Assembly (NCBI GenBank): GCA_021773435.1
Contig: JAJFKC010000016.1
Coordinates: 1-64,000 of the forward strand
Direction: 5' to 3'
From: Porticoccaceae bacterium
GTDB lineage: Bacteria > Pseudomonadota > Gammaproteobacteria > Pseudomonadales > Porticoccaceae
DNA length: 64,000 nucleotides
The notes beneath the pieces are model-generated. The model saw nothing but the letters and a program-made list of their open reading frames with translations. It was not told the origin of the DNA and did not search any database. The translations under genes were made by a program, and so were the position numbers. Position 1 is the first letter of the stretch, and each line of letters starts with the position of its first letter. This document shows positions 1 to 64,000 of this stretch, one piece after another.

Positions 1-60
1 GAAGAGTACTTGTCTCATCATTTTGAGGCGAAGCCCAATGCAGATTTCGAGATTGAGTAA
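1..60 (+). CDS. C-terminal end of an unidentified protein (partial)
   Basis: Frame 1 is open from the left edge for 19 codons and ends in TAA at 58-60, giving a short acidic tail (ending FEIE). The rest of the gene lies outside the window. I do not recognise the family. A cluster of three hairpins follows at once, as expected for a gene end or for the end of a small mobile element. The stretch is short enough that an open frame could arise by chance. Confidence 0.3.
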   Translation, partial: EEYLSHHFEAKPNADFEIE

Positions 61-63
61 TAG

Positions 64-131
64 ACCGGCAGGGCCGGTATTTGGTGGGACTTTCAGTCCC
101 TCAATCGAACCCACCGTCTTTTAGACGGTGG
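64..131. repeat. Three consecutive perfect hairpins
   Basis: Three inverted repeats stand side by side: ACCGGC/GCCGGT (64-78), GGGAC/GTCCC (86-100) and CCACCGTC/GACGGTGG (111-131, five-base loop). None is followed by a T-run on the plus strand. The last may act as a terminator. A group of short GC-rich hairpins also resembles REP elements or the subterminal hairpins of IS200/IS605-type elements; that reading is inference. Confidence 0.55.
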
Positions 132-166
132 TTGTTAAGTATTCCGATTAATAGGTAATTTCGGTT

Positions 167-200
167 AAGAGTCGATAGTTATCAGGAGTCGATAGTTTTC
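167..200. repeat. 17-nt tandem duplication across the aroF stop
   Basis: Two copies of a 17-nt unit (AAGAGTCGATAGTTATC and AGGAGTCGATAGTTTTC) lie head to tail, with a weaker third copy beginning at 201. The second copy reaches the stop codon of the DAHP synthase gene, whose stop is at 199-201 on the minus strand. Confidence 0.6.
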
Positions 201-1281
201 AAGAATCGTTGGCTCGCCGTTTCGGCAATACCTTTTTAAGCTTGCTATACATACCCATAACCGATTGTTCAGTGGTTTCCCAGTCTATACAGGCGTCGGT
301 TACCGACTTGCCATATTCCATTTCGTCTCGATTTGATGACAGTTTCTGATTGCCAGCGAGCAAGTTACTTTCGACCATAATGCCAATGATGGATTGATTG
401 CCTTCAAGAATCTGATTGGTAACATTTTCCATGACCAGGGCCTGCAGCTCGTGGTTTTTATTTGAATTAGCATGACTGCAATCAACCATAATATTGGTGT
501 TCACCCCGGCTTTAATCAGCTCTTGCTCACATAGGGAGACACTTACCGAATCGTAGTTGGGTTTGTCGTTGCCACCGCGCAAGACAATATGCGCGTAGGG
601 ATTGCCATTGGTGCTGATCACCGCGACTTTGCCCTCAGAATTGATACCCAGAAAACGGTGGGGATTACTGACCGACTTGAGCGCATTGATCGCGACTTCC
701 AGACCACCATCGGTACCATTTTTAAAGCCGACGGACGAGGTGAGGCCACTGGCCATTTCTCTGTGGGTTTGGGATTCTGTTGTGCGGGCACCGATGGCTG
801 ACCAGGTTATAAGGTCCTGTAAATATTGTGGCGAAATCGGATCCAGGGCTTCGGTTGATGTGGGCAGACCAAGCTCCGCAATGTCGATCAACAACTGCCG
901 ACCAATATGCAGCCCCTCAGATATTTTAAAAGAATCGTCCAGATGAGGATCGTTAATAAGACCTTTCCAGCCAACCGTGGTGCGGGGCTTTTCAAAATAG
1001 ACACGCATAACGATAAGCAGTGTATCGCTGACCTGAGCGGCCAGTTTTTGCAATCGCTCGGCATAGTCCTTGGCGGCATCGACGTCATGGATGGAGCAGG
1101 GTCCGATCACGATAAACAGACGGTGGTCTTCTTTGTCCAGAATACGCTGGATACTGTCGCGGCCTTCGACAATGGTCCGGGCAGCGTTCTCAGTCAGCGG
1201 GATGTCCTGCTTTAATTTCTCCGGTGTCAGCAGCACTTCCTGAGACTGAATATTTAGATTTTCAAGGGCGCGCTCTATCAT
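199..1281 (-). CDS. aroF: 3-deoxy-7-phosphoheptulonate synthase (DAHP synthase, tyrosine-type)
   Basis: This enzyme condenses phosphoenolpyruvate and erythrose 4-phosphate to DAHP, the first step of the shikimate pathway, in the cytoplasm. The 360-residue protein is full length for the class I family (about 350-360). Visible family motifs are VIGPCSIHD near residue 58, GARTTESQTHREMASGL near 163, GFKNGTDG near 185, and the metal-site segments MVDCSHANSNK and IIGIMVESN. From remembered E. coli sequences, EALDPISPQYL and NPHRFLGIN look more like tyrosine-sensitive AroF than AroG, so feedback inhibition by tyrosine is likely but not proven. The ATG at 1281 has AGAGAG a few bases upstream. The gene appears to be transcribed alone. 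Confidence 0.95.
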   Translation of the reverse strand: MIERALENLNIQSQEVLLTPEKLKQDIPLTENAARTIVEGRDSIQRILDKEDHRLFIVIGPCSIHDVDAAKDYAERLQKLAAQVSDTLLIVMRVYFEKPRTTVGWKGLINDPHLDDSFKISEGLHIGRQLLIDIAELGLPTSTEALDPISPQYLQDLITWSAIGARTTESQTHREMASGLTSSVGFKNGTDGGLEVAINALKSVSNPHRFLGINSEGKVAVISTNGNPYAHIVLRGGNDKPNYDSVSVSLCEQELIKAGVNTNIMVDCSHANSNKNHELQALVMENVTNQILEGNQSIIGIMVESNLLAGNQKLSSNRDEMEYGKSVTDACIDWETTEQSVMGMYSKLKKVLPKRRANDS

Positions 1282-1302
1282 GACTACTCTCTAAAATGGA
1301 TG

Positions 1303-1333
1303 CTCATTTTGAGTGATTTCTACAATCAAAATG
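1303..1333. promoter_or_regulatory. Inverted repeat upstream of aroF (candidate operator)
   Basis: Twenty-two bases upstream of the aroF start there is CTCATTTTGAG, itself a small palindrome, and CATTTTGA (1305-1312) pairs perfectly with TCAAAATG (1326-1333) across 13 bases. The position fits an operator or leader structure. It does not match the TyrR box TGTAAA-N6-TTTACA. The assignment is tentative. Confidence 0.25.
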
Positions 1334-1442
1334 TTGAGCCTAAAATTAGCTGCATACGCAAAAGGGCGAGTATTCTACTGGAAATAAACGATTTTGGGTG
1401 TTTTTTGTGCGGGGTTTGTGAGCTATCGAATGGCTGCGTTTG

Positions 1443-4400
1443 TTAAGTGCTAACGAGTTCTAAATGTGATAACAGCGGGAAATATAGCGCTGTTTTAATC
1501 GGGATAGTCTTAGGCTCGCTCCCCGCAGGCGGGGCAAGTTTCATAAATAAGTTGGCGTAGTGTAAGAGCTGGGACGTGTGTTTTCGCTTTTGCTGGATGA
1601 GGAATTCATCCAACGAATTATCAGCTGCCGATTTCCCGTCTTCGCTAAGTTCATAATCGCCAAGTTCACAGTCGCTAAGTTTGTAATCAACGATCCACCG
1701 CTCACCATCGATAATAAAGGTACGATCTACAATCACTGTACGAGCTTTCCCAGCGTGGTCCATATATCCCAGTGCTAATTCGCATTGACTGTCTTCAAGG
1801 CTGTTATCAAATATCCAGCGATTAGCGCCATCGCTCAGACAGTTGTGCAGCGCTTTTGTCATCGTGTCTATTGCATGTGTAGGGTCGGCGATGTTGAACT
1901 CCTTAGTTTGCCGCAGCCAGAGCTGATGTTGCCTGTCGAGACGAGCCTTGTCCCATTGTTCAAGACCATCGCTAACTAAATATTGCAGAGTACGGTGGAA
2001 TAATATGCCGGTTTTTCTGGCATCATCGGGCGGGTCAATTTGACTGTTCTTGTTCTCTAAACGGCCTCCGACATCGTCACCAATTTGGTTCTCAGTTGGG
2101 TCATGATGAACGTCCTCCACGCCGGTATATGTATCGGTAGCGAATGGATCATCAGCAAATTTCGAAAGTTGACTTTCCTGGGTGGTGGGAGTGTTTGCTT
2201 TATTAATGTAAGCGACTCTTTTCCAGTCGGGCGGTAGACGCCACTGATAGCGATGTGAATTATCAGTGATCAGCTCTTCTTCCGTATCGGATTGCGAGGT
2301 TTCGTCGTCGTGATCAGAGCTATGATAATCCGGGCTATGATAATCAGGGGCATGATAAGTAAGCTGAGACTCAGCACCCACGTCCTGCAACTCGCCTTTC
2401 AGGGTTGGCCAGAGCGCTGCCAATAAACTATTCGCGGCGGGTCCTTTTTTAAAGTCTTTATCGGGGTGTTTGAATAGTAAATGTAATTTGTTGATGGCGC
2501 GGGTGCAGGCAACGTACAGAACGCGGGTGTTCTCAAGGCGGTTTTTAATCGACTCTTCGCGTTTTAAATGCTCGTAGGTTTGATCCTTGTCGCCACCCAG
2601 CTTTTGAGGCGGTGACAGCAGCAGCTGAGTGCGGCCATTGGCAGCGACTCGCTCACGCCAAAGCAGAAGTTCAGAATCGGCTCCTCTCGTGCGGCGGTCC
2701 AGCCCCGGCAGAATCACCGTATCAAATTCCAGGCCCTTGGCTTTATGGATGGTCATGATTTGGATTGGTGGGGTCTTGACTTTATTGCTGTTGGCTTCTG
2801 GTTTATTTTCCGAAGACGGTGAAGCCTCTGCGTAAAGTTTATCAACCGCCGGTTCAAAGGCTGACCAGTCGCTAAGACTGCCTGCGTCGCGTGCGTAGCT
2901 TTCTAGTAAATCCCAGTATTGGCGACATTGGCCTAAACTTTGTTTATCGATTAATGCTGAAGGACCACCGAGGTCTATCCAGATTCCTTCCAGCCAAATC
3001 CGCAATGGTTTGCGAAAACGCTGTTGCCAGGCGGTCGATAAGGTTGTGGTCACGCGACTAAGGATCTGCCTGCCTTCATCACTTAAGCCTTCTATTTCAG
3101 CATAAGCGAAGACTTGCTGGAGCAATAAAGGGTAATGCTCACCGCCAGGGATGGGATTACTCGCGACCGTTGCGGTGGCTACCTGGAGCAAATCACCCAG
3201 GCTTAAAGCACACCAGGGTGCCCGCAAGATAGCTAGCCAGGCAATGCGATCAGCGGGATTAATCATCGCGCGGGTAAGGGACAGCAAGTCGATAACCGGC
3301 ATACAGCTTGCCAGAGGGTCGATATCGGTAGCTTGCCAGCTTAGCTCGTGTTGCCTCAGAGCCGGCAATATCTCCCGTAGGTGGGCGCGGCCTCGTATTA
3401 GTATGGCAACGGATGATGAGGGATTTTCAGTATGGGTATCCAGCACAATTTGCGCGACCTGCTCAGCTTCGAGCAGGCGGTCAAGGTCCTCCTCAAAAAT
3501 ATCCAGGTGAACAGCCGGGCCCTCTGTGGTCGCTTTGAATGGCTCCGAAGCGGCATAAGCTACCGCGCCCCGACCCCGGTTATCGATAGCGGGAAAAGCC
3601 CCGCTAAAAAGACGATTTACCCACCGAATAATATTGGCCTGGGAGCGGAAGTTGACGTTGAGATCGAGCGGCTCTAGCTGAAGTTCACCGAAAGGGTGTT
3701 GGCGAATGTCGATAAATAGTCCGACGTTGGCATTGCGAAACCCGTACAGCGACTGCATGCCATCACCGACAAAGAACAAGGTGCGGCCATCGTTGTTTTG
3801 CCAGCCAGCGGTGAGTCGACGCAGCATGTCGAAATGGACTGTCGAGGTGTCCTGGAATTCATCGACCAATATATGCCTGATCTGATTATCGAGGCGCAGG
3901 GTTAAATCGGTGGGGCTATCTTCATCGCCCAATGCGGTTAGAGCCGCGAGGGTGACCTCGGTGTAGTCACAGGCACCTTCACTACGAAAGATTAAGTTCA
4001 GGCGGGCGCTGAGTTGCGGCAGGGTGTTGGTGAGGGCTTCGAGCACCTGCCATTGCTGGTCGCCAAAATTTGCTGCGGGCAAATAGCGGATATCGTTGAG
4101 CACTTCGAGCAAGCCGCTTTGTTGCTGGCACCATTCACGGAGTTCGCCCCACAACTTTTTCTGACCGTCGGCAATATCTGGATGCAGGCTGTCTTTTTTA
4201 GTTGGGAAGCCTGCCTTTTTGTTGATGGTTTTGCGCCAGTCACCGCTTTTGGTTAGAAATAATTCGGCGATGCCCAGCCAGTGTGGCAGGACCGAAATGG
4301 TGTTTTCGGGTAAGTCATCGAGACCCAGGCATTGAGCCAGGTCGGATTCTGGCGCATCGCTTTGCAAATGCTGTGCGGCGTAATCCGCCAGCAGAGCGAT

Positions 4401-5129
4401 ATTGCTGGCTTGCTCAACCAGATGCCCTGTGGCTTCGGTAAACGTTTCTTCAATCAGGTTTTTTGCCGCTAGCTCCAGGTCATTTTTTACGCTGTCGTCT
4501 GTAGCTCGAAGACTGGTGAGGATATGGGGCAACCATTGTTCCCGCTTACTGAGCAGCCGCAGCAACAATCCCTCCAGGCGCGCCATATCGTTATCAAAAT
4601 GAATTAGCAGTGTGCTCAGTGATTCGCCCAATGCTGAGTTGGATTCTAGTTCGCCTAATAAATCCTGAATTGCCAGGCGATAGAACTTGTCGGCGTTATC
4701 GACGGGTTCGGGTAACTCACCAAAACCTGATTCCAATACCAATTGGCTGGCCAGGTTGCGGCAGAAACTGTCGATGGTCAGTATGCGCAGTCGATTGGGG
4801 GCGGCGATAAGCTGCCAGTTTTGTGCTTTGTCGTGGGCCAGGGCGCGACGAGCTAGCGTCCAGGTGGCAAGCTCATAAGGGTCTTCAGGCGCGGGATCAT
4901 TTTGGGCGTTGACCAAAGCATCCATAAGGCGATGGCGCATTTCACCCGCGGCCTTGCGGGTAAAGGTCATACACAAAATCTGCTCTGGCGTCTCCACTTC
5001 AGCCAGCAGGCACAAAATGCGCTGGGTCAACAGCCCGGTTTTACCGGAACCAGCGGGCGCTGATACCGCAAAAGACCGGCTGGTATCCAGTGCGCGGATG
5101 CGTGCTTGATGGTCGGCAGGTTTAGTCAT
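1443..5129 (-). CDS. UvrD/Rep-type helicase with C-terminal PD-(D/E)XK nuclease (AddA-like)
   Basis: This is a large superfamily 1 helicase-nuclease of 1228 residues, expected to process DNA double-strand ends. It has a Walker A motif SAPAGSGKT near residue 27, motif Ia FTRKAAGEM, the Walker B-type segment DEFQDTS, the motif MTIHKAKGLEFD, and a C-terminal nuclease domain with WIVDYK and QLLHYANL (a QxxxY motif). The ATG at 5129 overlaps the end of the upstream nuclease gene by 8 bases, so I prefer it to an in-frame ATG at 5162. Odd points are two in-frame 15-nt tandem duplications, one in a low-complexity linker (HSPDYHSSDHDD) and one inside the nuclease domain. The pair works like AddAB in other bacteria; this is inference from domains and linkage. 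Confidence 0.88.
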   Translation of the reverse strand: MTKPADHQARIRALDTSRSFAVSAPAGSGKTGLLTQRILCLLAEVETPEQILCMTFTRKAAGEMRHRLMDALVNAQNDPAPEDPYELATWTLARRALAHDKAQNWQLIAAPNRLRILTIDSFCRNLASQLVLESGFGELPEPVDNADKFYRLAIQDLLGELESNSALGESLSTLLIHFDNDMARLEGLLLRLLSKREQWLPHILTSLRATDDSVKNDLELAAKNLIEETFTEATGHLVEQASNIALLADYAAQHLQSDAPESDLAQCLGLDDLPENTISVLPHWLGIAELFLTKSGDWRKTINKKAGFPTKKDSLHPDIADGQKKLWGELREWCQQQSGLLEVLNDIRYLPAANFGDQQWQVLEALTNTLPQLSARLNLIFRSEGACDYTEVTLAALTALGDEDSPTDLTLRLDNQIRHILVDEFQDTSTVHFDMLRRLTAGWQNNDGRTLFFVGDGMQSLYGFRNANVGLFIDIRQHPFGELQLEPLDLNVNFRSQANIIRWVNRLFSGAFPAIDNRGRGAVAYAASEPFKATTEGPAVHLDIFEEDLDRLLEAEQVAQIVLDTHTENPSSSVAILIRGRAHLREILPALRQHELSWQATDIDPLASCMPVIDLLSLTRAMINPADRIAWLAILRAPWCALSLGDLLQVATATVASNPIPGGEHYPLLLQQVFAYAEIEGLSDEGRQILSRVTTTLSTAWQQRFRKPLRIWLEGIWIDLGGPSALIDKQSLGQCRQYWDLLESYARDAGSLSDWSAFEPAVDKLYAEASPSSENKPEANSNKVKTPPIQIMTIHKAKGLEFDTVILPGLDRRTRGADSELLLWRERVAANGRTQLLLSPPQKLGGDKDQTYEHLKREESIKNRLENTRVLYVACTRAINKLHLLFKHPDKDFKKGPAANSLLAALWPTLKGELQDVGAESQLTYHAPDYHSPDYHSSDHDDETSQSDTEEELITDNSHRYQWRLPPDWKRVAYINKANTPTTQESQLSKFADDPFATDTYTGVEDVHHDPTENQIGDDVGGRLENKNSQIDPPDDARKTGILFHRTLQYLVSDGLEQWDKARLDRQHQLWLRQTKEFNIADPTHAIDTMTKALHNCLSDGANRWIFDNSLEDSQCELALGYMDHAGKARTVIVDRTFIIDGERWIVDYKLSDCELGDYELSEDGKSAADNSLDEFLIQQKRKHTSQLLHYANLFMKLAPPAGSEPKTIPIKTALYFPLLSHLELVST
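1642..1686. repeat. 15-nt tandem repeat inside the AddA-like nuclease domain
   Basis: Three 15-nt copies (TCGCTAAGTTCATAA, TCGCCAAGTTCACAG, TCGCTAAGTTTGTAA) lie in frame and add five residues each (Asp/Glu/Leu-rich) directly after the catalytic VDYK motif. Confidence 0.65.
2317..2361. repeat. 15-nt tandem repeat in the linker of the AddA-like gene
   Basis: Three 15-nt copies (GAGCTATGATAATCC, GGGCTATGATAATCA, GGGGCATGATAAGTA) encode a repeated Asp/His/Ser/Tyr pentapeptide (YHAPD, YHSPD, YHSSD), apparently in a disordered linker between helicase and nuclease parts. Confidence 0.65.
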
Positions 5130-7908
5130 TACCGGTGCCTGCTTCCAGGTCAGAATCTTCAACAGGATTTATTTCTAGCCAACGATTAAGCGGCAATAGG
5201 TAGCCTTCGTAGCTGGCGGCGGTGTTGGAATAGAAGACCGCCTCCGCATCACCTGTGGCGAATTCCTTTGCCAGAGCACCGAGGCGCTCGCGCCATAAAT
5301 CCAGCGTCAGCGCCCAGGTGCTCCCAAGCCCGGCAGTTTCGAGATTGATTAAACCCGCTGTTAAATTATCCTGACTAGTCACACCTTTTAAAGCGACGCC
5401 TTTACTGGCAGATACCTGCCCAAAACAAAGCGCGCTCAACGGCTGGTTAGTGGCCAGCGCATAAAGTAGCAGTTGTGGCTCTTCAGGACGTTCATCAGCA
5501 AAACCCTTGATGTTGGCGTTGCCAGTTTTGTAGTCGATCAGCATTACGCTGCCATCTTCAAGCTGGTCGATTCGGTCGATGCGCATAGACAGATTTAACT
5601 CACCTAGCTGAAAAGGTATTTTTTCCTCCTGTGCGGCAACCCTAAATGCATCTCGGGATTGCTCTATGTCTAGCCAGCTCGATAGGAGCTTATGTAACCG
5701 TTGGTTTTCGATGCCAGTAAAGCGCGGCCCAAATAAATCGGGACGATTGTTCTTCGCCTGGTGTGTCGCCGTGCTGATGCTTTGTGCGAGCAATGCACCC
5801 CTGGTTTCGCTGCCCATATTATTTAGGGTGCTTGAGTTCTGGCACTCGGCCCAGAACAATTCCAGCGCGTGGTGTACCAGATTGCCGCGTTCCATGGCGC
5901 CAAAACCAAAGGCAGGTTCGGGCAGAGGCTCGGCACCTAGACGCCAGATGGCAAAGGCGTTAAACGGACAGCGTGCCTGATCCCGCAACATAGCGCTGCC
6001 GCCTCTAATGGTTGTGTCTTCATGAATTAGCGGTGGTGCCTGATCAATGGCGATTTGCTGTAGTTGAGGTTTATCAATCTCGCTTAGCAGAGGATGTCCA
6101 ACTGGTGGTTGCATCACCAGACTGGGCAGATCGCCTTCGAGCAAACGGCTTATCTGTCGCTCGCTATCGCCATCATGTTTGGCAAAGCTGAAAATAAGGG
6201 TCTTGCAGTGGCTTTCAAAATCAGCCAGCAACTTTCGGGCAATATCGAGTTCGGTCTCGGCGCTGCTGCGAGGCATTTTGTAAAGTCTTTGCAGCCGCAC
6301 GGGTAGCAGGGGATTGTAGTCTGGCGCCTGGGGCCACTGGCTATCGTGCATTTCTGCCAGCCAAAGTTGGTCGAAGTGCAGGCCGGCGGCCTCTAATACA
6401 CCCAGCACCTGCACGGGCGAATCGCTGCCTTCAGGCTGAAAGATTCGACCCCGGCAGATGCGGGTCAGTTGGATGAGGGCAGTGTGGCTATCGACCGGAT
6501 CAATTGCGTTATCGAGTCCAGCTAACTCATCTAACACATCGAGCCATAGTTGCTGCTGCTGGTACTCGATGCTGTCTAGCGTTCGTGAACCCGGCCAGCC
6601 GATAACCTTGAGCCGCGTTGAAAATTCCTCTGCCCAGTGCGCAAAGGTATTCTGCGTAGCTTGTCTGTTCTTATTTGACTGCCTGGTTTGACGTCGACAG
6701 CGATCTTCAAATTGTTGCAGTGATTTAGATAGCGTGGTGTCGCTGTGACCATCACCATCCGTGGTATTTGCTAATTCATCCTCGGCACGTTTCATATAAA
6801 AGCGCAGGTCGGCGCTGCCGGGCTGCAATTTGTAGCCACTTCGGAGTAGCACCTGGCACCGTGCCCTGACGATTTGTTCGTTGGCGGCATCGCTCCAAAA
6901 AGGATCGTTGAGCAGCGAGTAATAGAATTCCAGCGGCTGAGGTGAGCACTGTAACTGGAGTAAATTCAAAGCACTGGCGACCAGAGCTGTTTCGCTCAAG
7001 GCGATGCCCGCTGAGATATTAAAGGGCGGCAGGCCGTGGGGTGTGTCGGGTAGCCAATAACCTGGCGTAAAGACCTCCCGAAAAATTCTGTCGATACGGT
7101 GCCGCTGGCTGGCGAGGTTTGGCAACACAATGCCGATCCGTTGGTTTGGTTCTATATCTATAGCGTTCTTCGCCCACGCTGCGGCATGACCTATTTCGTC
7201 TGCATCATTATTCGTGATGCAGATTTGCTTCGCTTCACACGGGTTTTCAGCATCATTCCAATAAATAATTTCTGAAAATGCAGCATCAATAATTTTTTGA
7301 TAAAGCGGTGCCAGATCAGTATTAAAGTCCACCAGGACAAGCCGCTTGTGACTAGCTAAAAAACCCTGCTGAAAAGCCTGCAAGACAAATGTCTGGGCCT
7401 GTGCTGGAGTGAGTAGTAGTTTAGCTGCCAGCAGGCCAGCAAATTTCTGCTGCCAGCGCAGTAACAGTTGACTAGCCTCGTGAGCACTTTGTGCAAGGTC
7501 TTCAAGCGGCACCTGCCAACGTTCCAGGTTTTGCCAGGCCGATTGAGTGAGACGGGCAAAGGCCGCACCGTCTGTGCCAATCGGTTTATCAGCGTCATTA
7601 TCGATGACCTGTTGCCAAATTAGTCTTTCCGCATGGGGGTTGATAATGCAGTGGGTAAAACAATCTGGGTGGGCGCGATCCTGCAATTCCTGCCAGCATT
7701 CGAGCAGCCAGGTGTCGAGGGTTTGCACGGGTGCCTGCCGCCAGGCCTGTTGACCCTGCTGAGAACAGTGCCGACTCCAGGCACTGGTGATATGCCGCGC
7801 CAGGCGTCGGTTGGGCACTAATATCTGTGTGTGCTTGCCTGCTTCGGGAGTTAGTTTGGAGACCAGTCTACCGATATCAAAAAGAGGCTTTTCCATGTGA
7901 TCGGTCAC
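5122..7908 (-). CDS. PD-(D/E)XK nuclease family 'probable DNA repair protein' (AddB-like partner)
   Basis: This 928-residue protein belongs to the proteobacterial group annotated as probable DNA repair protein (TIGR03623 type), an inactivated helicase-like scaffold with a C-terminal RecB-type nuclease. The start resembles an AddB scaffold (ILVPNRRLARH). The C-terminal nuclease is shown by RCPFNAFAIWRL, GNLVHHALELFW, MRIDRID, LIDYKTG and QLLLYAL. Four-cysteine iron-sulfur ligands as in Bacillus AddB are not visible: only one cysteine precedes the nuclease and no trailing CxxxxxC follows. A GTG start at 7908 overlaps the murI stop by four bases; an in-frame ATG at 7896 is the alternative. It is translationally coupled to the helicase gene that follows. 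Confidence 0.85.
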   Translation of the reverse strand: MTDHMEKPLFDIGRLVSKLTPEAGKHTQILVPNRRLARHITSAWSRHCSQQGQQAWRQAPVQTLDTWLLECWQELQDRAHPDCFTHCIINPHAERLIWQQVIDNDADKPIGTDGAAFARLTQSAWQNLERWQVPLEDLAQSAHEASQLLLRWQQKFAGLLAAKLLLTPAQAQTFVLQAFQQGFLASHKRLVLVDFNTDLAPLYQKIIDAAFSEIIYWNDAENPCEAKQICITNNDADEIGHAAAWAKNAIDIEPNQRIGIVLPNLASQRHRIDRIFREVFTPGYWLPDTPHGLPPFNISAGIALSETALVASALNLLQLQCSPQPLEFYYSLLNDPFWSDAANEQIVRARCQVLLRSGYKLQPGSADLRFYMKRAEDELANTTDGDGHSDTTLSKSLQQFEDRCRRQTRQSNKNRQATQNTFAHWAEEFSTRLKVIGWPGSRTLDSIEYQQQQLWLDVLDELAGLDNAIDPVDSHTALIQLTRICRGRIFQPEGSDSPVQVLGVLEAAGLHFDQLWLAEMHDSQWPQAPDYNPLLPVRLQRLYKMPRSSAETELDIARKLLADFESHCKTLIFSFAKHDGDSERQISRLLEGDLPSLVMQPPVGHPLLSEIDKPQLQQIAIDQAPPLIHEDTTIRGGSAMLRDQARCPFNAFAIWRLGAEPLPEPAFGFGAMERGNLVHHALELFWAECQNSSTLNNMGSETRGALLAQSISTATHQAKNNRPDLFGPRFTGIENQRLHKLLSSWLDIEQSRDAFRVAAQEEKIPFQLGELNLSMRIDRIDQLEDGSVMLIDYKTGNANIKGFADERPEEPQLLLYALATNQPLSALCFGQVSASKGVALKGVTSQDNLTAGLINLETAGLGSTWALTLDLWRERLGALAKEFATGDAEAVFYSNTAASYEGYLLPLNRWLEINPVEDSDLEAGTGND

Positions 7909-8714
7909 TTAATGCCTTCACAAAAAGAAATGTCATCACAGCCGAAAGTCGACAGAGCTTTCCGGAGTGAGTCAATTTCATCGCTATCCTCAGTAAAAAT
8001 TGCCTGCACAGAAGATGGCTTCGATAGATTTTGCTGCTGATGGCGTTTGGCTATTAATGATTCGACTCGCCTGGCGATCGCGTCCGCTGAATCAACCCAG
8101 TTAAGCTCGCGAGGCGAGGCATCCTTTAAGGCTTGAATAATAAGCGGGAAGTGGGTGCAGGCCAGTACGATAGTATCCAGCTTGTCGTCTGCAAACAGGG
8201 GCGCGAGTATTTCGCCAATCTCGATTTTATCAGGTGGGATTCCACGCAGGGATTGCTCGGCAATTTCGACCAGGCGGGATGAGCCGACTTTTATCACTTC
8301 GCAATCATCGGCAAAGTCCTGAATCAGGGTCTGGGTATAGTCCCGATCAACCGTGCCGGGTGTTCCTAGCAGGCCGATCATTCCGGTGCTGGACAGCGCC
8401 GCTGCAGGTTTAATGGCTGGAACCACGCCGACCACAGGAATCTTAAAGTGATCGCGAATGCTGGACAATACCACTGTGCTGGCGGTGTTACAGGCGACAA
8501 CGATGATATTCGCCTGTGTTTGGTCAATCAGCGTCTTAAGCACATTGTCGACCCGCTCAATAAGAAAGCTCTGGGTTTTCAATCCGTAGGGGAAAGCGGC
8601 ATTATCGGAGGCGTAAATAAAGTCACATCCGCCAGGACCTTGCCTCAGCGCCTCAAGAATACTGAGGCCACCGACGCCGGAGTCGAAAACAAGAATGCGA
8701 GGTGCTGAGTTCAT
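7905..8714 (-). CDS. murI: Glutamate racemase
   Basis: This cofactor-independent racemase interconverts L- and D-glutamate, supplying D-glutamate for peptidoglycan. The 269-residue length is normal. The N-terminal FDSGVGGLSIL and the two catalytic-cysteine segments, VVACNTAST (about residue 78) and LACTHFPL (about residue 190), are all present, as is the DNAAFPYG motif. The gene is first in an operon with the AddAB-like pair; its stop overlaps the next start. Confidence 0.96.
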   Translation of the reverse strand: MNSAPRILVFDSGVGGLSILEALRQGPGGCDFIYASDNAAFPYGLKTQSFLIERVDNVLKTLIDQTQANIIVVACNTASTVVLSSIRDHFKIPVVGVVPAIKPAAALSSTGMIGLLGTPGTVDRDYTQTLIQDFADDCEVIKVGSSRLVEIAEQSLRGIPPDKIEIGEILAPLFADDKLDTIVLACTHFPLIIQALKDASPRELNWVDSADAIARRVESLIAKRHQQQNLSKPSSVQAIFTEDSDEIDSLRKALSTFGCDDISFCEGIK

Positions 8715-8822
8715 GGTCGGGATTTTACCTTATGCCAGACGCTGGAACTGTTAAAATACCGACCGGCAAAGATAATTGCCTGATACCTCACGTTGCTGAC
8801 CTAACTAATCAAGAGACCTTGT

Positions 8823-9803
8823 ATGGCAACACCCGCAGCCCTGGAATCAATGGCGGGGCAATCGGTGGTCGGGGATTTTATTCTCGCAACGCTACTGCCG
8901 ATCTATCTGATCACGGCCCTGGGCTACGTGCTGCGTAGTCGCGGGGTATTGAGTACCGAATTCCTGCGTGATAGCTCACGTCTGGTGTTTAACTTTGCGG
9001 CCCCGGCCACGCTGTTCTTCGCCCTGGCAGGCTCGGCGAAGAGCATTGTTATTGCACCCTATTTTCTGTTGGTCAGTATCAGTCTGCTAATCGGCCTCAC
9101 CTTACTGTGCTGGGCGTTGGCACCCCTGGTGGTTAAACAAAGATCGCTACGCGGGGTATTTGTACAGGGCGGCTCGCGCGGCAATTTATTGGTCTCCGGC
9201 CTCGCCTTTACTCACGGAATATACGGGATGGAAGGTATTGCGTTGGCCTCCCTGCCTCTGGGCATCTATATTATTTTCAATAATATTTATTCTGTGGCCA
9301 TCCTCAAATACTACGAGGGTGATGGCGATGAGCCGATGGCTAAATACTGGAAAGAAGTGCTCAAAAATCCAGTAATTGTTGCGGTGCTCGCCGGGGCTTT
9401 TTTTGGTTGGATGCAGGTGAAGATTCCAGATGGTGTGCAAAACACCGGGAATTTATTGGGCCAGCTAACTGTGCCGTTGATTTTGTTTAACGTCGGCGCG
9501 TCTTTTGACTTCAAGCTGCTGCGCAGCCCTAATATTATTGGTTGGTCAGCGACCGTCTATAAATGCATCATGATGCCCATCATTGGCGTGACTATCGCCA
9601 GCGCATTTGGTATTCATGGTATGGAGTTGGGTATTATCTTTTTACTGCTGTCCTCGCCAACCTCTTCAATCAGCGTCATATTTGCCCAGATGTTTGGTGG
9701 CCATCAGGGGCAGGCCGCAAATATGGTGCTGACCAGTAGTTTATTGTCGGTGCTGACAGTGGTGGTTGGATTGGCCTATTTGCAGGCTATGGGGATGATT
9801 TGA
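8823..9803 (+). CDS. AEC-family (auxin efflux carrier-like) transporter
   Basis: This is an integral inner-membrane protein of 326 residues with about ten hydrophobic segments in two halves. The family pattern is clear: a first helix FILATLLPIYLITALGYVLR, then NFAAPATLFFAL, and the central break of charged residues near KYYEGDGDEP before the second half. Bacterial members export or import small organic anions such as malate or malonate; the substrate here cannot be told. It is divergent from murI. The ATG at 8823 follows AAGAGA; an internal ATG at 8850 is possible. Confidence 0.85.
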   Translation: MATPAALESMAGQSVVGDFILATLLPIYLITALGYVLRSRGVLSTEFLRDSSRLVFNFAAPATLFFALAGSAKSIVIAPYFLLVSISLLIGLTLLCWALAPLVVKQRSLRGVFVQGGSRGNLLVSGLAFTHGIYGMEGIALASLPLGIYIIFNNIYSVAILKYYEGDGDEPMAKYWKEVLKNPVIVAVLAGAFFGWMQVKIPDGVQNTGNLLGQLTVPLILFNVGASFDFKLLRSPNIIGWSATVYKCIMMPIIGVTIASAFGIHGMELGIIFLLLSSPTSSISVIFAQMFGGHQGQAANMVLTSSLLSVLTVVVGLAYLQAMGMI

Positions 9804-9849
9804 TCCGTGTTGTTATTTTTTGGCCTGAATTTATTTGGAGGGTAGCAGT

Positions 9850-10332
9850 ATGTCGCCAGCGCTAATTGGGATTGGGATTGGGGTCGGGGTTGTAATCCTC
9901 ATTGTGTTGATCTCCTATGCCCTGCACCTGCAAGGTCGACTTAAGGCCCTGGAAGAAAAACAGCGAAGTGATGCGCGAGAGGCCGAGGCCCAACGGCAAC
10001 AGCGAGTTCAGGATGCCGCGCAGGGTATTCGAGTGTTAGCAGGCGCTATGGTGCGCGAAGAAGTCACACTCACGGAAGGTTGTATGCGTGTCGCCTACCT
10101 GCTCACCCAGGTGGATCAGGCGGCTAAGGAAAAGCAGACCTACAGTGTGTTTTTCCAGCTTGCCAGTGCCACTGCGCATATCCCCGTGCTGGATGCCTGG
10201 AAAGAACTGCCGAGGCAGCAAAAACATGCCTATACCAAAGAGCGGATAAGTATCGAGGCAGCGTTTGAAGAATTCGTTATGGAATCCGCGCAGAACTTAT
10301 TAAGGGATCCTATGCTGGATAGCCCTCAGTAA
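9850..10332 (+). CDS. DUF2489 family protein, single membrane anchor
   Basis: This 160-residue protein has one N-terminal membrane helix (IGVGVVILIVLISYALHL), a short charged coiled segment (LKALEEKQRSDAREAEAQ), and a cytoplasmic domain with VREEVTLTEGCMRVAYLL, which I recognise as DUF2489. No function is established. The ATG at 9850 is preferred over an in-frame TTG at 9835 because GGAGGG sits 7 bases before it. The gene follows the AEC transporter by 46 bases and may share its transcript. Confidence 0.8.
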   Translation: MSPALIGIGIGVGVVILIVLISYALHLQGRLKALEEKQRSDAREAEAQRQQRVQDAAQGIRVLAGAMVREEVTLTEGCMRVAYLLTQVDQAAKEKQTYSVFFQLASATAHIPVLDAWKELPRQQKHAYTKERISIEAAFEEFVMESAQNLLRDPMLDSPQ

Positions 10333-10390
10333 CATGCCCAGACAGTTGTACCTGTATGCTCTGACCCGAGCATGGCTATTGATAATGACT

Positions 10391-10515
10391 GCCCGATAAC
10401 GAGAGAGCGCTAACGAGAGGACGATAACAGCAGACCGATAACAACAGGTTGGCAACGACAGACCGGTAACAACAGACTGGTAACAACGGATCGGCAACAA
10501 CAGGCGCGTCATAAC
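10391..10515. repeat. Nine-copy degenerate 14-nt tandem repeat
   Basis: Nearly the whole gap before the next gene consists of nine copies (one of 13 nt) of a 14-nt unit, best represented by AGACCGGTAACAAC. The most similar copies are those at 10432-10501. There are no spacers, so this is not a CRISPR. The array ends only 12 bases before the following start codon, so it lies in the leader of the COG2403-arcC-ftsH transcript. Confidence 0.85.
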
Positions 10516-10527
10516 AGGGACTTTTTT

Positions 10528-11880
10528 ATGGCTGAAGGTAAGACTAAGCGAATTGTCATCATGGGTGCCGCCGGGCGAGAGTTTCACAACTTCAACGTGG
10601 TTTATCGTGACGATCCCGAAGTGAAGGTACTGGCCTTCACAGCTGCACAAATTCCAAATATTAGTGAACGGATCTATCCACCCTCATTGAGCGGGCCGCT
10701 TTATCCCGGCGGAATCCCCATCATTCCTGAAAGCGAGTTACAGGATTTCTGCCAAACCGAAAATATTGAGCAGGTGGTTTTCGCCTACAGCGATCTCACC
10801 CACGAGGAAGTGATGCACCGGGCCTCAATAACGTTGGCAACGGGTGCGGATTTTGTGTTGCTCGGGCCACAAACCACCATGCTCAATTCAGTGGTGCCAG
10901 TAATCGCGATTTCTGCGGTGCGCACGGGCTGTGGTAAATCGCAGACGTGTCGGTGGGTGGCTCGGCAGCTTAAAAGCAGGGGCCTGAAGGTGGCTGTGCT
11001 ACGACATCCGATGCCCTACGGCGATTTAAGCAAGCAAGCGGTGCAGCGTTTCGAAACCCTGCTAGACCTGGATGAAGCCGACTGCACGATAGAGGAGCGA
11101 GAGGAATACGAGCCCCACATTAAAAGCAATATCCTGGTTTACGCCGGTGTCGATTACGCCAGCATTATTGAACAGGCTGAGCAGGAGGTGGATGTCGTGC
11201 TCTGGGATGGCGGCAATAATGACTTTCCCTTCGTGAAACCCGATCTCCATGTGGCGCTCGTCGATCCATTGCGACCCGGGCACGAGACCTCCTCCCATCC
11301 CGGTGAAACCGTATTGCGCATGGCGGACATCGTGCTGGTTCCGAAAATCAATGTCGCAGCTGAAATCGATGTCCAGCACGTTATCGGTACCGCCAAAACC
11401 GTCAATCCAGACGCCTTGATCATTAAAGGACAATCGACGCTTTACCTAGATGATAGCGAGGCGGTTCGAGACCAGCGGGTATTGGTCATTGAAGATGGAC
11501 CGACGACGACCCACGGTGGCATGGCCTACGGCGCTGGGTATATCGCGGCAGTACAGGCCGGGGCGAGAGAGATTGTCGATCCCCGGCAGAGAGCGGTCGC
11601 AGAAATTCGTGCTGTTTTTGAACAGTACCCTCATCTGCAAAATATTTTGCCTGCGGTCGGTTATTTCCCGGAACAACTTGCCGCCCTAGAGCAATCCATC
11701 AATGCCATTGACGCCGATGTCGTGGTCTCCGCAACGCCCTGTGACCTGCAACATTTGATCAAAGTGAATAAACCGATTATAAGAGTCGGCTATGAATATA
11801 CCGATGGCCATTCCCCCAGCCTGGAGAATGCTCTTGATGAGTTTCTCGGTCGGGTCAAACTGCCAGTAACGGCACGATAA
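10528..11880 (+). CDS. COG2403 P-loop protein (cyclic 2,3-diphosphoglycerate synthase-like)
   Basis: This 450-residue protein belongs to the COG2403 family, described as a predicted GTPase and related to archaeal cyclic 2,3-diphosphoglycerate synthase. The N-terminal part (RIVIMGAAGREFHNFNVVYR) looks like a Rossmann-type nucleotide fold. A P-loop (RTGCGKSQTCRWV) follows near residue 135, and a GGNNDFPFVKPDLHVALVDP segment near 230 is typical of the family. The actual substrate in bacteria is not known to me. The gene ends 6 bases before a carbamate kinase gene, and an FtsH protease gene follows, which suggests one transcript and a shared role. The start ATG at 10528 lies just behind the tandem repeat array. 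Confidence 0.8.
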   Translation: MAEGKTKRIVIMGAAGREFHNFNVVYRDDPEVKVLAFTAAQIPNISERIYPPSLSGPLYPGGIPIIPESELQDFCQTENIEQVVFAYSDLTHEEVMHRASITLATGADFVLLGPQTTMLNSVVPVIAISAVRTGCGKSQTCRWVARQLKSRGLKVAVLRHPMPYGDLSKQAVQRFETLLDLDEADCTIEEREEYEPHIKSNILVYAGVDYASIIEQAEQEVDVVLWDGGNNDFPFVKPDLHVALVDPLRPGHETSSHPGETVLRMADIVLVPKINVAAEIDVQHVIGTAKTVNPDALIIKGQSTLYLDDSEAVRDQRVLVIEDGPTTTHGGMAYGAGYIAAVQAGAREIVDPRQRAVAEIRAVFEQYPHLQNILPAVGYFPEQLAALEQSINAIDADVVVSATPCDLQHLIKVNKPIIRVGYEYTDGHSPSLENALDEFLGRVKLPVTAR

Positions 11881-11886
11881 AGGATC

Positions 11887-12792
11887 ATGCGCATTGTTAT
11901 TGCTCTGGGTGGTAACGCCTTGCTGCAAAAAAACCAGCCCCCTGAGGCCGAGATACAGCGGCAAAATATCGCCGAGGCTGCGAGGGCCATCGCTAAGATT
12001 GCCGAAGGCAATGAGCTGGTCATCACGCATGGCAATGGCCCGCAGGTGGGTCTGCTGGCCTTACAGGCCGAAAATTACCCGGCGGTAAGACCTTATCCTC
12101 TGGATATTCTCGATGCCGAATCAGAGGGCATGCTGGGCTATCAAATCGAGCAGGCGCTTATGAATGCCTTGCCCGAACGCCATGTCGTCGCTCTGCTGAG
12201 CCAGGTACTCGTTGACCAGAATGATCTGGCTTTTAACCAGCCGGACAAACCTGTCGGCGGGTTCTACCCGACCGCTGAGCGACAGCGACTAGAAGAGGAG
12301 CACTATTGGTCGATAGGTGAATTTGAAAACGGTTTGCGGCGCTTAGTGCCATCGCCAGAACCCGAAAAAATCCTCGAATTGCCCGCCATTAAATTATTAG
12401 TTAATAAAGGCATGGTTGTGGTTTGTGGCGGCGGTGGAGGCATCCCGGTGGTGAGGGATGCCTCAGGTAGTCTTCGAGGTGTTGCTGCGGTGATCGACAA
12501 AGACCTCACTAGCGCCTTATTAGCAACTGCGTTGGCGGCGGATGTCTTGCTATTGTTAACAAATGTCGACGGAGTTTATCAGGATTGGGGCCAGGCGAAT
12601 ACGCTAGCACTAGAACAGGCGAGCGTGAGTGAGTTACGTAATCTGGATTTTGAACCGGGCACCATGAGGCCAAAAATTGAAGCGGCCTGTCGCTTTGTCG
12701 AGCGTACTGGCAATGTCGCTTATATTGGCCATCTGAGTCAGATATCAGCCATCATCGCAGATCAAAGCGGCACAAAAATTGTGCCGGATTAA
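11887..12792 (+). CDS. arcC: Carbamate kinase
   Basis: Carbamate kinase interconverts carbamoyl phosphate plus ADP with carbamate plus ATP. The 301-residue protein carries the family signatures ALGGNALLQ at the start, THGNGPQVG near residue 48, VCGGGGGIPV near 180, and DKDLTSALLA near 205. No arginine deiminase or ornithine carbamoyltransferase gene is nearby, so this is not a classical arginine deiminase operon. It is placed between the COG2403 gene and ftsH. The role may be carbamoyl phosphate scavenging or ATP formation from an unknown carbamoyl donor (inference). Confidence 0.93.
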   Translation: MRIVIALGGNALLQKNQPPEAEIQRQNIAEAARAIAKIAEGNELVITHGNGPQVGLLALQAENYPAVRPYPLDILDAESEGMLGYQIEQALMNALPERHVVALLSQVLVDQNDLAFNQPDKPVGGFYPTAERQRLEEEHYWSIGEFENGLRRLVPSPEPEKILELPAIKLLVNKGMVVVCGGGGGIPVVRDASGSLRGVAAVIDKDLTSALLATALAADVLLLLTNVDGVYQDWGQANTLALEQASVSELRNLDFEPGTMRPKIEAACRFVERTGNVAYIGHLSQISAIIADQSGTKIVPD

Positions 12793-12797
12793 GAATT

Positions 12798-12819
12798 AAC
12801 TAAGAGCTAACTAAGAGCT
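12798..12819. repeat. 11-nt tandem duplication between arcC and ftsH
   Basis: AACTAAGAGCT occurs twice in exact tandem just after the arcC stop and 15 bases before the ftsH start. Confidence 0.6.
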
Positions 12820-12834
12820 GAGGACAGAGAGACC

Positions 12835-14667
12835 ATGGCTATGCCGGAAAACAAAACGCCAGGTAAGGATGAGCTGTATAAACGCATTACTCGTCTGACA
12901 GTTATATTCATTGTTGTTTATAGCATCGCTCAGTATTTCACCGCCTTTCAACCGTCAAGCCTGAGCTATACAGCCTTTAAAGAGCAAGTTTCTGCCGGTG
13001 CGGTAAAAAAAGTAAGCATCAAGAATGAGACTATTACTGGAGAGTTTTCTTCTCCCGCTGCGGGCCAGGCCGCGACCTTTGAAGTCATATTGCCGCCCAT
13101 AGAAGACCCAGGGCTAATCCTTCTGCTGGAGGAGCACGCAATCGAAATAGAGGCCAGGCCGACAGAAATGTCTGTGGTGATGCGTGTCGTCGTTGGCATC
13201 GTGCCCTGGCTGCTGTTACTAGGGTTTTTTGTTTATAGCAGCCAACTGATGCAAAAAAGAATGGGCGGGGGTAGCGGTGGCGTGTTTGGTTTTTCTCGCT
13301 CTAAAGCCCGGCGTCACGAGCAGGAAACTATCCACATAGGCTTTGATGATGTTGCTGGCCTGGAGCAAGCGAAGCAGGACCTAAGGGAGATTGTCGACTT
13401 TTTAAAAAGCCCGGAAAAGTATTTAAGCATCGGCGCAAAAATGCCCCGAGGTTTGTTATTGATGGGTCCACCCGGAACAGGTAAAACATTATTTGCCAAA
13501 GCCACTGCCGGTGAGGCGAGGGTGCCTTTTTTTAGTATTAGTGGTTCCGAATTTATTGAGATGTTTGTTGGGGTAGGCGCTTCCCGTGTCAGAGATATGT
13601 TTGAACAAGCTCGCAAGGCCGCACCGTCTATTATTTTTATCGACGAAATTGATTCGGTCGGTCGAGTTCGCGGCACTGGCCTGGGCGGCGGCAATGACGA
13701 ACGAGAGCAAACCTTGAATCAAATCCTCGCTGAAATGGATGGCTTTGAACCAGGAGAAGCCGTGTTGGTGCTGGCCGCGACTAATCGACCGGATGTGCTG
13801 GACCCGGCCTTATTGCGCCCTGGCCGCTTCGACAGAAAGCTGGTGCTTGAGCTGCCGGAACTGGCCGCTCGGGAAAAAATACTCGAGGTTCACACTCGCA
13901 AAGTACCCCTTGTGGAGAAAAATTGTTTACGGGATATTGCCAGCCGAACGGTAGGTATGTCCGGTGCAGATCTCGAAAACCTGGTCAACGAAGCCGCCCT
14001 GAAAGCTGCGCGCGATAACCGCGAACGGGTGAGCGTCGAGGATTTAGAATACGCCCGCGACAGGGTGGTGCTTGGTTCAGAGCGGGAAGAAGTGCTGGGC
14101 GACGAGGAAAAGAAACGTATCGCCTGCCACGAAGCGGGCCATGCGATTACCGCTCTGCGGATGGAGCACAGCGACCCGCTACGCAAAGTCTCAATCATTC
14201 CTCGTGGGCGAGCGCTCGGTGTCACCGAACAGATGCCTGAGGAGGATCGCCATAATTTTACTCAGGAGTATCTGGAAGAAAAAATCTCCATTCTCCTGGG
14301 TGGTCGACAGGCCGAACTGCTTACTTACGGTGATGTCAGCACTGGCGCTGCTGATGACCTTAAGCAATCGACACTGATTGCCAGGAAAATGGTGGCTCAC
14401 TGGGGGATGAATGAAGAACTCGGCCCGGCCAGCTTTCCGCAGTCCGAGGAGCATCCCTTTCTTGGCCGGGATATAGCCGAGCAGAGAAACTTTAGTGAAG
14501 ACACCCTGAAAATGATTGATAGAGAAGTCATAGCCCTGCTACGAAAATGCGAACAGGCTACTGAAAAATTGTTACAGGAAAACCGCTCTGACCTATCCTC
14601 TTTAACCAGCGCACTACTAGACAACGAGACCCTTGAAGAAAAAGAAATTCTAAGCCTGCTGTCTTAA
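12835..14667 (+). CDS. ftsH: ATP-dependent zinc metalloprotease FtsH (extra paralogue)
   Basis: This is a membrane-anchored AAA protease of 610 residues. Two N-terminal membrane segments (about residues 22-39 and 117-136) flank a short periplasmic domain. The ATPase has GPPGTGKT near 212, pore loop [14 protein letters not shown], Walker B IIFIDEID and the second region of homology [20 protein letters not shown]. The protease zinc motif HEAGH is near 432 and the TGAADDL segment supplies the third ligand, so the enzyme looks active. The housekeeping ftsH normally sits next to rlmE; here the neighbours are arcC and COG2403, so this is probably a second, specialised copy (inference). GGACAGAGAG lies before the ATG at 12835; the in-frame ATG two codons later is possible. 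Confidence 0.93.
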
Positions 14668-14961
14668 CTGGGTGGTAAATACTTTTTCGCTAAGGGCAGG
14701 TGGGCGAAAAACCCCACTTAAGCGTGGCGCGTCGGTTTATTTAGAGTGGAAATTGTAAATATAGATATTTTCTTTAAATTCAGTGTGTTAGCTTGTTGTT
14801 TTTTAGTATGTCATCCTGTGTCGACGGGTTTACAATCGAATCAGAGTACATTCAGGGGTCGGATACACGAGTCCGATTAACTATGAAAAAAGAGCGGCGT
14901 AAGTGTGTCCATTTTATCGAGTGAAGATCAACGCCAAAAAACGGTGCGGCTGAGCTTTAAC
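14668..14961. other. Non-coding region between ftsH and the cassette cluster
   Basis: No gene is visible. It holds an imperfect terminator-like element, TTTTTCGC (14683-14690) pairing with GCGAAAAA (14704-14711). A small hairpin TCGGA/TCCGA lies near 14860-14875. The part from GATTAAC to the CGTTATGAG core could be a degenerate attC or attI site, but its arms do not pair well. Confidence 0.4.
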
Positions 14962-14987
14962 GTTATGAGTCCACTAAGAGGTTATGT

Positions 14988-15509
14988 ATGAATTGGGATG
15001 CAGTTGGTTCACTAGCTGAATTGCTAGGTGCGGCAGGGGTAATTGTTTCCCTTCTATACCTTTCTTATCAAATCAGAACAAATACCAAAACCATAAAGGC
15101 TGAATCCTCAAATAACACCCTTTTGGGTTGGTCGGACTTCAATTTTGAGCTATCGAAACATCCAAATAGCGTAGAGATAGATCGATTGTGGAGGTCGGAT
15201 TCTAGTTGGGACGACTTCAGCCATGAACAGCAAGTCATATTGGGGTTTGTTTGTAGGGGTATAGTTGAAAGGTTTGACGCAGAATTTGCCCTTTACGAGG
15301 CTGGCATACTTAAACAAGAGGTATGGGAAAAGCACCGAGTGTATTGTAATAGCTTTGTGTGCCTGCCTGCGGTTGCTACTTGGTGGGAATCTGAAAAAGA
15401 ACAGCCACTCTGTTCTGATTCCTTTCTAAGAGAACTGGATGGCGCTTCTAAGCATAATGCGCTCACCGCCGGATCACTTAGTGAAAGGAAAATGACGTTG
15501 AACACATAA
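14988..15509 (+). CDS. Cassette protein of unknown function with N-terminal membrane helix
   Basis: This 173-residue protein has one N-terminal hydrophobic helix (LGAAGVIVSLLYLSYQI) followed by TNTKTIKAESSNN and a soluble helical domain. The layout (short start, one helix ending in YQIRTNT, then a Trp-rich helical part with WEKHRVYCNSF and WWESEKEQ) resembles a group of uncharacterised proteins common in marine bacteria and integron cassettes. No function is known. AAGAGG lies 6 bases before the ATG. The stop codon at 15507 is part of the attC site, which is typical of a cassette gene. Confidence 0.7.
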   Translation: MNWDAVGSLAELLGAAGVIVSLLYLSYQIRTNTKTIKAESSNNTLLGWSDFNFELSKHPNSVEIDRLWRSDSSWDDFSHEQQVILGFVCRGIVERFDAEFALYEAGILKQEVWEKHRVYCNSFVCLPAVATWWESEKEQPLCSDSFLRELDGASKHNALTAGSLSERKMTLNT

Positions 15510-15563
15510 CAAAGCGCAGGCTGCTGGGACGTCAAACCGCTGCGTTTTCGCCGGGCGTTATGA
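15504..15563 (+). other. attC-like recombination site 1
   Basis: The site begins with ACATAAC and AAAGCGCAG, contains GGGACGTCAAACCGCTGCG, and ends in GGGCGTTATG. This matches the plan of chromosomal-integron attC sites such as the Vibrio repeats (TAACAAA at one end, GGGCGTTA at the other). CATAAC/GTTATG and CGCAG/CTGCG pair as outer and inner arms. Cleavage would fall between G15557 and TT. Confidence 0.75.
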
Positions 15564-15566
15564 GAC

Positions 15567-15594
15567 TTGATCTTGTTGCGCAATACGCTACACT
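15567..15594 (+). promoter_or_regulatory. Candidate promoter of higBA
   Basis: TTGATC (15567-15572) and TACACT (15589-15594) are separated by 16 bases, a plausible sigma-70 promoter inside the cassette. The expected start of transcription falls within a few bases of the higB ATG at 15601, so the message may have almost no leader. Toxin-antitoxin cassettes usually carry their own promoter. Confidence 0.5.
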
Positions 15595-15600
15595 ATGCAC

Positions 15601-15879
15601 ATGATCAAGTCCTTCAAACACAAAGGCCTAGAAAAACTCTATTCCTCTGGTAGCACAAAAGGCATTCAAGCAAAGCATGCTAAAAAGCTTCGTATGCAGC
15701 TTATAGCTCTCGATACTGCACACCATATAGAAGACCTTGATATCCCAGGTTATCGGTTACACCAGCTGAAAGGTGGTCTCAAAGGGTGCTGGTCAATTAC
15801 TGTAAATGGAAATTGGCGCATCACTTTTGAGTTTTCCGATGGCAATATTTACATCGTAAACTACGAGGATTATCACTAA
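15601..15879 (+). CDS. higB: HigB-type toxin (RelE superfamily mRNA interferase)
   Basis: The 92-residue protein matches the HigB/RelE-like family that cuts mRNA on the ribosome when free of antitoxin. The start MIKSFKHKGLEKLY, the GIQAKHAKKL segment, the LKGCWSITVNGNWRITFEF strand pair and the closing VNYEDYH are hallmarks of this group. I place the start at the ATG at 15601, which matches known family starts; an in-frame ATG at 15595 is possible. It lies directly before higA, and the stop and next start share one base (TAATG). Confidence 0.92.
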   Translation: MIKSFKHKGLEKLYSSGSTKGIQAKHAKKLRMQLIALDTAHHIEDLDIPGYRLHQLKGGLKGCWSITVNGNWRITFEFSDGNIYIVNYEDYH

Positions 15880-16172
15880 TGGCTATGCACAATCCCCCAC
15901 ACCCTGGCGAATTTATTCAAGCTACCTACATGGAGCCATTTAATTTAAGTTGTCGTTATTTGGCGAGGCAACTAAATGTAGCAGCATCTACCCTCAACAG
16001 GGTTTTAAAAACTCAAAGTGGTGTTAGTCCAGAAATGGCGCTCCGTCTTTCAAAAGCATTGGGCCGTAGTCCTGAAAGTTGGCTTTCTATGCAAGATGCA
16101 TATGATTTATGGCAGGCTAAAAAGCGGATTAAGCTTGGTAATGTCCAAAAAATTCATATTAACGCCGCATAA
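15879..16172 (+). CDS. higA: HigA-type antitoxin (XRE family)
   Basis: The 97-residue protein is the DNA-binding antitoxin partner of HigB. It starts with NPPHPGEFI, the usual HigA opening, and contains a helix-turn-helix (LARQLNVAASTLNRVLKTQ) followed by SPEMALRLSKALGRSPESWL. Known HigA proteins neutralise HigB and repress their own promoter. Its stop codon lies within the attC site that follows. Confidence 0.93.
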   Translation: MAMHNPPHPGEFIQATYMEPFNLSCRYLARQLNVAASTLNRVLKTQSGVSPEMALRLSKALGRSPESWLSMQDAYDLWQAKKRIKLGNVQKIHINAA

Positions 16173-16251
16173 CAGGCACATCACTTGGCACAAAAAGCAC
16201 GGTGACGATAGGAGCGGCGCTTTTTGTGCCAAGTGATGTGAAACGTTAGCC
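16167..16251 (+). other. attC-like recombination site 2 with 22-bp perfect arms
   Basis: GCATAAC (16167-16173) and GTTAGCC (16245-16251) bound a perfect 22-bp inverted repeat (16177-16198 against 16219-16240) around a 20-base loop. The fold places both recombination boxes opposite each other, as in attC. It could also act as a transcription terminator for higBA. Confidence 0.8.
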
Positions 16252-16394
16252 AGCCTTATGAATCTGATTCACGCTTTGCTCTGCTGCTTGATCCCATAAT
16301 GCGATATATTGGCGGACATTCTTCTTAATAATATCGCACTAAAATAACCTCGAAATAATCTGCCCTCCTGGGCCAGGAAAAAAGGAGCTAGCCA

Positions 16395-17492
16395 ATGTCT
16401 AACCTCATGAGTAAAAGAGCTGTCCTCGTGGCGCCAGAGCAGCCTATAGAAATATGGGAACGCCCCATATCATTACCCCAGGCTGGCGAGGTGCTGGTGA
16501 AAGTGATTATGGGTGGCGTCTGCGGCACTGATGTACATTTCTGGCGCGGTGAAGTGCCGCTCCCCGGCCCGCTGGTATTGGGGCATGAGGGTATTGGTAC
16601 TATCAACGCGTTAGGTGAAGGTGTGACTACCGATCATGCGGGTGTCCCGGTCAAGACCGGTGACCGCGTTTACTGGATGCCATTGCGGCCCTGCCACAGT
16701 TGCTATTACTGTACCGTCGAGGAGGATTTTACTCTGTGTGAAAACGGCATGGCCGACTTGTTCAGGGACGCCAACCTGCCGCCTTCGGCCTGCTACAGTG
16801 AATATTCCTCCCTCCATGCAGGTATGCCTTTTTATCGAATCCCCGATGACACTCCTTCTGAGGCGGTGATTGCCTTTGGCTGTGCAATGCCAACTATGTT
16901 GCAGGCCATGGAGCGATTAGGCGGTGTTAAGGTCGGTCAGACCGTGGTTGTGCAGGGCTGCGGGCCGGTGGGTCTTGCCGCGACGCTGTTGGCAAAAGCC
17001 GCTGGTGCTGCGCAGATTATTGTCATCGGTGCGCCCGAGCAGCGTTTGGCTATGGCGCGTCGCCTGGGTGCTACCGATACCATTGATATGCAGGTGATGC
17101 CCAGCGCGGAAGATCGCCTGCAACGTGTGCACGATTTGACCGGAGGTGAAGGCGTAGAAGTGGTTATAGAAGCGGCCGGTGCGGTCGACGCCTTTGGCGA
17201 AGGTGTCCAGCTATTGGCCAAAAATGGCCGCTATGTGGTGGTGGGGCTTTGGTCTGCTCCCGGCACCGTGGCTATTGAACCTCGGTACATCAATAATAAA
17301 AACCTTCAGATTATCGGCTCTGCCCTGTATTCATCGTCCCACCTCTATGGCGCGATTCGGGTGGCGCAGCAGTATCACGAGACCTTCCCAATGGCTGATG
17401 CGGTTACCCATCGCTTTTCGTTGGAGGATAGTCAAAAGGCCCTGGATGCGGTTGCGCGTCTGGAGACGGTAAAGGCGGTGATTGTTCCATAG
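16395..17492 (+). CDS. Zinc-dependent alcohol/sorbitol-type dehydrogenase (MDR family)
   Basis: A 365-residue medium-chain dehydrogenase. Catalytic zinc ligands are Cys43 (GVCGTD) and His64-Glu65 (GHE); the structural zinc site is the cysteine set in CHSCYYCTVEEDFTLC. The nucleotide-binding motif GCGPVG is near residue 187. The substrate is unknown; the sequence fits the broad L-threonine/sorbitol dehydrogenase side of the family rather than class III enzymes. GGAG lies 7 bases before the ATG. It is the first gene after the cassette pair and stands alone, with trmA convergent downstream. Confidence 0.85.
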   Translation: MSNLMSKRAVLVAPEQPIEIWERPISLPQAGEVLVKVIMGGVCGTDVHFWRGEVPLPGPLVLGHEGIGTINALGEGVTTDHAGVPVKTGDRVYWMPLRPCHSCYYCTVEEDFTLCENGMADLFRDANLPPSACYSEYSSLHAGMPFYRIPDDTPSEAVIAFGCAMPTMLQAMERLGGVKVGQTVVVQGCGPVGLAATLLAKAAGAAQIIVIGAPEQRLAMARRLGATDTIDMQVMPSAEDRLQRVHDLTGGEGVEVVIEAAGAVDAFGEGVQLLAKNGRYVVVGLWSAPGTVAIEPRYINNKNLQIIGSALYSSSHLYGAIRVAQQYHETFPMADAVTHRFSLEDSQKALDAVARLETVKAVIVP

Positions 17493-17618
17493 CGTTAAGC
17501 CGTTATGCGTAATTTTATCCCAGGATCTGCACGTTCGCCAATCTCGAGAATTCTGGATAAATGACGCTTAATATTATTGATTCTTACCTCTAGCTATGAG
17601 GTGACGTTGGGTGGGGCA

Positions 17619-18725
17619 TTATCGCCGTTTCAATATCGCTCCACACTCCAGATGAGGCGTATAAGGAAACTGATCGAAGATGGCGAAGTGCTCAATGGCA
17701 TAGGCAGTGCGCAATGCGTTTAAATTAGCGTGTAGTGTTTCCGGATTGCAGGAAATGTAAATAATGTTATCAAAGCGCCGTAGTAAATCGAGGGTTCCTT
17801 TATCAAGCCCGGCACGAGGCGGATCGACAAATACCGTTGAAAATTGATAGCTATCCAGATCAATCTCTTTAAGGCGGCGAAAAGGTCGGACTTTTTGCAG
17901 TGCCTGGGTGATTTCTTCGCTAGACATGCGCACCAGTTCGACATTATTGATGTCGTTGGTTTCGAGATTAAATAGCGCTGAATTAACAGATACTTTGGCG
18001 ATTTCTGTGGCTAGTATCCGATCAAAATTGCTAGATAGCGGTAGAGTGAAGTTGCCATTGCCGCAATAGAGTTCGAGTAAATCACCGCCAAAGCTCTGGC
18101 TCTTGTTCTTCGCCCAGCTAATCATGTTTTCATTGACCCGACCATTGGGCTGGGTGAAGCCGGTTTCTATTTGCTGGTAGTGGTAGTCGCGCTCATCTAT
18201 ATTCAGGGTTTCGGTGACATAGTCCCGTGAAAGTACGACTTTTTGTTTGCGGCTACGACCGATGATTTCAGCGCCGAGTGTTTTCTCCAGGGTTGCCGCT
18301 TCATTCGACCATCCATCATCTAGCTGACGATGGTAGAGCAGAGTGATCAGCGCTTCACCGCTGAGAGTGGTCAGGAATTCAACGCTAAATAAACGCTGTT
18401 TAAGCGCATCGCTGGCGTTAATTGCACTCAGTAAAGGTGGCATGAGCATGTTAATGAGTAGCGAGCCAATTTTGAAATCTTTGATGATATAGGGCTTCTT
18501 ATATTCACCGGGGTGATACATGGCGTAGCTGGCCTTGTTGCCTTCGTGCCAAATTTTAAATTCGGCACGTAATCGGTAATGCAATGGCGGGGAAGGAAAT
18601 ACTTCTATGGTCGGTAGTGCGAACGACGCAAATTGCTTTTTCATACCAGACAGTTTTTCATCTAGCTGTTGTGGGTAATGGTCGGTATCTGGATTTGCGG
18701 TGGGCTTAGCAATGGGTTTTGTCAC
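17619..18725 (-). CDS. trmA: tRNA (uracil-5-)-methyltransferase
   Basis: TrmA uses S-adenosylmethionine to form 5-methyluridine at position 54 of the T-loop in tRNA. The 368-residue length fits the family (366 in E. coli). Motifs visible are LLELYCGNGNFTLPL (cofactor site), FVDPPRAGLD, the catalytic cysteine in IYISCNPETL, and the C-terminal LECGAILKRR. No iron-sulfur cysteine set is present, which separates it from RlmD. Confidence 0.95.
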   Translation of the reverse strand: MTKPIAKPTANPDTDHYPQQLDEKLSGMKKQFASFALPTIEVFPSPPLHYRLRAEFKIWHEGNKASYAMYHPGEYKKPYIIKDFKIGSLLINMLMPPLLSAINASDALKQRLFSVEFLTTLSGEALITLLYHRQLDDGWSNEAATLEKTLGAEIIGRSRKQKVVLSRDYVTETLNIDERDYHYQQIETGFTQPNGRVNENMISWAKNKSQSFGGDLLELYCGNGNFTLPLSSNFDRILATEIAKVSVNSALFNLETNDINNVELVRMSSEEITQALQKVRPFRRLKEIDLDSYQFSTVFVDPPRAGLDKGTLDLLRRFDNIIYISCNPETLHANLNALRTAYAIEHFAIFDQFPYTPHLECGAILKRR

Positions 18726-18740
18726 AATATGGTTCTTGAG

Positions 18741-18800
18741 TTGATAGACCTTTATTATAGCTTTATGGGTGATAGTGTTATGAATAATAGCGTTATGGCA
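18741..18800. repeat. Degenerate 15-nt tandem repeat upstream of trmA
   Basis: Four successive 15-nt units (TTGATAGACCTTTAT, TATAGCTTTATGGGT, GATAGTGTTATGAAT, AATAGCGTTATGGCA) share a GATAG-N-TTAT pattern in phase. They begin 15 bases upstream of the trmA start. Confidence 0.5.
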
Positions 18801-18928
18801 AATCTAAACGTTGCTCTAGGAGTATGAAATCCATGATCCGAAAGCCCAGTACCAGGCAACCTTCACCAAAATAAACCGTGCCCACAATATTCAAAGCTGG
18901 ATAGGCTAGATCAGATAATTAAGACCAA

Positions 18929-19336
18929 ATGATTAAGACGATAATAGTGCCGGTAGACCGACAGGGTTTACACGATATTACCCAGAGCATTATTCAGTTG
19001 GTAGGCGATGCAGGCTGGGCCGAAGGCTTATGTACGCTCTATATTCAACACACGTCGGCCAGTTTGTTGATTCAGGAAAATTACGACGTTTCTGCTCGCC
19101 ATGATCTTGAGGCGTGGCTGAATCGGCTGGTGCCGGAACATGACCCGCTCTATACCCATACACTGGAAGGCGCTGACGATATGCCCGCGCACATAAAGTC
19201 GGCCTTAACAGCTACTAGCCTTGCGATTCCGATTGTTGATAACCAGCTTGCGCTTGGGACCTGGCAGGGTATCTTTCTATGGGAGCATCGAAGGCAAACT
19301 ACACAACGAAAAATAGTTGTGCACCTTGTTTCCTGA
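18929..19336 (+). CDS. yjbQ: YjbQ family protein (UPF0047)
   Basis: The 135-residue protein matches the UPF0047/YjbQ family, which forms trimers and has weak thiamine-phosphate synthase activity in vitro. Family motifs seen are LYIQHTSASLLIQENYD, EGADDMPAHIKSAL, LALGTWQGIFLWEHR and the closing KIVVHLVS. The conserved His and Glu residues for metal binding are present. The true role is unsettled. It is a single gene on the plus strand, divergent from trmA. Confidence 0.9.
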   Translation: MIKTIIVPVDRQGLHDITQSIIQLVGDAGWAEGLCTLYIQHTSASLLIQENYDVSARHDLEAWLNRLVPEHDPLYTHTLEGADDMPAHIKSALTATSLAIPIVDNQLALGTWQGIFLWEHRRQTTQRKIVVHLVS

Positions 19337-19480
19337 GCACACATATCAGTCCTTAAGCAACGGCTGTCGCCTGTTGTGTTGGGGCTGATCTAGTTACATA
19401 ATCATCGGCCCCCTGGGTAATCGGCAGAGGTGATACCGGTGTTATATAACAACGAATGAGCTAGCAATGAATCGTTGAGC

Positions 19481-19528
19481 ATTAACTACGCTGACTACGA
19501 ACTACATTGACCACAGACTACGCTGACC
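19481..19528. repeat. 16-nt tandem repeat before the aldehyde dehydrogenase gene
   Basis: Three copies of a 16-nt unit (ATTAACTACGCTGACT, ACGAACTACATTGACC, ACAGACTACGCTGACC) end 19 bases before the start codon, so they lie in the leader. Confidence 0.7.
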
Positions 19529-19547
19529 ACAGATAATGAGGAAAACC

Positions 19548-21044
19548 ATGTCATACCAACGACCCGTATTTAAAGACCAGTATGAAAATTACATCGGCGG
19601 CAAGTGGGTGCCACCGGTTGATGGCAATTATTTTGAAGATACCTCACCGATTGATGGCAAGTTGGTGACGCGCATTCCTCAATCCACCAGTAAAGATATC
19701 GACCTGGCCGTTGAAGCGGCCTGGGAAGGGGCCGCGACCTGGAGCAAATCGACAGCCGCCGAGCGCAGCATGCTGCTGTTTCGTATTGCCGATCGCATTG
19801 AAGAAAATATTGAGCAACTGGCTGTTGTTGAAACCTGTGATAACGGCAAGGGTATTCGCGAATCGTTGGGTGCTGACCTGCAATTGGTCATAGATGAATT
19901 TCGTTATTTTGCTGGTTGTATTCGCACGGAGGCTGGCAGTGTCACCCATATTGATCCTGATACTGTGTCCATGGAAGTTCATGAGCCATTGGGTGTCGTG
20001 GGCGCTATTATTCCCTGGAACTTCCCGCTGTTGATGGCCGCCTGGAAAATTGTTCCGGCGATCGCCACCGGAAATTGCATTGTTTTAAAACCTGCGGAAC
20101 AAACGCCGGTCTCGATTCTGGTAATGATGGAAATCATTGGCGATCTACTGCCCCCCGGCGTGTTAAATGTTGTTAACGGCTTCGGTGCCGAAGCGGGTAA
20201 GCCGCTAGCGAGCCACCCCGGCATCAAAAAAATAGCCTTCACGGGAGAAACGACAACAGGCCGTTTGATCGCCCAATATGCTTCTGAAAATATTATTCCC
20301 GTATCGCTGGAGCTGGGTGGCAAATCGCCCAATATCTTCCTTGAAAGCGTTATGGCTGAAGATGATGCATTCCTCGATAAAGCCATCGAAGGTCTGGTCT
20401 TGTTTGCACTGAATCAAGGTCAGGTGTGTACCTGCCCATCGCGGGCGCTGATTCAGGAAAGCATCTACGAAAAATTTATCGAGAAATGCTTGCCCCGTGT
20501 TGCGGCCATCACCATGGGCGACCCCTATGAATTGACCACGATGATGGGTGCTCAGGCGTCGAATGATCAGCACCAAAAAATCATGAGCTATCTTGATATC
20601 GGGAAGCAGGAAGGTGCTGAGTTGCTTTGTGGCGGTAATGTTTTTAATCATGAGCAATACCCTGGCGGCTATTATATTGAGCCGACTATATTTAAAGGCC
20701 ACAACAAAATGCGTATTTTCCAGGAGGAAATATTTGGCCCGGTACTAGCTGTGACGACATTTAAGGACGAAGCTGAAGCCCTGGAAATCGCCAACGACAC
20801 GCTGTATGGACTGGGTTCTGGGGTGTGGACCCGTGATATCCACCAGGCACAGCAATTTATTGAGGGCATTGAGGCTGGCCGCGTATGGGTGAACTGTTAT
20901 CACGTTTATCCGTCGGGCGCCTCGTTTGGTGGTTACAAAAACTCCGGTATTGGTCGTGAGAATCACCATATGATGCTTGATCATTACCGCAATACCAAGA
21001 ATGTGCTGGTTTCCTACAACAAAAATAAAATGGGCTTTTTCTAA
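19548..21044 (+). CDS. exaC: NAD-dependent aldehyde dehydrogenase (ExaC/AldB type)
   Basis: The 498-residue enzyme oxidises short aldehydes such as acetaldehyde to acids. It follows the pattern of Pseudomonas Exa[11 protein letters not shown] at the start, [25 protein letters not shown], the catalytic segment [19 protein letters not shown] and the terminus ending in MGFF. ATG 19548 is preferred over 19536 because GAGGAAA lies between them as ribosome binding site. A DUF779 gene follows after 26 bases, the usual partner of this enzyme type. Confidence 0.92.
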
Positions 21045-21070
21045 ATAACTCGATACGCAGGGGTAAGGTT

Positions 21071-21472
21071 GTGACAGACCAAGTCTTAGATGAGCATGAT
21101 TATGTCGAGCGAGTCAGTATTACCCCGGCTGCGGAGCAGATTATTGATCAGCTCCGCGAAAAGCATGGCGAATTAATGTTTCATCAAAGTGGCGGCTGCT
21201 GTGATGGCTCGGCACCTATGTGTTTCGCGGTGGGCGATTTCAGGGTTGGTTCCCGGGATGTGTGTCTGGGTGAAATTCATGGCTGCAAGTTTTATATGAA
21301 CCCGGATCAGTTCGAATATTATAAAAACTGTGAAACTACTGTCGATGTGGTCGAGGGCAGGGGTGCTAGTTTTTCTTTGGAGATACCTTTGGGCTTGCGC
21401 TTTTTGACCACCTCGCGTTTATACGAAGACAGCGAACTTGATAGGGTTAGACCTGTTGCTGTTGGTGAATAA
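21071..21472 (+). CDS. DUF779 domain protein, partner of aldehyde dehydrogenase
   Basis: The 133-residue protein is a DUF779 member, often encoded next to ExaC-type aldehyde dehydrogenases. It has a cysteine-rich motif SGGCCDGSAPMC near residue 41 and a further cysteine in HGCKF, which could bind a metal or act in redox chemistry (inference). Function is not established. GTG at 21071 is the only reasonable start; AAGG sits close before it. The stop lies inside an 11-nt tandem repeat. Confidence 0.85.
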   Translation: MTDQVLDEHDYVERVSITPAAEQIIDQLREKHGELMFHQSGGCCDGSAPMCFAVGDFRVGSRDVCLGEIHGCKFYMNPDQFEYYKNCETTVDVVEGRGASFSLEIPLGLRFLTTSRLYEDSELDRVRPVAVGE

Positions 21473-21488
21473 GGGCTGAATAAGGGCT
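21467..21488. repeat. 11-nt tandem duplication across the DUF779 stop
   Basis: GAATAAGGGCT occurs twice exactly and is followed by GAATAAGTGTT. The first copy contains the stop codon of the DUF779 gene. Confidence 0.7.
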
Positions 21489-21518
21489 GAATAAGTGTTC
21501 AGCATCAGTAACGAAGAT

Positions 21519-21854
21519 TTAGCTGGTGTTAACAGAACCTATCAGGGCATCGGTTTTTATCGCGAGCGAGAAGCCATTATTATGCATAGCATCCTGCTCG
21601 GTAGCCCAAAGCACAGTGGCTTTTCGGTAGGTTGTAACGATGGCTGGGTAGTGTCCATGTTCTTCCGCCAATTCCCCAAGGTCGGCAATAAATTTCAGCG
21701 CAGCTACATAGCTGGAAAAATTAAAGGTTCGTTGAATATACTGGTGTCCCGGCTGGTTTTTTAGTTGCCAGTTAGAAAGCTGAGCACGCAATAACCGTAG
21801 TTCGGTATCGTTTAGATTAGATGATTTACTGGGCGGTTTATTGAAGGTGGACAT
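21519..21854 (-). CDS. phhB: Pterin-4a-carbinolamine dehydratase
   Basis: The 111-residue protein fits the family that regenerates dihydrobiopterin after aromatic amino acid hydroxylation. The core LAEEHGHYPAIVTTYRKATV corresponds to the catalytic histidine segment, with HGHYP in place of the more usual HHP, and LAIKTDALI closes the domain. No phenylalanine hydroxylase gene is in the window. It is convergent with the DUF779 gene. Confidence 0.85.
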   Translation of the reverse strand: MSTFNKPPSKSSNLNDTELRLLRAQLSNWQLKNQPGHQYIQRTFNFSSYVAALKFIADLGELAEEHGHYPAIVTTYRKATVLWATEQDAMHNNGFSLAIKTDALIGSVNTS

Positions 21855-21910
21855 TTGAATACACAGGCTGCCTTGTTAAATTAGGGTTGTGAAAGCTGGC
21901 TTTGATAGTG

Positions 21911-22246
21911 TTAGAGACAATTCTCCGGTTTAGGTAGCCCGGCGATTTTGCTAGCGACTCTTGCCGGACTTGGCGGAAACAGTTGCATCAAATAAATGCT
22001 TCGACCTTTGTCTTTGCCAAGCCGAGATTTAACATACTTAACCAGAGGCCGCATTGTGGGAGATAGCTCGAAAGTGGTGTGAAATTCTCGTAATAACTCA
22101 ACGACCTCCCAATGACGTTCATCCATATTGATACCTTCTTCCTCAGCAAGAGCCTCCGCAGCAGCTTCGCTCCAGTCCGAGAGATTTAGCAAATGGCCAT
22201 CTTCGTCGACCGTAAGGGATAATTCTTTGACCGTTAGTATTGTCAT
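21911..22246 (-). CDS. tusE: Sulfur relay protein TusE (DsrC family)
   Basis: TusE takes sulfur from TusBCD and hands it to MnmA for 2-thiouridine at the wobble base of tRNA. The 111-residue protein shows HWEVVELLREF, RPLVKYVKSRLG, LFPPSPARVASKIAGLPKP and the penultimate sulfur-carrying cysteine (ENCL). The in-frame TTG at 22270 is less likely than the ATG at 22246, which gives the family's usual length. It is last in the tusDCBE operon. Confidence 0.93.
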   Translation of the reverse strand: MTILTVKELSLTVDEDGHLLNLSDWSEAAAEALAEEEGINMDERHWEVVELLREFHTTFELSPTMRPLVKYVKSRLGKDKGRSIYLMQLFPPSPARVASKIAGLPKPENCL

Positions 22247-22277
22247 GGCGGTATAGTCATGGCAGTTCAAGACTTGC

Positions 22278-22601
22278 CTAGTACCAGCTTAGGACTTTAT
22301 CGGCGTTACCCACCAAATCCACAAAGCCTTCGTAATCTACCGGCTTGAAAAGCGAGCCTTTAAGATGATCATCCAGTCCTCGCGCCTTGATATCCTCCCG
22401 CAAAACATAAAACCGAACCTGGGTTTCGCGTAGCCTAAGTATAGTTTCGTTGACGGGAGTCATGCTGAGTGACACCGCACAATTTATCCCATAAACGCCA
22501 TCTTCAATAAGCAGAACGGCATCGCCGGGGGCAACTCTGGGCAGGCAGTCGCTGAGGCACTGGCTTGAATAGGGTGATTTATTGACGGTGTGCAGAATCA
22601 T
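22278..22601 (-). CDS. tusB: Sulfur relay protein TusB (DsrH family)
   Basis: The 107-residue protein is a subunit of the TusBCD heterohexamer. It opens with MILHTVNKSP and contains DAVLLIEDGVYG and a closing KVLSWY, all typical of DsrH/TusB. The start overlaps the tusC stop by one base (TGATG), indicating tight coupling. Confidence 0.9.
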   Translation of the reverse strand: MILHTVNKSPYSSQCLSDCLPRVAPGDAVLLIEDGVYGINCAVSLSMTPVNETILRLRETQVRFYVLREDIKARGLDDHLKGSLFKPVDYEGFVDLVGNADKVLSWY

Positions 22602-23020
22602 CAGAAGCTCAACACTATTTCATAGCTGTTCAGGATATTTATAACCTGAACAGTTTCGATGATTTCAGCGTCGTCGGCCAGCCTGCCTAGATCAATGCCG
22701 CGTTGGCTTAAGGATTCTTTATCGGCCAGCAATGGCCCGACATCATATATAGGCAAGGCCGATATCGTCGCGCTGTGGCTTTTGCCGGTCTCTGTATGAC
22801 CTTTATGATGAGCATCACGATTATCGATAAGCTGCCAGACGCCTTCGTCAATAAACAGCATAGCAACGTTTATCCCCATCGCCCCGGCAGCGAGAGCGGT
22901 CTCTAAAGATTCCCGGGCAAGTGAGCTGCCGTAGGGTGCGGTGCGACAAACTACCAACAGGCGTTTGGTGGTACTTACAGGGGACACAGCATCAGTAGAA
23001 TTATGTGTTGCCTGGTTCAT
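22601..23020 (-). CDS. tusC: Sulfur relay protein TusC (DsrF family)
   Basis: This 139-residue subunit of TusBCD has the DsrE/F fold: RLLVVCRTAPYGSSLARESLETAL, VAMLFIDEGVW and a C-terminal EIVLSF. The ATG at 23020 overlaps the tusD stop as ATGA, so I prefer it to an in-frame GTG at 23026. A His-rich loop around DAHHKGHTETGKSH is longer than in E. coli. Confidence 0.9.
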   Translation of the reverse strand: MNQATHNSTDAVSPVSTTKRLLVVCRTAPYGSSLARESLETALAAGAMGINVAMLFIDEGVWQLIDNRDAHHKGHTETGKSHSATISALPIYDVGPLLADKESLSQRGIDLGRLADDAEIIETVQVINILNSYEIVLSF

Positions 23021-23415
23021 GAACACGGCCCAAAGGTGATTAGCTTGTCTGACTGCAATGCCGCATCAACAAGTTCGCCAAGCCCAGCTAACTTAAAACC
23101 CGCTAAAAGATTATCTGCGGGTTTGGAGAAACGCCGGGCCTCGCCTTTATTTAATATGCCACGACGCAGAGCAGAGGCGATGCAAACGACCGCATCGAGT
23201 TGATGCTCTTCAATCAGCTGCTGCCAACGGCTGGTGGGTTGAACCTCATCCTGTGGCAGTGTCATCAGGCTTGAAGCATTGTGAACGCCATCGTGATAAA
23301 AAAATAAACGATATATTTCATGATCCTTTTTCAGAGTCGCCTGGGCGAAACGAAAAGCTGTTTCAGCGGCTTCGTCTGTATAAGGTGCACCAAGAATGAT
23401 GATGGAGAATTTCAT
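23017..23415 (-). CDS. tusD: Sulfur relay protein TusD (DsrE family)
   Basis: The 132-residue protein is the subunit of TusBCD that holds the active persulfide cysteine, here in DAVVCIASALRRGI. The start MKFSIIILGAPYTDEAA and the RLFFYHDGVHNASSL segment match TusD. It is the first gene of the four-gene relay operon. Confidence 0.93.
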   Translation of the reverse strand: MKFSIIILGAPYTDEAAETAFRFAQATLKKDHEIYRLFFYHDGVHNASSLMTLPQDEVQPTSRWQQLIEEHQLDAVVCIASALRRGILNKGEARRFSKPADNLLAGFKLAGLGELVDAALQSDKLITFGPCS

Positions 23416-23513
23416 CAGGGTATTAAAACAAAAAGGTTAGACGGGCTTATCTTATCAAATCTAAAGGCTGTATTTGTTGTTTGCTATGGGCGTTGTGGTA
23501 GCTAGTTAAACTA

Positions 23514-23870
23514 CTAGTCTCCTTTATAAATACAGCCGCTGGTGCAGGTTTCACGAACTTCAACCTTGCTAAGCAAGGGTAACCTTGACTGCAACCGTGT
23601 CCATATCCATCGAGCAATATTTTCACTGGTTGGGTTGTCCAGGCCAACAACATTATTCAAATATCGATGGTCCAGAGCTTCATGGATTGGGCCGAAGGCT
23701 TGTTTAATATCGTTAAAATCCATCACCCAACCACTTGTTTTATCTAGCGGCCCGTCTACATAAATTGTGGTGTGAAAAGAATGACCGTGGAGCCGCTTAC
23801 ACTTGTGGTCATCGGCGACGTTAGGCAGCATGTGCGCAGCTTCGAACGTAAATGATTTGAAAATTTCCAT
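23514..23870 (-). CDS. queD: 6-carboxy-5,6,7,8-tetrahydropterin synthase
   Basis: QueD converts dihydroneopterin triphosphate to carboxytetrahydropterin in the queuosine pathway for tRNA. The 118-residue protein has the zinc histidines in FEAAHML and RLHGHSF, the catalytic cysteine in DDHKCKR, WVMDFNDIK, LDHRYLN and the glutamate in VEVRETCTSG. It lies 98 bases upstream of tusD on the same strand, so co-transcription is possible. Confidence 0.94.
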   Translation of the reverse strand: MEIFKSFTFEAAHMLPNVADDHKCKRLHGHSFHTTIYVDGPLDKTSGWVMDFNDIKQAFGPIHEALDHRYLNNVVGLDNPTSENIARWIWTRLQSRLPLLSKVEVRETCTSGCIYKGD

Positions 23871-23975
23871 GCTTTAATTCGTTCGACTAGTGGGACAGTG
23901 GAGCTGAGATGATCTGCCGAAGTATAACTATTATGGTGGGACTTCGTCGCGTAAAAAGTGGGATAGTGCTTGGGT

Positions 23976-24003
23976 TTGACAGCACTTGTGAAGTCGGTAA
24001 AAT
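23976..24003 (+). promoter_or_regulatory. Promoter of the tRNA-Val/tRNA-Asp unit
   Basis: TTGACA (23976-23981), 16 bases, then TAAAAT (23998-24003), close to the sigma-70 consensus. It is followed by a GC-rich discriminator (GCGCGTC), a known sign of stringent control of stable RNA promoters. The tRNA-Val begins 15 bases downstream. Confidence 0.8.
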
Positions 24004-24018
24004 GCGCGTCTCTCATTT

Positions 24019-24094
24019 GGGTGGTTAGCTCAGTTGGGAGAGCGACGGCCTTACAAGCCGTAGGTCACAGGTTCGACCCCTGTACCACCCACCA
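24019..24094 (+). tRNA. tRNA-Val (TAC)
   Basis: A 76-base cloverleaf with acceptor GGGTGGT/ACCACCC, D-loop TTAGCTCAGTTGGGAGAGC, anticodon TAC at 24052-24054 in loop CTTACAA, T-arm ACAGGTTCGACCCCTGT, and an encoded CCA end. It forms one transcription unit with tRNA-Asp, 15 bases downstream. Confidence 0.97.
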
Positions 24095-24109
24095 CAAGCT
24101 CTACATAAC

Positions 24110-24186
24110 GGACCGGTAGTTCAGCTGGTTAGAATGCCGGCCTGTCACGCCGGAGGTCGCGGGTTCGAGTCCCGTCCGGTCCGCCA
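24110..24186 (+). tRNA. tRNA-Asp (GTC)
   Basis: A 77-base cloverleaf with acceptor GGACCGG/CCGGTCC, anticodon GTC at 24144-24146 in loop CTGTCAC, T-arm GCGGGTTCGAGTCCCGT, discriminator G and encoded CCA. Confidence 0.97.
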
Positions 24187-24187
24187 T

Positions 24188-24235
24188 TAGTAATTCTAAG
24201 CTGTAGTAATTCTAGGCCGTAGTAATTATGTGCTG
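24188..24235. repeat. 16-nt tandem repeat behind tRNA-Asp
   Basis: Three contiguous 16-nt copies: TAGTAATTCTAAGCTG, TAGTAATTCTAGGCCG, TAGTAATTATGTGCTG. The array starts one base after the CCA end of the tRNA. Confidence 0.75.
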
Positions 24236-24294
24236 CCGATATTTATAAATGGCTGCAGGTAATCAATAATTCTGATCAAAGTCAGAACTAAAAA

Positions 24295-24537
24295 TTAACG
24301 ACGAGCTTTCATGCCGGGTTTGGTGTCAATAATCCCTTTTTCAGTTAGTATTCCATATTGATCGCCGGTCTCGCAATATAGCCCGATAACGAGCGGCTGG
24401 AATACTGGCATGCGCACGAAACCAATTTCCCAGCCAAACCGTTCCAATTGTGGTAGCGCAGCTAGCTGATCTTCATTGAGCAAACTTTTGATATGTTCCG
24501 GGACGGCCTTACGTCCCTTGCGCTTCTCTTCGTTCAT
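24295..24537 (-). CDS. Conserved small hypothetical protein
   Basis: An 80-residue basic protein starting MNEEKRKGRKAVPEH. I recall similar short proteins in Pseudomonas and relatives, sharing a KRKGRK-x-VPE start, the pattern QL-x(3)-QLE-x-FGW and a VRxPxFQ motif, here FVRMPVFQPL. No function is known. The open frame continues upstream to 24675, but that part does not resemble the family, so I place the start at 24537. No clear ribosome binding site is seen. Confidence 0.6.
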   Translation of the reverse strand: MNEEKRKGRKAVPEHIKSLLNEDQLAALPQLERFGWEIGFVRMPVFQPLVIGLYCETGDQYGILTEKGIIDTKPGMKARR

Positions 24538-24675
24538 AATACGTTTGTCTATGAGTGCCTGTCGTTTTAAGGATATTAGTGATCGGTTAGGTCGGATTTT
24601 GTTGCAGTAGCAAGAAATCGAGTGAAGTGATATTGCCACCATAGCCGGCCAAAAACCGGGAGTGGGTTCACACAC

Positions 24676-25027
24676 TAGGTAATATTTTTCTAAAACGGCG
24701 GGTTTTGGTACTACCAGGAACTTTCGGCCCTTTGTACTGATACGGTGCAGGATGCCGGGGTTTGTTGAATGTTGGGGTTTGCTAATCTGAGGGTTTGTCC
24801 AGCATCGATTGTGTCTGACGCTGGACTATGACCTTTTTCGGCTACAGGTAAGTCGGCCGTCAATAGGTCGTTAGATCGTTGATTTGGTTTGCCGACTACA
24901 AAACGTTTCAAAGCTTAGTTTCTAGGCCTAGAGAATACGCCCATTTTGCAGGCTTTGCTTGGCGATGTCCGTTTGGGGTTGTTACGGGGTTCTTCTCTCA
25001 AGAAGTCTTTCTTTACAGTTCTTTAAT
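24676..25027. other. Non-coding region between the small gene and tRNA-Asn
   Basis: No convincing gene. It contains a 17-nt tandem duplication at 24757-24790 (GGGGTTTGTTGAATGTT and GGGGTTTGCTAATCTGA) with a partial third copy. Nothing else is recognised. Confidence 0.5.
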
Positions 25028-25103
25028 TGGCTCCGCCTGCTGGGCTCGAACCAGCGACCCAATGATTAACAGTCATTTGCTCTACCAACTGAGCTAAGGC
25101 GGA
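25028..25103 (-). tRNA. tRNA-Asn (GTT)
   Basis: Read on the minus strand: acceptor TCCGCCT/AGGCGGA, D-loop TTAGCTCAGTTGGTAGAGC, anticodon GTT in ACTGTTAATC, T-arm GCTGGTTCGAGCCCAGC, discriminator G and encoded CCA. Length 76. Confidence 0.97.
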
Positions 25104-25119
25104 GTAGCGAAGCGGCGTT

Positions 25120-25148
25120 ATGGTATAGTCCTGTCAACGCCCAGTCAA
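25120..25148 (-). promoter_or_regulatory. Candidate promoter of tRNA-Asn
   Basis: On the minus strand TTGACT (25148-25143) and TACCAT (25125-25120) are 17 bases apart, followed by the GC-rich AACGCCGC. A second TTGACA lies between them, so the exact boxes are uncertain. Confidence 0.5.
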
Positions 25149-25249
25149 GACCGACAACACGCTTGTAGACTCGATCTAATGTCGTTTGAGTGCTCGTATT
25201 GCGCTTACCCTTTTCACCCAAAAAGCAGCGTTAACTGATCCTTGTTCCC

Positions 25250-27280
25250 ATGGCTCCAAAACCCTTCCAAGTTGTTAGCGATTATGAGCCTGCAGGCGAC
25301 CAGCCTGAAGCGATTGAAGGGCTGGTAGAGGGGCTTGAAGCGGGCCTCGCCGCGATGACCTTGTTGGGTGTGACCGGGTCGGGGAAAACATTCACTGTTG
25401 CGAAGGTGATAGAGCAAGTGCAGCGGCCGACCATTGTTATGGCGCACAATAAAACGCTGGCGGCGCAGTTGTATGGCGAGTTAAAAGAATTCTTCCCAAA
25501 AAATGCGGTTGAGTATTTTGTTTCCTATTACGACTACTATCAGCCTGAAGCGTATGTCCCTGCTTCAAATACCTATATAGAAAAAGACGCGGCCATCAAT
25601 CGGCATATCGAGCAGATGCGCCTGTCGGCTACTAAGGCGTTGATGGAACGTCAGGATGTCGTCGTCGTGGCGACGGTCTCTGCGATATATGGTCTGGGCG
25701 ATCCAGAGTCCTATTTGAAAATGGTCTTGCATGTGGTGCGCGGTGATCGCATCGATCAGCGGGATATATTGCGTCGCCTGGCCGAGTTGCAATACACGCG
25801 CAACGATATTGCCTTTGAGCGTGCTAATTACCGAGTTCGCGGCGATGTCATTGACGTGTTCCCGGCGGACTCTGAAAAAGAAGCCGTACGTATTGAGTTG
25901 TTTGATGAAGAGGTCGAGAATATCTGCCTCTTCGACCCTTTGACTGGCGAAGTTTTTCAACGCATACCGCGCATCACGATTTATCCTAAATCTCATTACG
26001 TAACGCCCCGCGAAAAAATTATCGAAGCGATTGAGGAAATAAAAGTCGAATTAGTTGATCGGCTCGAACAACTGCGCAACAACGATAAACTTGTCGAGGC
26101 GCAACGCCTCAGCGAAAGGACCCGCTATGATTTAGAGATGATGCAGGAGCTGGGATATTGTTCGGGCATAGAAAATTATTCTCGATATTTATCCGGTAGA
26201 ACCCCCGGCGAACCGCCGCCGACACTGTTTGATTACCTCCCTGACAATGCCCTGTTAGTGGTCGACGAGTCCCATGTATCTATTCCTCAGTTAGGTGGCA
26301 TGTACCGGGGCGATCGGTCGCGTAAAGAAACCCTGGTGGAATATGGCTTTCGTCTGCCTTCGGCTTTGGACAATCGCCCATTACGCTTTGATGAATGGCA
26401 GGGTTTGATGCCTCAAGCCATTTTTGTTTCTGCAACCCCCGCAAAATATGAGGCTGAGCACGCCCAGGCGGTGATTGAGCAAACGGTGCGCCCTACGGGA
26501 TTGGTTGATCCAGGCATTGAGGTGAAGCCCGCCAGCAAGCAAGTTGATGATGTTATGGAAGAGATCGGTATCTGCGTGGCCCGCAACGAGCGAGTGCTTA
26601 TTACCGTGTTGACCAAGCGTATGGCCGAGGACTTGACCGAGTATCTGGACGAACACAGCGTGCGGGTTCGCTACATGCATTCAGATATCGATACCGTTGA
26701 GCGGGTTGAGATTATTCGTGATTTACGCCTGGGTCAATTCGATGTGCTGGTCGGCATTAATTTGTTGCGAGAAGGTTTGGATATGCCGGAAGTCTCATTG
26801 GTAGCGATATTTGATGCCGACAAAGAAGGCTTTTTGCGATCTGAGCAATCATTGATACAAACCATTGGTCGCGCTGCCAGGCATATCAATGGTCGGGCGA
26901 TTCTTTATGGCGATGTGGTTACTGGTTCAATGCAAAGAGCCATTGATGAAACCAATCGCCGTCGTACAAGGCAGCAGGAATATAACCAGGCCCACGGCAT
27001 TGTGCCCAAAGGTATTGTCAAATCAGTCACCGATATTCTAGAAGGGGCGGTTAGCAGTGGTGGCCGCGAGGGCAAGCATCGCAAAGTGGCTGAACCCGGC
27101 GGTCGCTATGGCATTGATACCTCAGGAGAGGATTTGTCCGCCCCGCAGTTAGCAAAGAAAATTGAAACTATCGAGAAGCAAATGTATGAACATGCTCGCA
27201 ATCTGGAGTTTGAAGACGCGGCTTTATTGCGGGATCAATTACATGAATTAAAACAGCAGCATTTGGTTGGAGCTTACTAG
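25250..27280 (+). CDS. uvrB: Excinuclease ABC subunit B
   Basis: UvrB is the damage-verifying helicase-like subunit of nucleotide excision repair. The 676-residue protein has Walker A GVTGSGKT near residue 41, the beta-hairpin segment [12 protein letters not shown], the DESHV motif, [13 protein letters not shown], and a C-terminal UVR domain ([22 protein letters not shown]). No SOS box (CTGT-N8-ACAG) is seen in the 140 bases upstream, so LexA control is not evident. Confidence 0.98.
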
Positions 27281-27315
27281 CAAACAACCGTGTCAGGTTT
27301 CTTTATACCTCAAAA

Positions 27316-28521
27316 CTAACCAATTCCATTGTTGTCATCTAATGGCTGTAGGCTTCCCTGTTGAACCAACTGAGCCACCAGATCTAATTCTTCTTTACTG
27401 AGCTCGACTAAATCTTTCCTGGAAAATTTCTGTTGCCCGTTGAGCAGGATGGCGAGTTGTTGGCTTGTTGTGTGCAGTTCTCCATCAACTGCGAGCGTAG
27501 CCTGATCCTGGTTTTGTTTTGGTTCGTCTTCTGGATATGGCGTGATCAGGGCAATTCGTGAGGCGGGATGCCAGGCTAGTTGCGGGTATTCAGTCCAACT
27601 GGCGGACGAGCGTGGCTTATCATCATCGCTGAGCAATTCCATATCGGGGTATTTTCGCGTTGTCATAAAGCGCGCAAACCATTCGCTTAACAGCTTGTCG
27701 TCTGAAAGTTGTTCGATCAGGAGTTTTTTCACGGCGCCTAAATAATCCACGTTGATTTCGCCACCGGTTTGGCCCAATGAAAGTGGAGGGTCGATAAAGG
27801 GTTGGCTGGACAATTTGGGGTTGGCCATTAATTCAGTTGCCAGATCATCGAGTAATTCCACCGCTGTGGGTGCGCGAAAGCCAACGGAAAAAGTCATTGA
27901 GTCGTCACCTTTGGCGATACCCCAGTGGGCGATACGGGGCGGCAAGTAGAGCATGTCGCCAGGCGCTAGCAAGTATTCCCTTTGTTGCTGGAAATCCTGC
28001 AACAAACGCAGCGGGGCGTCTTCAACAAGGGCAGTGTTGCCTTCGCAGTGCTGGCCAATACGCCAGTATTTGTTGCCGTGGGTCTGTACTAAAAAAACAT
28101 CGTAGTTATCGAAGTGGGGGCCGACGCTGCCCTGATCGGCGGACAGGCTGACCATTATGTCATCGAGTCGCCAGCGGGGTATAAAATTGAAATGATCGAG
28201 CAGATCGTGAACCTCCGGTAGCCACTGATCCACCGCCTGCACTAGCAGTGTCCAATGACTGGGCGGTAAGCTAGTGAGGTCTTGTTCGCTAAGCGGACCC
28301 TGGCGCAATTGCCAGTTAGCTGATTGTTGATCTGTCAGTACAAGCCGCGATTCTATTTCGTCTTCCAGGGCGAGGCCAGCCAGTTCATCTGCCGATAAAG
28401 TGGGGAGGTCGGACAGCCCATTTCTTATCAGCAGCGGTGTTTTTTGCCAATAATCAGCAAGAAATTCATTTGCGCTCAGGTCGCCGAGAACCCTGCCGAC
28501 GCCATTGTTGATACCCGCCAT
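27316..28521 (-). CDS. roxA: Ribosomal protein uL16 arginine 3-hydroxylase (JmjC/cupin oxygenase)
   Basis: RoxA (YcfD) is a 2-oxoglutarate/iron oxygenase that hydroxylates an arginine of ribosomal protein uL16. The 401-residue protein has the iron motif HFDNYDVF (HxD) near residue 137 and the second iron histidine in PPRIAHWG, with APGDMLYLPP between. Length and the C-terminal winged-helix-like extension fit the family. Convergent with uvrB; purB lies upstream on the same strand. Confidence 0.92.
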   Translation of the reverse strand: MAGINNGVGRVLGDLSANEFLADYWQKTPLLIRNGLSDLPTLSADELAGLALEDEIESRLVLTDQQSANWQLRQGPLSEQDLTSLPPSHWTLLVQAVDQWLPEVHDLLDHFNFIPRWRLDDIMVSLSADQGSVGPHFDNYDVFLVQTHGNKYWRIGQHCEGNTALVEDAPLRLLQDFQQQREYLLAPGDMLYLPPRIAHWGIAKGDDSMTFSVGFRAPTAVELLDDLATELMANPKLSSQPFIDPPLSLGQTGGEINVDYLGAVKKLLIEQLSDDKLLSEWFARFMTTRKYPDMELLSDDDKPRSSASWTEYPQLAWHPASRIALITPYPEDEPKQNQDQATLAVDGELHTTSQQLAILLNGQQKFSRKDLVELSKEELDLVAQLVQQGSLQPLDDNNGIG

Positions 28522-28558
28522 TAGTTAACTAGCATGCGCTTAGCTCGCTTGTGCGAGA

Positions 28559-29956
<1,398 letters not shown>

Positions 29957-30089
29957 TCACGACATGAGCAGAAGGCCGCTTATTTTACCTTAAGGCCAAA
30001 TATTAGTCAGGGTGTCGGCGTGGTTGGATTACAGTTTTGTAGGGGTAGTCATCATCGGCGCGCTATCCGTATCGTAACCAGAATCGGAG

Positions 30090-30128
30090 CCTGGTGACCA
30101 TACCTGGCTATTATGCCTGGCGATTATG
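30090..30128. repeat. 13-nt tandem repeat across the hflD stop
   Basis: Three 13-nt units (CCTGGTGACCATA, CCTGGCTATTATG, CCTGGCGATTATG) lie in tandem. The last one contains the hflD stop codon (minus strand, 30124-30126). Confidence 0.6.
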
Positions 30129-30750
30129 CTTCGCGGCGCAATTGTTTGACTTGTTCCAGCATATGTTTGCGATAAACAATAAAGTGCCAGCGGCGACCAC
30201 CGACCTGATGCCAGAGGATGCTTGCACGGATACCGGCAAACAATAAACAGCGGACCCGGTCTGCAATATGACTTTGTTGCAGGAAGCCACTCTGGCCATT
30301 GACCTGAATTCGAAATCGAAACGTACTAATAGTGTTGCCATATAGCTCCGCCAGACTACCAATCACGTTTTCATGGTCTGGGGAGAAATGCTGTGCCTGG
30401 TTATTAGCTCTTTCTATGCCGGTGCCGATTTTGTTGAGCAGCGTGGAGTTTTTAAGCAACTTCCCTTGTAGGTATATCAGGCCCAATACGTAGCGCAAAA
30501 CATCGGGTGCCTGAGTGCGTTTATTGGAATTCAGTAATTTATCCATGGTGTCGAAACCGACCGTCAGATTACGGAGCGCGCCAAATGTCGCCTCGCAACT
30601 TTGGGGATTTTGTTCCAGCAAGCTATTGATGGATGTAGTCAGCGCTTCAGGTCGAACCTGGCCCGTTCTCGCTAAAGTATCAACCAGGGCGCAAGCCTGA
30701 AATACCGCCGCTAATGCAATTACCTGGTCTCGGTTAGGGGTTTTGATCAT
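30124..30750 (-). CDS. hflD: Lysogenization regulator HflD
   Basis: The 208-residue helical, membrane-associated protein belongs to the HflD family, known for affecting phage lambda lysogeny through CII; its cellular role is unclear. Typical are [21 protein letters not shown] and [17 protein letters not shown]. The start overlaps the mnmA stop as ATGA, so the two are coupled, as in E. coli. Confidence 0.93.
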
Positions 30751-31919
30751 GGCGTTGTGTCGCGACTAATTGAGTCGGTCATCGGGTTCCAGCTGGCTGT
30801 TATAACGCCGCCGCCAAGGCAGACCTCTCCATCATAAAAAACGACTGACTGTCCGGGCGTGACCGAGCGTTGGGGGAGTTCAAAATCGACTCGGCAGGTA
30901 TTGTGCTCTTCAAAGGTCACGTGGCAGTTTTGATCAGCCTGTCGATAACGGGTCTTAGCAGTGCAGTTAATTGAGTCTTGAGCGGGACGGCCGTTAATCC
31001 AGTTTAGCTGCTGGGTCGATAATACGGATGTGAACAGCAGCGGATTATTATTGCCCTGATCGGCAGTTAGAACATTTTGGGTGACATCTTTAGCGACGAT
31101 GTACCAGGGTGCTTCTGGTCGATTTTTCACACCACCAATGCCGAGGCCTTCGCGTTGGCCAAGCGTGTAGTACATCGATCCTTGATGTTGCCCGATGACC
31201 TGCCCTGATGGCGTGACGATATCGCCCGGTTGGGCAGGAATATATTGTGCGAGAAAATCTTTAAAGCGGCGCTCGCCGATAAAGCAGATGCCGGTGCTGT
31301 CTTTTTTGTCATGGGTGACTAACTGGTGTTGCCCGGCCAGTTTACGCACGTTGGGTTTGTCAATATCGCCTATCGGGAAAATGGTTTTTGCGAAGGCCTG
31401 TTCAGACACAGCATAGAGAAAATAGCTTTGATCTTTGTTGCCATCTTTACCCCGCAGTAAAGAAGTTTCACCGGGGTTTTCGGAATGGCTATCTGTTCTT
31501 GCGTAATGGCCCGTAGCAATATAGTCGGCACCGAGTAGCTCGGCGTATTCAAGGAAGACCTTAAATTTTATCTCTCGGTTGCACAGAATATCTGGATTGG
31601 GGGTGCGTCCGGCACGGTATTCTTCGAGAAAGTATTCGAAGACCTGATCCCAGTATTCAGCAGCGAAGTTTGCGCTGTGCAGGGTAATACCCAGTTTATT
31701 ACAGACCTGTTGCGCATCTTCGAGATCAGCTAAGGCGGTGCAGTATTCAGTGCCGTCGTCTTCATCCCAGTTCTTCATAAACAGACCTTCGACCTGATAA
31801 CCCTGCTGCTTTAGTAGCAGGGCGCTCACCGATGAATCGACACCGCCAGACATGCCGACGATGACTTTGCAGTCGCCGGGGGCTGTTGGTCTCACTGAAC
31901 TTGTATCGGGGTCGGGCAT
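30747..31919 (-). CDS. mnmA: tRNA-specific 2-thiouridylase
   Basis: MnmA makes 2-thiouridine at U34 of tRNA Lys, Glu and Gln, using sulfur from TusE. It has the PP-loop GMSGGVDSS, the first catalytic cysteine in [12 protein letters not shown] and the second in [12 protein letters not shown] choose ATG 31919 (390 residues); the in-frame TTG at 31949 gives an unusual leader. The tusDCBE sulfur donors are encoded about 8 kb away in the same window. Confidence 0.96.
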
Positions 31920-32104
31920 GATTAGCTGGGCTTGATTAGTGAGGCACAATTAAGTATCGGCTGAACCAGTAAAGCAGCCCGCAATCTTAACGATTATTGC
32001 GAATAAACTCTAATATGAATTGGCTATTCAATTCATATTCCCTGCTGGCCTTTAGCTCTGGGTTGCTGTGGAGATGATCTGTTTATAGGAAATTTTTTAT
32101 TGGC

Positions 32105-32707
32105 TTAGCGACCGCGTTGCCGATCGCCTCGAGTCGATGAGTTTTGCTCAGGCAAGTGGACAGATAAACGTTTGTGTTGTCCTGGCAACAGATCCTCTAA
32201 TTGCCAGCTGCCGACGCTGACACGAACCAGGCGAAGCACCGGAAACCCGGTCGCCGCCAACATGCGACGCACCTGTCTGTTGCGACCTTCATTAATAGTG
32301 AGTGCGACCCAGCTAGTGGGTATGTTCCTGCGCTCTCGGATGGGCGGGTCTCTCGGCCACAGCTGGGGTTCTGTTATCGCTGCGGCCTTTGCTGGCAGGG
32401 TTATGCCGTCCTTTAGTATTACGCCGCGCCCAAGTGCGGTCAATGCCTCTGGGCTTATCAGGCCTTCCACCTGAGCCCAATAGGTCTTTGCTAATTTGAA
32501 GCGAGGTTCAGCAATTTGCGCCTGCAATTTGCCGTCATTAGTGAGTAATAACAAGCCTTCGGAATCACGATCAAGTCGCCCCGCTGGATATATTTCCTTG
32601 ATCGTTAAATAATCGGCCAGGCAGGCTTTGCCGTTCCCAGACGTAAATTGACTGAGTACACCAAAAGGCTTATTGAATAGTACAAGTATGGCTGCGGCTT
32701 TCTTCAT
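32105..32707 (-). CDS. rluE: 23S rRNA pseudouridine(2457) synthase
   Basis: The 200-residue enzyme is of the RsuA/RluE group. It shows the catalytic GRLDRDSEGLLLLTNDG, the opening VLFNKPFGVLSQF and the binding segment EGRNRQVRRMLAATGFPVLRLVR. It lacks an N-terminal S4 domain, which points to RluE rather than RsuA or RluB. In E. coli rluE also lies next to mnmA. Confidence 0.92.
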   Translation of the reverse strand: MKKAAAILVLFNKPFGVLSQFTSGNGKACLADYLTIKEIYPAGRLDRDSEGLLLLTNDGKLQAQIAEPRFKLAKTYWAQVEGLISPEALTALGRGVILKDGITLPAKAAAITEPQLWPRDPPIRERRNIPTSWVALTINEGRNRQVRRMLAATGFPVLRLVRVSVGSWQLEDLLPGQHKRLSVHLPEQNSSTRGDRQRGR

Positions 32708-33026
32708 AGCTTACTTCATGCCTTAATTCATGAACTATCGGCATGAGCAGATGCATTCCGGCCATCGACAATACTTGTTACGCGCCGGCGGCGCCATGGT
32801 TTCGTTGGGGCGAATTTAGCCAAAGTAACAGTCGTTCAGGCAGGAGGCGGCCGCAACATAACCTTTTAGGAGAGCATAGCAGAGCGAAAATACTTGAAAC
32901 TGCTGGTAGAACCAGACTCAAACTAATAGAGCCAGTCGCCACCATGCTAACGACAACTACCAAAACCACAGCAACAAAACCCTATGGGCAATACCAGTCA
33001 GACAAACTAGTTAAGTCATATACTGC
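32708..33026. other. Non-coding region between rluE and the cold-shock gene
   Basis: An open frame on the plus strand (32743-33030) has no recognisable domain and a skewed composition. The 3' part is A/C-rich. In related genomes isocitrate dehydrogenase genes stand at this place; no trace of them is seen. Confidence 0.5.
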
Positions 33027-33320
33027 CTAATAATTGTAGTTTTCAGAGTCGGTACCAGATTGTGCCTTGGTTTGAGCGGCTTCGCCGTTGGGTGACGGGC
33101 TCTGAGGAGGAGCATCGTTCTCTCCGTGAATATGTGCCGCGTGAGCACCTTTGTCACCGTCGATAAGTTCAAAATTAACGACCTGACCTGCCTTGAGGGT
33201 TTTGTAACCATCCATTTCAATGGCGGAGTAGTGAGCGAAAATATCATCGCCACTTTCTTCTGAAAGGATGAAGCCATAACCTTTGGCATTGTTAAACCAT
33301 TTAACTGTTCCTGTAGGCAT
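33027..33320 (-). CDS. cspD: Cold-shock domain protein, CspD-like
   Basis: A 97-residue protein with one cold-shock domain (TGTVKWFNNAKGYGFI, DDIFAHYSAIEMDGYKTL) that binds single-stranded nucleic acid. The last 30 residues form an acidic, Pro/Ser-rich tail with no known domain. Its place, divergent from clpS-clpA, is that of cspD in E. coli and Pseudomonas, where the protein inhibits replication in stationary phase. A GGAGG-like ribosome binding site precedes the ATG. Confidence 0.92.
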   Translation of the reverse strand: MPTGTVKWFNNAKGYGFILSEESGDDIFAHYSAIEMDGYKTLKAGQVVNFELIDGDKGAHAAHIHGENDAPPQSPSPNGEAAQTKAQSGTDSENYNY

Positions 33321-33598
33321 AGGAATTGCCTCCTGATCATACTATTTAGATATTTTAATTATTTATTTTAGTTGCTGAGCTAAATCATCGGCGTAACTCG
33401 TTGATTAGAGCTGGTTTTGCTGCACTCTGGCGTTTTTAAGTTATTGTCCGTCACAGGATTATGCTGCAAGGGCAGTTTCTAACCTTAATCTGTTAATAAG
33501 TCAAGCAGCTACCATAAACGCTGGCTTCCCCGGGATGCCTGGCTGATTACTACAGGGATTATGATGCAAGAAAAGGCTGTCCGAGTTATCCTAGAGCA

Positions 33599-33982
33599 AT
33601 GAGCAAAAATCGATATTATTTAGCATCCAAAGTTCATATGGGGCCTGATAGCGACGAAGCCAGCGGTTCGACGAGCGCCGTAGTTGAGGAGGCATTACCA
33701 AAACTCAAAAAACCGTCGTTATTTAAAGTCGTATTATTGAATGATGATTACACGCCAATGGAGTTTGTGGTCGACGTATTGGAGCGATTTTTTGGCCTCG
33801 ATAGAGAATTATCGGTGCGCGTTATGCTCAAAGTGCATACCGAAGGCAAGGGCGTTTGTGGGGTTTATACCCGCGAGGTGGCCGAGACCAAATCCGGGCA
33901 GGTGAACAAGTATGCCCGGGAAAATGAACATCCTTTGTTGTGCGAGATCGAACCTTCTGATGATAATGACAGCGAAAGCTAG
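33599..33982 (+). CDS. clpS: ATP-dependent Clp protease adaptor ClpS
   Basis: ClpS binds destabilising N-terminal residues of proteins and delivers them to ClpAP. The 127-residue protein carries the binding-pocket motif [15 protein letters not shown] and [19 protein letters not shown]. The N-terminal tail of about 40 residues, needed in ClpS to engage ClpA, is longer than in E. coli. No good ribosome binding site precedes the ATG at 33599. clpA follows after 12 bases. Confidence 0.95.
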
Positions 33983-33994
33983 TAGGAAATATTC

Positions 33995-36262
33995 ATGTTA
34001 AGTCGTGATCTGGAAATGACCTTGAATGTTGCTTTTCAGAGTGCAACATCAAAGCATCATGAGTTTATGACGGTAGAGCACCTGTTATTGGCATTGCTCG
34101 ACGATGCCTCTGCGCTCAATGTATTAAAGGCATGTGGTGCCGACTTGAATACATTACGCCGGGATCTCAACGAATTTATCGACTCCACCACGCCGGTTTT
34201 CCCCAGTGATGACCAGGAGCACGATGCGCAGCCAACGCTTGCTTTCCAAAGGGTGATTCAGCGGGCTATATTTCATGTGCAATCCTCGGGTAAAAATGAA
34301 GTTCAGGGCGAAAATGTGCTGGTCGCCATTTTTACGGAGCAGGAAAGTCAGGCCGTATATTTTTTGCGTCTGCAAAATATTTCGCGAATAGATCTGGTTA
34401 ATTTTATCGCCCACGGTATAGGCAAATATGCCAATCAACCTGAACGGGAGGAGGGGGAGGAGCGCAGTGTTGGCGCTGAGGGCAGTCCTGAAGCTGGTGA
34501 TGGTGATGCGTCACCCCTCGAGCAGTTTGCCGTCAATCTCAATGGGCAGGCCGAAAAGGGTTATATCGATCCACTGGTTGGCCGTGCTGCTGAACTTGAA
34601 CGGGTAGCGCAAATTCTGGTTCGTCGGCGTAAGAATAACCCCCTGTTGGTGGGTGAGTCCGGGGTCGGTAAAACTGCGATTGCCGAAGGCCTGGCTAAAT
34701 TAATTGTTGAGGGTGATGTACCAGAACCCTTAGAGGGCAGCGTTATTTATTCACTGGATATGGGCGCACTGCTAGCTGGCACCAAATACCGTGGCGATTT
34801 TGAAAAGCGCTTTAAAGGCTTATTGGCTGAGCTTGAAAAGCAGGACAAGGCGATACTTTTTATCGATGAAATACACACCATTATCGGTGCAGGCGCTGCG
34901 TCGGGTGGCGTTATGGACGCCTCTAACCTGCTTAAACCGCTCCTAACTTCTGGCAAGATAAGGTGTTTTGGTTCAACCACATACCATGAGTATCGGGGCA
35001 TATTTGAGAAGGACAGAGCACTATCTCGGCGTTTTCAAAAAATTGATGTGCCCGAACCCTCGGTTCAAGAAACCATCTCCATTCTCAAGGGCTTAAAGTC
35101 TCGGTTTGAAGACCACCACGGCCTGCGGTTCACTCAGGGTGCTCTGAAAAGTGCCGCTGAGCTAGCCGAGAAATATATCAACGACCGATTTTTACCCGAT
35201 AAGGCGATCGACGTGCTTGATGAAGCCGGGGCCTATCAGCAACTGCAACCCGCGTCGAAGCGCAAAAAGAGTATCACCAGTAGCGATGTTGAAGCGGTGG
35301 TCGCAAAAATAGCTCGAATACCGCCGAAGAGCGTATCCAGCTCCGATAAAGAGCAATTACGTAATTTGGGCGATAAGTTGAAAATGGTCGTGTTTGGTCA
35401 GGACGAAGCGATCAGTGGTCTCGATGCCGCTATCAAGCTGGCCCGGGCGGGTCTGCGTGATGGCGATAAACCCATTGGCTCCTTTCTGTTTTCCGGGCCG
35501 ACTGGGGTGGGTAAAACCGAAGTATCGAAGCAGCTTGCCGAGGTGCTGGGTGTCGAGTTGTTGCGTTTTGATATGTCTGAATATATGGAACGGCACACCG
35601 TATCAAGGCTAATCGGTGCGCCACCGGGCTATGTGGGTTTTGACCAGGGTGGGCTGCTGACTGACGCGGTCACGACTCATCCCCATTCGGTTGTGTTGCT
35701 CGACGAGATAGAAAAGGCCCATCCCGACGTATTCAATCTGTTACTACAGGTGATGGATCACGGTACCCTGACCGACAACAATGGCCGCAAAGCGGACTTC
35801 CGTAATGTTATTTTAATTATGACCACCAACGCTGGTGCCGAGCATATGAGCAGGGCATCAATTGGCTTTACCAAACAGGATCACAGCAGCGAAGGCTCGG
35901 AAGCGGTCAAAAAGATGTTTACACCGGAGTTTCGTAATCGACTCGATTCTATTATTCAATTTGGTGCCCTTGATGAAGAGGTCATTAAAACAGTGGTCGA
36001 TAAATTCCTGGTGCAACTACAGGCCCAGCTCGATGCTAAAAAAGTCACTCTTGAAGTGGATGACGAAGCCAGACAATGGCTCGCTGAGCATGGCTATGAT
36101 GAGAAAATGGGCGCTCGCCCAATGGCGCGACTGATCCAGGAAAAACTGAAGAAACCACTGGCAGAAGAGGTTCTGTTCGGCGATCTATCTTCCGGTGGCG
36201 GTCGAGTGAAAGTCAGCGTTAGTGATGATGAGCTGGTCGTTGAAACGCTAGCCCTTGCCTAG
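33995..36262 (+). CDS. clpA: ATP-dependent Clp protease ATP-binding subunit ClpA
   Basis: ClpA is the double-ring unfoldase for ClpP. The 755-residue protein has the N-domain (to about residue 145), a first AAA module with GESGVGKT near 220, a second with GPTGVGKTE near 505, [12 protein letters not shown], and the C-terminal R-domain. The IGL/IGF-type ClpP-binding loop is seen as ASIGFTKQD near 625. It is in an operon with clpS. Confidence 0.97.
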
Positions 36263-36277
36263 CACGTTATTGCTTAT

Positions 36278-36309
36278 GTGTTTAGGGCTACCCGTGTTTA
36301 GGGTTATCT
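36278..36309. repeat. 16-nt tandem duplication across the infA stop
   Basis: GTGTTTAGGGCTACCC is followed directly by GTGTTTAGGGTTATCT. The second copy contains the infA stop codon (minus strand, 36304-36306). Confidence 0.65.
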
Positions 36310-36522
36310 GGCGCGGAAAGTAATACGGCCTTTGCTTAGATCGTAGGGAGTCAACTCTACGGTAACCTGGTCACCAGTTAGAATCCGAATGTAGTGTTTG
36401 CGCATCTTGCCTGATATGTGGGCCGTGACGACGTGGTCGTTTTCCAGTTTTACTCGGAAAGTTGTGTTGGGAAGGGTTTCAATCACTTCGCCTTCCATTT
36501 CAATATGCTCTTCTTTTGCCAT
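36304..36522 (-). CDS. infA: Translation initiation factor IF-1
   Basis: The 72-residue protein has the standard length and OB-fold sequence of IF-1: [34 protein letters not shown] and [16 protein letters not shown]. It binds the ribosomal A site during initiation. It is convergent with clpA. Confidence 0.98.
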
Positions 36523-36638
36523 GCGGCGTCAACACTCCTGGTATGTCTGCTGATGTATGGGTGGTGTGAAATATAGGGATTACGCAGACGGGGCGGCATT
36601 TTGCCTCAAAAGACTACGCTTAGCAAAGCGAGGTGCGC

Positions 36639-37361
36639 CTAGCCCACATCAACCCAGCGCTTGTTGATATACAGTTGCATGGGATGAAAGTTGGATTTGT
36701 AGCTCATCTTGTCGCTGTCTCTAATCCAGTAGCCCAGATAAACATAACTGAGATTGTAGGCTTCAGTGAGTTCTATCTGTTTCAAAATGGCGTAAGTTCC
36801 CAAGCTGCGTTTATGAAAATCTGGGTCGAAATAGGTATAAATGGCAGATAGACCGCTGCTTAGCCAGTCGACAACCGCTGAGCATATAAGTTGATTATCG
36901 AGCCGGAATTCAAGGTAGCGAGTACAGTCCCAGGCGGCACCAATAAAATTTTCGAACTGGTTTAATGAGGTGGGATGCATATCACCATCACTGTGCCGGG
37001 CGTTGACATATCTTTCGAATACATCGAAATGCTCATGCAGATCAATGGTCGTGGTAGACGCGACGGTGATGTCTGTATTTCTTTTTAGGCAGCGTCGTTG
37101 CTGCCGGCTGGGTTTAAACTTTGCTGCCTGCACTCGCACCGGGATACAGGCCTGACACGTGGCGCACCGCGGTGTGTACACGTATTGACCGCTACGCCGA
37201 AAGCCGAGCAGGGAAAGATGGTTGTAGGCATCGTCGGTAATTTCAATTTTGGGATCGACAAAAGCGGTGGTTGCCTCTCGGTTGTCGAGATAGCTGCATG
37301 GGTGCGGCTCGGTTAAATAAAGCCTAATTTTATTGACGTCGGGGCTGATGTCACGAGTCAT
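36639..37361 (-). CDS. bpt: Aspartate/glutamate leucyltransferase (arginyltransferase family)
   Basis: Bpt transfers leucine from tRNA to proteins starting with Asp or Glu, creating a ClpS-recognised N-degron. The 240-residue protein has the N-terminal cysteine set YTPRCATCQACIPVRV, the helix RQQRRCLKRN and YLGYWIRDSDKMSYKSNFHP. It lies 6 bases downstream of aat, so both form one operon. Confidence 0.95.
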   Translation of the reverse strand: MTRDISPDVNKIRLYLTEPHPCSYLDNREATTAFVDPKIEITDDAYNHLSLLGFRRSGQYVYTPRCATCQACIPVRVQAAKFKPSRQQRRCLKRNTDITVASTTTIDLHEHFDVFERYVNARHSDGDMHPTSLNQFENFIGAAWDCTRYLEFRLDNQLICSAVVDWLSSGLSAIYTYFDPDFHKRSLGTYAILKQIELTEAYNLSYVYLGYWIRDSDKMSYKSNFHPMQLYINKRWVDVG

Positions 37362-37367
37362 TAACGG

Positions 37368-38114
37368 TTACCGTAGATGCTTACCCGGTGCAGGGCCAGT
37401 GTATAAGCTCTTAGACAGATATTCGATTGGCCAGGTAATTTTGGATTCAACATGGCTATGTAATATATCAAGAAATTCAGTGCGATCAATCATCACCGCA
37501 CCCAGCGTGAACAGATGGTCATTACCAATTTGGCAATCGATCAGCGAAAAACCGCTCAAATGTAATGCCTTAGCCAAATGAGCGAGAGCGATTTTGGATG
37601 TGTCAGGACGCCAGCTAAACATCGATTCACCACAAAATACGCCCCCAGCCGCAATGCCATACAAGCCGCCGGCAAGTTGTCCGCCCATCCAGCATTCCAC
37701 TGAATGGGCAATCCCCCGCTCAAATAGCTCGGTATAGGCGCTGATCATCGCCTCGGTAATCCAGGTGCCGTCAGCGGTATTACGCTTAGCAGCGCAGGCG
37801 TGGATAACCGCTTCAAAGGCGCGATCAGTACTGACTTCGTAACGGCCTGCCCGCAATGTTTTGCGCAGACTTTTTGAGATGTGCAAGTGATCAGGATAAA
37901 TCACCGCACGGGGATCAGGGCTCCACCAGAGCAAAGGTTGATTATGCTCGTACCAGGGAAATATGCCTGCTCGATAAGCCTTTATCAGTGTATCGGGACG
38001 CAGATTACCTCCTGCGGCTAACAGGCCATTGGGTTCAGAACAGGCTAGATTTGGATCGGGAAATGTCACTTGATCCGGAGCCAGTATCATCAAGTCTTCG
38101 AGTTCGGTACTCAT
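37368..38114 (-). CDS. aat: Leucyl/phenylalanyl-tRNA-protein transferase
   Basis: Aat adds Leu or Phe to proteins with N-terminal Arg or Lys, making them targets of ClpS-ClpAP. The 248-residue protein shows FPDPNLACSEPNGLLAAGG, the pocket motif GIFPWYEHNQPLLWWSPDPR and SVECWMGGQLAGGLYGIAAG. It is the first gene of the aat-bpt pair. Confidence 0.97.
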   Translation of the reverse strand: MSTELEDLMILAPDQVTFPDPNLACSEPNGLLAAGGNLRPDTLIKAYRAGIFPWYEHNQPLLWWSPDPRAVIYPDHLHISKSLRKTLRAGRYEVSTDRAFEAVIHACAAKRNTADGTWITEAMISAYTELFERGIAHSVECWMGGQLAGGLYGIAAGGVFCGESMFSWRPDTSKIALAHLAKALHLSGFSLIDCQIGNDHLFTLGAVMIDRTEFLDILHSHVESKITWPIEYLSKSLYTGPAPGKHLR

Positions 38115-38208
38115 TAGGGTCAGTTGACGCGATCCTGTTAAGACATGCTAGTTAAGGCACTCTAATCCCAGGAATCCAGGGCCGAAAATCTATTCGAGAT
38201 CGTCAGAT

Positions 38209-39532
<1,324 letters not shown>

Positions 39533-41917
39533 ATGGTCGCAACGAAATCGTCTGGTAAAACAAAAGCTGGCGCTAATAAAAAGGCAGTTCCTCAAGAGCG
39601 CGCTGTTGCGACTTGGCGACAGCATTTGTTGCGACGGGAGGGTGCTTTGATTGGCTGGTTGGCTATAAGCGCTTATCTGCTGATCGCCCTGAGTACCTAT
39701 TCTCGGGATGACCCAAGCTTCTCCTATGCCGGTTCCGGCGGCTCCGTGCATAACGCCGCTGGAGTGGCTGGTGCCTGGTTGGCCGATGTGCTGTTTTCTG
39801 TGGCCGGTTGGTTAGCGTTTTTAATTCCCCTGCTATTAATCATGCGCGCCTGGAATGTCTTTCAGGAGCGTAAAGTGGCAGATACTGGGTTTGATTGGGT
39901 CACATTCAGTCTGCGCAGTGTTGGTCTGTTGTTGGTGATGACGACAGCAACAGCCCTTGCCGAAATACATCACGGCGGTGGTGCTTCGTTATTACCCAAC
40001 GGCGTTGGCGGCATACTTGGGGCGGCGGTGGGTGCGGCGGCCGCTTCAATATTTAGCTATGTGGGCAGTACGCTGATATTGCTGGCTATATTTTTGTTCG
40101 GTGTGACGGTTTTTACCGATCTGTCCTGGCTCAACGTGATGGATAAAGCTGGTCGAATCTCGCTGCTAGTTTTTGAGTTTTGCCGTTCAAAAATCATTGT
40201 GTACCGAACCCAGCGCAAAGAACAGGAAATCTCTGAAGAAGCTATCGATGTCCGTAAGCAAGTGGTTGAGAGAAAATCTCGAACTCTCGCTGATCGGAAA
40301 GAGCCTGTCATCAAGAAACCCGAAATTGCCAAAGTCAGCAGCGTAAGGGTGGAGCAAGAGCGACAGGAACCCTTGTTTAAAGAACCTTGTGCCAGCGAAT
40401 TACCGCCCTTGAATTTACTCGACCGCAGCAGCGGAGGCAGTGATAAGGGCTATTCAAAAGAATCTCTCGAGGCGATGTCGAGGCTATTGGAGCTAAAACT
40501 TCAGGACTTTGGCATCAGCGTTGAGGTGGTCGAAGTATTACCCGGCCCCGTGATCACTCGTTTTGAGGTTCAGCCCGCGCCGGGTATAAAAGTCAGTCGC
40601 ATCAGCAATTTAGCCAAAGACTTGGCCCGCTCTTTAGCGGTGGTTAGTGTTCGGGTGGTGGAGGTGATACCAGGTAAATCAGTTATTGGCATTGAAATCC
40701 CCAATGAACATAGAGAGATGGTGCATCTGGGCGATGTGCTTGCCAGCCCCGAATATGATGAGGCGAAATCCGTCCTGTCGCTGGCATTGGGTCACGATAT
40801 TTCCGGCCAACCGGTGATTGCCGATCTGGGCAAAATGCCGCATTTGCTGGTGGCAGGTACCACCGGCTCGGGAAAATCTGTGGGTATCAACGTGATGCTA
40901 CTGAGCTTGTTATTCAAAGCTTCACCCGAGGATGTTCGTCTGATTCTGGTCGATCCAAAAATGCTTGAATTAGCGGTTTACGACGATATTCCCCATTTGC
41001 TGACGCCGGTTATCACCGATATGAAAGACGCCGCCAGCGGCTTGCGCTGGTGTGTCGGTGAAATGGAGCGTCGCTATAAGCTTATGGCGACACTCGGTGT
41101 TAGAAATCTGGCGGGATACAATCGCAAAGTACTTGAAGCCAGCGAGGCAGATGAGCCTCTATTGGATCCATTCTGGCAGGTCGACCCCCTGACTGTGGTC
41201 GATGGCGAATACCAACCGGGAACAGCCCCAGAGTTAACCAAGTTGCCCAACATTGTGGTGGTGATTGATGAGTTCGCCGACATGATGATGATTGTCGGTA
41301 AAAAGGTTGAGCAGCTAATTGCTCGAATCGCCCAGAAAGCGCGGGCCGCTGGGATACATTTGATTCTGGCCACGCAACGTCCGTCGGTCGATGTGATTAC
41401 TGGCTTGATCAAGGCCAATGTGCCGACCCGAATGGCTTTTCAGGTATCATCGAAAATTGATTCTCGCACGATTCTCGACCAGGGCGGTGCCGAGCAATTG
41501 CTTGGTCATGGCGATATGCTTTATCTGCCTGCGGGTAGTGGTGTGCCGGTGCGTGTCCATGGCGCATTTGTCGATGACCACGAAGTACACAAGGTGGTGG
41601 CTGAGCTAAAAGAGCGCGGTGCGCCAGATTATCTCGATGAAATTACCGACGAACAGGTGACTGCCGATATTGCCGTGGCGGGTTACAGTGGTGAAGAAGC
41701 TTCCGACCAGGACAGCGAAAGTGATGTCCTTTATGACGAAGCCGTCAATTATGTAATCGAAAGTCGCCGGGCCTCTATTTCGTCTGTGCAACGAAAACTG
41801 CGGGTCGGCTATAACCGAGCCGCACGTTTAATTGAGGCGATGGAAGCGGCGGGGGTGGTCAGCGAAATGAGCGGCAACGGCAGTCGGGAAGTGCTGGTGC
41901 CTAATCGAAGTGCTTAG
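39533..41917 (+). CDS. ftsK: DNA translocase FtsK
   Basis: FtsK couples division to chromosome segregation and activates XerCD at dif. The 794-residue protein has four N-terminal membrane helices (to about residue 200), a short linker, the RecA-type motor with AGTTGSGKS near 445, [13 protein letters not shown], and the C-terminal gamma domain ([20 protein letters not shown]) that reads KOPS sites. The linker is much shorter than in E. coli. ATG 39533 is preferred to a TTG at 39524; neither has a good ribosome binding site. Confidence 0.95.
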
Positions 41918-41942
41918 AGAAGTGCTTATCAAAGTACTTACT
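41907..41942. repeat. 12-nt tandem repeat across the ftsK stop
   Basis: Three 12-nt units (GAAGTGCTTAGA, GAAGTGCTTATC, AAAGTACTTACT) repeat the last codons of ftsK in the same reading frame beyond its stop codon. Confidence 0.7.
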
Positions 41943-41966
41943 AAAAAAGCCTGGCAGCAGCTGTTA

Positions 41967-42797
41967 ATGATTAAGCCTTTATTTTTAGCGATATTGTTTT
42001 GTAATATTGGTCTGGCCCCGGCGTTGGCGGATGAGAGTGCTTATCCAACGGAAGCCTTAATCGATGCGGGCGCCCGTACTGTGGAAAACAGCACTTTAAA
42101 AAATAGCACTTTAAAAAATAGCACGGTGGAAAATAGCACGGCGGAAAAGAGCCCCACCGAAACAAATCTCGTAGAAGCGAATCTACGAGAGCCAAAGGTC
42201 GCAGATAATACAGCCGCGCGAGAATTAAAAAAACGTCTGGCAGCTATAACCAGTATCAGCGCTGATTTTCGCCAGCAATTATATTCGGCCGATGATTATC
42301 TGATTCAGGACAGTCAGGGTCGTATGCAGGTTTCCGCACCGGGCAAGATCAGCTGGGTGATCGATGCGCCCATGGAGCAATGGCTTATCTCCGATGGCAC
42401 GACACTCTGGCTTTACGATCCCGACCTTGAACAGGTCATCATCAAGCCCTTCGATCAGGATATCGCAGCGGCGCCAGCATTGTTATTAAGTGGCAGCGTT
42501 AGCGAATTATCAGAGGTGTTTGATGTTAGCGAAGTTGTTGCAGCCGAAAACTCGGCTGCTCAATCACCCACAACTAGCATTCGTCGGTTTAAGTTAAGCC
42601 CCCGCGATAACCAGACTTTGTACGAGTATCTGACCTTCGACTTTGAAGCATTCAAGCCCGTCGCGATTGTGATAGCCGACTCGCTTGACCAGCGTACCCT
42701 CATTACGTTTAGTAATGTATTGATCAATGAAACGGTTGATCCCAGCGTCTATTCATTTACGCCGCCACCCGGGACCGATGTGATTCGCAGCGAGTAA
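41967..42797 (+). CDS. lolA: Outer-membrane lipoprotein carrier protein LolA
   Basis: LolA carries lipoproteins across the periplasm from LolCDE to LolB. From the ATG at 41967 it has a signal peptide (MIKPLFLAILFCNIGLAPALA) cut before DES. The domain follows: ITSISADFRQQL, GKISWVIDAPMEQWLISDG, LWLYDPDLEQV. An insertion of about 40 residues after the signal peptide, built from five in-frame 15-nt repeats (VENST/LKNST type) and a further pair (NLVEA, NLREP), is unusual for LolA. A GTG at 41910 would extend the frame into ftsK. Confidence 0.93.
   Translation: MIKPLFLAILFCNIGLAPALADESAYPTEALIDAGARTVENSTLKNSTLKNSTVENSTAEKSPTETNLVEANLREPKVADNTAARELKKRLAAITSISADFRQQLYSADDYLIQDSQGRMQVSAPGKISWVIDAPMEQWLISDGTTLWLYDPDLEQVIIKPFDQDIAAAPALLLSGSVSELSEVFDVSEVVAAENSAAQSPTTSIRRFKLSPRDNQTLYEYLTFDFEAFKPVAIVIADSLDQRTLITFSNVLINETVDPSVYSFTPPPGTDVIRSE
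42081..42155 (+). repeat. Five-copy 15-nt repeat inside lolA
   Basis: Five in-frame units encode VENST, LKNST, LKNST, VENST, AEKSP. Copies two and three differ by one base. A second, two-copy 15-nt duplication follows at 42165-42194 (NLVEA, NLREP). Confidence 0.85.
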
Positions 42798-42803
42798 GGT
42801 GCA

Positions 42804-44255
42804 ATGACCGAGTCGTTATTTAAGCCGAATATATATCAGCCCCTGGCGGCCAGGATGCGGCCCAACAACGTTGATGAATTTGTTGGACAAAGTCATTTGC
42901 TGGGTGAGGGCAGGCCTCTACGGCAGGCGATATTGTCTGGTGATTTGCATTCGATGGTGTTCTGGGGGCCACCGGGGGTGGGTAAGACTACACTGGCAAA
43001 AATGATTGCGCACACCGCCCAGGCTAATTTTATCGCTATTTCGGCAGTGCTGTCCGGCGTCAAAGATATTCGTCAGGCCGTTGCCGAAGCTGAGGAGCAG
43101 CGGGATGTTCGAGGTCTAAAAACCATATTATTTGTTGATGAAGTGCATCGATTTAACAAATCCCAGCAGGATGCATTTCTGCCCTATGTGGAAAACGGCA
43201 CGGTTATTTTAATTGGCGCCACCACAGAAAACCCTTCTTTTGAGCTTAACAATGCTTTGCTGTCACGTTGCCGGGTCTATGTGCTGCAGCCGTTACTCGA
43301 TGATCAACTCACCTCCGTGCTGAGCCGCGCTCTCAATGACGCAGAACGAGGCCTTGGTGGGCGTTATGCCATAACCGATGATGCCAAAGAGCTGTTAATT
43401 GGCGCTGCCGATGGCGATGCCCGCAAAGTGCTCAACCTGCTTGAGATCGCAGCGGATTTATTGGCCCCCGAAACTAAAGTCACTGATGGGCGGGATCAAA
43501 CCGATGGTGAGCCGGGCGTTGCGCCGTCTCTGATTGAACAATCGCTGATCGAGCAGGTATTGGTTAGCAGTCACCGACGCTTTGATAAAGGCGGGGAATA
43601 TTTTTACGACCAGATTTCGGCCCTGCATAAATCAGTGCGCGGGTCGTCGCCAGATGCGGCACTATACTGGATGGTGCGCATGCTCGATGGCGGTTGCGAC
43701 CCACTCTATATCGCTCGCCGAGTGCTGCGTATGGCCAGTGAGGATGTCGGCAATGCCGACCCACGCGCCCTGCGGATCGCTTTAGATGCCTGGCAGGTAC
43801 AGGAACGACTGGGCAGCCCGGAAGGCGAATTGGCCATCGCCCAGGCGGTGGTCTATATGGCGGTGGCACCAAAAAGCAATGCGGTTTACAAAGCCTTTGG
43901 CGCGGCCAACAAAGATGTAAAATCCACGTCCAGCCTTGACGTGCCCCTACATTTGCGCAATGCACCAACCAAACTAATGAAGGAGCTCGATTATGGTGCT
44001 GACTACCGTTACGCCCATAATGAAGAGGGCGGCTTTGCGCCGGGCGAAAATTATCTCCCCGAACAAATTAAAGATCAGCAATATTATTTTCCGGTCGAAC
44101 GGGGCATGGAGATTCAGATAGCAGAAAAATTGCGTCAACTGCGCGAGCGGAATGCGAGTAGTAATGAGCAGCGCTATGGGGCGGATTATTCGGTAGATGG
44201 TTCAGTAGATCGTTCATCAGACGATTCATTAGACAAGCCCGTAAAGGCGTCCTGA
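42804..44255 (+). CDS. rarA: Replication-associated recombination protein A
   Basis: RarA (MgsA) is an AAA ATPase of the clamp-loader type acting at stalled forks. The 483-residue protein shows Walker A GPPGVGKTT near residue 56, Walker B ILFVDEVHRFNKSQQD, sensor motif GATTENPSFELNNALLSRC, and ASEDVGNADPRAL. The C-terminal tail has a four-unit in-frame 12-nt repeat (SVDG, SVDR, SSDD, SLDK) not usual in the family. It lies 6 bases after lolA and 2 before crcB. Confidence 0.96.
   Translation: MTESLFKPNIYQPLAARMRPNNVDEFVGQSHLLGEGRPLRQAILSGDLHSMVFWGPPGVGKTTLAKMIAHTAQANFIAISAVLSGVKDIRQAVAEAEEQRDVRGLKTILFVDEVHRFNKSQQDAFLPYVENGTVILIGATTENPSFELNNALLSRCRVYVLQPLLDDQLTSVLSRALNDAERGLGGRYAITDDAKELLIGAADGDARKVLNLLEIAADLLAPETKVTDGRDQTDGEPGVAPSLIEQSLIEQVLVSSHRRFDKGGEYFYDQISALHKSVRGSSPDAALYWMVRMLDGGCDPLYIARRVLRMASEDVGNADPRALRIALDAWQVQERLGSPEGELAIAQAVVYMAVAPKSNAVYKAFGAANKDVKSTSSLDVPLHLRNAPTKLMKELDYGADYRYAHNEEGGFAPGENYLPEQIKDQQYYFPVERGMEIQIAEKLRQLRERNASSNEQRYGADYSVDGSVDRSSDDSLDKPVKAS
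44189..44236 (+). repeat. 12-nt tandem repeat at the end of rarA
   Basis: Four units (TTCGGTAGATGG, TTCAGTAGATCG, TTCATCAGACGA, TTCATTAGACAA) encode a Ser/Asp-rich tail directly before the rarA stop. Confidence 0.7.
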
Positions 44256-44257
44256 TT

Positions 44258-44629
44258 TTGCAATGGCTGGCGGTGGCATTGGGCGGCACATTGGGTGCGC
44301 TGGGTCGATATGGCGTCAATGCTCTGATCTATTCCCTCGCGGGTGGGCGGCTGCCGCTGGGCACCTTGCTGGTCAATGTGCTTGGTTCGATTGCCATGGG
44401 TGTTTTTTATGTTTTGATCGTCGAGCGGCATATAATGCCGGGTCCCTGGCGAGAGTTTATAATGATTGGGTTGCTCGGTTCGTTTACTACGTTCTCGACC
44501 TTTTCTCTCGATAGCCTTGCGCTTTGGGAGGGCGGTCATGCCGCATTGGCGGTCGGCTATGTAATGCTTAGCGTCGTGTTGTGTATCGCAGGTGCATTGG
44601 CTGCGATCACCGTTACGCGGTTGTTATAG
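44258..44629 (+). CDS. crcB: Fluoride ion channel CrcB/Fluc
   Basis: Fluc channels export fluoride. The 123-residue protein has four membrane helices and the family motifs GGTLGALGRYGVNAL, GTLLVNVLGS and GSFTTFSTFSLD. The only in-frame start is TTG at 44258, two bases after the rarA stop, so translation is probably coupled. No fluoride riboswitch can precede it, since the gap is two bases. Confidence 0.93.
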   Translation: MQWLAVALGGTLGALGRYGVNALIYSLAGGRLPLGTLLVNVLGSIAMGVFYVLIVERHIMPGPWREFIMIGLLGSFTTFSTFSLDSLALWEGGHAALAVGYVMLSVVLCIAGALAAITVTRLL

Positions 44630-44684
44630 CTATTTGAAATAGCCATTAGAAAATCTAACCACCCGAAAAAATCTGTAACTTTAA

Positions 44685-45977
<1,293 letters not shown>

Positions 45978-46010
45978 TTAAGCGGGAGATATACCCGACT
46001 ATTCCGTTGA

Positions 46011-46080
46011 GATAAAGCACTTCACAATAAGGTGTTTCGCAATAAAACACTCGACGATAAATCACTCCATAATAAAGCCC
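46011..46080. repeat. 15-nt tandem repeat abutting the cysG start
   Basis: Four complete units and a partial fifth (GATAAAGCACTTCAC, AATAAGGTGTTTCGC, AATAAAACACTCGAC, GATAAATCACTCCAT, AATAAAGCCC) run up to the cysG ATG at 46082. There is no room for a normal ribosome binding site outside the repeat. Confidence 0.8.
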
Positions 46081-46081
46081 C

Positions 46082-47497
46082 ATGGATTACCTGCCACTAT
46101 TTCATAATATTCAACACCGGCCCTGTTTGGTTGTAGGCGGTGGTCAGGTTGCCCTGCGCAAGCTGCGCACCCTGCTTGAAGCCGGCGCAAGCATTACCCT
46201 GGTTGCGCCGGAAATTGATGCCGCCTTTAGTGAGCTGATTAATGAGTTCGACGACAGCGTGCTTGTGCACAGGCGTGAATTTGATCAGGCAGATTTGAAT
46301 CAGATGATGCTGGTGGTGGTCGCCACCAATGACAGGGCGTTAAACAAGACTATTTCCAACCTGGCTATAGAACAAAACATTAACGTCAACGTGGTCGATC
46401 AGCCTGAGCTATGTTCGGTTATATTCCCGGCAATTGTCGATCGATCGCCGGTGCAGGTGGCGATTAGTTCTGGGGGCGCAAGTCCGGTTCTAGCACGTTT
46501 GTTGCGTGCTCAAATTGAGGCCTTACTACCCGCCAAGCTTGGCAAAGTGGCAGAGCTGACCAGCAGCTTCCGCGAAAAAGTAAAGCAGGTAATTAAAAGC
46601 TCGACGACGCGACGGGCCTTTTGGGAGTCGGTATTGCAGGGCAATATTCCCGAGCGAATATACTCCGGTAATAGCGGTGAGGCGACGCGCTTGCTGGAAA
46701 ATAAGTTGGCCGAGCAGAGTGACGCGGAGAACAGCAGTAACCCTGACGGTGAAGGTGAAGTCTATCTGGTCGGCGGTGGGCCAGGTGATCCTGACCTGTT
46801 AACTTTTCGGGCGCTGCGCCTGATGCAGCAGGCCGATGTGGTGTTATATGACCGGCTTGTCTCCCCACAAGTGCTCGACAGAGTACGCAGAGATGCCGAG
46901 CGAATTTATGTTGGTAAAAAGGCTGGCAATCACCCGGTAAGCCAAACCAATATCAACGCCAAGTTGGTTGAGCTGGCCCGCCAGGGTAAACGAGTGCTGC
47001 GCTTAAAAGGCGGTGATCCATTTATTTTTGGGCGAGGTGGTGAAGAGATCGGGGAGCTGGCCGAGCAAGGTATACGCTTTCAGGTGGTGCCAGGTATTAC
47101 CGCTGCCTCTGGTTGTGCGAGTTACGCGGGTATACCGCTGACGCATCGGGATCACGCTCAGTCGGTGCGGTTTATCACCGGCCACAAACAGGATGATCAC
47201 CGTCATCTTGACTGGCCGAAATTGATCAACGCCAGCGAAACCCTGGTGTTTTATATGGGCCTCGCAGGGCTGGAAGATATTTGTGCTAATTTGGTCAAGC
47301 ATGGTTTAGCAGCCGATATGCCGGCAGCCCTGGTCGCCAAAGGCACCACCGAGGAACAGACAGTGCTGGTCAGCGACGTGACCTCGTTACCTGGCATCGT
47401 CAGACAAAGTGGGGTGAGAGCGCCGACCCTGTTGATTATTGGTCAGGTCGTCAGCTTGCAAGCCAAACTGGCCTGGTTTAAACAAACTGAGGAATGA
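46082..47497 (+). CDS. cysG: Siroheme synthase (trifunctional)
   Basis: CysG methylates uroporphyrinogen III twice, then dehydrogenates and ferrochelates to siroheme, the cofactor of sulfite and nitrite reductases. The 471-residue protein has the N-terminal NAD domain (CLVVGGGQVALRKLRTLLEAG) and the C-terminal methyltransferase domain (GGGPGDPDLLTFRALRLMQ, LKGGDPFIFGRGGEE, GITAASGCASYAGIPLTHRD). The leader consists of the 15-nt repeat array. Confidence 0.96.
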   Translation: MDYLPLFHNIQHRPCLVVGGGQVALRKLRTLLEAGASITLVAPEIDAAFSELINEFDDSVLVHRREFDQADLNQMMLVVVATNDRALNKTISNLAIEQNINVNVVDQPELCSVIFPAIVDRSPVQVAISSGGASPVLARLLRAQIEALLPAKLGKVAELTSSFREKVKQVIKSSTTRRAFWESVLQGNIPERIYSGNSGEATRLLENKLAEQSDAENSSNPDGEGEVYLVGGGPGDPDLLTFRALRLMQQADVVLYDRLVSPQVLDRVRRDAERIYVGKKAGNHPVSQTNINAKLVELARQGKRVLRLKGGDPFIFGRGGEEIGELAEQGIRFQVVPGITAASGCASYAGIPLTHRDHAQSVRFITGHKQDDHRHLDWPKLINASETLVFYMGLAGLEDICANLVKHGLAADMPAALVAKGTTEEQTVLVSDVTSLPGIVRQSGVRAPTLLIIGQVVSLQAKLAWFKQTEE

Positions 47498-47500
47498 TTT

Positions 47501-48862
47501 GTGACGGATACGGACGAAAGCTATGATTTTGATTTGTTTGTCATTGGCGCGGGTTCCGGTGGCGTGCGCGCTGCGCGAATGTCTGCCCAACACGGTGCAC
47601 GGGTAGCAGTCGCTGAGCAACAATATCTGGGTGGCACCTGTGTCAATGTCGGTTGCGTGCCGAAAAAACTCTTTGTTTACGCGGCTTCGTTTCATCACGA
47701 ATTTACCTCAGCGGTGGGCTTTGGTTGGCAGGTGCCACCAGCGAGCTTTGACTGGTCGGTGTTGCGGGATAATAAAAATACTGAAATAGCACGACTTAAT
47801 GGCATTTACGCAAACTTGCTCGACAATGCTGGCGTGAAGCTGTTTAGCGCCCGGGCCGTTATCGAGGGTCCTCACGAAGTGTTGGTGGATGGTCAGAAAA
47901 TCACTTGTCGATATATATTAGTCTGTACCGGGGGCCAGCCATATGTACCAGATTTCCCCGGCTCCGAACACGTCATCACTTCTGATCAGGCATTTTTTCT
48001 CGACGAGCTGCCCGAGGTCATCACGGTCGTCGGCGGTGGCTATATTAGTGTTGAATTTGCGGGCATATTTAACGGGTTGGGAGTCGAGACTCATTTGGTT
48101 TATCGAGGCCCATTATTCCTCAAGCAGTTTGACCAGGATTTGCGCAGCAATTTGGCGGAACAAATGCAGGAAAAAGGTATTCATCTGCATTTTGATACGG
48201 ACATAAACAGTATTTTAAAACAGGGCGATTCATTGGTCTCCACGCTGTCCGATGGCTCTAGCCTGGATAGCAGGCTGATTATGTATGCCACTGGTAGAAA
48301 ACCCAACGTGGAATCTCTGGGCCTTGAAAAAACTGCTGTGCGTATTGATGATCGTGGTGCAGTTGTAGTGGATGACAAGTTTCAAACCGATGAGCCGTCT
48401 ATATACGCCATTGGCGATGTAATTGGTCGGGTTGAACTAACCCCCGTGGCAATTCAGGAAGGTATGATCCTGGCCGCCAATTTGTTCGATAACGGTGATG
48501 CAATAATGGACTACGACTTTATCCCCACTGCGGTTTTTAGTCAGCCGAACCTGGGAACGGTCGGCTATACCGAACAACAGGCGCGAGAACTTTTTGGCAA
48601 GGTTGAAATTTACCGTTCTAAATTTTCGCCGCTGAAAGAGACTCTCGGTGGTGGTGCTGACAAAATTTTAATGAAGCTGATTGTCGATACGGAGACGGAC
48701 AGAGTGGTTGGATGTCATATGCTTGGCGAAGGTGCCGGGGAAATTATTCAGGGTCTGGCGGTAGCAATTAAAGCGGGTGCGACCAAAAGTGATTTTGATG
48801 CTACTGTAGGTATTCATCCATCAGCAGCGGAAGAGTTTGTGACGATGCGGGTGCCCATATAG
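47501..48862 (+). CDS. gor: Glutathione-disulfide reductase
   Basis: Gor reduces oxidised glutathione with NADPH. The 453-residue protein has the FAD motif VIGAGSGGVRAAR, the redox cysteines Cys47 and Cys52 in GGTCVNVGCVPKKL, and the C-terminal active-site histidine segment VGIHPSAAEEFVT. GTG at 47501 follows TGAGGA at proper spacing; the gap to cysG is 3 bases, so they are co-transcribed. Confidence 0.95.
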   Translation: MTDTDESYDFDLFVIGAGSGGVRAARMSAQHGARVAVAEQQYLGGTCVNVGCVPKKLFVYAASFHHEFTSAVGFGWQVPPASFDWSVLRDNKNTEIARLNGIYANLLDNAGVKLFSARAVIEGPHEVLVDGQKITCRYILVCTGGQPYVPDFPGSEHVITSDQAFFLDELPEVITVVGGGYISVEFAGIFNGLGVETHLVYRGPLFLKQFDQDLRSNLAEQMQEKGIHLHFDTDINSILKQGDSLVSTLSDGSSLDSRLIMYATGRKPNVESLGLEKTAVRIDDRGAVVVDDKFQTDEPSIYAIGDVIGRVELTPVAIQEGMILAANLFDNGDAIMDYDFIPTAVFSQPNLGTVGYTEQQARELFGKVEIYRSKFSPLKETLGGGADKILMKLIVDTETDRVVGCHMLGEGAGEIIQGLAVAIKAGATKSDFDATVGIHPSAAEEFVTMRVPI

Positions 48863-48910
48863 TTCTGGTCGATAGTCAAACAACAAACCCCACATAAGAA
48901 ATCTCAAATA

Positions 48911-48940
48911 AAAAAGGGCTGCATTTATGCAGCCCTTTTT
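48911..48940. terminator. Bidirectional rho-independent terminator
   Basis: A perfect 13-bp stem (AAAAAGGGCTGCA against TGCAGCCCTTTTT) with a four-base loop. A-run on one side and T-run on the other make it work on both strands, between the convergent gor and alcohol dehydrogenase genes. Confidence 0.95.
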
Positions 48941-49007
48941 GCCTTATTCTTCTATTCGGATATTTATTAATAGCCGAGCCTTAATGCACGACTATTAATG
49001 AACAGCT

Positions 49008-50099
49008 CTAATATACAATAATGCCCCGAATATTACGGCCTTCAACCAGGTCTTCAAAACCCTGGTGAACTTCGTCGATGCTGTAAGTGCGAGAGCACAT
49101 GCGGTCAAGATCCAGCTGTCCGGTTTCATAAAAGCCAAGCAATTTAGCGAAATCCACTTTAGCGTTAGTGCTGCCATAGATACAGCCGCAGACCTTTTTC
49201 GATGACAATGGCATTTCCAGCGCGCTGAATTTGTATTCATCCTGTGGCGCACCGGCACCGACCATGCAGCAGGTGCCGCCACGACGGGTAGAAGCGTAGG
49301 CCTGGGCGGCAACAGCCGGAAAGCCAATTACTTCAAAGGCATAGTCAACACCGATTCCGCCGGTGATTTCCATGATTTGCGCGACGGGGTCTTCATTAGC
49401 ATTTACTGTATGGGTGGCGCCAAAGTCGCGAGCTGCTTCCAGCTTAGCATCGTTTAAATCAACGGCGATTAAAGGGTTTGCGCCGGCAATTTTTGCTCCC
49501 TGCAGGGCTGACAAGCCAACACCACCACAGCCGAATATAGCGGCGCTGCTGCCGGGTTGTACTTTTGCGGTATTGAGTGCCGCGCCAGCACCGGTCATGA
49601 CGCCGCAGCCGACCAGGGCAGCGGCTTTAAGGTCATATTTTTTATCGATGGCGACCACGCACATTGAGGGGCAGACGACCTGCTCAGCCATATTGCCCAA
49701 AGCTGCAAAGGCACCGATGGGCTGACCGTCGAGTTTTACCCGGCTGCTACCATCGGGCTGCATCCCGCTAAAGAGATCCGTAGCGGTACAAAGCCATGGC
49801 TCCTGGTGCAGGCAAAAATAGCAATCACCACACATCGGGATAAAAGAAGTAATGACATGATCGCCAACTTTGACGTTGGTTACATTTTTGCCAATTTCTT
49901 CGACCACACCGGCGCCCTCATGGCCCAGCACAATTGGCATTGGCATGGGCAGCTTGGCATTGATAACGGACATGTCTGATTGACACAAGCCGGTAGCTGC
50001 CATTTTAATTCTGACTTCATCCGCCTTAGGTGGATCAAGCTCAACCTCTTTCACTGAATATTCGTTTTGCGCGGTTAATACAACTGCTTTTATTTTCAT
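49008..50099 (-). CDS. Zinc-dependent alcohol dehydrogenase (class III-like MDR)
   Basis: A 363-residue medium-chain dehydrogenase with the catalytic zinc ligands Cys39 (GLCQSD) and His60-Glu61 (VLGHEG), the structural cysteine set in CGDCYFCLHQEPWLC, the class III-like GCGVMTGAGAALNTA and the NAD motif GCGGVGLSALQG. The group includes glutathione/mycothiol-type formaldehyde and NDMA-dependent enzymes; the exact substrate is not clear. It is transcribed alone toward the shared terminator. Confidence 0.88.
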   Translation of the reverse strand: MKIKAVVLTAQNEYSVKEVELDPPKADEVRIKMAATGLCQSDMSVINAKLPMPMPIVLGHEGAGVVEEIGKNVTNVKVGDHVITSFIPMCGDCYFCLHQEPWLCTATDLFSGMQPDGSSRVKLDGQPIGAFAALGNMAEQVVCPSMCVVAIDKKYDLKAAALVGCGVMTGAGAALNTAKVQPGSSAAIFGCGGVGLSALQGAKIAGANPLIAVDLNDAKLEAARDFGATHTVNANEDPVAQIMEITGGIGVDYAFEVIGFPAVAAQAYASTRRGGTCCMVGAGAPQDEYKFSALEMPLSSKKVCGCIYGSTNAKVDFAKLLGFYETGQLDLDRMCSRTYSIDEVHQGFEDLVEGRNIRGIIVY

Positions 50100-50399
50100 G
50101 CCTTACCTCAATAAAATTTATGATATGGACGTATGCGAACTAATCGCAGGTGGAGTGGCTGCTTTCCCGACAGTAACACCGTGTAGTGGCAACGGATTGC
50201 TAGCGAGCACAGTTATCAGGGCCGCGAGAATCTAGCACGGGCGGGCAAATTTGTCAGCTCTAATCGCTTTCATTCCGAGGCCTTGAATTCGCCAGGTTTG
50301 GTTGACTGTGACTGATTTCGACTTGACTATTATCAAGCACAGCGGGAACAAAGCGGATTACAATAATGAGTTCTAACCAAAAGTATTATGGAGTAATAC
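50100..50399. other. Divergent intergenic region
   Basis: Three hundred bases between the alcohol dehydrogenase gene and a small plus-strand gene. Two TTGACT-like hexamers occur near 50310-50330 but no well-spaced -10 box is evident. No gene or repeat is recognised. Confidence 0.4.
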
Positions 50400-50621
50400 A
50401 TGTCTGGTGAATCGTTATTGGCAAAAACAATCGTGCTGGATGCACTGGACGCCGCCCAGAACCGTCCGGATATGGACAAGGACGCAATGGGTAGGGCTAT
50501 TATCCTGGCCGTCGTTGATCAATACCTGGGCTACCGGAGTGTCAAGGATGTTACCCAGGAACTTGAGTATCTCACTGAATCACTGGACGATGATGACCCG
50601 GTCGTGACTCGCGGTTGTTAG
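50400..50621 (+). CDS. Small acidic hypothetical protein
   Basis: A 73-residue protein (starting MSGESLLAKTIVLDALDAAQ) with a helical N-terminal half, LGYRSVKDVTQELEYLTESL, and an acidic end DDDDPV with a final Cys. I do not recognise a family. GGAG lies 6 bases before the ATG and codon usage looks ordinary, so I think the gene is real. It stands alone between a dehydrogenase gene and tRNA-Ser. Confidence 0.6.
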   Translation: MSGESLLAKTIVLDALDAAQNRPDMDKDAMGRAIILAVVDQYLGYRSVKDVTQELEYLTESLDDDDPVVTRGC

Positions 50622-50692
50622 CTTATTGACACCGCTGAGTTCAGTACGACTTCCCTGGGGATGCGTTGACCACCAAATCGTACCCAATCAAA

Positions 50693-50721
50693 TTGCGTTC
50701 ATGATTTTTCTTGTGTAGAGT
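50693..50721 (+). promoter_or_regulatory. Candidate promoter of tRNA-Ser
   Basis: TTGCGT (50693-50698) and TAGAGT (50716-50721) are 17 bases apart and followed by GC-rich TGCCGCC. The tRNA begins about 50 bases further on. Confidence 0.5.
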
Positions 50722-50773
50722 TGCCGCCTTTTTCCCCTGGCGCTAATAGGCGCAGGGCTGACGAAAAGACTAC

Positions 50774-50861
50774 GGTGAGGTGGCCGAGTGGCTGAAGGCG
50801 CTCGCCTGGAAAGCGTGTATACGGCAACGTATCGAGGGTTCGAATCCCTCCCTCACCGCCA
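50774..50861 (+). tRNA. tRNA-Ser (GGA)
   Basis: An 88-base class II tRNA with acceptor GGTGAGG/CCTCACC, anticodon GGA at 50808-50810, a long variable arm (GTGTATACGGCAACGTATC), T-arm GAGGGTTCGAATCCCTC, discriminator G and encoded CCA. Confidence 0.97.
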
Positions 50862-50891
50862 ACTAACCAAATCTTTAATGGGGCAGAAATA

Positions 50892-52253
50892 TTATAAAAG
50901 CCCTGTCGCGTGTTTGAGCCGTAGCGTCGCAAGCGTAGCATCAAATATTGCTTCACTATGATTATTGTGTGCCTGAACCCTTAGGTTCTCGGCATCAAGG
51001 ACTTCGGTGTTAACAATAAGCCCTGCCTGAAAACGGTTTTTGCTGGATATAAGATTTTCCTCAGCCTGCTCGGTTGCTACTGCTGTGATCTTGAGGCGTT
51101 GTTGGGCTGCTTGCCCAGCCAGCCAGGCCTTTCGGACTTGCAGTTTAATTAACCCAGCCAGTTCATCCTCCTGCGCTTTAGTGGCAGCAGCCCGACGCTG
51201 CAACTGCTGGCTTTTATATCGACTGCTACCTCCATCAAAGACATACCAGACCATGCTGACATTAGCAGCGAATATGTCTTCGTAGATATTTAGTCTACTG
51301 TCATGGTGGAAGTAGGTACCGCTGAGTCCTAGCTGTGGCTTGCTCGCAGACCTAGCCATCCGGGCATTGTGATCAAGCGCTTCAGAGCGATATTTTAACG
51401 TTTGTATATCGGCTCTCCTGGCCAAAGCTTGATGGCTTATATCTTCTAGCGGTAGGGTTTGTTCAGGTGAGCTTAGTTCTGGCGACATTGATTTTGGAGA
51501 CGTTGATCCTGGTGAGATGGAATCTGGCGAGCCTGGATTTGACTCGATCAGGGGATCGAGAGTGAATTCTGTATCCAGTGGCCGGTTAAGCAATCGATTG
51601 TAATTGGCTCTGGCCAACTGCAACCCATGTTTCGCTTGTAATAATTGCTGTCTGGCATTGGCCAGCGCCACATTTGCCGTCAACAGGTTGTTACGAGCCA
51701 CCAGGCCCTGGTTAAGCAGGTTCGTAACATCAGTTTGATGACCAGCGAGGCTTTTGACATGGCTTCTTGCAAGCCCCACTGCGCTTTTTGCCCTCAGTAC
51801 ATTGATATAGGCCTCAGCGACGGTAATTTTTACACGGCTAATCGTGTGTGAGGCATTTGCTCCACTGGCGGACTGCTGGGCTTCGGCAGCTTTGATATCG
51901 GCACTAATGCGCCCTCCGGTATATAACGGCAATGTGGTCGTTGCACTGTAATACAGGGTATCTTCTTCAAAGAAGGAGACCGAAAAAGGTAAGGAGTCAG
52001 TTAAAGTGGATTCAAACGTCGGTGGATTATCCAGTTTCAGATAATCGGCGGCTAGCACCAGGTTTGGTAAGCGACCGGCTTGCGCTCCGGCCAGCTGGGC
52101 ATCCGCTGCTCGTTGCTCTTCCTCTGCGGCTTTTATTTTGAAGTTGCCAGATAAAGCCAGTTGCCAGGCCTCCTGGAGAGTCTCGGCGTGAATTGTTGTC
52201 CCTATGCTGAGAAGTGCAAAAAGCAACAAGGCTCGATAATTTAAATGCATCAT
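50892..52253 (-). CDS. TolC-family outer membrane channel
   Basis: A 453-residue outer membrane efflux protein. The signal peptide (MMHLNYRALLLFALLSIGTT...) is cut after IHA. Two repeats of the OEP domain are visible, with ETLQEAWQLAL and AGRLPNLVLAADYL at the start and the second half from DISHQALARRADIQTLK. Between the halves lies an unusual Ser/Pro-rich spacer made of five in-frame 15-nt repeats. It is the last gene of the efflux cluster and likely the channel for the RND pump upstream. Confidence 0.88.
   Translation of the reverse strand: MMHLNYRALLLFALLSIGTTIHAETLQEAWQLALSGNFKIKAAEEEQRAADAQLAGAQAGRLPNLVLAADYLKLDNPPTFESTLTDSLPFSVSFFEEDTLYYSATTTLPLYTGGRISADIKAAEAQQSASGANASHTISRVKITVAEAYINVLRAKSAVGLARSHVKSLAGHQTDVTNLLNQGLVARNNLLTANVALANARQQLLQAKHGLQLARANYNRLLNRPLDTEFTLDPLIESNPGSPDSISPGSTSPKSMSPELSSPEQTLPLEDISHQALARRADIQTLKYRSEALDHNARMARSASKPQLGLSGTYFHHDSRLNIYEDIFAANVSMVWYVFDGGSSRYKSQQLQRRAAATKAQEDELAGLIKLQVRKAWLAGQAAQQRLKITAVATEQAEENLISSKNRFQAGLIVNTEVLDAENLRVQAHNNHSEAIFDATLATLRLKHATGLL
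51466..51540 (-). repeat. Five-copy 15-nt repeat inside the TolC-type gene
   Basis: Five 15-nt units (from GGTGAGCTTAGTTCT to GGCGAGCCTGGATTT on the plus strand) encode Ser-Pro pentapeptides such as SPGST, SPKSM and SPELS at the junction of the two channel halves. Confidence 0.8.
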
Positions 52254-52371
52254 TCTGTTCTAGTCATCCGACGGTTGATTGGCGTTTTTGTATGAAGCGT
52301 TTTATCAGCGCTTATTAAGTACGGAAAGAAACGTCGAATCAATTCCGTGACGGGAAAAATAAGTAGGTAGT

Positions 52372-54162
52372 TTAGGTGGGTATTAGAGCCAATAACCATG
52401 CCTGCAGGTCACTGGCTTTGGTGGGTTTATGAAGTAAATCCAGTCCGGACTGTTTTGCGGCAACAATAACTTGCGGGTCAGTTTCACCGGTTACCAGTAG
52501 TGCTGGTACGTGTTTATCGTCGGATTCTCTCATACCCTTAATCAGTTGTAGGCCATTTATTTGTCCGGGCAAACGATAATCGACAATCATGGCATCGACC
52601 GTGTTTTTGCCAGCTACGATGTTTTGAGCCTGTTCGGCATCTTGAGCGCAGTAGACAATGCAGTCCCAGGATTCGAGCAGAAGCTGCATACCTTCGCGTA
52701 CCTGTTCGGCATCCTCGACTACGAGAACAGATAGCGGGATGCTGACCTCAGATGCCATTGGTTCTTCTTCGGACTGCTCTGATAAAAATTTCTCCGGACG
52801 TTGACGTAGCGGTAGCGTCAGCGTAACTGTCGTGCCACGCCCAGGCTCAGATATTAGTTCTAATCGCAGGTCGAGTAGCTCAGTGAGGCCCCGCACGATA
52901 GTTAGGCCAAGTCCAAGGCCTTTGCTGCTGTCGCGCTCGGGATTATCAACTTGATAGAAATCATCGAAAATAAATTGCTGCTGATCGAGGGGAATGCCGA
53001 CGCCGGTGTCTTCGACACTTAATTTGATATGGTTTGAATCAGATATGCAGCGAATCGTTATACCACCAGTTTTAGTGTAAAAAATGGCATTAGCGACCAG
53101 GTTTAGCAGAATTCGGTGTAATAAGTCTGGATCGGTCTCTGTATGAAAATCACATTCATCAAAGTGCAACACCAGATTTTTCTCTATCGCGTCAGCTTCA
53201 CACTCATTTACTACTTGCAACACGATGTCCTTAACTTGAAATACGGAGGAATGTTTGGTGACTACCCCAGCTTCCAGTCGTGAGACGTCAAGCAAAGAAG
53301 CGAATAGCCCATCGAGAGCCTGAACACAGGTGTTTATATTTTGGGCGAGTTTTTTTGGTTTATTATCAGGCGGTTGAGTGGCCTGTTCCCGAATTAAAAG
53401 TTCAGAAAATATAGATAAGGCATGTAGTGGCTGACGGACATCGTGACCTGCGGAGGCGAGAAATTTGGATTTGGCCAAATTAGCGCGTTCAAGCTCTGAT
53501 TTTTGTTGTTCGAGTTCAAGCAGCAAGTTCTGGTTTGTAACATCGAGTTTGACCCGATCTCGAAAATCGATATTGATATTGCGTCCGACGATCACCATGA
53601 ATCCTGTTAACGCAAAGAAAAAAGCACCTGTGTAGGTATGGAAATCCTGTCCCAGGATAAATAGCGTCATACCCGAAGGGATAGTGACTGCAGGTACATA
53701 GAGATATAGCGCAGGTAAATAGACAGATAAGATAGCGGTTGGCACCATAATTATGCCAGCAAGCACCATGATTAGAATGGCCTGGTTACCCATATGGTCG
53801 GGGACAAAAAGAATATAAGAGCCAATACCCCAGGCGAAACCGCTTAAACTTGCAAATATGACAAATCGCCGCGCCCATGCATCTGTGGATATGGCATCTG
53901 TGGATATATTGCCGGTATTATTTATGTACTGTTTATATATTTTGTATCTGTAGGCTAATAAAGCAAGAGAGACCACGACCCAGAAACTGAGAAAAACTTT
54001 ATCAAGGTTGGGACTAAGAATAATTGCCAAGCCGATGACGGAGGCTGCATTATAAAAAAGCAGCCTTGGTAATTGGTCAAATATATATTTTGTTTGCGCG
54101 GCTTTGATTTCAACCTCAATGGTCGAAGAATCAGCAAGAGATATTTCAGATGAAGTAATCAT
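52372..54162 (-). CDS. Hybrid sensor histidine kinase / response regulator
   Basis: A 596-residue protein. The N-terminal 205 residues contain about six membrane helices with no known sensor name; a short coiled coil (NLLLELEQQKSELERANLAK) leads to the kinase. The phospho-accepting histidine is in ASAGHDVRQPLHAL near residue 241; the ATP domain has NLVANAIFYT, DTGVGIP and GLGLGLTIVRGL. A full receiver domain follows with Asp in MIVDYRLPG near 526 and the Thr/Lys pair (LLVTGE, LHKPT). It has no DNA-binding output, so it must signal to another protein. It lies between the RND pump and the TolC-type gene. A 15-nt duplication (53879-53908) encodes STDAI and STDAW. Confidence 0.9.
   Translation of the reverse strand: MITSSEISLADSSTIEVEIKAAQTKYIFDQLPRLLFYNAASVIGLAIILSPNLDKVFLSFWVVVSLALLAYRYKIYKQYINNTGNISTDAISTDAWARRFVIFASLSGFAWGIGSYILFVPDHMGNQAILIMVLAGIIMVPTAILSVYLPALYLYVPAVTIPSGMTLFILGQDFHTYTGAFFFALTGFMVIVGRNINIDFRDRVKLDVTNQNLLLELEQQKSELERANLAKSKFLASAGHDVRQPLHALSIFSELLIREQATQPPDNKPKKLAQNINTCVQALDGLFASLLDVSRLEAGVVTKHSSVFQVKDIVLQVVNECEADAIEKNLVLHFDECDFHTETDPDLLHRILLNLVANAIFYTKTGGITIRCISDSNHIKLSVEDTGVGIPLDQQQFIFDDFYQVDNPERDSSKGLGLGLTIVRGLTELLDLRLELISEPGRGTTVTLTLPLRQRPEKFLSEQSEEEPMASEVSIPLSVLVVEDAEQVREGMQLLLESWDCIVYCAQDAEQAQNIVAGKNTVDAMIVDYRLPGQINGLQLIKGMRESDDKHVPALLVTGETDPQVIVAAKQSGLDLLHKPTKASDLQAWLLALIPT
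53879..53908 (-). repeat. 15-nt duplication inside the histidine kinase gene
   Basis: GCATCTGTGGATATG is followed by GCATCTGTGGATATA, a near-exact in-frame duplication in a loop between membrane helices. Confidence 0.7.
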
Positions 54163-54288
54163 GGGACGTTATCTTTTTTGATAATACACCAAACCGTATT
54201 TAGGAACCGTTTCACATAGTTCAAGAGATTTAGAGGTAATAAACTCCTTACCAAATGAAGCACTGCTATCCGAATCTTTTTCCCTAAA

Positions 54289-57200
54289 TTAGACCGCGTT
54301 GGATTTCAGGGATTTACTCTCTTCATGCACCAAATGCTGATAAAACAGCACCGGCACCACGATAACGGTCAGGGCGGTGGACACGACTGTGCCGGATATC
54401 AGTGAAATCGCCAGGCCGCCAAATATCGGGTCGTTAATCATTACTGCACTGCCCAACATGGTCGATAAAGCAGTGAGTAAAATGGGCCGCAAGCGCAAAA
54501 GGGTGCCCTGTAGAATAGCATCGCGAACAGGTATGCCCTGGTCTCGATAATCGAGCACGAAGTCGATAATTAACAGTGAATTTCTCACCACAATGCCAGC
54601 CAGCGCAATAATGCCAATTGCGGACGTTGCGCTAAAGGCCTGGCCGAGCAGCCAGTGAGCCGGGAATATACCGATGATACCCAGGGGTATCGCTGACATC
54701 GCAATTAGAGGGATTTTGAAGGATTGATAATAAGCGGTGAGCAGGATGTAGATAAACACCACTGTCAAACCAAATGAACTGGACATGCCATTGACGGTAT
54801 CAAGTAAAAGTCGCAATTCGCCACCCCAGAGTAACTGATAGCCTTCGAGAGAATTAGGCGCCGATGGCTCCAGACCCAGATTGCCGGTGCGTAGCTGATT
54901 TCCGTTAGCGATCGCCAGGCCGTCGAGTTTATTGTTAAGCTCTATAACGGCGTATACCGGAGAAATCTGAGTCAGTTCACCTGCTACGTAAATCACTCGC
55001 TCATAATCTTTGTGAAAGATCGGTTTTTCCGCATTGACCAATGCTAGTTTGGTCAGTTCAGATAGGGGTATGGCGTCACCCTGTTGGTTGGAGATATACA
55101 TCATCGATAGATCGGCGGGTTCTACATTAAAACGCCGGGGCACATCCATGACGATGGGCACCGGGTTTTTCTCATCGGTGAGGTGGGCGCGACCTATCTC
55201 TTCGCTATCGAGAATTCTGCGTAGCAGGATGGCGACTTCAGTGGCGCTGACTCCCGCCAGGGAGGCTTTTTGTCGATCGACCGTAATTTGGTATTCGTGG
55301 GTGTCATCGGCAATCGAGTCGTAGACTTCGACCATGTCGTAGGTGTTTTCAAACTCCGCCTTTACGCGCTCGGCAGCGTCTGTCATGACCGCTAGATTCT
55401 GGCCGTGTATTTCGGCTAGCACTGTGGCCTGCATGGGTGGCCCGGGTGGGTCTTCGACTAATTGAATTAAACTGTTGGGATAGCGTTGTTCAATGGCCTC
55501 AATTTGTGGGCGCAGTTCGTAGACGATGTCGATAGAACTTTTGCTGCGCTGTTTTTTGTCGGTTAAATTGACGCGAATCTCTGCGTAGTGGGAGCCGCGT
55601 TTATTTCGTGTGCCCCGTAACAGGCCGTTAAAATCAATGACCCCCGATTGACCTACCCAGGCCTGATAATTGGTGACGTGTTCAGTAGCCCGTAGGACAA
55701 CACTGAGTTCGCGCACTACCCGATCAGTTATTTCGATCGGTGTAGTTTCAGGCATGGTCACGGCTATATTAAAGGTGTTTTTGTTGTCCCGCACAAGCAT
55801 GGTCACGGGAACGCCTAAAAAAGACTGAGGGCCGTTGACGCCTGCGGGGCGTATAAATTGCCAGGCCGATTGTAGAATGGCGAGCAAGATAGTGATGATG
55901 ATGAGTCCATAAACTACCTGGCGCAGTCCGCGCCTAGCCAGTAAGGGCACCAGTATTGATTGTAAAAAATTGGCTAGAGTAAATTCTTTAATCCCGGCTT
56001 TCGCCTCGCTGCTATTCTCTCCATTACCTAGCGCTAAATTAATGCCCAGCCGTTTTGCCTGTTGCATCCCTTCCTTGAGTCGTTCCTGCAAACGTAGTTG
56101 TTTACTCAGTTTTGAACCACTCTTCAGAGTGGCCGGGTCGAGCAATTTGTATGCCGCCCAGGGTGTCACGATGTAGGCAATCAACACCGATGCCAACATC
56201 GTAACCGGCACGTTAAATGCCAGGGGGTAAAAATACTGTCCGAGCATGCCTGTTAGAACAAACTGTGAAGCAAAGGCCAGCATAATGGCAAAGGTAGCCA
56301 GGTTGGTGGGATTGCCAATTTCATTGGTAGCCAAGATAGCGGCCTGGCGTTTGTCTCCGCCGTCGAGCTCCAAAAAGTGGCGATGGATATTTTCAACGAC
56401 CACAATAGCTCCATCGACGAGCATACCCAGAGACAGTATCAGCGCAAATAGTGTTACCCGGTTAATGGTTGGTCCAAACAAATAATCTGCACCCAGCGTG
56501 AGGGCCAAAATCAAAGGTACCGCAAACCCGACGATCAACGCTTCTTTCCAGCCGAGGAAAAAGATTGTGACGATGATAACGGCTATAACAGCAATCAGTA
56601 GATTTTGCATTAACAGGTTGACGGCATCATTGGCTTTTTTGCCATCGTCGCGGGTGATAACGACCTCAACATTGCGAGGAATAATGGTTTGCTTCATTAA
56701 TTCGATACGCGCTAATACCTCTTCGGCCATGACCACGGCATTGGTATTCGCTTTTTTGGCAACCGCAATGGTAACGGCAGGCATTTCTGGGTCGGAGCTA
56801 TCGCGCAAGCGTGCATCGTTAAAACGCTCATCTGCAAGGCCAAAGGCAAAACGGCTCAAGGTGTCCCGGTCGTGGACTGGGCCATCTGTGATTGTGGCGA
56901 TATCGGCAAGGTAAACAGGTTGTTGCTCCTGAAGACTGATAACAAGTCCCTTTAAATCATCGACATGGCTTAGCTGGCCCTTAAAGTAGATGTCGATGGC
57001 TTCGCCGTGGTTGACACTTGTCCCCACCGGGACCGATATATTGACAGCCTGAACGGCCTTGCGAATATGATCAAAGGAGATGCCGTGGGCTTTGGCTTTG
57101 CCTGGGTCGATTTCAATTCTAATCTGCCGATCACGACCGCCTTTCACATAGCTCGCTGAGACGGTTTTGATGCTGCGCAAGCGGAGTAATACTCTATCGG

Positions 57201-57693
57201 CAATGCGTTTTAGCGCATAATCGTCGTAATCTTGTGAGGCCAGAGTCACGGTGACGATGGGGACGTTATCGACATCGACACTTTTTATAATCGGCCGGGT
57301 GGCATCTGGCGGCAGGATCGCCAATTGGCCAATGACCTGATCGTAGAGCTTTACCAACGACAACTCTTTATTCGCTCCAACTTCGAACTGGACATTGATT
57401 ACGCCCATGGATGTCATTGCTGAGGAAAAGACATGGTCAACGCCAGAAATCTGTTTGACGACATTTTCCATGGGTTGAATGATGAGCTGTTCGACCTCCA
57501 GCGGAGACGCGCCAGGTAAACCGATAATAATATCCGCTCCGGGGACAACAATTTGGGGGTTTTCCTCCCTCGGTGTATAGGCTATACCCAGCACGCCGAG
57601 CAACAGACAGGCGAGCACAAATAAGCTAGTGATACGCGAGGTAACAAAAAAACTGGCTAAAAGCCCCGCTGGGTTGAGTCGGCCGTTACTCAC
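54289..57693 (-). CDS. RND efflux transporter permease
   Basis: A 1134-residue inner-membrane pump of the AcrB superfamily. Twelve membrane helices and two large periplasmic loops are expected; the first helix (SLFVLACLLLGVLGIAY) and the proton-relay helix with GMLVDGAIVVVENIHRH are clear. PGASPLEVEQLIIQPMEN and GADIIIGLPGASP belong to the porter domain. The protein is longer than AcrB (about 1050) owing to a charged cytoplasmic insertion in the middle (around residues 530-600). It lacks a recognisable substrate signature. Its ATG overlaps the stop of the adaptor gene as ATGA. Confidence 0.93.
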   Translation of the reverse strand: MSNGRLNPAGLLASFFVTSRITSLFVLACLLLGVLGIAYTPREENPQIVVPGADIIIGLPGASPLEVEQLIIQPMENVVKQISGVDHVFSSAMTSMGVINVQFEVGANKELSLVKLYDQVIGQLAILPPDATRPIIKSVDVDNVPIVTVTLASQDYDDYALKRIADRVLLRLRSIKTVSASYVKGGRDRQIRIEIDPGKAKAHGISFDHIRKAVQAVNISVPVGTSVNHGEAIDIYFKGQLSHVDDLKGLVISLQEQQPVYLADIATITDGPVHDRDTLSRFAFGLADERFNDARLRDSSDPEMPAVTIAVAKKANTNAVVMAEEVLARIELMKQTIIPRNVEVVITRDDGKKANDAVNLLMQNLLIAVIAVIIVTIFFLGWKEALIVGFAVPLILALTLGADYLFGPTINRVTLFALILSLGMLVDGAIVVVENIHRHFLELDGGDKRQAAILATNEIGNPTNLATFAIMLAFASQFVLTGMLGQYFYPLAFNVPVTMLASVLIAYIVTPWAAYKLLDPATLKSGSKLSKQLRLQERLKEGMQQAKRLGINLALGNGENSSEAKAGIKEFTLANFLQSILVPLLARRGLRQVVYGLIIITILLAILQSAWQFIRPAGVNGPQSFLGVPVTMLVRDNKNTFNIAVTMPETTPIEITDRVVRELSVVLRATEHVTNYQAWVGQSGVIDFNGLLRGTRNKRGSHYAEIRVNLTDKKQRSKSSIDIVYELRPQIEAIEQRYPNSLIQLVEDPPGPPMQATVLAEIHGQNLAVMTDAAERVKAEFENTYDMVEVYDSIADDTHEYQITVDRQKASLAGVSATEVAILLRRILDSEEIGRAHLTDEKNPVPIVMDVPRRFNVEPADLSMMYISNQQGDAIPLSELTKLALVNAEKPIFHKDYERVIYVAGELTQISPVYAVIELNNKLDGLAIANGNQLRTGNLGLEPSAPNSLEGYQLLWGGELRLLLDTVNGMSSSFGLTVVFIYILLTAYYQSFKIPLIAMSAIPLGIIGIFPAHWLLGQAFSATSAIGIIALAGIVVRNSLLIIDFVLDYRDQGIPVRDAILQGTLLRLRPILLTALSTMLGSAVMINDPIFGGLAISLISGTVVSTALTVIVVPVLFYQHLVHEESKSLKSNAV

Positions 57694-58856
57694 TGAGCTG
57701 TCTCTGCGCGGGCACCCACAGCCTCAACCGAAGCAGATCGCTCGGCCTGTATCAGGTCACCTTCTCTTATATTTGGCGGAACCTGTGCAACGATCACCTC
57801 TCCAGCGTTAAGGCCTGAGGCAATTTCTAATTGTCCCAGCCATTGCCGACGAATACGCAACCAGCGGAACCAGGCCTTGTTGTCTTTATCGATGATGTAC
57901 ACACCCTGTAGACCACCTTTATTGACCAAAGCCGAAGTCGGAATGGTAACATTCGCGCTGTTGCCAACCACAAAAGTGACGCTGCCAAACATGCCGGTAT
58001 ATAGCCCGGCACTATCGGGTAGTGCGATACTGACTTTAAAGCTTCGTGTGATTGGGTGGCCGGCATAAATTATTTGTGCGACGTTTGCCTCTATGGGTTC
58101 TGGGACATTGTCAATATCGAGAATGACTGTATCGTTGAGCTTAATATTCGCCAGCTGACTCTCGGCCACAAAAGTGTCGAACTTCAGGTTGTCTGTGGAC
58201 TCAATGGTCAGTAAGGGCAATCCCGGCGTGGCAAGACTACCCGCCTGTATATGTCGTTGGGTGACAATGCCGCTGACTGGGCTGCGAATTTGAGTGTACT
58301 GGCGCTGTCCATTTACAATCGCCAGCGCGGCCTTCGCGCTATGCAGGTTTTCCGTGGCGGTTGATTTTTGCAGTTGGGTTTTACGCACTTTTACGGCTGA
58401 AATACTGCCCTGCTCAAGTAAGGCGTCAAAACGCTCCAGATCAGCTGTGACATCGGTTAATACCGCTTGCGCAGCATCCACCGCAGCTCTGGCCTGGTTG
58501 ATGTTGTTATCCAGCTCTTCATCATCGAGCACTATGAGCAATTGCGCCTCGCTGATAGTGTCGCCTTCCTGCACAGTGACCTGGCGGATATAGCTGCTGA
58601 TACGGGAGGAGATATTGATGTTGCTATCAGCCACCACCGAGCCGATGACTGTGTATCGTTCGGCAAGATTTTCTTTTTGTACGGTTATAACCCTGGCTTT
58701 CCAGGTGTTTGGATTCGCAACTTGCTCGCTGGAGTTATCATCGCAAGCGGTTAGTGCGGCGAGTAATGTTGTAAGGGATATGACAAGCGCCGAGAAGCCC
58801 AACGACCCCTTAGTTGGTTTTATCACAGACTGTCTTTGGAGTATTTTTCTTTTCAT
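57690..58856 (-). CDS. RND efflux periplasmic adaptor, lipoprotein
   Basis: A 388-residue membrane fusion protein. The lipobox LTAC with Asp at position +2 after the cysteine predicts retention in the inner membrane. The adaptor layout is present: VIGSVVADSNINISSRISSYI (lipoyl), a helical hairpin (NQARAAVDAAQAVLTDVTADLERF), QIRSPVSGIVTQRHIQAGSLATPG and a C-terminal barrel with QVPPNIREGD. It joins the pump to the TolC-type channel. Confidence 0.93.
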   Translation of the reverse strand: MKRKILQRQSVIKPTKGSLGFSALVISLTTLLAALTACDDNSSEQVANPNTWKARVITVQKENLAERYTVIGSVVADSNINISSRISSYIRQVTVQEGDTISEAQLLIVLDDEELDNNINQARAAVDAAQAVLTDVTADLERFDALLEQGSISAVKVRKTQLQKSTATENLHSAKAALAIVNGQRQYTQIRSPVSGIVTQRHIQAGSLATPGLPLLTIESTDNLKFDTFVAESQLANIKLNDTVILDIDNVPEPIEANVAQIIYAGHPITRSFKVSIALPDSAGLYTGMFGSVTFVVGNSANVTIPTSALVNKGGLQGVYIIDKDNKAWFRWLRIRRQWLGQLEIASGLNAGEVIVAQVPPNIREGDLIQAERSASVEAVGARAETAQ

Positions 58857-58903
58857 ACTATTGTGCTTATTAGTAATTTATTAAGGATTTTTAGATGAGG
58901 ATT

Positions 58904-59497
58904 TCAGTGCGCGAGCAAGCCGTTTTCCAGCAGCGCTGTGATATGCCGAGCAATGGTCTCGGCTTTATCGTGCTGGGCGCGCCTGCCGGGCATTTTTTTT
59001 CGAACTGCCAAACTTTCGAAGTGGTACAAAACCAGGCCAATAATTGAGGTGGCCAGCAGGTGAGGATCGTATTGTTTTTTGAAAGATTCCCCTAAATTTT
59101 GTATGGCACAAAATAGTTCCTGAAAGGTGTTTGTGGTTAATGCTTGAATGCGTTTTGGATCATTGTCTAGCATCACCCACTGGAGTAGTTTCTGGAAGTC
59201 TTTATCTTTATTCAGTGCACGAACAAACCAGACAATAAATGTTTCGAGCCGCTTAACTGGTTCTTCATCCTCGGTCATAATGGCCGTTGCATCGGTGATT
59301 TTCTTCTTGAATACGCGGTTGACTACCTCCGCATACAACTCATCTTTATTTTTAAAATGGTAATAGAGTGCCGCAGGTGTCACGCCTACGGCTGTCGCCA
59401 GATCGCGCATGGATACCCCGTTATAACCCAGCCGAGCAAAGAGAGGCGTTACTCTATCAAGAATAAAAGGGCGGCTGTTTCGTGTATTTTTGACCAT
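58904..59497 (-). CDS. TetR-family transcriptional regulator
   Basis: A 197-residue repressor with an N-terminal helix-turn-helix (MRDLATAVGVTPAALYYHFKNKDELY) and a ligand-binding C-terminal half. It is the first gene of the efflux cluster, 47 bases before the adaptor gene on the same strand, and a 42-bp palindrome lies just upstream of its start. It probably represses its own operon until a pump substrate binds (inference from the family). Confidence 0.92.
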   Translation of the reverse strand: MVKNTRNSRPFILDRVTPLFARLGYNGVSMRDLATAVGVTPAALYYHFKNKDELYAEVVNRVFKKKITDATAIMTEDEEPVKRLETFIVWFVRALNKDKDFQKLLQWVMLDNDPKRIQALTTNTFQELFCAIQNLGESFKKQYDPHLLATSIIGLVLYHFESLAVRKKMPGRRAQHDKAETIARHITALLENGLLAH

Positions 59498-59515
59498 GTG
59501 GAATTGTGCCTGATA

Positions 59516-59557
59516 TAGCTATGATTTACTAAACGAACGTTTAGTAAATCATAGCTA
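59516..59557. promoter_or_regulatory. 42-bp perfect palindrome, candidate TetR operator
   Basis: Two perfect 20-bp arms (TAGCTATGATTTACTAAACG and its complement) flank a 2-base centre. The core ACTAAACG-AA-CGTTTAGT is the kind of site TetR-family proteins bind. It lies 19 bases upstream of the tetR start, where the promoter should be. The outer arms could allow two dimers to bind or form a cruciform. Confidence 0.75.
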
Positions 59558-59604
59558 ACCGTTCAATTCAATCCAGTAGCAATGATTTAGATAGGTTAAA
59601 TTAG

Positions 59605-59634
59605 AGAACTTAAATTTACAGAACTTAAATTTAA
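59605..59634. repeat. 15-nt tandem duplication after the ICMT-like gene
   Basis: AGAACTTAAATTTAC and AGAACTTAAATTTAA follow each other; the bases across the stop (CGGACTTATAGCC) are a more diverged copy. In-frame stop codons repeat every 15 bases. Confidence 0.65.
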
Positions 59635-59639
59635 CGGAC

Positions 59640-60140
59640 TTATAGCCAACGTCTGACGGTACGACAGTAGTCGTCATAGTGTTTATCGAAGACTTCCTGT
59701 AAATGTTTTTCCTCTGGACCAACCGCATGGGCCGTAAGTAATGCCATGACAACAGGCAATGAAAGCAATATCCAGAGATTACCGGCGGTCAGCGCGCTGG
59801 CTAAAGTCAACAATAAAAATGCCAGATAAACAGGGTTTCTGCTGAAGCGATAGGGCCCCGTCGTGACAAGCTGCTTAGTGGCCCTATGGGGTAATGCCGT
59901 CGTTCCAGCGTTTTTAAGAGTGGCCAGTGACCATATGATTAACAGGATGCTTATGACAAAGCTCACCCAGCCAATGCTCATAAATGAGCGATGGGCTGGC
60001 GGTTGAAGGTGGACAAACTGCTGTAAAAAATAGCCTGCGCCGATTGCCAATGCAGGATAAATCGCCGGTGGAAAAGGTATTTGCGGGGCGTTTATCGGGC
60101 ATGCTGTTTCTGTATCTTCTGAAGAGTCTTGATCATTCAT
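59640..60140 (-). CDS. Isoprenylcysteine carboxyl methyltransferase-like membrane protein
   Basis: A 166-residue protein with about four membrane helices and the ICMT/PEMT motif set: TTGPYRFSRNPVYLAFLLL, VGPEEKHLQEVFDKHYDDYCRTVRRW. Bacterial members methylate unknown small substrates using S-adenosylmethionine. The start overlaps the rsmE stop (ATGA), so it is the second gene of that operon. The real substrate is unknown. Confidence 0.85.
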   Translation of the reverse strand: MNDQDSSEDTETACPINAPQIPFPPAIYPALAIGAGYFLQQFVHLQPPAHRSFMSIGWVSFVISILLIIWSLATLKNAGTTALPHRATKQLVTTGPYRFSRNPVYLAFLLLTLASALTAGNLWILLSLPVVMALLTAHAVGPEEKHLQEVFDKHYDDYCRTVRRWL

Positions 60141-60847
60141 GTGTAAAGCCTGCTCAGTATCGCGGTTATCGCGGTTTCGACCTTCAATATGCGGCGGCCA
60201 AGGCTTACCGGTGTGAACCCCCGTTCAGATAGCTTGTCAACTTCGTAGGGAATAAAACCCCCTTCGGGACCGATAGCCAGTGTCGCAGGTTTATTCAACG
60301 CTATAGGTGCCGGTGTGTTAGCACCGGGCTGCGCGACAAGACGTTCAGTGTCGGCGGCGATCGTCTCGAGTTCGTCCTCGACGAAAGGTTTAAAGCGTTT
60401 TCGCAATATCACCGAGGGAAGGGTAGTGGTTCCTGCCTGTTCGAGGCCTAGTAATAATTGCTGTCGAATGGCGTCTTCATCCAGCCAGGGGCTTTGCCAA
60501 TAACTTTTTTCGACGCGGTAGCTATTGATCAAATACAGTTTGGCGAGACCGAGATTAGCGCAATTCTGCAAGATTCGTTTGAGCATTTTGGGTCGCGGCA
60601 GTGCTAACAATACTGTGACGGGTAAGGCCGGCTCGGAGCGGTCGTCCAAGGTAACCTGAAGCCTGATTTCTTTTTGTCCGACGTCGACGATAGTGCTCAC
60701 ACCAGTCGGGCCATTGACGACACCTGTTTTTAATTCACTGCCAACCGATAGTTTAAGTATATTAACAATATGCTCATAGCGCCGACCGGCTATTTGGACA
60801 ATGTCGTCGCCAACGAAATCGTTGTTTTCAAGTAAGAGTAGGTTCAT
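60137..60847 (-). CDS. rsmE: 16S rRNA (uracil-1498-N3)-methyltransferase
   Basis: RsmE is a SPOUT methyltransferase acting on 16S rRNA U1498. From ATG 60847 the protein has 236 residues, with the PUA-like N-terminal part (GRRYEHIVNILKLSVG) and the SPOUT knot TLAIGPEGGFIPYEVD and SLGRRILKVETA. A longer frame to 60889 adds residues not seen in the family. Confidence 0.95.
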   Translation of the reverse strand: MNLLLLENNDFVGDDIVQIAGRRYEHIVNILKLSVGSELKTGVVNGPTGVSTIVDVGQKEIRLQVTLDDRSEPALPVTVLLALPRPKMLKRILQNCANLGLAKLYLINSYRVEKSYWQSPWLDEDAIRQQLLLGLEQAGTTTLPSVILRKRFKPFVEDELETIAADTERLVAQPGANTPAPIALNKPATLAIGPEGGFIPYEVDKLSERGFTPVSLGRRILKVETAITAILSRLYT

Positions 60848-60894
60848 GTGCCAGCGTTGGGTGCTAATAAAAAGTGGGCATCTTAACAATTGTA

Positions 60895-60927
60895 TTTGTT
60901 ATGCGTTTGCTATTCGTTTGTTATGTA
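60895..60927. repeat. 11-nt tandem repeat behind mobA
   Basis: Three units (TTTGTTATGCG, TTTGCTATTCG, TTTGTTATGTA) lie just after the mobA stop, between mobA and rsmE. Confidence 0.55.
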
Positions 60928-60931
60928 CTAG

Positions 60932-61534
60932 CTACACATTATTTAGATCTACGCTGATTTTTGCGCCAAATCTTTGCCAATCTTCTGGATTGTTTAAATT
61001 TGCAAACTGCGATTTGTCTGTGGGCGGGATCAGCGGTTTAGCCTTAATGTCCTGCAATAAATTTGCGACAGAAAGATCAGGATTGTCATCAACTAGCCGC
61101 ATCGCTAAATATTTGATTGTCGTGTCGTCCAGGCAGAGCATTAGCGGAAAGTGATAGCTCTCAAAATAGTATGTCGATTGGTGTGCCACACCGGCGGCGC
61201 AGAGTTCTTCCAGTATGGCCGGTTTTAGCAGCGGCATATCTACCGGTGCGACCAGTGCCAGGTGATGTGGGTAATGAATGCTCAGGGTGTATAAGGCGCC
61301 GACCGGTCCGAGGCCGGGGTGAATATCTGGCAGAGATTTGACCTGGGCTTCGTTATAGTATTGTTTATAGTCTCGTTGGGTGCGGCAAATAACTATTTCT
61401 TCAAATAGATGAGCGGCTTTGAGCTTGTCGGTCATAAATTCCAGTAAACTGTTTTTACCGATTGGCAACAGGGCTTTGTCCTGGCCCATACGTCGGGATT
61501 CACCGCCCGCCAATATCGCCGCAATAAGTTTCAT
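60932..61534 (-). CDS. mobA: Molybdenum cofactor guanylyltransferase
   Basis: MobA joins GMP to molybdopterin to form the guanine dinucleotide cofactor. The 200-residue protein has the nucleotide site ILAGGESRRMGQDKALLPIG, LPDIHPGLGPVGAL and VAPVDMPLL. It is the last gene in the moa cluster, 6 bases after moaE. Confidence 0.94.
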   Translation of the reverse strand: MKLIAAILAGGESRRMGQDKALLPIGKNSLLEFMTDKLKAAHLFEEIVICRTQRDYKQYYNEAQVKSLPDIHPGLGPVGALYTLSIHYPHHLALVAPVDMPLLKPAILEELCAAGVAHQSTYYFESYHFPLMLCLDDTTIKYLAMRLVDDNPDLSVANLLQDIKAKPLIPPTDKSQFANLNNPEDWQRFGAKISVDLNNV

Positions 61535-61540
61535 GGAGGG

Positions 61541-62056
61541 CTACCAACGCTTTGCAGCTTCGCCATCACTGCTTTTGGCCTCGACCCAGTGTTCCCCCGC
61601 TGGAGTGAATTCTTTCTTCCAGAAGGGTGCGTCCATCTTTAAGTAATCCATGATGAACTGGCAGGCATCGAACGCCTCGCGGCGGTGGCGGCTGCTGACT
61701 CCGATAAAAACGATGGGATCGCCGGGGTAGAGCATGCCAACTCGATGGATAACTGTGACATTGCCCAGCGCCCAGCGCTCTCTGGCCGTGATGATAATAG
61801 CTGCGAGGGATTGTTCGGTCATACCCGGATAATGTTCCAGCAACATGGCATTAACGGGATTATCTGCCAGGTCGCGTACCATGCCGGTAAAAGTGACTAA
61901 TGCACCGTATTCACTATCGATGGCAGTCAGTTGTCCACAAAGGCTGGCGAGATCGAAAGGGTCACCGAGAATTTGAATGGTTGTATTCTTGTCAGGGTTA
62001 TTGGGAGCGTCTTTCGGGGCGTTCTCTCCAGCAGTGTCGGGTTCAATATCACTCAT
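61541..62056 (-). CDS. moaE: Molybdopterin synthase catalytic subunit
   Basis: MoaE with MoaD inserts sulfur into precursor Z. The 171-residue protein has GALVTFTGMVRD, IHRVGMLYPGDPIVFIGVSS, RREAFDACQFIMDYLK and the active-site lysines in APFWKKE. An N-terminal extension of about 25 polar residues is longer than in E. coli. It follows moaD with a gap of one base. Confidence 0.94.
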   Translation of the reverse strand: MSDIEPDTAGENAPKDAPNNPDKNTTIQILGDPFDLASLCGQLTAIDSEYGALVTFTGMVRDLADNPVNAMLLEHYPGMTEQSLAAIIITARERWALGNVTVIHRVGMLYPGDPIVFIGVSSRHRREAFDACQFIMDYLKMDAPFWKKEFTPAGEHWVEAKSSDGEAAKRW

Positions 62057-62057
62057 A

Positions 62058-62318
62058 TCAACCGCCAGTCACCGGTGGGAAAAATGCGACTTCATCGCCA
62101 TCACTAAGGGTCGTTTCGTTGTCACTCATTAACTGATTGACTGCGCTTAGGACTTGTTTGTCAGTAAATACCGATTGCCAGGCTTCACCCCGTTGAGTGA
62201 GCTGGGTTTTTAGCTCGGCCACTGTAAACGAGTCGCCGGGGCTTTTTGTGAAAGGAACCTCTAGCTGAGAGCAATTCAGTTTTTCTCTCAGTTGTGCAAA
62301 AAATAGCACTTTGATCAT
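62058..62318 (-). CDS. moaD: Molybdopterin synthase sulfur carrier subunit
   Basis: This ubiquitin-like protein of 86 residues carries sulfur as a C-terminal thiocarboxylate. The end FFPPVTGG, with the essential double glycine, and the start IKVLFFAQLREKL are typical. It lies between moaC and moaE. Confidence 0.95.
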   Translation of the reverse strand: MIKVLFFAQLREKLNCSQLEVPFTKSPGDSFTVAELKTQLTQRGEAWQSVFTDKQVLSAVNQLMSDNETTLSDGDEVAFFPPVTGG

Positions 62319-62382
62319 GGCGTTTATTCTAGATGGGATTTATGGGATAAATGGATGATTTTGATCCGGGGTTGATCAGAAT

Positions 62383-62910
62383 TCAATCGACGGCGTTTGC
62401 TTGGTGTCGCCAGGCGCCGGATTTACCTCCGTCCTTACTGAGTACTCTGATGCCTTCGATAATCATTCCGGGGTCGACAGCTTTACACATATCAAATAAG
62501 GTCAGTGCCGCAACAGACACGGCGGTGAGCGCTTCCATTTCGACACCGGTTTTGCCGTCGAGCTTACATTTGGCTTCAATACGCACCCGGTTTTCTTTGG
62601 GTTGTAATTCAAAGTCTACCTGTACTTTGCTCAGCATCAGCGGATGGCATAGGGGGATTAACTCCGCACAGCGCTTTGCTGCCTGTATTCCCGCTATTCG
62701 CGCTGTCGCAAAGACATCACCTTTGGCATGACGGCCATCGCGAATCAGGGTAAGTGTTTGTTCCTGCATGCTGACATAGCCTTCGGCTGTGGCTACCCGG
62801 GTGGTAATCGCTTTGCCACTCACGTCAACCATACTGGCTTCACCAGCGGTATTGATATGGCTTAATTCGTCGTTGTGAGGGGTGGGATGATCGGCGGGTG
62901 GCTGGCTCAT
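62383..62910 (-). CDS. moaC: Cyclic pyranopterin monophosphate synthase
   Basis: MoaC with MoaA makes cyclic pyranopterin monophosphate from GTP. The 175-residue protein shows [49 protein letters not shown] and [19 protein letters not shown] choose ATG 62910, which is 2 bases after the moaB stop; the frame reaches back to 62934 inside moaB. Confidence 0.95.
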
Positions 62911-62912
62911 AC

Positions 62913-63461
62913 TTATGCTTCGCGCGTAGCACATTCAACAGGATCGACGTCTTTTAGCTGGCCGACGAAGTTGCAGGGTTTGTGGCTGGCATCGAGTTGT
63001 TCACCAATAATGCCGTCCCAGGCAGTGCGACAGGCGTTGGTGGAGCCTGGCATGCAAAATACAATGGTGCCATTGGACAGACCGGCTACCGCGCGGGATT
63101 GGACAGTAGAGGAGCCAATATCGTTATAGGAAATTTGTCGGAACAATTCGCCATAACCATCGATCGTCGTATCAAATAGCGGCATTACCGCCTGTGGCGT
63201 AGAGTCGCGGCCAGTAAAGCCGGTGCCGCCGGTAATCAGGACAACCTGAATATCGTCGGATGCGATCCACGTAGCGACCACGGCTCGAATGGTGTAAAGG
63301 TCATCCTTTTCAATGCACTTGTCTGTCAATCGGTGCCCAGCCTGGGTGAGCTTTTCTACCAACAAGCGGCCAGATGTATCGGTGTCTTCATTGCGGCTAT
63401 CGGAGACTGTTAACACCGCAACATTTAGTGGCTGGAATTGTTCCGCGTAGTTTTTAACCAA
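62913..63461 (-). CDS. moaB: Molybdenum cofactor biosynthesis protein MoaB
   Basis: MoaB/MogA-type proteins adenylate molybdopterin before metal insertion. The 182-residue protein has [37 protein letters not shown] and [20 protein letters not shown] propose a TTG start at 63461, because GGAGG lies 8 bases before it; this gives [15 protein letters not shown]. The Shine-Dalgarno lies in the last codons of moaA. Confidence 0.92.
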
Positions 63462-63465
63462 GACC

Positions 63466-64000
63466 TTAACCTCCAATCATAGCGAGATGACGGGTGCCGC
63501 CACTCTCGCCATCCTGCAAAAAGTGGCTGACTTTTTTGTCGCGTAAGTGATTATTCAGAAACTCGATCAGCTCGTCACGCTGATCGTCAGACTTCAGCAG
63601 TGGCCGCACATCAATCCCAGTGTCAGAAAATAGACAAAGGTGTAGTTTCCCCGTTGAATCCATTCGTAGGCGGTTGCAGGTGCTACAAAAATCTTTGCTG
63701 TAGGGCATGATCAAACCGACTCGGCCTTGATAGTCGGGGTGATAAAACTCCTGAGCCGGGCCAGCATCTACCGCTCTCAATGCCTGGTTCCAGCCGTTAT
63801 CCAACAGCCATAGCCGTAACTGTTCACCGGCGACATGATGCCTGGCGAAAAACTCGCTGTTGTCTCCAGTTTGCATCAGTTCGATAAACCGCAGGGTGAT
63901 GGGCTTGGTTTTTAGCCAGTTGAGAAATGGCTCGAATTGCTTGTCATTCAGACCACGGAGCATCACAGCGTTGACCTTTATACTGGGTATGCCAAGCTCT
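63466..64000 (-). CDS. moaA: GTP 3',8-cyclase MoaA (C-terminal part; runs off the right edge)
   Basis: The visible part is the C-terminal half of the radical SAM enzyme that starts molybdenum cofactor synthesis. Seen are VNAVMLRGLND, TLRFIELMQTGDN, the second iron-sulfur cysteines in FCSTCNRLRMDSTGKLHLCL and the final double glycine. The start lies beyond 64000. It is the first gene seen of the moaABCDE-mobA cluster. Confidence 0.95.
   Translation of the reverse strand, partial: ELGIPSIKVNAVMLRGLNDKQFEPFLNWLKTKPITLRFIELMQTGDNSEFFARHHVAGEQLRLWLLDNGWNQALRAVDAGPAQEFYHPDYQGRVGLIMPYSKDFCSTCNRLRMDSTGKLHLCLFSDTGIDVRPLLKSDDQRDELIEFLNNHLRDKKVSHFLQDGESGGTRHLAMIGG

Follow-up and report, generated by a model that had tools for sequence, protein, structure and literature searches.

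The window analysed here, a 64,000-nucleotide stretch of DNA, comes from a 3.4-Mb draft genome of 49 contigs (G000) and carries, within an 87-kb contig, a long inverted repeat at 59516-59557. The repeat lies upstream of a tetR gene, 18 nt from its ATG (59497, minus strand). The tetR gene is followed by an adaptor gene and then an RND gene, all on the minus strand and leading away from the repeat. Upstream of the repeat, and in the same direction as tetR, are a PEMT/ICMT-type methyltransferase gene and an rsmE-type gene. The top curated names for the regulator (SACE_7040, ScbR, AcrR and MtrR) all score far under cut-offs, and we therefore refer to it as TetR/AcrR-type without specific assignment. 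The features of the locus are listed below.

54289..57693, minus strand: RND efflux permease gene (ACR_tran; profile match), with a 4-nt overlap with the adaptor gene
57690..58856, minus strand: RND efflux periplasmic adaptor gene (HlyD/RND_mfp; profile match)
58904..59497, minus strand: TetR/AcrR-type repressor gene, 197 aa (Pfam TetR_N, E 1.3e-14)
59516..59557, no strand assigned: whole inverted repeat, 20-nt arms and asymmetric 2-nt centre (from the sequence)
59516..59527, minus strand: leader-side outer arm AAATCATAGCTA, mirroring the promoter-side arm; region unconserved in relatives (alignment and pairing table)
59528..59545, minus strand: operator core ACTAAACG-TT-CGTTTAGT, predicted one-dimer TetR-type site; conserved upstream of homologous tetR genes, sole exact copy in the genome
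59546..59557, minus strand: promoter-side outer arm TAGCTATGATTT (tetR sense), holding the -10-like hexamer (core-anchored alignment with relatives)
59548..59553, minus strand: -10-like hexamer TATGAT, 2 bp before the core; same place as TATAAT/TAAAAT in relatives, 10/10 family loci
59571..59576, minus strand: weak candidate -35 CTGGAT, 17 bp from the -10, 2/6 to consensus; relatives there have TTGNTT or TTGTCT

The two arms of the repeat (59516-59535 and 59538-59557) are 20 nt each, 100% complementary and separated by 2 nt. The initial annotation had described a 42-bp perfect palindrome. This holds for the arms, but the 42-mer as a whole is imperfect because its centre, AA on the plus strand and TT on the minus strand, is not palindromic; it differs from its own reverse complement at these two bases only. 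Our own calculation, which takes a probability of 4^-20 at each of some 64,000 places and for a small number of loop sizes, puts a repeat with 20-nt arms far beyond chance. Two layers can be distinguished within it: an inner 18 bp, ACTAAACG-NN-CGTTTAGT, and the outer arms.

The distribution of the core was analysed at homologous loci. A search of the family gave a tetR match in 10 of 112 genomes at E 1e-20 or better, in 2 of 14 genera, and a search of the order gave a match in 14 of 390 genomes at 1e-15 or better. Upstream DNA was compared at all 25 loci matched in these searches, 20 of which (window included) have an adaptor or RND match in the locus. Each locus was searched for the core from 150 bp upstream to 30 bp downstream of the estimated tetR start. 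The core was present in all 20 pump-neighbour loci, with 0-5 mismatches in the best match; when each locus was shuffled 300 times by single bases, at most 1.7% of the shuffles did as well. No core was found in L125, L133, L136 and L137, which are without a pump neighbour (6-7 mismatches, shuffle share 0.19-0.84). The fifth locus without a pump neighbour, L008, has a degenerate core that was seen in the core-anchored alignment, having escaped the shuffle-tested scan because the estimated start is misplaced there. Of 368 further genomes sampled from the class, none contains the exact core.

Two of these loci show peculiarities of their own. At L008 (G029:C55:27764-28331) the tetR orthologue is split over two frames and there is no adaptor match in the locus, which looks from its sequence like a decaying copy. 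L139 has two core-like sites, starting about 118 and 46 bp before the estimated tetR start, each with 3 mismatches to the window core; the second was found by eye.

Core-anchored alignment also revealed a fixed promoter geometry. In 10/10 family loci (L125 lies outside this alignment) a -10-like hexamer is placed exactly 2 bp before the core, reading TATAAT in L002-L004, TAAAAT in L005-L008, L123 and L124, and TATGAT in the window. The -35 element of the relatives is TTGNTT, 17 bp further up, in 8 of 9, and TTGTCT at 16 bp in L002. The window offers, beside the candidate listed above, an alternative -35, TGGATT, with a 16-bp spacer and 3/6 agreement with the consensus. A consensus promoter scan of the window made no call at the predicted tetR promoter. 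With the core placed 2 bp downstream of the -10-like hexamer, a repressor bound to it should lie over the start of transcription, which is the usual mode of repressors of this kind.

The core travels with the repressor-pump module over roughly 31-76% protein identity and, since it accompanies the module across this range, it behaves as would be expected of that repressor's operator. The suggestion in the initial annotation that the core could bind the repressor is strengthened, as a prediction, by this conservation at homologous tetR-pump loci whose protein identity is as low as about 31%. Taken together with its position at the promoter of tetR and the target genes, its near-palindromic form conserved with the orthologous repressor and its fixed promoter spacing, all characteristic of TetR-type operators, sequence comparison indicates that the inner 18 bp very probably serves the adjacent TetR-type repressor as its operator. 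The core would thereby represent a concrete conserved operator for a pump-repressor family, usable to predict regulation in related bacteria.

Autoregulatory operators of the TetR/AcrR type precede RND pump operons, as with AcrR, MtrR, TtgR and the like. The present locus resembles these in having the repressor gene beside adaptor and RND genes, a near-palindromic promoter site and a TetR_N domain. In acrR-acrAB, however, repressor and pump diverge, whereas here they run in one direction, and the 20-nt arms of the window are without counterpart in the relatives examined. In our reading, the feature is an ordinary TetR-type operator, here unassigned, whose unusual extension most likely arose by mutation. 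Judged by title and abstract start, none of the papers listed in our literature searches matched the core to a characterised operator; a paper found via the core letters concerns, in the part available, an OxyR site and not a TetR operator (PMC13253662).

Other identities for the repeat were examined and set aside. According to the initial annotation, its interpretation would fail if the palindrome occurred in many unrelated places as a mobile or terminator element. We looked for this: the element is single-copy in its own genome and has no plasmid match, in disagreement with a mobile or repetitive palindrome (REP, MITE). Nor does it qualify as an intrinsic terminator: the terminator scan reports none at the repeat and there is no T-run on either side. 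Similarity to phage DNA was limited to weak matches in four records of Fusobacterium phages, at 82% across 51 bases (E 3e-3; 36% of the query), which we judged to be chance matches on A+T-rich hairpin sequence. When up to 3 mismatches were allowed, the core pattern occurred at 11 places in the genome (1 exact, 1 with 2 and 9 with 3 mismatches). The same pattern read backwards gave 36; the inexact places therefore do not exceed chance expectation, and we propose no regulon. The sole place with 2 mismatches is within an open reading frame whose product, judged by eye from the sequence, is amidohydrolase-like.

The outer arms behave differently from the core when compared with relatives. Over the nine family relatives, columns of the core carry 1.62 bits of information on average, against 1.30 bits for the 12 nt that precede the core and form the -10 region, and 0.36 bits for the 12 nt that follow; thus the promoter-side arm coincides with the conserved -10 region while the leader-side arm falls in variable sequence. 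Pairing between the arms was tabulated in 19 rows, which leave out L138, L139 and the four coreless loci (L125, L133, L136 and L137). Arm positions 9-13 are paired at 43% in the 18 relatives and at 5/5 in the window, and are also fully paired (5/5) in L003 and L124. With this level of pairing, complete in two relatives, these positions may form a weak extension of the operator, as part of a longer site. At arm positions 14-20, pairing is 7/7 in the window and 25% in the 18 relatives, about chance, with a maximum of 4/7 in any of them. A 34-bp extended pattern, with up to 3 mismatches allowed, was absent from the other 111 family genomes, and no second core half-site could be read in the outer arms. 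These three results run against the proposal that the outer arms bind a second dimer. The initial annotation had further taken the perfect arms as a sign of strong selection or recent origin. As the arms are far beyond chance and were found in none of the other genomes searched, they point to a recent event or to use by this lineage alone; recent origin is thus supported in direction, while strong selection, given that the arms are absent in relatives, is not. Overall, a second dimer and an RNA switch gain little support, nor does anything point to cruciform extrusion.

We consider it rather probable that the inner 18 bp is the operator and that the outermost arms are dispensable, having been made by a template switch. 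With a TetR dimer on the core, the DNA immediately downstream of the -10 box, the expected place of transcription start, would be covered, and tetR itself, along with the adaptor and RND pump genes, would be shut off until a ligand releases the repressor. The outermost parts of the arms would be unnecessary for this repression. The promoter-side outer arm would simply be the -10 region, and the leader-side arm its reverse-complement copy, made when the replication fork switched template at an imperfect operator palindrome (quasipalindrome correction). One such event suffices, and it accounts for a mirrored -10 box where no promoter is needed. In bacteria, quasipalindromes are established sites of template switching, which is described, in the parts of two papers available to us, as producing perfect or more perfect inverted repeats (PMC7202029; PMC8794818); in the corresponding part of a third, the term refers to an RNA-end method (PMC12724241). 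The quasipalindrome mutations of Escherichia coli (lacZ reporters and the thyA hotspot; PMC7202029, in the part available) likewise turn an imperfect repeat into a longer perfect one, which fits a core flanked by mirror copies, but the window shows the outcome alone, in one genome.

These long arms were seen in the window genome alone among those searched. The relatives are without the extension and keep the -10 side, although the nearest is at 76% protein identity and leader-side alignment is uncertain. Because the closest orthologue found is only 76% identical in protein, the copying event is something we infer and do not see. The alignment holds two further details. The window has three extra promoter-side bases (AGC) that are missing in L002 and L005, and on the leader side a GCTA, noted by eye, is common to 5 of 6 sister-genus relatives. 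Copying in both directions is therefore possible: part of the promoter-side arm (the AGC) could, on these comparisons, have been copied from the leader side, and the direction of copying is uncertain. Such an origin would mean that an operator within a long perfect palindrome does not necessarily have a larger binding site, and that comparison with relatives separates a conserved core from arms probably derived from a copying error.

Several alternatives ascribe a function to the long arms. They could be protein-binding DNA, occupied by two cooperative TetR dimers in the manner of QacR or SlmA, or by a second protein on the outer arms. Binding as a dimer of dimers is known in the TetR superfamily for QacR, SlmA and CprB, according to the part available of one review (PMC6018408), and SlmA also appears, at a low rank, in the list of 49 solved structures that match the regulator weakly in sequence. 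We nevertheless regard this as unlikely, given that 20-nt arms are present in none of the relatives examined and that the outer arms are without a second core half-site. The dimer-of-dimers operators treated in the same part of that review use overlapping sites, with a QacR fragment of 28 bp, so that a 42-bp repeat is unneeded (PMC6018408). Nor was a QacR-like 42-bp site found to be conserved among orthologues, as pairing at positions 14-20 is at chance in the 18 relatives and the extended pattern occurs in 0 of 111 genomes. Alternatively, the repeat could act as RNA, with a long hairpin ahead of tetR, in read-through from the methyltransferase gene, that stalls ribosomes, undergoes RNase III cleavage or serves to insulate the operon. 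The region does fold into a 19-bp stem (z = -6.06 versus shuffles), the upstream gene is codirectional, and the scan showed no terminator-like site between it and tetR on that strand. Such a role is very unlikely, however, when the hairpin is missing in relatives, when the lack of a T-run means that it is not an intrinsic terminator, and when the transcript from the predicted tetR promoter would start inside the repeat and so carry one arm only.

The mirrored hexamer raises the question of a second promoter. TATGAT does occur on the plus strand (59520-59525), in the same placement to the core as its twin, and could serve as an outward promoter, one operator then controlling two divergent starts. 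The promoter scan reported no plus-strand site there, a result tempered by its having also missed the proposed minus-strand promoter; moreover, the plausible genes rightward to the end of the window are all on the minus strand, so that the outward product would be an antisense RNA. We find this highly improbable. Finally, a fold-back error in assembly might have doubled one arm, the genome being a draft of 49 contigs. This is scarcely credible for a repeat that lies within an 87-kb contig and is flanked in both directions by gene-bearing sequence, since fold-back chimaeras usually mirror far longer stretches.

Long perfect hairpins were surveyed in the window and the fetched loci. In 853,847 bases there are 35 with an arm of at least 14 and a loop of at most 8, and in 8 of these, that of the window among them, the arms reach at least 20. 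One of the 35 was counted twice, L003 being within the same record as L043, and because the loci were mostly fetched around tetR homologues the survey is not a random sample. Another of the 8, in the same genome as the window (contig C48; L040, 125-169), has 20-bp arms separated by a 5-nt loop and lies inside a 109-codon open frame; long perfect hairpins can thus arise without any operator. A further long palindrome with a 4-nt loop (L043, 1442-1481, the same as L003, 2184-2223) recurs at the matching place in L004 with one mismatch; both relatives belong to the genus of the window. It has 18-20 bp arms, lies about 200-245 bp upstream of tetR, is unrelated to the operator and has no T-run.

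The survey also revealed long perfect palindromes at Bacteroidota tetR loci. Their core, AACATACTA-NN-TAGTATGTT, was looked for in 79 further loci (L044-L122), many but not all from Bacteroidota. Taking the best match anywhere in each locus, 53 of the 79 had at most 4 mismatches, including one from Lederbergia (L060) at 4 mismatches that is probably due to chance, and 44 had at most 1; L069 has no such core. Perfect arms of at least 17 are present in 7 of the 53 (L078, L085, L095, L100, L104, L105 and L111), and all but L078 are from Dyadobacter. In these six, pairs 13-16 and 18 vary between species on both sides with complementarity kept, and position 17 is invariant; L100 and L111 have identical arms. 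Most of the outer pairing is missing in L090 and L098, which are also Dyadobacter. Over the 44 loci within 1 mismatch of the core, a set that includes the near-copies L080, L081 and L082 and the same-armed L100 and L111, pairing is 165/308 at positions 12-18 and 130/528 at positions 19-30. The arm in L095 runs into and mirrors a TAnnTTTG-like box, which we take to be a promoter-like motif.

From their place, we infer that the Bacteroidota palindromes are TetR operators. Judged by title and abstract start, no paper listed in our literature searches concerned a TetR operator for this core, or one with long arms. The Bacteroidota palindromes resemble that of the window in having a conserved core by a promoter-like box and, at some loci, species-specific and perfectly paired outer arms, but the core and the phylum are different, and partial pairing to position 18 is common among them, whereas in the relatives of the window pairing past position 13 is at chance level. 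Since the Dyadobacter loci show such arms, long species-specific outer arms are not unique to the window, and the extension of arms around tetR-linked palindromes may be a recurrent phenomenon. The pair-preserving, two-sided changes in Dyadobacter could reflect selection on the arms or else repeated template switching. In its widest form this would mean that TetR operators in distant phyla repeatedly gain promoter-mirroring arms, which are kept paired as a hairpin or cruciform at the start site that aids regulation, with the palindrome in the window as a gammaproteobacterial case; we think this quite unlikely. Should such extensions prove recurrent, as the Bacteroidota loci suggest, operators would be good sites at which to follow how template switching remodels promoters.

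Two other inverted repeats within the window were noted. A 14-bp perfect hairpin with a 2-nt centre (AAAAAGGGCTGCAT/ATGCAGCCCTTTTT, 48911-48940) looks like a bidirectional terminator. At 16177-16240, perfect 22-bp arms around a 20-nt loop form the one inverted repeat listed in the window that is longer than the repeat at 59516-59557. It follows directly after a HigBA pair (15595-16172; HigB-like toxin and HTH antitoxin genes) and is flanked by GCATAAC and GTTAGCC, which resemble the two boxes, R'' and R', of attC sites in integrons; the region may be an integron toxin-antitoxin cassette or a lone attC site.
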